A DNA stretch of 35,757 bases from Alphaproteobacteria bacterium UBA4588. Its GTDB lineage: Bacteria > Pseudomonadota > Alphaproteobacteria > Puniceispirillales > Puniceispirillaceae. The stretch's first letter is position 1; each line of letters opens with the position of its first letter. A program made the translations under genes and the position numbers. A model generated the notes under the pieces. It was given only the letters and a program-made list of their open reading frames with translations. It was not told the DNA's origin and made no database searches. Location of the stretch: NCBI GenBank assembly GCA_949529445.1, contig CATISA010000029.1:1-35757 (forward strand), written 5' to 3'. Positions 1-35,757 of the stretch are shown in pieces.

Positions 1-1
1 A

Positions 2-49
2 AGAGGGCTTATTGGTTCAGTCATCGACAGAGCTCTGACAATTTTTTAG
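2..49 (+). CDS. Possible C-terminal end of an upstream gene (bamD-like position)
   Basis: One frame reads RGLIGSVIDRALTIF and stops at TAG (47-49), 14 bases before recN. In many alphaproteobacteria the gene just upstream of recN encodes the outer-membrane assembly lipoprotein BamD, and a short hydrophobic/aromatic tail would suit it. Fifteen residues are too few to identify a family, so the position is the only argument. It could equally be non-coding leader. Confidence 0.3.
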   Translation, partial: RGLIGSVIDRALTIF

Positions 50-63
50 TCTGCGAGGGGCAG

Positions 64-3821
<3,758 letters not shown>

Positions 3822-3831
3822 TCACTTGTTA

Positions 3832-5574
3832 TCACAGCGGTGCGCATTTTTCTGCAAGAAAGGCTGCTAGATGAGATGGTAGATGCGGCGCTAATCTCTC
3901 AAGAACAGTTGCATGATAATCATTCAGCCATGATAATTGTGCGGCAGACAGCCCTCTCCTATCAATCAGCCTGAGATCAAACGGGAAAAGCGTGAGCGTC
4001 TCAAAGGCGAGCCACCCCGGCTCCTTAGCAATCGATAGCACAAGATTTTCGTGACGTATGCCAAAAGAATCTTTTTTATAGGTGCCTGGCTCATTTGATA
4101 GAATGTAGCCTGCATAGATGGCATCATGACGGCGCGGTGAGATTGATGCAGGGCCTTCATGTACAGACAGAATATGGCCCACACCATGCCCGGTTCCATG
4201 ACCATAATCTAGTCCTTCTGCCCATAACGCAGCACGGCATATAGCATCTAGCTGGGCACCTGTTGTGCCCTCTGGAAACTGCGCCATGGCAAGATTTGCA
4301 TGCGCCGCAAACACAGCTGTGGAGCAGCGACGTGTTTCATTATCTATTTCACCGACAGCAAAACACCGAGTAATATCTGTTGTGCCTGTTTGGTAATGGC
4401 CGCCTGAATCAAGCAGTAAAACCCCGGGCGCATTAAGTGCTGCATCAGCAGATTTGGCAGCTCGATAATGCACGATTGCACCATGCGCACCAAAGCCAGC
4501 AATAGCTGGAAAGCTATCGCAGATAAAGTGCTCATCTTCACGACGAAAGCCGGCAAGCTGTTCTGCAATCTGATATTCATGAATGGTAGATTTATCCTGC
4601 GCTTCAAACCAGTGCCAAAAGCGGATTAAGGCACAGCCATCACGAATATGAGCATCCTTGAATCCTGCGATTTCGGCTGGGTTTTTAACTGCTTTCATAG
4701 TCTGAACACGGTCAGGCACCAGACGGACATCATGATCTGCTGCCTGCAGTGCCGTGAACAGCGCCATAGGAAGGTGCGTAGCGTCACACAGCGTAACACT
4801 GCCAGATACTTTTTGAAAAACCTGGTCTAAGTCTGAAAAGGTAATCGCTGAAATATGATCGCAAACAGCCTGGCCTGTCTCGGTAATAAGCTGAATATCA
4901 CCTGTTCGGCTGACCATTGCAAAGGACAGAAAATAGGGCGTACAAGCAAGATCTCGTGCACGCAAATTTAACAGCCAATTGACACTATCAGGCGCTGTCA
5001 GCAACAGATAATCTGCTCCCTGCCCCTCAAGATAGGAGGCAAGTTCTTGGCATTTATCTGCCGACGAGCGGCCACTTACCGTATCATCAAGAAAAAAGGG
5101 CGTAGAGGCTGGATAGTCTGGCCGGTCATCCCACAGCGCATCTATCAGATGGGTATCATGCAATGACAGCTCAATGTCTGTCTTCTGGAAGACTGCCGCA
5201 AGCTTGTCAAATCCTGACTTGGTGAGGGTCCAGCTATAGGCGCCTATTCTAAGCGGTGTCTCTTGGGCATCAGCCGCAGATTTTATCCAGTCATGTGGCG
5301 GGAGAGAGATCAGATCATGCGCATCGAAATACCGGCTATCTAGTTCACGGTCCATCTGGACATGATATCGGCTATCCGAAAAAACAGCCGCTGTCTCTGC
5401 AAGAATAACAGCCACGCCAGCAGATCCTGTAAAGCCTGTCAGCCATGCAAGCCGTTCATCGGCCGCACGAACTTCCTCACCTTGGTACATATCGGCCCGA
5501 TTGATAATAAACCCATCCAGGCCCGCTTTTCTGAGCGCGGCACGAAATTTTACCAGCCTATCCCTATGGCTCAT
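3832..5574 (-). CDS. pepP: Xaa-Pro aminopeptidase (M24B family)
   Basis: This is a cytoplasmic metallopeptidase that removes an N-terminal residue preceding proline. At 580 residues it is the long, three-domain (APP1-like) form, with two creatinase-type N-terminal domains and a pita-bread catalytic domain. The dinuclear metal ligands are all visible: D389 (LLLDSGG), D400 (TTDITR), H463 (GHGTGHGVGH), E495 (SNEPGTY) and E509 (IRHENL). The start has a strong AAAGGAG site (complement of 5584-5590). It is third in a leftward cluster behind uvrD and prmA, 17 bases after prmA. Nothing suggests a functional link to those repair and methylation genes beyond shared transcription. The symbol pepP is used loosely, because this long form differs from E. 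coli PepP. Confidence 0.93.
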   Translation of the reverse strand: MSHRDRLVKFRAALRKAGLDGFIINRADMYQGEEVRAADERLAWLTGFTGSAGVAVILAETAAVFSDSRYHVQMDRELDSRYFDAHDLISLPPHDWIKSAADAQETPLRIGAYSWTLTKSGFDKLAAVFQKTDIELSLHDTHLIDALWDDRPDYPASTPFFLDDTVSGRSSADKCQELASYLEGQGADYLLLTAPDSVNWLLNLRARDLACTPYFLSFAMVSRTGDIQLITETGQAVCDHISAITFSDLDQVFQKVSGSVTLCDATHLPMALFTALQAADHDVRLVPDRVQTMKAVKNPAEIAGFKDAHIRDGCALIRFWHWFEAQDKSTIHEYQIAEQLAGFRREDEHFICDSFPAIAGFGAHGAIVHYRAAKSADAALNAPGVLLLDSGGHYQTGTTDITRCFAVGEIDNETRRCSTAVFAAHANLAMAQFPEGTTGAQLDAICRAALWAEGLDYGHGTGHGVGHILSVHEGPASISPRRHDAIYAGYILSNEPGTYKKDSFGIRHENLVLSIAKEPGWLAFETLTLFPFDLRLIDRRGLSAAQLSWLNDYHATVLERLAPHLPSHLAAFLAEKCAPL

Positions 5575-5591
5575 TATGCATCACTCCTTTG

Positions 5592-6521
5592 TTATGATCT
5601 AACAGCCGATTTCCGGCGCAGAACGAGTGTTGCCCACTCACCGTGATAAACCGCATCATATACAATAAGTCCGCGCGCTTCGTAAGCCTGCATTACAAAT
5701 CGCTTTTGCTGCACAAGTAAACCAGACAGGATAAGGTAGCCATCCTGCGCAAGAAGCTTCGTCAGATGCGGGGCGAGTTTGCGAAGTGGCGCTGCCAAAA
5801 TATTCGCAAATACAAGCTGATAAGGCGCCGCCAATCGAAGCGGGCGCGCAGCACAGCCATGCGAGAGATGAACCTGTAAGGAGGCTGGCGAAATATGATT
5901 GTGGCGACTATTATCACGCGCACTTACAACTGAGGGCTGATGATTATCTGCTGCCATGACTTTTGCTGCAGGAAAAAACCGATGCGCCGCCATAGCCAAA
6001 ATGGCACTACCGCATCCCATATCAAGTATCCGCCCCGTTTGGAGCATTGCTTTTACAGACGCTAATTTTACCAATGACTGAAACGCTAGAAGACATCCCT
6101 CTGTGGTAGGGTGGGTGCCTGACCCAAAGGCCTGTGCTGCATCAATCTTAAGCTGATATTTTGCGCGCGGGCGCGATAGCTCAATATGGCTTCCATAGAT
6201 CCAAAATCGCCCGATGGTGAGTGGCGGAAAATTTTGTCTATTTTCAGCAAGCCAGTCACGAGAGGCATGATGGAACACCTGCCAGTCAACTTCATGTTCT
6301 GGCGTTTTTCCTGCTGTGACAATCTGTTCTATCAGCGTATTTTCTGGCGGCAAATCGAACCATGCATCAAGGCAATTACGGCCATCATCTGCGCGGCTAA
6401 GCGCGAGCGCTGTTGCACCTGCACGCTCTTCAAGTCCTGTTTCAAATGCGATAACAGGGCCTGTTGTTATCACCTGCACAGACCAGACCTCAGCAATCAC
6501 TTCATCATTCTGTTGTGCCAT
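5592..6521 (-). CDS. prmA: Ribosomal protein L11 methyltransferase PrmA
   Basis: PrmA is an S-adenosylmethionine-dependent enzyme that trimethylates ribosomal protein L11. The 309 residues include the family hallmark AFGSGTHPTT (131-140), the SAM-binding loop DMGCGSAILA (167-176) and the NILA motif (240-243). The N-terminal part is more divergent, as is usual for this family. The start codon directly abuts the uvrD stop, with GAGG just upstream inside the end of uvrD, so translation is probably coupled. pepP follows after 17 bases. Confidence 0.93.
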   Translation of the reverse strand: MAQQNDEVIAEVWSVQVITTGPVIAFETGLEERAGATALALSRADDGRNCLDAWFDLPPENTLIEQIVTAGKTPEHEVDWQVFHHASRDWLAENRQNFPPLTIGRFWIYGSHIELSRPRAKYQLKIDAAQAFGSGTHPTTEGCLLAFQSLVKLASVKAMLQTGRILDMGCGSAILAMAAHRFFPAAKVMAADNHQPSVVSARDNSRHNHISPASLQVHLSHGCAARPLRLAAPYQLVFANILAAPLRKLAPHLTKLLAQDGYLILSGLLVQQKRFVMQAYEARGLIVYDAVYHGEWATLVLRRKSAVRS

Positions 6522-8819
6522 TTAAACCTCACTTGCCCGCTTAATAAAACTGGCAACAACCTTTTTTACGCCTGCCTTGTCAAAAGCAATTTCTAACTTG
6601 TCAGCATCAGAGGAAACAACACTGCCCATGCCAAATTTTTGATGAAATATGCGCTCATCCTTCTGAAATTCAACTGTCTTTCCAGTACCCTGAAGCCAGC
6701 CATCCCGATCGCGTTGTGGGGCTGATGGGCTTCCAAGACTGCGCGATGCCATCCGTTGCCAGCCGGGGCCATATCCCGGCTTTCCAATACGTGTTGTTGC
6801 AGAGTCTGACATTGCCGGCTCTGCTCTGCCGATCGCGCCGCTCATCCCAAGACCTTGCGTAAAATCCTCTTTGATATGATCTTTAGGAAGTTCGGCGACA
6901 AAGCGTGAAGGAATAGAAGATTGCCAGAGCCCATGCACCCGTCTGTTTGCCGCAAAGCTGATATGAACATTCCGGCGCGCTCGCGTAATTCCGACATAGG
7001 CAAGCCGCCGCTCTTCTTCTAACCCTGCCCCGCCTGTTTCATCTAAAGTGCGCTGACTTGGGAATATACCTTCTTCCCACCCCGGCAGAAACACTGTGTC
7101 ATATTCCAGCCCCTTTGCTGCATGCAAAGTCATCAATGTGACCTCACCTTCAGGGTTTGGTGTCTCATTATCCATCACAAGCGAGATATGTTCTAAAAAC
7201 CCGCCAAGTGTATCAAATTCCTCTATGGCGACGATGAGTTCTTTGAGGTTTTCAAGCCTAGCAGGCGCATCTGGCGCTTTATCCTTCTGCCACATCTCTG
7301 TATAGCCGGATTCGTCTAAGATCATGCGGGCAAGATCAGCAGGCGGCATCTTGTCACGCTGTTGATACCATCCTGCAATAGAGCTGCAGAAACGCTGGAG
7401 GGCGCGACGCGCTTGCGGTTTGAGCTCATCACTATCAGCAAGACCCCCCGCAGCTGCAAGCAACGGTTGTTCTGTAGACCGTGCAAAAGCATGTAATGTC
7501 TGCAGGCTTGCTGCGCCCAACCCCCGCTTTGGTGTATTAATGATACGCTCGCAGGCAAGATCGTCAGCAGGCTGATTAACAAGCCTTAAATAAGCCATCG
7601 CATCACGGATTTCTGCGCGTTCATAAAATCGAGTCCCAACAACGCGGTAAGGCAGGCCAATTGCCAGAAATCGTTCCTCAAACTCACGTGTTTGAAAGCC
7701 AGCGCGCACCAGAACGGCAATATCATTCAAGGAATGGCCAGAATTCATTAGCCCTTCAACAGTCGAGGATAAATTACGGGCTTCATCATACCCATCCCAA
7801 TAGCCTGAAATGGCCACTCTCTCGCCTTCGTCATCCGCTGTAAATAATGTTTTTCCCAACCGATTTTCATTTTGGGCAATAAGCGATGAGGCAGCAGCCA
7901 GTATATGGCCTGTCGAGCGGTAATTTTGCTCAAGCCGAACTGTTACAGCCTTTGGATAATCTTTTTCAAATTTCAGAATATTACCGACCTCAGCGCCACG
8001 CCAGCCATAAATAGACTGGTCATCATCACCAACACAGCACAAATTATGATGTTTTTGTGCTAGCAATCTGAGCCATAAATATTGGGCAACATTTGTATCC
8101 TGATATTCATCGACCATAATATGGGTCAGTCGATTCTGATATATCTCCAGAACATCCTGATGGGTTGTAAAAATCTTCAGCATATGCAGCAATAAATCGC
8201 CAAAATCGGCTGCATTTAGTGTTTTCAGACGTTGCTGATAGAGCTTATAAAGCGACGCAGCGCGTCCATCAGCGATATCCCCAGCATCTGCAATGCCAAT
8301 TTTATCAGGCCCCAGTCCCCTGTCTTTCCAGCTTCCAAACTGTGCCATCAGCATCCGCGGTGGCCAGCGTTTAATATCCAGCCCTTCTGCATCCATCAGT
8401 TGTTTTATGAGCCTTATCTGGTCATCAGTATCCAGAATGGTGAAATCAGATTTAAGCCCAACCAATTCTGCATGTTTACGAAGCATACGCGCAGCAAGCG
8501 AATGAAATGTGCCAAGCATAACCTGCTCTGACATAGGGCCAACAAGGTCAGAAATACGCTGCTTCATTTCACGGGCAGCTTTATTGGTAAAGGTAACTGC
8601 AAGAATATTCCAAGGCATCGCTGTACGGGATGCAACAAGCTGAGCCAGACGCGATGTTAGCACCCGCGTTTTACCTGTTCCCGCACCAGAGAGAACAAGT
8701 AGTGGGCCAGAAACGGTTGTTACGGCCTTTTCTTGTGGCGCGTTTAACCCTGTCAGCCAGACAGGTCGACCTGTCTGTTGAGAATCATCATCATAAGTAT
8801 CTGGCGGGGCGTTATCCAT
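6522..8819 (-). CDS. uvrD: UvrD/PcrA-type superfamily 1 DNA helicase
   Basis: This is a 3'-5' ATP-dependent DNA helicase used in nucleotide excision and mismatch repair. Visible SF1A motifs are Walker A SGAGTGKT near residue 44, VDEYQDTN, GDDDQSIYGWRG, EQNYRST, TLHAAKGLEY and RRLAYVGITRAR. The C-terminal tail (FGMGSVVSSDADKLEIAF onward) matches the Tudor-like domain that UvrD/PcrA proteins use to contact RNA polymerase. The likely start is the ATG at 8819 (MDNAPPDT, 765 residues). An in-frame GTG two codons upstream at 8825 is possible, but neither has a strong ribosome site. It is the first gene of the uvrD-prmA-pepP cluster. Confidence 0.95.
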   Translation of the reverse strand: MDNAPPDTYDDDSQQTGRPVWLTGLNAPQEKAVTTVSGPLLVLSGAGTGKTRVLTSRLAQLVASRTAMPWNILAVTFTNKAAREMKQRISDLVGPMSEQVMLGTFHSLAARMLRKHAELVGLKSDFTILDTDDQIRLIKQLMDAEGLDIKRWPPRMLMAQFGSWKDRGLGPDKIGIADAGDIADGRAASLYKLYQQRLKTLNAADFGDLLLHMLKIFTTHQDVLEIYQNRLTHIMVDEYQDTNVAQYLWLRLLAQKHHNLCCVGDDDQSIYGWRGAEVGNILKFEKDYPKAVTVRLEQNYRSTGHILAAASSLIAQNENRLGKTLFTADDEGERVAISGYWDGYDEARNLSSTVEGLMNSGHSLNDIAVLVRAGFQTREFEERFLAIGLPYRVVGTRFYERAEIRDAMAYLRLVNQPADDLACERIINTPKRGLGAASLQTLHAFARSTEQPLLAAAGGLADSDELKPQARRALQRFCSSIAGWYQQRDKMPPADLARMILDESGYTEMWQKDKAPDAPARLENLKELIVAIEEFDTLGGFLEHISLVMDNETPNPEGEVTLMTLHAAKGLEYDTVFLPGWEEGIFPSQRTLDETGGAGLEEERRLAYVGITRARRNVHISFAANRRVHGLWQSSIPSRFVAELPKDHIKEDFTQGLGMSGAIGRAEPAMSDSATTRIGKPGYGPGWQRMASRSLGSPSAPQRDRDGWLQGTGKTVEFQKDERIFHQKFGMGSVVSSDADKLEIAFDKAGVKKVVASFIKRASEV

Positions 8820-8825
8820 TCTCAC

Positions 8826-9107
8826 TACGTCACAATCAGTTTAAGCAAAAAATCTTGGTCACACTCTGTGAAAAAGCTGTTATCTTTTTTAGCATGATTC
8901 TTCTCGTAAACGCCATCACTAGAAGAGTAAGATAATCACAATAAGCTGCGTAATTCTCCTAAATTTTGGGAGCGCACATTTCTGATGATTGCATGTATCT
9001 TAACAAGTCGGTATGTTGACACGTAGTGTGAGTCTCCTTCATCAGTATCATGACTCGGGGATAATCGCATTTATCGTTATCTTAGGTAACCAGAGGCGGT
9101 CTCTTGG
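8826..9107. other. Divergent intergenic region, uvrD / mlaA
   Basis: This is the longest gene-free stretch in the window and must hold the promoters for both uvrD and mlaA. A TTGACA hexamer at 9016-9021 overlaps the imperfect palindrome ACACGTAGTGT (9019-9029), but no good -10 box lies 16-18 bases downstream. A small hairpin, CTCCTAAATTTTGGGAG, lies at 8956-8972 with a 7-pair stem including one G-T pair. I see no coding sequence, tRNA or known riboswitch here. Confidence 0.5.
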
Positions 9108-9860
9108 ATGTTTGGTTTTAATATAACTTTGCGTAAAATCTTTGCCATTCCGTTAATTATCATTCTTGGCCTTAGCAGCTGTTCCAGCATTCCAGAAGGT
9201 CATCAATCAGATAGCCGCGATCCGTACGAAGACACAAACAGATCAATCTTTGCCTTTAATCTTGCTGCCGATGATTATGTTCTTGAGCCTGTTGCAAAAA
9301 CTTACAGAGACACTGTCCCCCTGTCAGCTCAAACAGCAATATCCAACCATGTTGAATGGGTAGGCCTACCAAGCACTACGTTAAATTCATCGCTTCAAGG
9401 CAAGTTCGAAAATGCAACCCTTGCTGGCCTGCGCTTCTTAGTCAATGGCCTGACATTCGGCCTTGTCGATTTGATGGAAAATGAGGATGAGCCGGAGCGA
9501 AAAGATTTCGGTCAAACATTGGCACTGGCCGGTGTTTCTGAAGGTTCCTACCTTATGGTTCCGTTACTTGGAAGCCATACCACACGGTCATTGGCCGGAC
9601 GTGGTTTTGACTTTATGTTTAATCCGATCTCATTTGTTGGTGGCAGCTCCGCTACGGCCATACGAACAGCAGAAACACCGGTTGCGGCACTAACATTCAG
9701 AAGCAATAGTTTTGATGCCATCAATCAGATAAAATATAATAGTATAGACCCTTATGCGCGGACACGGTCAGCATATTATCAAAGGCGTGCAAGTCAGCTT
9801 GTCGATATTCAGCCTGTAAAAGTGGATGAAGATGATGGCTTTGGCGCCTTTTTCGAATAA
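9108..9860 (+). CDS. mlaA: MlaA/VacJ family outer-membrane lipoprotein
   Basis: MlaA removes misplaced phospholipids from the outer leaflet of the outer membrane and passes them to the periplasmic carrier MlaC. The 250 residues begin with a lipoprotein signal whose hydrophobic core (about 11-22) leads into lipobox LSSC, with the lipidated cysteine at 25. The family opening DPYEDTNRSIFAFN follows at about residue 38, then the hydrophobic ridge region (about 105-125) and DFGQTLALAGVSEGSYLM. AGAGG at 9092-9096 precedes the ATG. mlaC follows 26 bases downstream if its ATG start is used. The inner-membrane transporter genes mlaFED are not adjacent. Confidence 0.94.
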   Translation: MFGFNITLRKIFAIPLIIILGLSSCSSIPEGHQSDSRDPYEDTNRSIFAFNLAADDYVLEPVAKTYRDTVPLSAQTAISNHVEWVGLPSTTLNSSLQGKFENATLAGLRFLVNGLTFGLVDLMENEDEPERKDFGQTLALAGVSEGSYLMVPLLGSHTTRSLAGRGFDFMFNPISFVGGSSATAIRTAETPVAALTFRSNSFDAINQIKYNSIDPYARTRSAYYQRRASQLVDIQPVKVDEDDGFGAFFE

Positions 9861-9886
9861 ACTTCTGTATCGTGAAGGAAATAATT

Positions 9887-10540
9887 ATGGTTCAGTTATG
9901 CTGCTTTCTTCGATCGATGACTGGGTTTTGTGCCGCTGTTATATTAGCAGCATCTCTTACAATGAACCCTGGTCAGGCGCATGCTGATAGCCGTATTGTA
10001 GAGGCTGAGGATTTCATATCATCTCTGATTGAAGATATTCGCATTACTGTGGAAGCTGATGCTACGACAGAAGATGAAAAAATGGCGGCTATTAATGCCA
10101 TTGTTGATTCATATTTTGATGTTGATGGTATCACCCGTTTTTCAGCAGGTCGTTATTGGCGTGCAGCCTCTAGTGAGCAGCGCAAACAGTATACCAGACA
10201 ATTCAGAAACGTTCTGATTAATACAGCCAGACACCAGTTTGATCAGATTCTCGGGTTAACATTCATGCCGACCCTCTCAAAAGTGAGGGGTGATAAGTTA
10301 ATTCTAGTCGGTGGCACCATCCAAGATAGCAATGGCAACCTGCCTGATGTGGAAATATTCTGGCGGGTAAGCGCACTAGCCGGACAGCCAATGCGCGTGA
10401 TTGATGTTGAGATAGAAAATATCTCGATGCTCAAAACACAGCGTGATGAAAATGAGGCAATCATCCGGCGCGGTGGTGGCTCGTTTGATGCCTTACTGCA
10501 ATCGCTTGGTGAACGTCTTGCCAAAATAGAGTCACAATAG
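9887..10540 (+). CDS. mlaC: MlaC/Ttg2D family periplasmic phospholipid carrier
   Basis: MlaC ferries phospholipid across the periplasm between MlaA and the inner-membrane MlaFEDB transporter. The start is placed at ATG 9887 because AAGGAA (9875-9880) sits six bases upstream. The longer reading from GTG 9872 would use those same bases as codons and has no ribosome site. From ATG 9887 the 217 residues start with a Sec signal peptide ending AHA-DS near residue 34. The mature part has the MlaC fold signature, including YFDVDGITRFSAGRYWR, EQRKQYTRQFRNVL and DVEIENISMLKTQRDE. It is probably cotranscribed with mlaA and ends at a terminator shared with ettA. Confidence 0.92.
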   Translation: MVQLCCFLRSMTGFCAAVILAASLTMNPGQAHADSRIVEAEDFISSLIEDIRITVEADATTEDEKMAAINAIVDSYFDVDGITRFSAGRYWRAASSEQRKQYTRQFRNVLINTARHQFDQILGLTFMPTLSKVRGDKLILVGGTIQDSNGNLPDVEIFWRVSALAGQPMRVIDVEIENISMLKTQRDENEAIIRRGGGSFDALLQSLGERLAKIESQ

Positions 10541-10565
10541 GCTCTTATCGCAAGCAAGATAGCCT

Positions 10566-10595
10566 AAAAAGAGCCCTATCACAGGCTGCTTTTTT
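10566..10595. terminator. Bidirectional terminator between mlaC and ettA
   Basis: A short hairpin pairs GAGCC (10571-10575) with GGCTGC (10584-10589, one bulged G) over the loop CTATCACA. It is followed on the plus strand by six T (10590-10595). On the minus strand it is followed by five T (complement of A at 10566-10570). Both convergent genes, mlaC and ettA, could therefore end here. The stem is short, so efficiency is uncertain. Confidence 0.55.
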
Positions 10596-10610
10596 CAGGT
10601 ACCTGCATTA

Positions 10611-10650
10611 GCCGGCAGTCATCGTTTATACGACTGAGAAACTGCCAGGC
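10611..10650. repeat. Inverted repeat downstream of ettA
   Basis: GCC-GGCAGT (10611-10619) pairs with ACTGCC-A-GGC (10641-10650), with one bulged A. An inner stem TCGT/ACGA (about 10622-10633) encloses TTTA. No T-run follows on either strand. It lies immediately after the ettA stop and may protect the 3' end or add to termination at the neighbouring hairpin. Confidence 0.45.
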
Positions 10651-10651
10651 C

Positions 10652-12331
10652 TTAGCGACTAATCGGCTTATATTTGATACGCGTTGGCTGTGCCGCATCC
10701 ACACCAAGACGGCGTTTTTTATCCTCTTCATAAGCCTGATAATTACCCTCAAACCATTCAACATGGCTATCACCTTCAAAGGCAAGAATATGGGTTGCAA
10801 TCCGGTCAAGGAACCAGCGATCGTGACTAACAACAACCGCGCATCCAGCAAATTCCAGCAATGCTTCTTCAAGGGCACGTAATGTATCAACATCAAGATC
10901 ATTGGTAGGTTCATCAAGCAACAGGACATTAGCGCCACTCTTCAGCATACGCGCTAGATGTACTCGGTTACGCTCACCACCAGAAAGCTGACCAACACGC
11001 TTTTGCTGGTCACTTCCCTTGAAATTAAATAGGCTAACATATGCACGTGATGGCATAGTGCGATTTCCAAGCTGTAATTCATCAAGATTATCTGAGATGA
11101 CTTCCCAAACTGTCTTGCTATCATCAAGGCTATCACGGGACTGATCAACATAGCCAAGCTTAACCGTTTCACCCAGACGCATATCACCCTTATCAGGGTC
11201 TTCTTGATCTGTAATCATCTTGAAAAGTGTTGTTTTACCAGCGCCGTTTGGCCCAATAACACCAACAATACCTCCTGGTGGCAGACGGAAGTTTAGGTCA
11301 TCAATCAATAATCTATCACCAAAGGCTTTTTCCAGATTATTAGCCTCGATAACAACATCACCTAAGCGCGGTCCAGCAGGAATTGAAATTTTTGTTGTTT
11401 CGCTGCGATTTTCCTTATCCTGCTCCAGTAACTTTTCATAGGCTGACAATCGGGCTTTCGACTTTGACTGACGGGCTTTAGGCGCAGAGCGGACCCATTC
11501 AAGTTCCCGCGACAGCGATTTCACACGGGCATCTTCGGCGCGGCCTTCTTGTTCAAGACGTTTATGTTTCTGTTCGAGCCAGCCAGAATAATTACCTTCA
11601 TAAGGAATACCCTGTCCGCGATCCAGTTCAAGAATCCAACCAGCAACTTCATCAAGGAAATAGCGGTCATGCGTGATGGTTACGACTGTGCCTGAAAAAT
11701 CATGCAAGAAACGTTGCAGCCATGCGACTGATTCAGCATCCAAATGGTTTGTTGGCTCATCCAGCAACAGCATATCTGGTGCACTCAGTAACAAACGACA
11801 TAAGGCAACCCGACGCTTCTCACCACCGGAAAGTTTGCTGACATCTGCATCACCTGCCGGAACACGCAAAGCATCCATCGCAATTTCTGCCTTGCGTTCT
11901 AGGTCCCAGCCATCAATAGCATCGATCTTTTCCTGTAATTCACCTTGTTCTGCGATCAGATCATTCATTTCATCATCTGTCAGCTCTTCGGCAAAACGGC
12001 CGCTTACCTCATTAAACCGGTCAACCAGCTGCTTTGCCTCACCCATGCCAGACAAAATATTTTCTGTGACATTCACACTTTCATCGAGTTCTGGTTCCTG
12101 AGCCAGATAACCAATATTGATGCCATCCGCAGGCCATGCCTCACCGCTAAAGTCAGTTTCAATCCCTGCCATGATTTTAAGTAATGTTGATTTACCAGCA
12201 CCATTCAGGCCCAGAACGCCAATTTTTGCCCCCGGCAGAAACGATAAGCTGATATCACGTAATACTTCTTTGCCACCTGGCCATACTTTGCCAAGACGCT
12301 GCATAGTATAAACATATTGAGTACTAGCCAT
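10652..12331 (-). CDS. ettA: Energy-dependent translational throttle protein EttA (ABC-F ATPase)
   Basis: EttA is a soluble, twin-ATPase ABC-F protein that binds the ribosomal E site and gates the first elongation step according to ATP/ADP state. The first cassette has Walker A GLNGAGKS (41-48), signature LSGGE (167-171) and DEPTNHLD (191-198). A charged linker (about 245-310), matching the P-site tRNA interaction motif, contains [20 protein letters not shown]. The second cassette has GPNGAGKT (360-367), [10 protein letters not shown] and DEPTNDLD. The 559-residue length is typical of EttA and separates it from Uup and YheS. The ribosome site AGGAG (complement of 12343-12347) is 11 bases from the ATG. 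Confidence 0.95.
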
Positions 12332-12370
12332 AATTCAGAAAACTCCTGCTACCGATAGGACGAATAATAA

Positions 12371-12404
12371 GAGCGACAATGAAAAAGAGAGTTTTTTCTC
12401 GCTC
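12371..12404. repeat. Nested hairpin in the ettA / membrane-gene divergent region
   Basis: The outer stem GAGCGA (12371-12376) / TCGCTC (12399-12404) encloses a second perfect stem GAAAAA (12381-12386) / TTTTTC (12393-12398). The two stems are separated by a four-base bulge CAAT. The structure lies about 40 bases upstream of the ettA start, so it could sit in the ettA 5' leader. It could also insulate the two divergent genes. Confidence 0.5.
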
Positions 12405-12437
12405 AGCTTGACCTAAATAACCTATTGCCGCCAATTT

Positions 12438-12446
12438 TGCTATGAT
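12438..12446 (+). promoter_or_regulatory. Candidate extended -10 promoter for the 128-residue membrane gene
   Basis: TGCTATGAT matches the extended -10 pattern TGn-TATAAT with one mismatch. It lies 70 bases upstream of the ATG at 12516. There is no recognisable -35 hexamer at 16-18 bases, as is common for extended -10 promoters. The sequence match is the only evidence. Confidence 0.35.
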
Positions 12447-12515
12447 GTTTTCATTGATAGGCACGCGCTGCTTCGGTTAGATGGATGAAAAGACGTTTCA
12501 CAAGGAGCCCGTCTT

Positions 12516-12902
12516 ATGGGGGACCTCTTTCTTCGAATAAAATTACTGCATTTGCCGCTATGGGTTATTATTCTTGACTGTCTGTTAGCAGTTCAAATGT
12601 GGGCTCTCATCCTGCTTTTCTGCGTCAACGCCTTTACAGATAAAGCCCGCGGCAGCTATCTGCGCAACCTAGCCTTACCATTATTTTGGGTAGGTCAGTT
12701 TATCACGCCAGGGTTTTTATCTGAACGAGCAAAGCCACTTTATCTTGCAGTCCTTGTGCTCGTGATACGCTATTATCTTCTGCCCTTTATTTTTGGATAT
12801 CGCGTCTCAGAGGTTACAACATTGCCATTCGAAGCACTTGTTACCAGCGCCGTTACAGAAATCACCTCTAGTATAGGGTTACTGTTTTCGGCAGACGGCT
12901 AA
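12516..12902 (+). CDS. Small multi-pass membrane protein of unknown function
   Basis: I do not recognise this 128-residue protein. It has three probable hydrophobic segments (about 13-40, 51-68 and 74-95). Between the first two is a positively charged loop TDKARGSYLRN, so that loop is likely cytoplasmic. A less hydrophobic C-terminal tail follows. It is probably real: AAGGAG (12502-12507) lies eight bases before the ATG, a candidate extended -10 promoter lies upstream, and no better gene is on the other strand. Its stop overlaps by four bases the stop of the convergent small membrane gene. It does not look like YggT or CrcB. Confidence 0.7.
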   Translation: MGDLFLRIKLLHLPLWVIILDCLLAVQMWALILLFCVNAFTDKARGSYLRNLALPLFWVGQFITPGFLSERAKPLYLAVLVLVIRYYLLPFIFGYRVSEVTTLPFEALVTSAVTEITSSIGLLFSADG

Positions 12903-13255
12903 TCTGACTGAATGGCAATAGTTGCAGTCGTTGTTGCCGCCTCATCAAGACGACGAAGCGATTGCTGACCCTCTTTATTTTCAATAAGAAGCCACAGGCC
13001 ATTTTCATCAGATGAAAGAGCCGTAATTTTTGCACCCGCAGCTAATCGTAAAACAGCATCACCACCAGGAGCAAGCGTTTCAGCCTTGCGTTTCAGCCCA
13101 ATAACAAGGGCGATAACGCCCGCAGCTATCAATACTGTCATCACCACAATACTGAGCTTTAGCATTGCAAGCGTTCGAGCAGACATCAAAGGCTGCTCTT
13201 CTGAACCGATTGAGGCTGTTGTTTCAGAGCTATTTTGTGTAGTGTTCTCAGCCAT
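12899..13255 (-). CDS. Small single-helix membrane protein, resembling the DUF6476 family
   Basis: Read from the ATG at 13255 this gives 118 residues: a polar, Thr/Ser/Glu-rich N-terminus, one transmembrane helix (about 32-53, ending in KRK), and a small soluble domain (about 60-118). The layout and its place beside rluD recall the alphaproteobacterial DUF6476 family. That is from memory and was not checked. TAAGG (complement of 13262-13266) six bases upstream supports this start. A longer reading to 13438 would run inside rluD and is less likely. The start codon shares bases with the divergent rluD start. Function is unknown. Confidence 0.75.
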   Translation of the reverse strand: MAENTTQNSSETTASIGSEEQPLMSARTLAMLKLSIVVMTVLIAAGVIALVIGLKRKAETLAPGGDAVLRLAAGAKITALSSDENGLWLLIENKEGQQSLRRLDEAATTTATIAIQSD

Positions 13256-14255
13256 GAGCGACCTTATCACCTTTTCATTTGACGCCAGCCCCGAAGACAC
13301 CGGAACCCGCATCGATAGATGGCTGGCAGTAACGGCCGATGATCCCAGTTTATCGCGTTCCCGAATCAAAGCCTTGATCATCGAGGGCCAGCTGACCTGC
13401 GATGGGCGCACATTATCTGATCCCTCTGCGACGGTCAAACCCGGTGCAGCCTATCAGCTGATTGTACCACGGGCGATTGACGCCACACCACAGCCTGAAA
13501 ATATCCCTCTTGATATCATGTATGAAGATGATGATATTATTGTATTGAACAAAGCAGCTGGCATGGTCGTTCACCCTGCCCCCGGCGCATTGTCAGGAAC
13601 GCTTGTCAACGCTTTGCTGTTCCATTGCAAGGGCTCTTTGACAGGAATTGGCGGGGTAGCGCGCCCCGGTATTGTTCACCGCCTTGATAAGGATACATCC
13701 GGCGTCATGGTATCAGCCAAAACGGATCGGGCGCATATCAGGCTCACTAAGATGTTTGCAGCCCATGATCTTGAACGACGGTACCGCGCCTTTATCTGGG
13801 GCATGCCTGCAAAACGTACTGGCATCATTGAACAGCCACTCGGAAGGCACAAGACAGATCGAAAAAGGCAGGCTGTGATACCGTCAGGCAAACATGCTAT
13901 TACCTATTATAAAACATTAACAGACTTGCCACCTTTCGGCTGTTTTATTGAATGTCAGCTTGAAACAGGACGCACACATCAGATCCGGGTTCATATGTCG
14001 CATCTCGGCCATGGCATTATTGGTGACCAAATTTATGGAAAGGCATTGCGGGCTGGTCAAATGCCTGACTCGGTAAGTCGTGAAGCATTATCTGTAATTA
14101 AGGCCTTTCCCCGACAAGCCCTTCATGCCGCCTCGCTGGGCTTTGCCCATCCTGTTACCGGAGAGGCCCTGTACTTTGAAACAGAATTACCAGCAGATAT
14201 GGCAGGCCTTCATACCCACATACTAAATGCAATCACGCTACGCTCTAAGGTTTAG
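13254..14255 (+). CDS. rluD: Ribosomal large subunit pseudouridine synthase, RluD type (RluA family)
   Basis: This enzyme converts specific uridines of 23S rRNA (helix 69 in E. coli RluD) to pseudouridine. Read from ATG 13254 it has 333 residues. An S4 RNA-binding domain spans about 13-60 (TRIDRWLAV, LSRSRIKALIIEG). The catalytic domain has HRLDKDTSG with the catalytic aspartate at 145, plus the later family motif GRTHQIRVHMSHLGHGIIGD. Sequence upstream in frame back to 13086 is antisense to the neighbouring gene and not protein-like, so it is excluded. The start has no clear ribosome site, and an in-frame GTG at 13242 is an alternative. Substrate position is inferred from the family. Confidence 0.92.
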   Translation: MSDLITFSFDASPEDTGTRIDRWLAVTADDPSLSRSRIKALIIEGQLTCDGRTLSDPSATVKPGAAYQLIVPRAIDATPQPENIPLDIMYEDDDIIVLNKAAGMVVHPAPGALSGTLVNALLFHCKGSLTGIGGVARPGIVHRLDKDTSGVMVSAKTDRAHIRLTKMFAAHDLERRYRAFIWGMPAKRTGIIEQPLGRHKTDRKRQAVIPSGKHAITYYKTLTDLPPFGCFIECQLETGRTHQIRVHMSHLGHGIIGDQIYGKALRAGQMPDSVSREALSVIKAFPRQALHAASLGFAHPVTGEALYFETELPADMAGLHTHILNAITLRSKV

Positions 14256-14287
14256 TGCTGGGGAGAGCTGCCCTTATTTTGCCACTC

Positions 14288-14317
14288 TTTACATTCATAG
14301 ATAGTGTTCCCATATAA
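14288..14317 (+). promoter_or_regulatory. Candidate rpoH promoter
   Basis: TTTACA (14288-14293) and CATATA (14311-14316) are separated by 17 bases, a good sigma-70-type arrangement; ATATAA one base further right is an alternative -10. The -10 is embedded in CCCATATA (14309-14316), which resembles the -10 of heat-shock promoters, but no CTTGAA-like -35 accompanies it. It lies in the 89-base gap after rluD. Confidence 0.45.
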
Positions 14318-14350
14318 AGATAAATTGTTTTTGATTTATGCTGGATGATT

Positions 14351-15250
14351 ATGACCAAAACTGCCCTTATCCCCTCACTGACTCCAGATGGCAGCCTTAG
14401 TCGCTATATGGAGCAGATCAGACAGTTTCCGATGCTGGAACCTGATGAAGAATATATGCTAGCACGCGCCTTTGCAGAACGTGGTGATGTTGCGTCTGCT
14501 CATAAGCTTGTGACAAGCCATCTTCGCCTCGTTGCAAAAATTGCTATGGGCTATCGCGGCTATGGTTTGCCGATTGCAGACCTCATTTCCGAAGGTAATC
14601 TTGGGATGATGCATGCAGTGAAGAAATTTGATCCAGAGCGCGGCTTCAGGCTAGCAACCTATGCGATGTGGTGGATTAAAGCCTCAATGCAGGAATATAT
14701 TCTGCGGAGCTGGTCACTGGTGAAAATCGGCACAACAGCCTCACAGAAAAAGCTGTTTTTTAATCTGCGTCGTCTGAAAGGAAAAATTGGAGCCATTGAT
14801 AGTGGTGACCTTCATCCCGATCAGGTTACCCATATTGCCGATGAATTAAATGTTCCTGAAACTGATGTCGTCTCAATGAACCAAAGAATGGCCGGTGGTG
14901 ACCGATCGCTTAATGTAACAGTTGGTGGGACAGATAGTGACGGTTCAAGCGAATGGCAGGACTGGCTCGAAGATGATGCTGATGATCAGGAAACGGTCTT
15001 TGCCGAACGCGAAGAATTTTCAGCACGGCAAAAGCTCATGCTCGATGCCATGAGCGTCCTTAATGAGCGTGAAGTCAAAATTATCGAAGCACGCCGCTTA
15101 TCAGAGCCACCGCTTACATTAGAGCAACTTGCTGATGAGTTTAATGTAAGCCGTGAGCGTATCCGTCAAATTGAAAGCAGAGCTTTTGAGAAGCTTTCCG
15201 AGGCGGTGCGCAGCAAAGCAAGCGAGTTAAAGTTACTGCCAGAAGCCTAA
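14351..15250 (+). CDS. rpoH: RNA polymerase sigma-32 factor RpoH (heat shock)
   Basis: RpoH directs RNA polymerase to heat-shock promoters. The start is placed at ATG 14351 (MTKTALIPSL, 299 residues) because GGA lies at a usable spacing before it; the ATG at 14345 is an alternative. Region 2 contains LISEGNLGMM and FRLATYAMWWIKAS. The RpoH box QKKLFFNLRRLKGKI distinguishes it from other sigma factors. Region 4 ends with a helix-turn-helix (LADEFNVSRERIRQIESRAF). FtsH, the protease that degrades sigma-32 in E. coli, is encoded about 8 kb away in this window. The stop is 11 bases from the convergent purA stop. Confidence 0.96.
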   Translation: MTKTALIPSLTPDGSLSRYMEQIRQFPMLEPDEEYMLARAFAERGDVASAHKLVTSHLRLVAKIAMGYRGYGLPIADLISEGNLGMMHAVKKFDPERGFRLATYAMWWIKASMQEYILRSWSLVKIGTTASQKKLFFNLRRLKGKIGAIDSGDLHPDQVTHIADELNVPETDVVSMNQRMAGGDRSLNVTVGGTDSDGSSEWQDWLEDDADDQETVFAEREEFSARQKLMLDAMSVLNEREVKIIEARRLSEPPLTLEQLADEFNVSRERIRQIESRAFEKLSEAVRSKASELKLLPEA

Positions 15251-15261
15251 CGGTACATCTA

Positions 15262-16560
<1,299 letters not shown>

Positions 16561-16623
16561 TTATGTCCTTTTTTACACCAGACTATCGTCTTATTGAGAG
16601 TTACACACCTTCATAAGCGCTCA

Positions 16624-17784
16624 TTAAAGTTCTTCGGGCGCGCCATCACGATGACGCAAGATGAACTGACACCCTAAAGAGAGAGCTTCTTGGTCAACAT
16701 TTACCCCAACACTTCCAAATACAACTTGCCGGCCTCTATCGGCAAAACTCAGCCCTGCGGCTAACCCTGCCTCTGCTGATATATAAAGTCTGGGGAGTTC
16801 GTCTGGCGCATTCAAAGCGCGCAAAAGCCTATCCATATAGATAGAAATACCAATAGCCGGTTCACCATATCCGGTAACATAAGCCCCACCCCGCGCAACA
16901 GCCCCGCGCAGACCTTGTCCAAATATTGAGAAGCTGATTGAGGTGTGATAATCAAATCCCTGACTATCGAGCGGATCAAGTGTGAGCGCTACATCCGGTA
17001 TTAAGCCAGATAACATCTCAACAACATTTAATAGAACTGACAGATAATCAGCCGCAGGTTGCGGCAAGATTGCCCTTACTGCTGCCAAGGAATCTGCAGT
17101 TCCACCAGATGCCGTGCACAAGGCTACAAGATGAGCCGATGCCGCGCTATCATGAGCGGTAAGTGCTGTAATATCACGGTTCCGCACAGCGTCGCTTAGC
17201 AATGCGCCAGCATCATCATCGATACCCTCCAGAAGCAAATTAACAAGGCGCGGCACACCCAGATCTACAGTCAATCCGGCAATGCCGGCACGGTTGAGCG
17301 CGCGCGCACCCAGCAGAATCATCTCTGCAGCAGCTTGTTCATCATCGCGGCCAATAATTTCAGCACCGGCTTGGACAAGTTGACGTTCGGGGTTAAGCAC
17401 ATCAGGGACAACCCGCATCACTTCGCCAGAATAAGCAAGACGCAAGGGGCGCGGCATATGCGCAAGGCGGGTGCCTGATATGCGGGCAACCTGCGCTGTC
17501 ATATCAGCGCGTAATGCCATCATCTGATGGGAGACAGGGTCAAGTAGCCGAAAGCTTGATTTTGCAAGGCTGGCGCCTGGCCCCTCACCAAGAAGTGTCT
17601 CTTCGAACTCAACCAAAGGCGGCTTGACCTGCACATAGCCAAAATCAGCAAAACATGCCATCACATTCTGCGTGGATTTCATATCCTGAGCAGCTTGCGG
17701 GTGCAGTAAGTCCGACAAACCTGCTGGTAATAATCCCTGTTGTGGGGAGCTCCCTGATACCGGGGCGCTATCATCTACTGTCAT
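16624..17784 (-). CDS. hisZ: ATP phosphoribosyltransferase regulatory subunit HisZ
   Basis: HisZ is a catalytically inactive histidyl-tRNA-synthetase paralogue. It forms the regulatory part of the short-form HisG complex, which carries out the first step of histidine synthesis. The 386 residues open with LLPAGLSDLLHPQAAQ and contain the motif-2-like ALRADMTAQVARI. The later YHTSISFSIFGQG and AVARGGAYVTGYGEPAIGISIY also match HisZ. The absence of a C-terminal anticodon-binding domain separates it from HisS. hisG is not adjacent. hisZ lies between serA and purA, a grouping seen in alphaproteobacteria. The start at 17784 lacks a strong ribosome site. Confidence 0.9.
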   Translation of the reverse strand: MTVDDSAPVSGSSPQQGLLPAGLSDLLHPQAAQDMKSTQNVMACFADFGYVQVKPPLVEFEETLLGEGPGASLAKSSFRLLDPVSHQMMALRADMTAQVARISGTRLAHMPRPLRLAYSGEVMRVVPDVLNPERQLVQAGAEIIGRDDEQAAAEMILLGARALNRAGIAGLTVDLGVPRLVNLLLEGIDDDAGALLSDAVRNRDITALTAHDSAASAHLVALCTASGGTADSLAAVRAILPQPAADYLSVLLNVVEMLSGLIPDVALTLDPLDSQGFDYHTSISFSIFGQGLRGAVARGGAYVTGYGEPAIGISIYMDRLLRALNAPDELPRLYISAEAGLAAGLSFADRGRQVVFGSVGVNVDQEALSLGCQFILRHRDGAPEEL

Positions 17785-17828
17785 GGCACGGCACTCACTC
17801 TTGTTTCGTCTGCTGAACGACGTGCCAG

Positions 17829-17845
17829 CAGGTCACAAAAACCTG
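17829..17845. repeat. Small hairpin upstream of hisZ
   Basis: CAGGT (17829-17833) pairs with ACCTG (17841-17845) over a seven-base A-rich loop. On the plus strand it is followed by ATTGTTTT. It sits about 45 bases upstream of the hisZ start. A role is unproven. Confidence 0.3.
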
Positions 17846-17868
17846 ATTGTTTTAGCCTGTTTCAGCCA

Positions 17869-17911
17869 GCGGGGCAAGCAGAGGGAAATACCCTCTATGA
17901 CGCTACCCCGC
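17869..17911. repeat. Two-tier inverted repeat between serA and hisZ
   Basis: GCGGGG (17869-17874) pairs with CCCCGC (17906-17911). Inside it AGAGGG (17880-17885) pairs perfectly with CCCTCT (17891-17896) over AAATA. A run of six T follows on the plus strand (17930-17935), but no plus-strand gene ends here. On the transcribed minus strand no T-run follows. The element could be a processing or attenuation structure in the serA-hisZ transcript. Confidence 0.5.
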
Positions 17912-17939
17912 CGTTATTGTTTTTTGCCGAAAAACCTGC

Positions 17940-19523
17940 CTAGCTATCAAAGCGCAAATAGTCTGCTCGCACAATTTGCGGGAGTGCCCTGACTGCCTGA
18001 AGGGTTTCGGCTTCAACATTTCCATCAACCTCAATCAACGCAATAGCTTCACCACCAGCTTCTTTGCGACCAAGATGGAAGGTAGCAATATTAAGCCCCA
18101 ATCCCCCTAGAACCGCGCCAAGAGCACCAATAAAGCCTGGCTTATCATAATTCCGCAGATACATCATATCTTCAGGAAAGCCAGCTTCAACCGAAATACC
18201 CTGCACTTCAACAATACGGGGCCTATCACCGCCGAACAGAGTACCAGCGATCGTCCGCTCTCCACCTTTGAAGGCAACAGTCAGACGAAGTAATGTTTCA
18301 TAATCGCATCTCCGATCATGGCGTACTGTCGCAACAGCAAGACCATTAGCAGAGGCAACTGCTGTTGCATTCACCATATTGACCGAATCCATCTTGGCAC
18401 CAAGTAATCCTGCCAGCGTGGCTGCCAGAACAGGGCCTTCATTCAAGGCTGCCGCACGGCCGTCAAATTCAAGCCGCACAGAACTGAGACCATCAGCATC
18501 AATCTGCCCCAGAAACTGCCCAAGCCGCTGACCTAACTTCATATATGGCCGCAGAACAGGTGCTTCTTCGGCTGTCACACTTGCCATATTCAGCGCGTTT
18601 GTTATCGCTCCTGTATTAAGATAATCTGCCATTTGCTCTGCCACCTGCAAGGCAACTTTTTCCTGTGCTTCTCTTGTACTAGCACCAAGATGCGGCGTTG
18701 CGATAAAGTTTGGGGCCCCAAACAGAGGGTTATCTGTTGCTGGCTCTTCGGCAAAAACATCTAAGGCTGCACCGGCAACATGACCCGATGTAAGGGCAGC
18801 AAATAAGGCAAGTTCATCCACGAGACCGCCCCGCGCGCAATTAATAATACTAACACCTTTTTTCGTTTTGTTCAGTGCATCTGCTGAAATGATATTACGT
18901 GTTGCATCTGTCAGTGGTGTGTGGAGCGTGATGAAATCAGCCTCAGCCAATAGCTCATCAAGCTCTTTTTTCTCGATACCAAGTTCTTTTGCCCGCTCAT
19001 CTGTCAGGAACGGGTCATAGCCCAGGACCTTCATCTTTAAACCTTGGGCACGTTCCGCAACGATTGCCCCGATATTACCACAGCCAACAATCCCTAGCTT
19101 TTTACCGGTAATCTCAGTTCCCATGAACTTTGACTTCTCCCACTTCCCCGCAAGCGTAGAGGTAGTGGCTTGCGGGATCTGGCGAGATACGGCTAAGAGC
19201 ATAGCAATTGCATGTTCCGCAGTTGTTATGGCATTGCCAAAGGGCGTGTTCATTACAACAACGCCTGCTGCTGTTGCTGCTTTCTGGTCAACATTATCAA
19301 CACCAATACCCGCACGACCAACCACTTTCAACTTAGGCGCATGACGTAAAAGCTCTTCGGTTACTTTGGTTGCTGAGCGAATAGCCAGCCCATCATAATC
19401 ACCGATGATAGCGGCGAGTTCTTCGGGGGTTAGGCCGGTTTTCACATCAACCTCTATACCTGCATTTCTGAAAATATCGGCAGCTTCAGGCGCCAATTTA
19501 TCACTGATAAGGACTTTACTCAT
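17940..19523 (-). CDS. serA: D-3-phosphoglycerate dehydrogenase SerA
   Basis: SerA oxidises 3-phosphoglycerate with NAD+, the first step of serine synthesis. The 527-residue length is that of the long form: substrate and NAD domains, an intervening ASB-type domain (about 320-450) and a C-terminal ACT domain (about 455-527, KPGFIGALGAVLGGLGLNIATF) that often binds serine for feedback control. The NAD loop is GCGNIG (147-152). The catalytic set is R231 (CARGGLVDE), E260 (FAEEP) and H278 (ATPHLGAS). It follows serC by 30 bases, so the two enzymes for consecutive steps are cotranscribed. Confidence 0.97.
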   Translation of the reverse strand: MSKVLISDKLAPEAADIFRNAGIEVDVKTGLTPEELAAIIGDYDGLAIRSATKVTEELLRHAPKLKVVGRAGIGVDNVDQKAATAAGVVVMNTPFGNAITTAEHAIAMLLAVSRQIPQATTSTLAGKWEKSKFMGTEITGKKLGIVGCGNIGAIVAERAQGLKMKVLGYDPFLTDERAKELGIEKKELDELLAEADFITLHTPLTDATRNIISADALNKTKKGVSIINCARGGLVDELALFAALTSGHVAGAALDVFAEEPATDNPLFGAPNFIATPHLGASTREAQEKVALQVAEQMADYLNTGAITNALNMASVTAEEAPVLRPYMKLGQRLGQFLGQIDADGLSSVRLEFDGRAAALNEGPVLAATLAGLLGAKMDSVNMVNATAVASANGLAVATVRHDRRCDYETLLRLTVAFKGGERTIAGTLFGGDRPRIVEVQGISVEAGFPEDMMYLRNYDKPGFIGALGAVLGGLGLNIATFHLGRKEAGGEAIALIEVDGNVEAETLQAVRALPQIVRADYLRFDS

Positions 19524-19553
19524 CTTGTCATTCTTTCTCGCTAAATAAGGGAA

Positions 19554-20699
19554 TTAGGAACGTGCTGTCTGATAGGCCCAGTCAATCCATGGCATCAGGG
19601 CACGCATATCGTCAGGCTCTATTGTAGGACCGCCCCAGAGGCGCAATCCCGGAGGAGCTGTTCTATAAGCGCCGATATCATAGGCCGCACCTTCGTCTGC
19701 CAGCAGGCCAACCATCTTCTTGGCAAAGGCAGCTTGCTCATCTGGCGTCTGTGCAATGATTTCTGGTGCCGACAATCGCAGGCAAATGGATGTTGAGGAT
19801 AGATTGGCTTCCTCTGCACACAGAAAATCAATCCAGTCATGGGCCGCAACAAAGTCACGCACAACTGCTAGATTTTCTTCGGAACGTTTAATCAGACCAT
19901 CAAGCCCACCACAGCTATCCGCCCAGTCCAGAGCCGAAAGCAGATCTTCAACACACAGCATTGATGGCGTGTTAATCGTATCACCGCGGAAAATACCCTC
20001 GATTAGCTTGCCTTTTTTGGTAAGTTGAAAAATCTTTGGCATTGGCCACGGCGGCGTATAATTTTCAAGCCGCTCAACAGCCCGCGGCGAGAGAATAATC
20101 ACACCGTGCGCCGCCTCACCACCCAGTGATTTCTGCCAGCTAAATGTTGTAATATCGAGCTTGGTGAAATCCATTTCCATCGCAAAACAAGCAGATGTAG
20201 CATCAGCAATGGTCAGGCCTGTCCGGTTATCAGATATCCAGTCAGTATGAGGCACCCGCACACCAGAGGTCGTTCCATTAAAGGTGAACAAAATATCCCT
20301 GTCTTGGTCAACGGCTGCTAAACCTGGCAGAGCGCCAAACTCTGCTTCCATTAATCGGCAATCATCTAATTTCAGCTGATTAACAGCATCGCTCACCCAG
20401 GTTTTGCCAAATGATTCCCAGGCCAAAACATCAACACCACGAGCACCTAGGACAGACCACATGGCCATTTCCACTGCGCCAGTATCGGACGCAGGGACAA
20501 TCCCAAGACGATAACCGTCCGGCAAGTGAAGCAAAGATGCCATACGGTCCATTACTGATGTAAGTTTGGCTTTGGGGTCTTTAGCGCGATGTGAGCGACC
20601 GAGCGCTGCGTCATCTAACAAGGTGAGGTTCCAGCCGGGATGTTTCTTGGTTGGCCCCGATGAAAATAGGGGCGATTCCGGCAAGCGCGGTGGTTTCAT
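19554..20699 (-). CDS. serC: Phosphoserine aminotransferase SerC (alphaproteobacterial / Methanosarcina type)
   Basis: SerC transfers the amino group of glutamate to 3-phosphohydroxypyruvate, using PLP, to make phosphoserine. The start is placed at ATG 20699 ([16 protein letters not shown], 381 residues). AGAGG (complement of 20706-20710) is six bases upstream, and the family normally begins with this block. Reading further upstream to 20768 would swallow the leader and promoter. The PLP lysine is K190 in [14 protein letters not shown]. Other matches are [14 protein letters not shown] and GTTSGVRVP. It heads a serC-serA operon behind a strong promoter and a leader hairpin. Confidence 0.95.
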
Positions 20700-20718
20700 A
20701 ACGAACCTCTTCAAAAAT

Positions 20719-20748
20719 GTGACCATCCGTTGGGGGATGGCGACCCAC
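20719..20748 (-). promoter_or_regulatory. Leader hairpin of serC, candidate serC-motif RNA
   Basis: In the serC leader, CCATCC (complement of 20735-20740) pairs with GGATGG (complement of 20723-20728) over a six-base C-rich loop. A flanking GTG/CAC pair (20746-20748 and 20719-20721) can extend the stem across an internal loop. The element starts a few bases after the predicted transcription start and ends just before the ribosome site. A conserved serC RNA motif is known upstream of serC in alphaproteobacteria. This matches it in position, but I could not test the consensus. Confidence 0.45.
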
Positions 20749-20753
20749 CGCAG

Positions 20754-20781
20754 AAAATAAAGAGGCACGAAAGAATGTCAA
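20754..20781 (-). promoter_or_regulatory. serC promoter
   Basis: On the minus strand a perfect TTGACA (complement of 20776-20781) is followed after 16 bases by TATTTT (complement of 20754-20759). It is the best sigma-70-type promoter I see in the window. It lies 55-80 bases upstream of the serC ATG, in the gap after glmM. Confidence 0.65.
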
Positions 20782-20812
20782 GCCGGAGAATATGAATATT
20801 TAGGAATGTTGG

Positions 20813-22168
20813 TTAATCTGCGCGATAAGATTCGATAGCCGTCACAAGCTTTTCCATCGCATTATCAAGCGCCACCTCATCAAGAGCCTCAACCATGACC
20901 CGGATAAGTGGCTCAGTTCCAGACGGGCGCAAAACAACCCGCCCCTTATCCCCAAGCTCTGCTTCGACAGCTGCAACTGTCTGAATAATAGAATCTTTTG
21001 TCAGAACCGCCTTATCAATATCGCGAAGATTAACCAGCTTTTGTGGCACTGCAGTAAACTCGTTAAGGAGCGCGCTCGCTGTCTTACCTGTCCGACACAT
21101 TACGCCAAGAATTTGCAACGCCGCAATCAGCCCATCACCAGACCGGGTTAGATGCGGAAGCAGAATATGACCAGATGGCTCGCCGCCGAGATTGCTGCCC
21201 GTTACTCTCATCCGTTCAAGAATATACCGGTCACCAACCGCTGCACGCTCAAACGGTATTCCCTTTTCTTTTAACAGCAGCTCTAGGCCAAGATTGCTCA
21301 TCACTGTGCCAATCACGGGGCCTTCCAGCAGGCTATTAGCATGCATATCAAGCGCCAGCGCCGCAAGAATTTGGTCGCCATCACAGATGCCGCCTGTCTC
21401 ATCGCTCAGTAAAAGCCTGTCAGCATCACCATCTAGAGCAATACCAATTTGAGCACCGGCCTCACGCACTGTCTGAGCCATCCCATCGGGGGCGGTTGCG
21501 CCACATTCTTCATTGATATTTAGACCATCAGGTGCAACCCCCATACTCACAACCTCAGCGCCCAATTCATATAATGTATCCGGCGCCGTATTGTAGGCAG
21601 CACCATGTGCACAATCGATGACAACCCGAAAACCACTCAAAGATTGTGCTGTATCAAAGGTTGATTTAGCAAATTCCATATATCGCTGGGCAGAATTTAT
21701 CATCCGGCGGGCCCGTCCAAGCTGACCGGGGTCTGAGAGTGCGATGGACCCCTGCATAAGATTGGAAATACCTTCTTCGATAGCATCATCAAGCTTCATG
21801 CCATCCGGACCGAAAAGCTTAATGCCATTATCATGGTGCGGATTATGGCTGGCTGAAATCATTACGCCAAATTCTGCCCGCATTGAATGGGTTAGATAGG
21901 ATACAGCAGCTGTTGGCACCGGGCCAAGCAAGCGGCAATTAATGCCAATAGAGGTAAAACCAGCAACCAGTGCACTTTCAATCATATAGCCTGAAAGACG
22001 AGTATCTTTGCCAATAACTACTGTTGGCGCGGTGCTTGTACGGTGTTCACCAGACTGGTCAGCAAACCACCTGCCAGCAGCAAGAGCCAGCCTTACAACA
22101 GCTTCAGCCCGCATTGGTCCTGTATTAATACGAGCCCGCACGCCATCAGTACCAAAAATGCCTGCCAT
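20813..22168 (-). CDS. glmM: Phosphoglucosamine mutase GlmM
   Basis: GlmM interconverts glucosamine-6-phosphate and glucosamine-1-phosphate on the route to UDP-GlcNAc, for peptidoglycan and lipid A. The 451 residues are normal for the family. The phosphoserine loop ISASHNP carries the active serine at 107. The metal-binding loop is DGDADR (246-251), and the phosphate-binding loop is RPSGTEP (414-420). AGGA (complement of 22176-22179) is seven bases before the ATG. It follows folP by 91 bases in the usual ftsH-folP-glmM order. Confidence 0.97.
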   Translation of the reverse strand: MAGIFGTDGVRARINTGPMRAEAVVRLALAAGRWFADQSGEHRTSTAPTVVIGKDTRLSGYMIESALVAGFTSIGINCRLLGPVPTAAVSYLTHSMRAEFGVMISASHNPHHDNGIKLFGPDGMKLDDAIEEGISNLMQGSIALSDPGQLGRARRMINSAQRYMEFAKSTFDTAQSLSGFRVVIDCAHGAAYNTAPDTLYELGAEVVSMGVAPDGLNINEECGATAPDGMAQTVREAGAQIGIALDGDADRLLLSDETGGICDGDQILAALALDMHANSLLEGPVIGTVMSNLGLELLLKEKGIPFERAAVGDRYILERMRVTGSNLGGEPSGHILLPHLTRSGDGLIAALQILGVMCRTGKTASALLNEFTAVPQKLVNLRDIDKAVLTKDSIIQTVAAVEAELGDKGRVVLRPSGTEPLIRVMVEALDEVALDNAMEKLVTAIESYRAD

Positions 22169-22259
22169 GATGCTATCCTATTAAGTGATTTTTTGTTTCT
22201 GTCTCACACTATAGAGGCAGCTATTCATACGGTCCAGCAAACAGCCCACTCCTGCGCCA

Positions 22260-23456
22260 TTATCCCCGTGCGACAGTAATCGCCTGATATGTTTCTGTAA
22301 TATCATGTGTACGGATAAACTGAGCACCTTGCTCAATAGCCTGAAGGCTGAGCGCTAAACTCCCAGCTAGCCGGTCCAAGGCATCACTGCCAGACGGTAC
22401 TGGACCATTTTGAAATATACTATCAGCTTTCATTAGTGACGATATACTTGACTTCCTCGATACACCTAACAGAATTGGCACACCAAGCCCGTGAAACAGG
22501 CTTGTCCAACGAATAATATCCAGATTATGTGCTACCGTTTTCCCGAACCCGTAACCCGGATCCAGCACAATATGGCTGCGTGGTACACCAGCGACCTCTA
22601 ATCGGTCACGACAGTCCCGTAGCGCATTGAACACATCTATCGGAGCAAAGTCATAATATGGGTTATCCTGCATAGTCTCAGGCGTACCTTGCATATGCAT
22701 TGCCATGACACCAAACCGGTCTGGGTTACGTTTGAAGCTATCCCGAGCCACTTCACTCGCCATTTTATCTCGAAATCCAGAAACATCATTAATTAAGCAG
22801 GCACCCGCAGTAATTGCAGCCCGCATCACCGCTGGCCGGCGTGTATCAGCCGATACGAGAATATTTTCGTGCGCCAACGATTCAATAACCGGAAGAATGC
22901 GGGCTAATTCCTGCTGTTCTTTTACAGGTTTTGCACCGGGACGTGTTGATTCACCTCCAACATCTACAAGGCTGGCCCCGTCTACCAGCATCTGGCGCGC
23001 ACCGGCAATCGCCTTATCTGATTCTAAATGAATACCGCCATCAGAAAAACTATCTGGCGTAACGTTCACAATACCCATCAGATGCGGCCTGTCCATCTTC
23101 AGACCGACAATATCAGCACGTGGTGTTGTTAAATCATGCAAAAGACTATCGGCACGCGCTTTATCAGCTGACGCTGTGCGGTAGCTCTCATAATCAGTGC
23201 GCCAAACAGTAAAAGGCGCTGCCCGCCCTTCAGCCGACCGCATAACAACATCAATTAAACAAAAGCTCTGCCAGCCACCAGCAAGGCGCAGATAAGGACA
23301 ATCATAAAGGCTGCCACCAGATTCGGCGATAGCCGGATCATTTGCTGCAATAAGCGATATAGGACGCAACCATGTTTCTTGCTCATCAGGCAGAGCTGGA
23401 AGGCCCTGTGCTTTAGCAACATAACGCAATGCGCTTGTCATTATTGTTTCATACAT
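22260..23456 (-). CDS. folP: Dihydropteroate synthase FolP with N-terminal extension
   Basis: FolP condenses p-aminobenzoate with dihydropterin pyrophosphate in folate synthesis, and is the sulfonamide target. The TIM-barrel domain begins near residue 124 with RPHLMGIVNVTPDSFSDGG. It continues with DVGGESTRPGAKPV, LINDVSGF, LDPGYGFGKT and LLGVSRKS, and ends with RTHDI. About 120 residues before this domain are not part of the standard enzyme and I cannot assign them. The start is uncertain: ATG 23456 (398 residues) is used here, with ATG 23441 and TTG 23465 as alternatives, and none has a strong ribosome site. Confidence 0.93.
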   Translation of the reverse strand: MYETIMTSALRYVAKAQGLPALPDEQETWLRPISLIAANDPAIAESGGSLYDCPYLRLAGGWQSFCLIDVVMRSAEGRAAPFTVWRTDYESYRTASADKARADSLLHDLTTPRADIVGLKMDRPHLMGIVNVTPDSFSDGGIHLESDKAIAGARQMLVDGASLVDVGGESTRPGAKPVKEQQELARILPVIESLAHENILVSADTRRPAVMRAAITAGACLINDVSGFRDKMASEVARDSFKRNPDRFGVMAMHMQGTPETMQDNPYYDFAPIDVFNALRDCRDRLEVAGVPRSHIVLDPGYGFGKTVAHNLDIIRWTSLFHGLGVPILLGVSRKSSISSLMKADSIFQNGPVPSGSDALDRLAGSLALSLQAIEQGAQFIRTHDITETYQAITVARG

Positions 23457-23542
23457 CACCAGCAAGCCTGCCTAGGTTAGCCTCGTGGGGGGGTATAATC
23501 ACAGCTTGACCGCCAGCACGCCATCCGCACCTCACAGTGCCC

Positions 23543-25483
23543 TTAAACGGGTTCTGATCCGGGGGTATCTGTATCGGGGCGCGTGCGTGAGCGCCCTCCT
23601 GTTGGCAGACCAGCGCGCGGGCGCTTTGCACGCGGCGTAGCTGGACTATCATCATCATCTATGTCAGCACGAGATAATGTGCCGCCGTCAACAATAATCT
23701 TGATTTCATCCCCATTAAGGGTTTCATATTCAAGCAGTCCTTGGGCCAACAACTCTAACTGTTTTGCGTTCTTTTTCAGAATTGCAGCAGCGTCTTTATA
23801 AGCGGTATCGACAATCCTGCGGATTTCACTGTCAATAACATCAGCTGTTGCGTCTGATAGGTTTTTCGACTGCGTCATAGACCGGCCAAGGAACACTTCC
23901 TGTTCATCGCCGCCATAAGCAAGAAAACCGAGCTTATCTGACATGCCCCACTCTGTGACCATACGGCGCGCAACATCTGTCGCCATGCGGATATCTGACG
24001 ATGCCCCTGTTGTGATTTTCTCCACACCAAAAATCTGTTCTTCAGCAATACGTCCACCACAGGCAACACGCAGATCTGCTAGCAATTTATCGACTGCCAT
24101 AGAAATACGGTCACCTTCAGGCAATCGCATCACCATACCCAATGCGCGGCCACGCGGTATGATAGTGGCTTTGTGAATAGGATCTGATGCCGGTGAATGA
24201 AGTGCAACAACCGCGTGCCCTGCTTCATGATAGGCCGTCAGTTTCTTTTCATCATCAGTCATTACCATAGAGCGACGCTCTGAGCCCATCATGACCTTAT
24301 CTTTGGATTCTTCGAATTCAGCCATCGAGACAGTACGCTTTCCCTTACGCGCAGCAAGAAGGGCTGCTTCATTCACCAAATTCGCAAGATCAGCACCTGA
24401 AAAGCCGGGTGTCCCGCGAGCGATGATGCGTGGCTCTACATCCCCTGCAAGCGGTGTTTTACGCATATGAACCTTCAAAATACGCTCACGGCCCATTACA
24501 TCGGGGTTGGGCACAACCACTTGCCGGTCAAAACGTCCTGGACGCAGTAATGCAGGATCTAGAACATCTGGTCTGTTGGTTGCTGCGATCAGGATAACAC
24601 CTTCATTTGCTTCAAACCCATCCATCTCAACCAGCATCTGATTGAGCGTCTGCTCACGCTCATCATTGCCGCCACGAACGCCAGCACCACGATGACGTCC
24701 AACAGCATCGATTTCGTCAATAAAGATAATACATGGCGCATTTTTCTTGCCTTGCTCAAACATATCACGCACGCGGCTTGCACCAACACCAACAAACATT
24801 TCAACAAAGTCAGAACCTGAAATGGTAAAGAACGGAACATTTGCTTCACCAGCAATCGCCCGTGCGAGCAATGTCTTACCGGTTCCAGGCGGACCGACAA
24901 GAAGCACGCCCTTTGGGATTTTACCGCCAAGCCGTTGAAATTTGCCTGGGTCCTTCAAAAATTCTACAACTTCTTCGAGTTCAGTTTTTGCTTCATCAAT
25001 CCCAGCAACATCTTCAAATGTAACACGCCCACTATGTTCTGTAAGAAGTTTTGCGCGCGATTTGCCAAACCCCATCGCGCCGCCTTTTCCACCGCCTTGC
25101 ATCTGCCGCATAAAGAAAATCCAAACCCCAATAAAGAGCAGCATTGGGAACCATGAAATCAGCACGGACAGGAATCCCGGCATATTACTCTCATCCGGAC
25201 GGGCATCGATGCGCACGTCATATTGGCTGAGGCTAGAGACAACATCTGCGCCGTCCGGCATGTAAGATGAGATAACGTCTCCCTCACGGGTCCGGCCTCG
25301 TAGGTTATTGCCTTCAATCATTACTTCTTTGACAGCGCCACTTTTCACCTGCGCAAGAAAGTCAGAATAAGCAACCTTGCTACTAGGCTGACCTGTTGTT
25401 GGAGCCTGAAAGATATTGAATAGCGCCATTAATGCAGCACCAATGATAAGCCATATTGCGATATTGCGTCCGAGGTTATTCAC
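23543..25483 (-). CDS. ftsH: ATP-dependent zinc metalloprotease FtsH
   Basis: FtsH is an inner-membrane AAA protease that removes damaged membrane proteins and regulatory targets such as sigma-32 and LpxC. The 646 residues have two transmembrane helices (about 7-25 and 104-125) flanking a small periplasmic domain. The AAA module has Walker A GPPGTGKT (197-204), Walker B IIFIDEID (252-259) and arginine-finger region RPGRFDRQ. The M41 protease has HEAGH (419-423) with third zinc ligand D497. The tail after about 610 is disordered, rich in Asp, Pro and Arg. It starts with GTG inside the tilS stop (GTGA), with AGGA (complement of 25492-25495) eight bases upstream. Confidence 0.97.
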
Positions 25484-26865
25484 GTCTTAAATCCTGTTAT
25501 CATTAACGCTCCGGAATACTCACTTAACCGGGGCAGGGAAAAAACTGTCATTTTAGGGACATTACCGACCCCTGTTCGCCGAGCATCATGACACCATCTA
25601 CTCTGATACAAGGCAGATAACTCGTTATATGCTCCAAAGTGGGGTGTAACCCCTTCCGCGTCAAGAGGATGAAGCAGGGGAATCATCTGCCCAAATGCCG
25701 CAGGCACGCCGCGCAGCACCTGATAGTATGCTGACAGCTTGTCACGCTGGGCCCATCCTGCTTTACCAAGACGGGTAATCGTCCCGCGATGAGTGCTATG
25801 GATAAGCCATCGTTTATCAAACATAATAAAGCTATCTGCATCTATTATGACTGGGTCTGCATCCTGCCGGCCAAATTCCGGGCCAATCTGAAGAAGCCGG
25901 CCATTTGGGCGGAGAAGACAGCCCGATATTGTGCGTGTTTGTTGCTGGCACACCGCCAGAATAACCTTCGTAAGCGAGGCCTCAGACGGCGGATAATCAG
26001 GTGCGCCATGACGCAAGACAGCCTGACGGATAAGATACCTCTGCAATAAAGGGGGCGCATCCTGGAACGCAGAAAATGCCATGCTAGTCATAAGAGGGGT
26101 GATGCAACAAAATTGTTCAGCAAAAATATCAGCTTGTACGGCCATGACTGAGGTGAGTGTGCGGGCAGTATTACCAAGCCGGACAAGCTGGGCCGAAAAC
26201 CTCGATTCTTTGGCTAGAAAGTTACGGATACGCACCCGCTCATAAACCTGCTGGTCATTTGACGGGTCAGAAACCGTTGTGATGCCAGCCTCAGCGCAAT
26301 ACTGAATAAGCTCGGTTTTGGGAAGAGATATGAACGGGCGCACGCAGACGACACCATTAAGCAGCCTCGCAGGCAGAATACCGACTGCCCCGGCAAGCCC
26401 TGTTCCATGAGCTAGCCGCATTGCAATTGTTTCTGCCTGATCATCAAGATGATGGCCAAGCATAAGAATACCACCCCTGTCTTGGACATATGCCGTCAAT
26501 AAGGCAAAGCGTTGCTGGCGGGCCCATTCCATTTTTCCTGATACTGCCGGCGACGCCGGAACAGTCAGGCAGATGGCTGAAATACCACGCGTCTGTAACC
26601 GCCCAAGAACAGTTTGCGCTTCATTAGCTGAGGCGGCGCGAAGGCCATGGTCAACAATAAGCGCCTGATGGGGATGTCCTGTTATGCGGCACACCCTATC
26701 AACAACGTCACAAAGCGCCATACTGTCAGGCCCACCAGATACGGCCGTAAAGACGGGCTGGCCCGATCGCACAGCAGCACTATGGCGAAGCGCAGACAGA
26801 CAGGCTGAAACAGTATCATCAAGACAGGTGGCTGTTAATAGAGCCGGCTGGCCCTCCACCGCCAT
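25480..26865 (-). CDS. tilS: tRNA(Ile)-lysidine synthetase TilS
   Basis: TilS attaches lysine to C34 of the tRNA-Ile that reads AUA, changing both its codon and amino-acid identity; it is essential in most bacteria. The 461 residues carry the PP-loop SGGPDS (43-48), then [19 protein letters not shown] and the C-terminal TilS domain. The start codon abuts the cpoB stop and the stop overlaps the ftsH start by four bases. cpoB, tilS and ftsH are therefore probably read as one coupled unit. No strong ribosome site precedes the ATG. Confidence 0.94.
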
Positions 26866-28026
26866 TTAGTTAACGCAGCCGGAACCCGCTGACAGTTCGG
26901 CAAGACGGTTTGTGAAGCTGTCAGGTGGCTGGTCCAGAAAAGCTGGCAGTGATTGGTAGATGTTACAGGCCTGTTCATCATTGGCGAATTGGGCAACTGA
27001 TTCAGCAATCCAGAGTGTTGTGTCTACCAAGCGAGCATCACCATCATATAATTTATTAAAGCTCGTAAATGTCATCGCTGCATTTTCATACTGGCTCTGC
27101 ATAAATTGGACGCGTCCCAGCCAGAAGAGCGCATCTGCGGCCCGTTCATCATCTGGATGCAACTCACGGAACTCAGTAAATGCCGTTTCAGCGGTTGCAA
27201 GGTCATTGCGCAAAGCAAGGCCAAGGGCAAAACGATATTGGTCTTCAGCGCTAGCATCAGGTAAAATGGATAGTTTTGTGGCGGCTGGCTCTTCCTCACT
27301 AAGTGGCTCTATCGACCCTGTCTCATCATTTTCAGTCTTAGATGCGGCATCGGCATTGCCTGGCATTGCGGCAGAGTTTGCATCGGGTGACGATGCATCA
27401 GTATCTTGCGAGGCCCCCTGCTCAGACGCTGTCGGATCAGTATTCTCCTCGCTTTTTTCTAGCTGAGAATTCAAAGCATTTTCATCGATTGTCCAGACAG
27501 TTTCACCGGTAGTAACATCACGGCTCATACTGACTTCAGGCGCGTCTCCACCAGCTGTTACGTCCTGCTGTGCAAGCTGCGCACTCAAATCTGAATCTGA
27601 GAGACTTAACAATGTTTGCATACGTTTTTCAAGGCGAAGCACGCGGAATTCAACATCAGATGAAAGTTCAATTGTCCGTTTCATTCTTTGTTCAAGAATA
27701 TTTATTGAGTCTTCGAAATGCGCTAATTCCGCCTGAACAGATTTTAAATCAACAGACTGCCCTGACTCAGCAGCGACCGCTGAAGCAGAAGCTTGTTCAA
27801 TCTGAATTTTTAACGACCGCAATTCAGTTTCAATAATACCGGTCATCTCTTTCAAACTATTTTCTAATGTGTCCATACGAAGCTGCTGACGCGCCAGAAG
27901 CTGATTCGTACTATCAGCAGTTTGCGCCATCACAGGAGAGATAATCGCAAAACTAATCATCAGAACAACAGACCTTAGCATGCCATGTGCTGCAGACTGC
28001 GATGACCACGGAAGAAAATTTAACAT
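26866..28026 (-). CDS. cpoB: Cell division coordinator CpoB (YbgF), with long acidic linker
   Basis: CpoB is a periplasmic protein that links Tol-Pal-driven outer-membrane constriction with septal peptidoglycan synthesis. Read from ATG 28026 it has 386 residues. A signal sequence has its hydrophobic core at about 16-33, ending VMA-QT. A coiled-coil trimerisation region (about 35-130) comes next. A polar, acidic, Ala/Ser/Asp-rich linker spans roughly 155-260. A C-terminal TPR domain begins with AEDQYRFALGLALRNDLATA and contains DALFWLGRVQF. GTG 28038 and ATG 27981 are alternative starts. A strong terminator separates it from pal, so it may have its own promoter, but I could not identify one. 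Confidence 0.9.
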   Translation of the reverse strand: MLNFLPWSSQSAAHGMLRSVVLMISFAIISPVMAQTADSTNQLLARQQLRMDTLENSLKEMTGIIETELRSLKIQIEQASASAVAAESGQSVDLKSVQAELAHFEDSINILEQRMKRTIELSSDVEFRVLRLEKRMQTLLSLSDSDLSAQLAQQDVTAGGDAPEVSMSRDVTTGETVWTIDENALNSQLEKSEENTDPTASEQGASQDTDASSPDANSAAMPGNADAASKTENDETGSIEPLSEEEPAATKLSILPDASAEDQYRFALGLALRNDLATAETAFTEFRELHPDDERAADALFWLGRVQFMQSQYENAAMTFTSFNKLYDGDARLVDTTLWIAESVAQFANDEQACNIYQSLPAFLDQPPDSFTNRLAELSAGSGCVN

Positions 28027-28203
28027 ATTAGCTACCACTGTTAAGTCTCGATAAAAGAAATATTTGATACAGAACCGTTATTTTCATCATGAAGCGGGCG
28101 ACAAGATGATTCTATTAGCATGATTCAAAATTTAGGCCAAAAATAACGTTCAGAATTCCTAACACCAAAATTGGGCTGAAATTAGGCACTCATTACCAGC
28201 CAT
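28027..28203 (-). other. Intergenic region upstream of cpoB
   Basis: Because the pal terminator lies just upstream, this AT-rich stretch should contain the cpoB-tilS-ftsH promoter. Partial matches exist (for example TTGTCG, complement of 28099-28104) but none has a convincing -10 partner. No small gene or RNA is evident. Confidence 0.35.
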
Positions 28204-28239
28204 AAAAAAGGGTCTGCCTAGATTGCCCCAAGCAGACCC
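28204..28239 (-). terminator. Rho-independent terminator after pal
   Basis: On the minus strand GGGTCTGC (complement of 28232-28239) pairs perfectly with GCAGACCC (complement of 28210-28217), followed directly by six T (complement of 28204-28209). The eight-pair, GC-rich stem and immediate T-run make this the clearest intrinsic terminator in the window. It lies about 50 bases after the pal stop and should end the tol-pal transcript. Confidence 0.88.
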
Positions 28240-28286
28240 CAAAAATAGTGACGAGCTACCCAGAAAAGGGAACTAACTCTGTCGCC

Positions 28287-28796
28287 CTAGTTAAGGGCAG
28301 TTACAGCGCGTCTGTTCTTTGACCAAGCCGATTCGTTTGAACCAACAGCCATTGGACGCTCTTTACCGTAAGAGATTATCCGAATACGCGCGGAGTTCAC
28401 ACCTTTTGCAACCAAATAGTCGCGGGTCGCCGCAGCGCGACGTTCACCAAGCGCTAGGTTATATTCACGTGTACCGCGTTCATCGGCGTGCCCACCAATA
28501 AGAACGCGAAGAGTTGGTGACGCCTGCAAGAAAGCGGCTTGTCTATTCAGCGTTGCCTGAGCACTGTCTGTTAACGAAGCACTGTCAAAACCAAAAAGCA
28601 CCGTATCGCCCACTGATGCTAGCTGATTTTCGGCTGTTAGACCAGCCGAGCCAGTCTCAGAGCTTGCAGAAGCTTGAGCTTGAGCTTGCGATGAAGTTGC
28701 AGCCGAGCTTGTTGCATCACCAGAGGTAGTTGAAGCTGTTTCGCAAGCAGCGAAAAGGGCAGATGCTGCAAGGAGCGGTAAAAAGCGTTTAATCAT
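28287..28796 (-). CDS. pal: Peptidoglycan-associated lipoprotein Pal
   Basis: Pal is an outer-membrane lipoprotein that binds peptidoglycan and TolA/TolB, holding the envelope together at division. The 169 residues start with a lipoprotein signal with lipid cysteine at 18 (LFAAC). A low-complexity Ala/Ser/Thr/Gln tether (19-50) follows. The OmpA-like domain (about 62-169) carries the peptidoglycan-binding motif GHADERGT (102-109) and NLALGERRA (113-121). GGAGG (complement of 28805-28809) eight bases upstream is a very strong ribosome site, fitting an abundant protein. It is separated from tolB by 199 structured bases. Confidence 0.96.
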   Translation of the reverse strand: MIKRFLPLLAASALFAACETASTTSGDATSSAATSSQAQAQASASSETGSAGLTAENQLASVGDTVLFGFDSASLTDSAQATLNRQAAFLQASPTLRVLIGGHADERGTREYNLALGERRAAATRDYLVAKGVNSARIRIISYGKERPMAVGSNESAWSKNRRAVTALN

Positions 28797-28817
28797 GGAT
28801 TAGACCTCCAATGGCCC

Positions 28818-28835
28818 GTCCCGTCTCAACGGAAC
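28818..28835 (-). promoter_or_regulatory. Hairpin just upstream of the pal ribosome site
   Basis: On the minus strand GTTCCGT and ACGGGAC form a seven-pair stem (one G-T pair) over the tetraloop TGAG. It ends eight bases before the GGAGG of pal. It could stabilise the 5' end of a pal transcript or modulate ribosome access. Confidence 0.4.
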
Positions 28836-28838
28836 ATC

Positions 28839-28912
28839 AAAAAAAATGTATGCCGGCTAGAATTCGGACCTTATAAACAACGGATAAAGTAACCCAAACA
28901 CACCTAGCCGGC
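28839..28912 (-). terminator. Structured attenuator-like element between tolB and pal
   Basis: On the minus strand GCCGGCTAG (complement of 28904-28912) pairs perfectly with CTAGCCGGC (complement of 28852-28860). The 43-base interval contains a second stem, ACTTTAT/ATAAGGT, seven pairs with one G-T. Five bases after the outer stem comes a run of eight T (complement of 28839-28846). This has the parts of an intrinsic terminator, but with a branched, large-loop stem and a short gap before the T-run. It may therefore reduce rather than abolish read-through into pal. Confidence 0.5.
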
Positions 28913-28995
28913 TCAAAACTTCACTACTCAGAACATATTTGGGCACCAAAATCAACCTATATCTGCATCTAATAAGCCAATTTTATTAGTCATGT

Positions 28996-30384
28996 TTATT
29001 GAAGCAGCGGTGACCATGCCGGGTCACTTGCATCAGCAGGTGTATTAACGCGGCGTTCGTTAAATCCGGTTATATCCACGCGATAAAGATATGTTTGGCC
29101 GCCTTGACCATCATTTGAGACAGGTTCCTGCTTAAAATACATCAATACTCGCCCATTTGGTGCCCATGTCGGAGCCTCGACCAAGAAGCCACGCGCCAGA
29201 AGCCTCTCGCCACTGCCATCAACATTCATCACGCCAATAAAAAATTCGTTTTTAAACATCTTGGTAAAGGCAATGATATCGCCACGTGGAGACCAGACAG
29301 GCGTTGCATAACGCCCCTGACCAAAGCTAATACGCTTCACATTTTTGCCAGTAGCATCCATTATGTAGAGTTGCTGTGACCCGCCTCTATCAGAATTAAA
29401 GACAATTTTGCTGCCATCTGGCGCAAAGGAGGGTGATGTATCTATTGATGCAGAACGAGTTAATTGGCTCAAAGATTGCGTCCGCAAATCCATCTGGAAA
29501 ATATCCGTCCGACCATCTTGAGCGAGTGACATGATAAGCTTGTTACCATCTGGATCAAAACGAGGGGCAAATGTCATACCAGGAAAACTACCAAGCCGCT
29601 CTGTTCTGCCAGACGCAATATCCAGCAGATAAACATTTGGCTCATCGTTGAAATAGTTGAGATAAGCTACTTCATGCGCAGTTGGTGAAAAACGTGGCGT
29701 CAGCACTAAATCAAGCCCCGACGTTAGAAATTTATGGTTAAACCCATCTTGGTCCATAATTGCGAGCCGTTTTACCCGGCGGTCACGCGGCCCTGATTCA
29801 GAGACATACACAATCTGAGTATCAAAATAAGGGCTATCACCAGTAAATTCTTGATATACAAAATCAGCGATCTGATGGGCAATTCGGCGGATACCTGACT
29901 GGTTTGCCGACCCACCACCTTCGGTAATATTCCGCTGCGATACAATGTCCCACAAAACAAATTCGATTTGCAACAGTCCATCTGCATCTAAAAACGCTGA
30001 ACCAACAAGAAGTCCTTTTGCGCCCAGTGGAGTCCAGTTTGAAAAGTCAGGGCGAATAGAGGGCGATTCAGGTGGCTTAATAAAGGCAGCGCTATCAACC
30101 GCACTAAACAACCCTGAACTCACCAAATCATCCGAGATGATCTGTGATATCTGCCTGCCGACCTCTGATGGCAGGCCGTCCGGTCCTGTAAATTCAGCAA
30201 TTGCAACAGGAATAGGTGCTACCTGACCTTCGGTAATATCTAACCGTTGTGTCTGCGCACCTGCTGTGCCGACACTGAACACAAACAGCATTAAAGCACA
30301 TAGTAATAGTAGCAGAGACCGCCACAAAGCGGTTCCAGAGACGGTGTTTACAGGCGCACTTAAAATCATTATGTCCATTTTCAT
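28996..30384 (-). CDS. tolB: Tol-Pal system protein TolB
   Basis: TolB is a periplasmic protein with an N-terminal domain and a six-bladed beta-propeller that binds Pal and TolA. The 462 residues begin with a signal peptide (core about 22-37, GTAGA-QT). The TolB N domain follows (ITEGQVAPIPVAIAEF onward), then the propeller repeats: FSPTAHEVAYLNY, FDPDGNKLIMSLAQDG, FAPDGSKIVFNSDRGG, WSPRGDIIAFTKM and WAPNGRVLMYFKQ. ATG 30384 is the longest reading; ATGs at 30378 and 30369 are possible and none has a strong ribosome site. It follows tolA by 67 bases. Confidence 0.95.
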   Translation of the reverse strand: MKMDIMILSAPVNTVSGTALWRSLLLLLCALMLFVFSVGTAGAQTQRLDITEGQVAPIPVAIAEFTGPDGLPSEVGRQISQIISDDLVSSGLFSAVDSAAFIKPPESPSIRPDFSNWTPLGAKGLLVGSAFLDADGLLQIEFVLWDIVSQRNITEGGGSANQSGIRRIAHQIADFVYQEFTGDSPYFDTQIVYVSESGPRDRRVKRLAIMDQDGFNHKFLTSGLDLVLTPRFSPTAHEVAYLNYFNDEPNVYLLDIASGRTERLGSFPGMTFAPRFDPDGNKLIMSLAQDGRTDIFQMDLRTQSLSQLTRSASIDTSPSFAPDGSKIVFNSDRGGSQQLYIMDATGKNVKRISFGQGRYATPVWSPRGDIIAFTKMFKNEFFIGVMNVDGSGERLLARGFLVEAPTWAPNGRVLMYFKQEPVSNDGQGGQTYLYRVDITGFNERRVNTPADASDPAWSPLLQ

Positions 30385-30451
30385 CTCAAAATTCTTATTA
30401 TTAAAATCAGCACTTCAAAAATGCTACTCGATATCTCCACTGGCATTACCT

Positions 30452-31423
30452 TCACATATTTATCGGGTCAAACCCAAATATGAATTCTTTCCACAGCTCA
30501 TATTTCTCTACTGGCAGCGGTAATGGGCTCGCTTCTAAAATAGCACTGCGCGCAGCACGAGCCGCTACACTGAAAAGTTTATCTCTATTAAAACGTGATT
30601 TATCAACGATTTCAGCTCTGGTAACCTCGCCGTCAGGCTCCAGCTTTACAAAAATATCTACTTTGAGCTGCCGAGCACCTTTTGCGCCAACAGGCGGGGT
30701 CCAATGTTTAGAGATATGCGAGCGCAACCGATCAATGTCTGACACACCTAACGGCATGATAGATGAACTAGACGGCGTTTTAAGAGCATCCCCGACAGCA
30801 GCTGTCAAATTTTGGGCTAGTTTTTTATTGAGGGCTTTTTTCTGTGCCTTCTGGTTTTCTTCAGCTTCTTTCGCTTGGGTCGCTTCTGCAAGATTCTGAA
30901 GCAGGCCATTTAAGGCATCTGCCTTTTCTTTCTGGCGGCTTTTCTGCGCTAATTTATTCGGCTTTACCTTTGGGCTAGGTATCGCTTTGTTCTGCTGCGG
31001 CTTTGGCCGTGATACAGGAACTGACACCGGCTTTTTATTTGCCTGTGGTGCCTTGGGTTTTGGCCGCGTTACAGGCGCACTCGCTATTTTAGTTGGCAGA
31101 ATTTCTACAGCGTCAGCAACAGGTTTAGGCGCCGCTTTTGGCGTTGGCTTGGCTTGGGCTACTGGTTTTGGCACAGGGGCTGGCGGTGGCGGTTTTTTAC
31201 GTGTTTCTTCTTGTTCAATATCCGCAGCCTTCCCGCCACTCTCGGCAGTAGCAAGATTTGTATTGGGAACAGTCCTGACAATATCAACAACGATAAGAGG
31301 CTGAATATCGGTTTCATCAGAATTGAAAAAAGGCCAGCCGATGGTAAACAGTGTGACTACCAGAATATGAAATCCAAGCGAGAGAGCAATAGGCTGCTTG
31401 AAAAACTGTGCCATTCGCTGCAT
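30452..31423 (-). CDS. tolA: Tol-Pal system protein TolA
   Basis: TolA is an inner-membrane protein that spans the periplasm and passes proton-motive-force energy from TolQ-TolR to TolB-Pal. The 323 residues have one transmembrane helix (about 12-33). A long Pro/Lys/Ala-rich extended region spans about 75-165, then a helical Ala/Gln/Lys stretch (165-215). The C-terminal TolA/TonB-type domain spans about 228-323 (DRLRSHISKHWTPP, VDIFVKLEPDGEV). The low-complexity middle varies greatly between species. GAGGA precedes the ATG, and the gene begins two bases after the tolR stop. Confidence 0.92.
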   Translation of the reverse strand: MQRMAQFFKQPIALSLGFHILVVTLFTIGWPFFNSDETDIQPLIVVDIVRTVPNTNLATAESGGKAADIEQEETRKKPPPPAPVPKPVAQAKPTPKAAPKPVADAVEILPTKIASAPVTRPKPKAPQANKKPVSVPVSRPKPQQNKAIPSPKVKPNKLAQKSRQKEKADALNGLLQNLAEATQAKEAEENQKAQKKALNKKLAQNLTAAVGDALKTPSSSSIMPLGVSDIDRLRSHISKHWTPPVGAKGARQLKVDIFVKLEPDGEVTRAEIVDKSRFNRDKLFSVAARAARSAILEASPLPLPVEKYELWKEFIFGFDPINM

Positions 31424-31425
31424 CC

Positions 31426-31857
31426 CTATTCCTCTGGCAGCTCGGCCACAAGAGCAACCCGCTCGAAACCAGCAGACTGTATCCGCCCCATCAGCACAAG
31501 CACATCACCATAGGCAGCCGCTTTATCACCACGGACAAATATACGCACCTGATCATTAGCTTTCGAAATAGCTGCGAGACGCGGAATAAGCTTATCTGGC
31601 TCGATAGCTGTTTCCTGCAGAAAAATACTGCCATCAGCTTTCATAGTGACAACTAAGGGCGCACTATCTGCGTTAATTTGACCTGCTTTTGTTTTCGGCA
31701 AATCAACAGGCACGCCAACGGTAAGAAGCGGAGCTGTTACCATGAATACGATGAGCAGAACCAGCATGACATCCACAAAAGGTGTCACATTGATTTCACC
31801 CATTGGCCGATGACGCTTTGTACGCCCTACTGAACGTGAGGTGAGTTGTATGCCCAT
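31426..31857 (-). CDS. tolR: Tol-Pal system protein TolR (ExbD family)
   Basis: TolR partners TolQ in the inner-membrane proton-driven motor of the Tol-Pal system. The 143 residues have a short cytoplasmic N-terminus and one transmembrane helix beginning INVTPFVDVMLVLLIVFMV, with the proton-carrying aspartate at 29. A periplasmic ExbD/TolR domain follows. AAGG (complement of 31865-31868) lies seven bases upstream. The ATG shares a base with the tolQ stop (TAATG), giving tight coupling that would help keep subunit ratios constant. Confidence 0.96.
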   Translation of the reverse strand: MGIQLTSRSVGRTKRHRPMGEINVTPFVDVMLVLLIVFMVTAPLLTVGVPVDLPKTKAGQINADSAPLVVTMKADGSIFLQETAIEPDKLIPRLAAISKANDQVRIFVRGDKAAAYGDVLVLMGRIQSAGFERVALVAELPEE

Positions 31858-32606
31858 TACTTATTACCTTCATCAAGCTGACGGCCCAGAAGCGTGCTAA
31901 ATTCCTGTGCAAAAACATCAAGTGCCGAGCCAATTTTATCCAGATCGGCCGAAAATTTATTATACGCCATAACAGCTGGTATCGCAGCCGCTAGCCCTAG
32001 CGCCGTCGCAAAAAGCGCTTCAGCAATCCCCGGCGCAACAACCGCAAGGCTGGTGTTTTTGGATTCTGCAATCGATTGGAATGAATTCATGATCCCCCAA
32101 ACAGTCCCCAGAAGCCCGACAAAGGGTGATACTGAACCGATGGATGCGAGCACACTCATACCAGATTCAAGCCGTTCCATTTCACGCGTTATCGTAAGGC
32201 TCATCGTTCGTTCAATCCGCGCCAGTAGCGAATGTTTCAAATCGCCCTGTAACGCCGTTGTCAGACCCTTTACATTCGCGCGGCGCCATTCGCGCATAGC
32301 GGACACAAAGACCTGTGCCTGCGCGCTATTGGCATTATCACCCGTCTGGTTGTAAAGATCATCCAGTGATCCACCAGACCAGAATTGTTCATCAAACTGA
32401 TTGGCATTACGGATCTGTCTGCGAAATTTGGTTATTTTATCAAACATAATTGCCCAGCACCAAATAGAGGCACCAACAAGCAAGAACATCACAAATTTTA
32501 CAATCGGATCAGCTGCGAGAAACAGACCAAAAATTGTTAATTCAGCTGACTGTGAACTGGCTATTATCTCAGCTTCGCCCGTCGCGGCAAATGCACTTAT
32601 ACTCAT
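31857..32606 (-). CDS. tolQ: Tol-Pal system protein TolQ (ExbB family)
   Basis: TolQ is the multi-helix channel component of the Tol-Pal motor. The 249 residues show three transmembrane segments at about 34-54, 151-174 and 193-217. The conserved MotA/ExbB core includes SVSPFVGLLGTVWGIMNSF and GIAEALFATALGLAAAIPA. A large cytoplasmic loop lies between helices one and two. GAGGG (complement of 32616-32620) is nine bases before the ATG. It follows ybgC by 30 bases, the classic ybgC-tolQ-tolR-tolA-tolB-pal order. Confidence 0.96.
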   Translation of the reverse strand: MSISAFAATGEAEIIASSQSAELTIFGLFLAADPIVKFVMFLLVGASIWCWAIMFDKITKFRRQIRNANQFDEQFWSGGSLDDLYNQTGDNANSAQAQVFVSAMREWRRANVKGLTTALQGDLKHSLLARIERTMSLTITREMERLESGMSVLASIGSVSPFVGLLGTVWGIMNSFQSIAESKNTSLAVVAPGIAEALFATALGLAAAIPAVMAYNKFSADLDKIGSALDVFAQEFSTLLGRQLDEGNK

Positions 32607-32636
32607 CGAATTCTACCCTCATTCTGCATAATTTAT

Positions 32637-33140
32637 TTAGGCTGCGCCGTCTTCGGAAACCGAAAGATGCGTGATTATTTCCTGGACGTCATCAGGAAAA
32701 CGGCATGGTGCATATTTTTTGTTCACCCATACTCCTTCTACCAAAAGTCTGGCAAAAATAAGGCCAGTTTCTGGTGATATGATGTCCTGAGTCAGCCACA
32801 ATGATGCCCGTTTGAGCTGTTCAAGGCGCGTAACAACAATAATTTGATGATGCAATTGCGCAGGCGCATGATAGCGCGCGTCAATCTGGCGGATAATAAT
32901 GCCTTCGCCTGTGCTGCGCAAACGCTCTCCCAAATGAATGCCGCCGGCACGCAAAAATGCAGATCGCGCCCGCTCAGCATAATTTAGATAGTGGGCGTGA
33001 TAAACAACGCCACCAGCATCAGTATCCTCATACTGCACAATAAGCCCATATTGATGACAGCCCTGGTCTGGCGATAGGATTCCATCTGGATGGCATGCTG
33101 CCACAAATTCCGCTGCGCTAAGCGGTGGCAGATTATACAT
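32637..33140 (-). CDS. ybgC: Tol-Pal-associated acyl-CoA thioesterase YbgC
   Basis: YbgC is a hot-dog-fold 4HBT thioesterase encoded with Tol-Pal genes in many Gram-negatives; its physiological acyl-CoA substrate is not settled. The start is placed at ATG 33140 (MYNLPPLS, 167 residues), with GGGGAT just upstream. It overlaps the end of ruvB by eight bases (ATGTATAA). The longer reading to 33182 lies inside ruvB. The active-site block [23 protein letters not shown] places the catalytic aspartate at 41. Roughly 30 residues precede the usual start of this fold, a modest N-terminal extension. Confidence 0.9.
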
Positions 33141-34194
33141 TTTCATCCCCATTATCCGAAGCATTATCACCAAGCAAATCAAGCTGATAGGCCGCTTCTT
33201 TTGGCGGCGTCAGTCCAAGATATGCCCAGCCTGTCTGGGACAGGCATCGGCCGCGCGGTGTTCGCATCAAAAGCCCTGTTTGCATCAAATAAGGTTCAAT
33301 AACATCCTCTAGCATATCACGCTGTTCTGACAATACAGCCGCAAGTGTATCAACCCCAACAGGCCCGCCACCATAATATTCTACAAGACTGGTGAGGTAG
33401 CGTCTGTCCATCCCATCTAGACCTTTTTTATCAACATCAAGACGACCAAGTGCGCTATCAGCAAAAGAGGCTGTGACAGTCTCAATGCCATCAACCAAAG
33501 CAATATCACGCACACGCCGTAATAACCGGCCAGCAACACGGGGCGTTCCGCGTGACCGTTTTGCAATTTCAGCAGCCCCATCAGCGCTTAATGGTAGGCT
33601 GAGTTTTTCGGCCTGACGGGTTAAGATAGCCACTAATTCTTCTGCGCTATAAAACTGCATCCGCATCTGAATACCAAACCTGTCACGCAGTGGGGTGGTT
33701 AGCAATCCTGCGCGGGTTGTCGCCCCAACAAGCGTAAAGCGGGGCAAGTCAATGCGGACCGAACGCGCAGACGGCCCCTCTCCGATGATAAGGTCAAGCT
33801 GGCCGTCTTCCATTGCTGGATAAAGCACTTCCTCGACAGCTGGGTTGAGCCGATGAATTTCATCAATAAACAGCACATCGCGCGGTGCAAGATTTGTGAG
33901 TAGCGCAGCAAGATCGCCAGCACGAGCAATAACAGGGCCAGATGTTGCACGAAACCCTACTCCAAGCTCACCGGCAATAATCTGTGCCATTGTTGTCTTG
34001 CCAAGTCCGGGCGGTCCATGCAGCAATGTATGATCCATTGCATCTTCACGCACACGGGCGGCATGAATGAAGGTTTCAAGATTCTGGCGTCCTTGACCCT
34101 GTCCCACAAATTCAGCCAGCAAGAGAGGCCGCAAAGCCGTATCAGGCTGCACGGTCTGTTCGGTCTGCTCAGCTGTAATAAGGCGCTCTGTCAT
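33133..34194 (-). CDS. ruvB: Holliday junction branch migration ATPase RuvB
   Basis: RuvB is the hexameric AAA+ motor that drives branch migration of Holliday junctions together with RuvA. The 353 residues are normal length. Walker A is GPPGLGKT (60-67) and Walker B is FIDEIH (109-114). Sensor and arginine-finger regions are present ([14 protein letters not shown]). The C-terminal winged helix contains [14 protein letters not shown]. It starts 15 bases after the ruvA stop, and AGGAG lies about 12 bases before the ATG. Its end overlaps ybgC. Confidence 0.97.
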
Positions 34195-34209
34195 AGTCTG
34201 TGCGGTCTC

Positions 34210-34833
34210 CTATGATGTGCCAAGCTGTTTGAGGGCAGCACCAATAATGGTAGAGGTATCTGCTGTCTTATCAGCAGCAACAGCTTGCTGAACCGCAACA
34301 AATACTTCTGTTCGTGCATAGCCCAGATTAACAAGGGCTGATAGTGCATCCTGTATGACTTGATTATCCGCTAAGTCTGCGACAGGCTCTCCAGCTCCAA
34401 GAGATTCAGGCGCGCTAAGGCCCGTGATTGCGCCCGTTTTTGAGGCAAGCTCATTCACAATCCGAAGCGCTAATTTTGGTCCGATACCGTCTGCACGCGA
34501 CACCATTGCTTTATCAGCGGCCATGATAGCATGCAATAACTCAGCAGGGCTGAGCGCTGTTAAAATAGAGAGAGATGCTTTTGCACCAACACCCTGAACT
34601 GTCTGTAACAGCTTGAAGGCTTGCCGTTCATCATCTTCAGCAAAGCCAAACAATGTAAGCGCATCTTCGCGGACCAGCATTTCTGTTAGTACTGTTACCT
34701 GACTACCAACCGGGCCAAGCCGTGCAAGTGTTCGGCCTGTCATCTGAACAAGATAGCCAACGCCATTTACATCAAGCACAACAGAATTCAGGTCGAGCAT
34801 GGCAATTCTGCCAGAAAGCTGGGCAATCATCAT
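34210..34833 (-). CDS. ruvA: Holliday junction DNA helicase subunit RuvA
   Basis: RuvA tetramers bind the four-way junction and load RuvB. The protein has an OB-fold N-domain (MIAQLSGRIAML). Helix-hairpin-helix motifs follow (LLQTVQGVGAKASLSIL and ADGIGPKLALRIVNEL). A flexible linker rich in Gly/Ala/Glu leads to a C-terminal RuvB-binding domain (about 160-207). Two ATGs in tandem (34833 and 34830) are possible starts; the family usually begins at the second (MIxxLxG). AAAGGAG (complement of 34839-34845) serves both. The start overlaps the ruvC stop. Confidence 0.95.
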   Translation of the reverse strand: MMIAQLSGRIAMLDLNSVVLDVNGVGYLVQMTGRTLARLGPVGSQVTVLTEMLVREDALTLFGFAEDDERQAFKLLQTVQGVGAKASLSILTALSPAELLHAIMAADKAMVSRADGIGPKLALRIVNELASKTGAITGLSAPESLGAGEPVADLADNQVIQDALSALVNLGYARTEVFVAVQQAVAADKTADTSTIIGAALKQLGTS

Positions 34834-35378
34834 AATGTCTCCTTTGCCAAGGCAGCAGCAATCGCCGCCTGCAGACCGCTCCCTGCGGGTGCTGAGCCTT
34901 TTTGCGAGCTAAAATTATTCCCTGACTGAACGCCCGCGATCGCAATTGCCAGAGCATCTGCAGCATCTGATGGCGGCGCCTCTATCATTAGTAACCGGGC
35001 AACCATAGCAGCCATTTGTTTTTTATCGGCTCTACCTGTTCCTGTGACAGCCTGTTTAGCCGCACGGGCCGCAATTTCGCCAACGCCAAGGCCGGCGGCG
35101 CCACACACCTGAATAGCAACACCGCGCGCCATCCCAAGACGTAGGGCAGAACGCGGATTTTGTGAGACAAAAATTTCTTCGATCATTGCATTTTCAGGCT
35201 GATAGTCTCTGATAATATCACCCAGACCATCTGCAATGGCGCAGAGCCTTTCTGCATCACTCATCTTGGTTGTGGTGCGGATAATCCCGTGGCCTTCATG
35301 ATAAAGACGGTTTGCCGAAAAACGGACAAGTCCCCATCCTGTTGCCTGAAGTCCCGGATCAATCCCGAGCATACGCAT
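34830..35378 (-). CDS. ruvC: Crossover junction endodeoxyribonuclease RuvC
   Basis: RuvC is the Holliday junction resolvase. The 182 residues include all four catalytic acidic residues: D7 (GIDPG), E67 (MIEEIF), D138 and D141 (SDAADALAIAI). The C-terminal tail beyond about 155 is longer than in E. coli and low in conserved features. ruvC, ruvA and ruvB form a compact recombination operon, with the ruvC stop inside the ruvA start. AGGGA lies about 10 bases before the ATG at 35378; an in-frame ATG at 35372 is an alternative. Confidence 0.96.
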   Translation of the reverse strand: MRMLGIDPGLQATGWGLVRFSANRLYHEGHGIIRTTTKMSDAERLCAIADGLGDIIRDYQPENAMIEEIFVSQNPRSALRLGMARGVAIQVCGAAGLGVGEIAARAAKQAVTGTGRADKKQMAAMVARLLMIEAPPSDAADALAIAIAGVQSGNNFSSQKGSAPAGSGLQAAIAAALAKETL

Positions 35379-35416
35379 ACAGTTTTATCCCTGTCCCTGT
35401 TGCAGATAAATAATGA

Positions 35417-35757
35417 CTAACTCTCAAGCTTTGCCATTATTTCATCAGAAATTTCAAAATTGAACGCGATATTCTGGACATCCTCATTATCATCTAATGT
35501 ATCCATAAATTTCAAGAGCGTCTGAGCATGACCTTCCTCCACATCAACCCTATTCTGAGCAATCCACGTTAACTGAGCTTCCTGCGGCGCGCCAAATGCC
35601 GTATCCAGAGCATCTCTGACAGCATTAAAATCTTCAGTATTTGTGGTGATGATATGCAGCTCTTCGTCTGATTCAACATTGTCAGCCCCTGCTTCCAATG
35701 CCGCCCCAAAGACGGTATCTGCATCTCCAACAGAAGCGTCAAAAATTATCTGACCTA
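35417..35757 (-). CDS. yebC: YebC/PmpR family protein, C-terminal part (cut by window edge)
   Basis: The frame is open to the right edge of the window, so only the last 112 or so residues are seen. The family block AALEAGADNVESDEE and the C-terminal alpha/beta domain (HIITTNTEDFNAVRDAL, MDTLDDNEDVQNIAFNFEI) match YebC, a family described as transcriptional regulators and more recently linked to translation. yebC upstream of ruvC is a widespread arrangement. No sign of damage is visible; the truncation is due to the window boundary only. Confidence 0.93.
   Translation of the reverse strand, partial: GQIIFDASVGDADTVFGAALEAGADNVESDEELHIITTNTEDFNAVRDALDTAFGAPQEAQLTWIAQNRVDVEEGHAQTLLKFMDTLDDNEDVQNIAFNFEISDEIMAKLES

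Follow-up and report, generated by a model that had tools for sequence, protein, structure and literature searches.

A long hairpin followed by a run of T residues lies between tolB and pal in Alphaproteobacteria bacterium UBA4588, and raises the question of whether it terminates transcription after tolB or forms part of the pal message itself. The window, i.e. the whole 35,757-nt stretch of DNA that was analysed, carries both genes on the minus strand: tolB at 28996..30384 (an open reading frame with Pfam TolB_N and PD40 domains) and pal at 28287..28796 (an open reading frame encoding 169 aa with an OmpA-family Pfam domain), separated by 199 nt here versus 200 nt in the only same-genus relative. 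Families of related genomes are labelled f1 to f4 and genera g1 to g9, with the host placed in f1 and g1, and g2 being the next genus.

Fold and conservation of the long hairpin

The perfect nine-base inverted repeat described in an earlier note on this DNA (GCCGGCTAG/CTAGCCGGC) is indeed found at 28912-28904 and 28860-28852 on the minus strand, as are the inner seven-pair stem (ACUUUAU/AUAAGGU), the eight T residues (28846-28839) located five bases (ATACA) past the stem, the GGAGG sequence at 28809-28805 and a further hairpin at 28818-28835. The note had described the structure as branched, whereas folding predicts a single interrupted hairpin at 28852..28912 (minus strand), closed by the nine-base repeat and consisting of 23 pairs (10 + 6 + 7, with two 3-nt bulges), including a middle helix (GUUUGG/CCGAAU) which the note had missed. 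The predicted energy is -26.5 kcal/mol in the local fold and -25.0 kcal/mol for the exact 61 nt.

The bare repeat is unremarkable, with eight perfect nine-base inverted repeats of such span in the window versus 11.3 in shuffled sequences, but only one of these has T6 within 14 nt downstream (0.2 per window in shuffles, with at least one in 7/40). Similarly, the fold of the whole 199-nt gap has a z-score of -1.6 (13/200 shuffles equally good), whereas the local fold of the long hairpin reached z -3.7 (0/200 shuffles as good) and z -4.1 (2/1000), and none of 120 shuffles placed so strong a hairpin 6 nt or less from the T run. A mobile or repeated element was rejected, as the exact arms occur only once in the 1.93-Mb draft genome and the 199-nt gap matches only itself and two stretches of 16 and 19 bases; a known RNA family was rejected as well, with Rfam giving no match for the window at gathering scores or for nine loci at E-values up to 1. 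A promoter within the hairpin (TTTGGG-N17-TATAAG, picked by eye) was discarded, being absent from the same-genus relative and not listed by the consensus scan.

Compared with the same-genus relative, identity is 74% between tolB and the -35 element, 88% (30/34 bases) at 28957-28924, 82% from there to 28913, only 31% (19/61) in the hairpin, 54% in the spacer and U8 tract, and 77% from there to pal, while the third codon positions in the last 600 nt of tolB are 70% identical. The corresponding segment of the relative folds at -10.6 (z -0.2); it contains a U9 tract 47 nt from pal (U8 at 42 nt in the host), preceded at one base by a weaker hairpin which is matched in 8-14% of shuffles, and what similarity is left lies in the 3' half and is weak (p 0.05 in global and 0.14 in local comparison). 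Inversion of the segment was rejected, since the reverse complement of the hairpin is unlike the segment of the relative (local p 0.80, global p 0.45). The earlier note had suggested a search for covariation, and this gave no supported compensatory changes, as the single relative from the genus has arms that are for the most part unrelated. Any of four genus-specific promoter patterns, which were composed after viewing the sequences, is contained in 26 of the 68 gaps (the other 42 contain none); when the first 85 nt of these 26 leaders were folded, only that of the host fell below z -2 (-3.3, the next being -1.6), with no comparable fold in the other 25. On present data, the long hairpin appears to be species-specific among the relatives examined.

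Promoter-like block and predicted transcript ends

A promoter-like element for pal is located upstream of the long hairpin at 28927..28955 (minus strand), and consists of a -35 TTGATT (28955-28950), a 17-nt spacer and a -10 TCTGAG (28932-28927) preceded by TG-N. It matches the σ70 consensus at 7/12 positions plus the TG extension, and is not listed by the consensus scan; alphaproteobacterial -10 elements mostly lack the final T, as stated in PMC8407463. The combination TTGATT-N17-TCTGAG with the upstream TG is present in 8/8 loci examined of g1 and g2, a count which does not cover two further g2 genomes (G003, a partial match that was not fetched, and G004, without a match at the threshold). 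A TTG-N17-TA pair follows tolB in 9/9 loci of f2 and f3, ending 47-58 nt before pal (0.26 expected from mononucleotide shuffles), with the qualification that this pattern was composed after viewing f3 and that the nine loci come from 15 stretches (L154, L155, L158, L159, L160 and L164 are without tolB in the stretch). The f2 and f3 pal leaders are much shorter than that of the host, and the pair was found in 0/12 f4 loci.

According to passages of PMC9275681, tolB belongs to a tolQRAB unit and pal-cpoB is separate in a number of alphaproteobacteria, Rb. sphaeroides and C. crescentus among them, and the arrangement here is similar in that pal is apparently transcribed apart from tolQRAB. It differs from the published pal-cpoB unit in that a canonical terminator-like hairpin (28204..28239, minus strand; stem 28239-28210, then T6) separates pal from cpoB. 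Control of pal by CenR was rejected, as the same passages of PMC9275681 report none at pal. The main text of the Caulobacter transcription start site paper (PMC4287350) has no mention of pal, and the titles and abstract openings searched contained nothing on termination between tolB and pal, on a hairpin in the pal leader or on the ends of SAR116 transcripts. From the sequence, the pal message is predicted to start just downstream of tolB, at about 28919-28922; this would give a leader of about 123-126 nt, in which the long hairpin would span roughly positions +8 to +71. Given the promoter-like element upstream and the published separate pal unit, the long hairpin most likely sits in the 5' leader of pal itself.

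In intrinsic terminators the U-tract starts 0-2 nt after the stem. The long hairpin shares with these a stable stem with a GC-rich base and the U8 run (28839..28846, minus strand), but differs in the 5-nt spacer between stem and U-run, the long and interrupted stem, and the low score. On a d'Aubenton-Carafa type score, it reaches -57 (tail 1.14) and the counterpart in the same-genus relative -37, versus +27, or +35 in a finer scan, for the hairpin after pal; the consensus terminator scan did not list the long hairpin either, and of the hairpins lying no more than 2 nt from U8 the strongest has -8.8, which 43% of shuffles match. We scanned 29 of 30 loci (L100 was left out, being too short downstream of pal), and in 25/29, including the host, the score downstream of pal is positive; the exceptions are L096 (-0.3), L097 (-0.7), L098 (-6.4) and L118 (-44). 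Conversely, no hairpin 0-2 nt before a T run scores above zero in 28/29 of the tolB-pal gaps, again including the host, and the single one above zero (L097, +1.0) is located at the promoter block. Canonical terminators with adjacent T runs thus exist in this lineage, and the tolB-pal hairpin is unlike one; moreover, with the apparent pal promoter upstream, termination at this hairpin would cut the pal transcript as well. The terminator reading is therefore weak, and with the U-tract five bases off the stem, the low score and the promoter upstream, the proposal in the earlier note of a partial terminator setting the Pal:TolB ratio found no support. As terminator-like hairpins follow pal in 25/29 loci, pal may be a single-gene transcription unit here, unlike the published pal-cpoB.

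A short hairpin upstream of the Shine-Dalgarno sequence

The 42 nt between U8 and pal are filled by the further hairpin mentioned above, a short one (28817..28836, minus strand), located 20 nt before the pal ATG, and by the Shine-Dalgarno sequence GGAGG (28805..28809, minus strand), located 8 nt before it. The suggestion in the earlier note of a pal-specific leader with a hairpin near the ribosome binding site was supported, as the short hairpin recurs in place in two families. Relatives have different stems at about the same place (GUUCCGG/CCGGAAC, ACCGG/CUGGU, CAGACCU/AGGUUUG, CCGGGUC/GACCCGG, AUCCGU/GCGGAU and AACCGU/ACGGUU), and reading down this list the stems appear to covary. The sequence GGCC-ATTGGA-GGTC at 28816-28803 (minus strand) can also pair around the pal Shine-Dalgarno sequence, and g2 loci have GACC or GGCC opposite GGTC in the same layout, so that a small hairpin at the ribosome binding site is possible.

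Recurrence was assessed by the summed hairpin energy 15-27 nt before the ATG, using position-specific shuffling and a control zone; a MAFFT alignment of 58 leader ends left the variable loops out of register, and position-specific shuffling was thus used in place of an alignment-based pair count. Matches were obtained in 92/136 genomes of the order. Within f1, 48/49 loci gave a gap (L122 gave none), of which 47 were used after removal of L110 (uncertain start), while 27 loci were examined outside f1; L104 was dropped as a duplicate leader end. The Acetobacteraceae-like set consists of 58/80 named loci with a CAGG-type site before the ATG and a gap of over 100 nt; going by their record titles, some of these loci do not belong to the Acetobacteraceae. 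The z-score was -8.7 for f1 (30 representatives of 47; control zone -0.3), -8.6 for f4 (10 of 12; control zone 0.2), -0.6 for f2 and f3 (6 of 9) and -3.9 for the Acetobacteraceae-like loci (21 of 58; control zone -1.2). A hairpin of -4 kcal/mol or better is found in 14/30, 7/10, 1/6 and 9/21 of these representatives, respectively, hence many members do not have such a short hairpin, examples being the AT-rich f1 loci L120, L129, L130, L132 and L134. A separate observation is that a distance of about 1.9 kb separates tolB from pal in five Gluconobacter loci (L048, L051, L052, L059 and L060), versus 0.5-0.65 kb in eight other Gluconobacter loci, and something may have been inserted between the two genes in these five.

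We tentatively suggest, with confidence well short of even, that the pal messages in this order, and possibly in the Acetobacteraceae as well, share a cis-element not described before, namely a short hairpin which keeps its place about 20-26 nt ahead of the start codon although its stem sequence changes. It would set Pal output post-transcriptionally, and in the host the same leader would also have gained another strong hairpin on the 5' side and the U8 tract.

Possible roles of the proposed two-hairpin leader

The reading we prefer, and to which we give about an even chance, is that the long hairpin and U8 are contained in the 5' leader of a pal message which starts from its own promoter immediately past tolB and runs to the canonical terminator behind pal, and that their role is most likely post-transcriptional. 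This leader would consist of about 7-10 unpaired bases, the long hairpin (28912-28852), a single-stranded AUACA-U8 stretch, the short hairpin (28836-28817) and the Shine-Dalgarno sequence. The E. coli ompA 5' leader contains two hairpins, single-stranded stretches and a ribosome binding site. The pal leader resembles it in having a 5'-proximal stem-loop, a single-stranded U-rich stretch, a second hairpin and a ribosome binding site in front of an envelope protein gene, although the likeness is one of layout only, with no sequence relation claimed. By analogy with ompA, the 5'-proximal stem-loop would hinder 5'-end-dependent decay of the pal mRNA and the short hairpin would keep the ribosome binding site accessible, with the message ending at the terminator after pal. 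In contrast to the ompA leader, there are 7-10 predicted unpaired bases at the 5' end, i.e. between the predicted pal start and the long hairpin, and the long hairpin is not conserved; the stabilising effect on pal is putative, and the long hairpin may have little effect. The anatomy of the leader is fairly well supported, and we infer its function, as we do the pal start site, the separate transcription unit and the stabilising role.

The low conservation of the long hairpin is what would be expected if the segment from promoter to short hairpin drifts freely and its stable fold arose by happenstance, with no selected role: the hairpin has 31% identity versus 70% for the tolB third positions, both flanks are better conserved, and the relatives have no counterpart. 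As such a fold is improbable by shuffling (0/120 and 2/1000) and the gap length is kept (199 versus 200 nt), we consider neutral drift rather unlikely. Partial termination by the long hairpin and U8 of all passing transcription, whether initiated at the pal promoter or reading through from tolB, would agree with the strength of the hairpin near the U8 run, and also with the weaker hairpin one base before U9 at a similar place in the same-genus relative, with its weak 3'-half similarity. Yet that hairpin is matched in 8-14% of shuffles, the host has the five-base spacer, the scores (-57, and -37 in the relative) are far from the +27 to +35 after pal, and 28/29 tolB-pal gaps are without an above-zero hairpin 0-2 nt before a T run, which leaves such an attenuator unlikely.

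A small RNA running from the pal promoter to U8, with a length of about 80 nt, would fit the geometry of a predicted start, one hairpin and a U8 end, but there is no Rfam match, sequence conservation is poor even within the genus and the terminator geometry is weak, and we regard it as very unlikely. Least plausible of all, to the point of being hardly tenable, is the model of the earlier note in which a tolB-side terminator is followed by a separate pal promoter, giving an excess of Pal: hairpin, U-tract and leader all exist, but the U-tract is only 42 nt from pal, that space is occupied by the short hairpin and Shine-Dalgarno sequence, and the conserved promoter-like block lies upstream of the hairpin.

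For a marine bacterium to have a strong hairpin between genes for two cell-envelope proteins is in itself rather ordinary, but this locus illustrates that an intergenic hairpin with a T run need not be a terminator if the promoter of the downstream gene lies upstream of it, and the short recurring hairpin in the pal leader is a candidate for control of the Pal level independently of tolQRAB.
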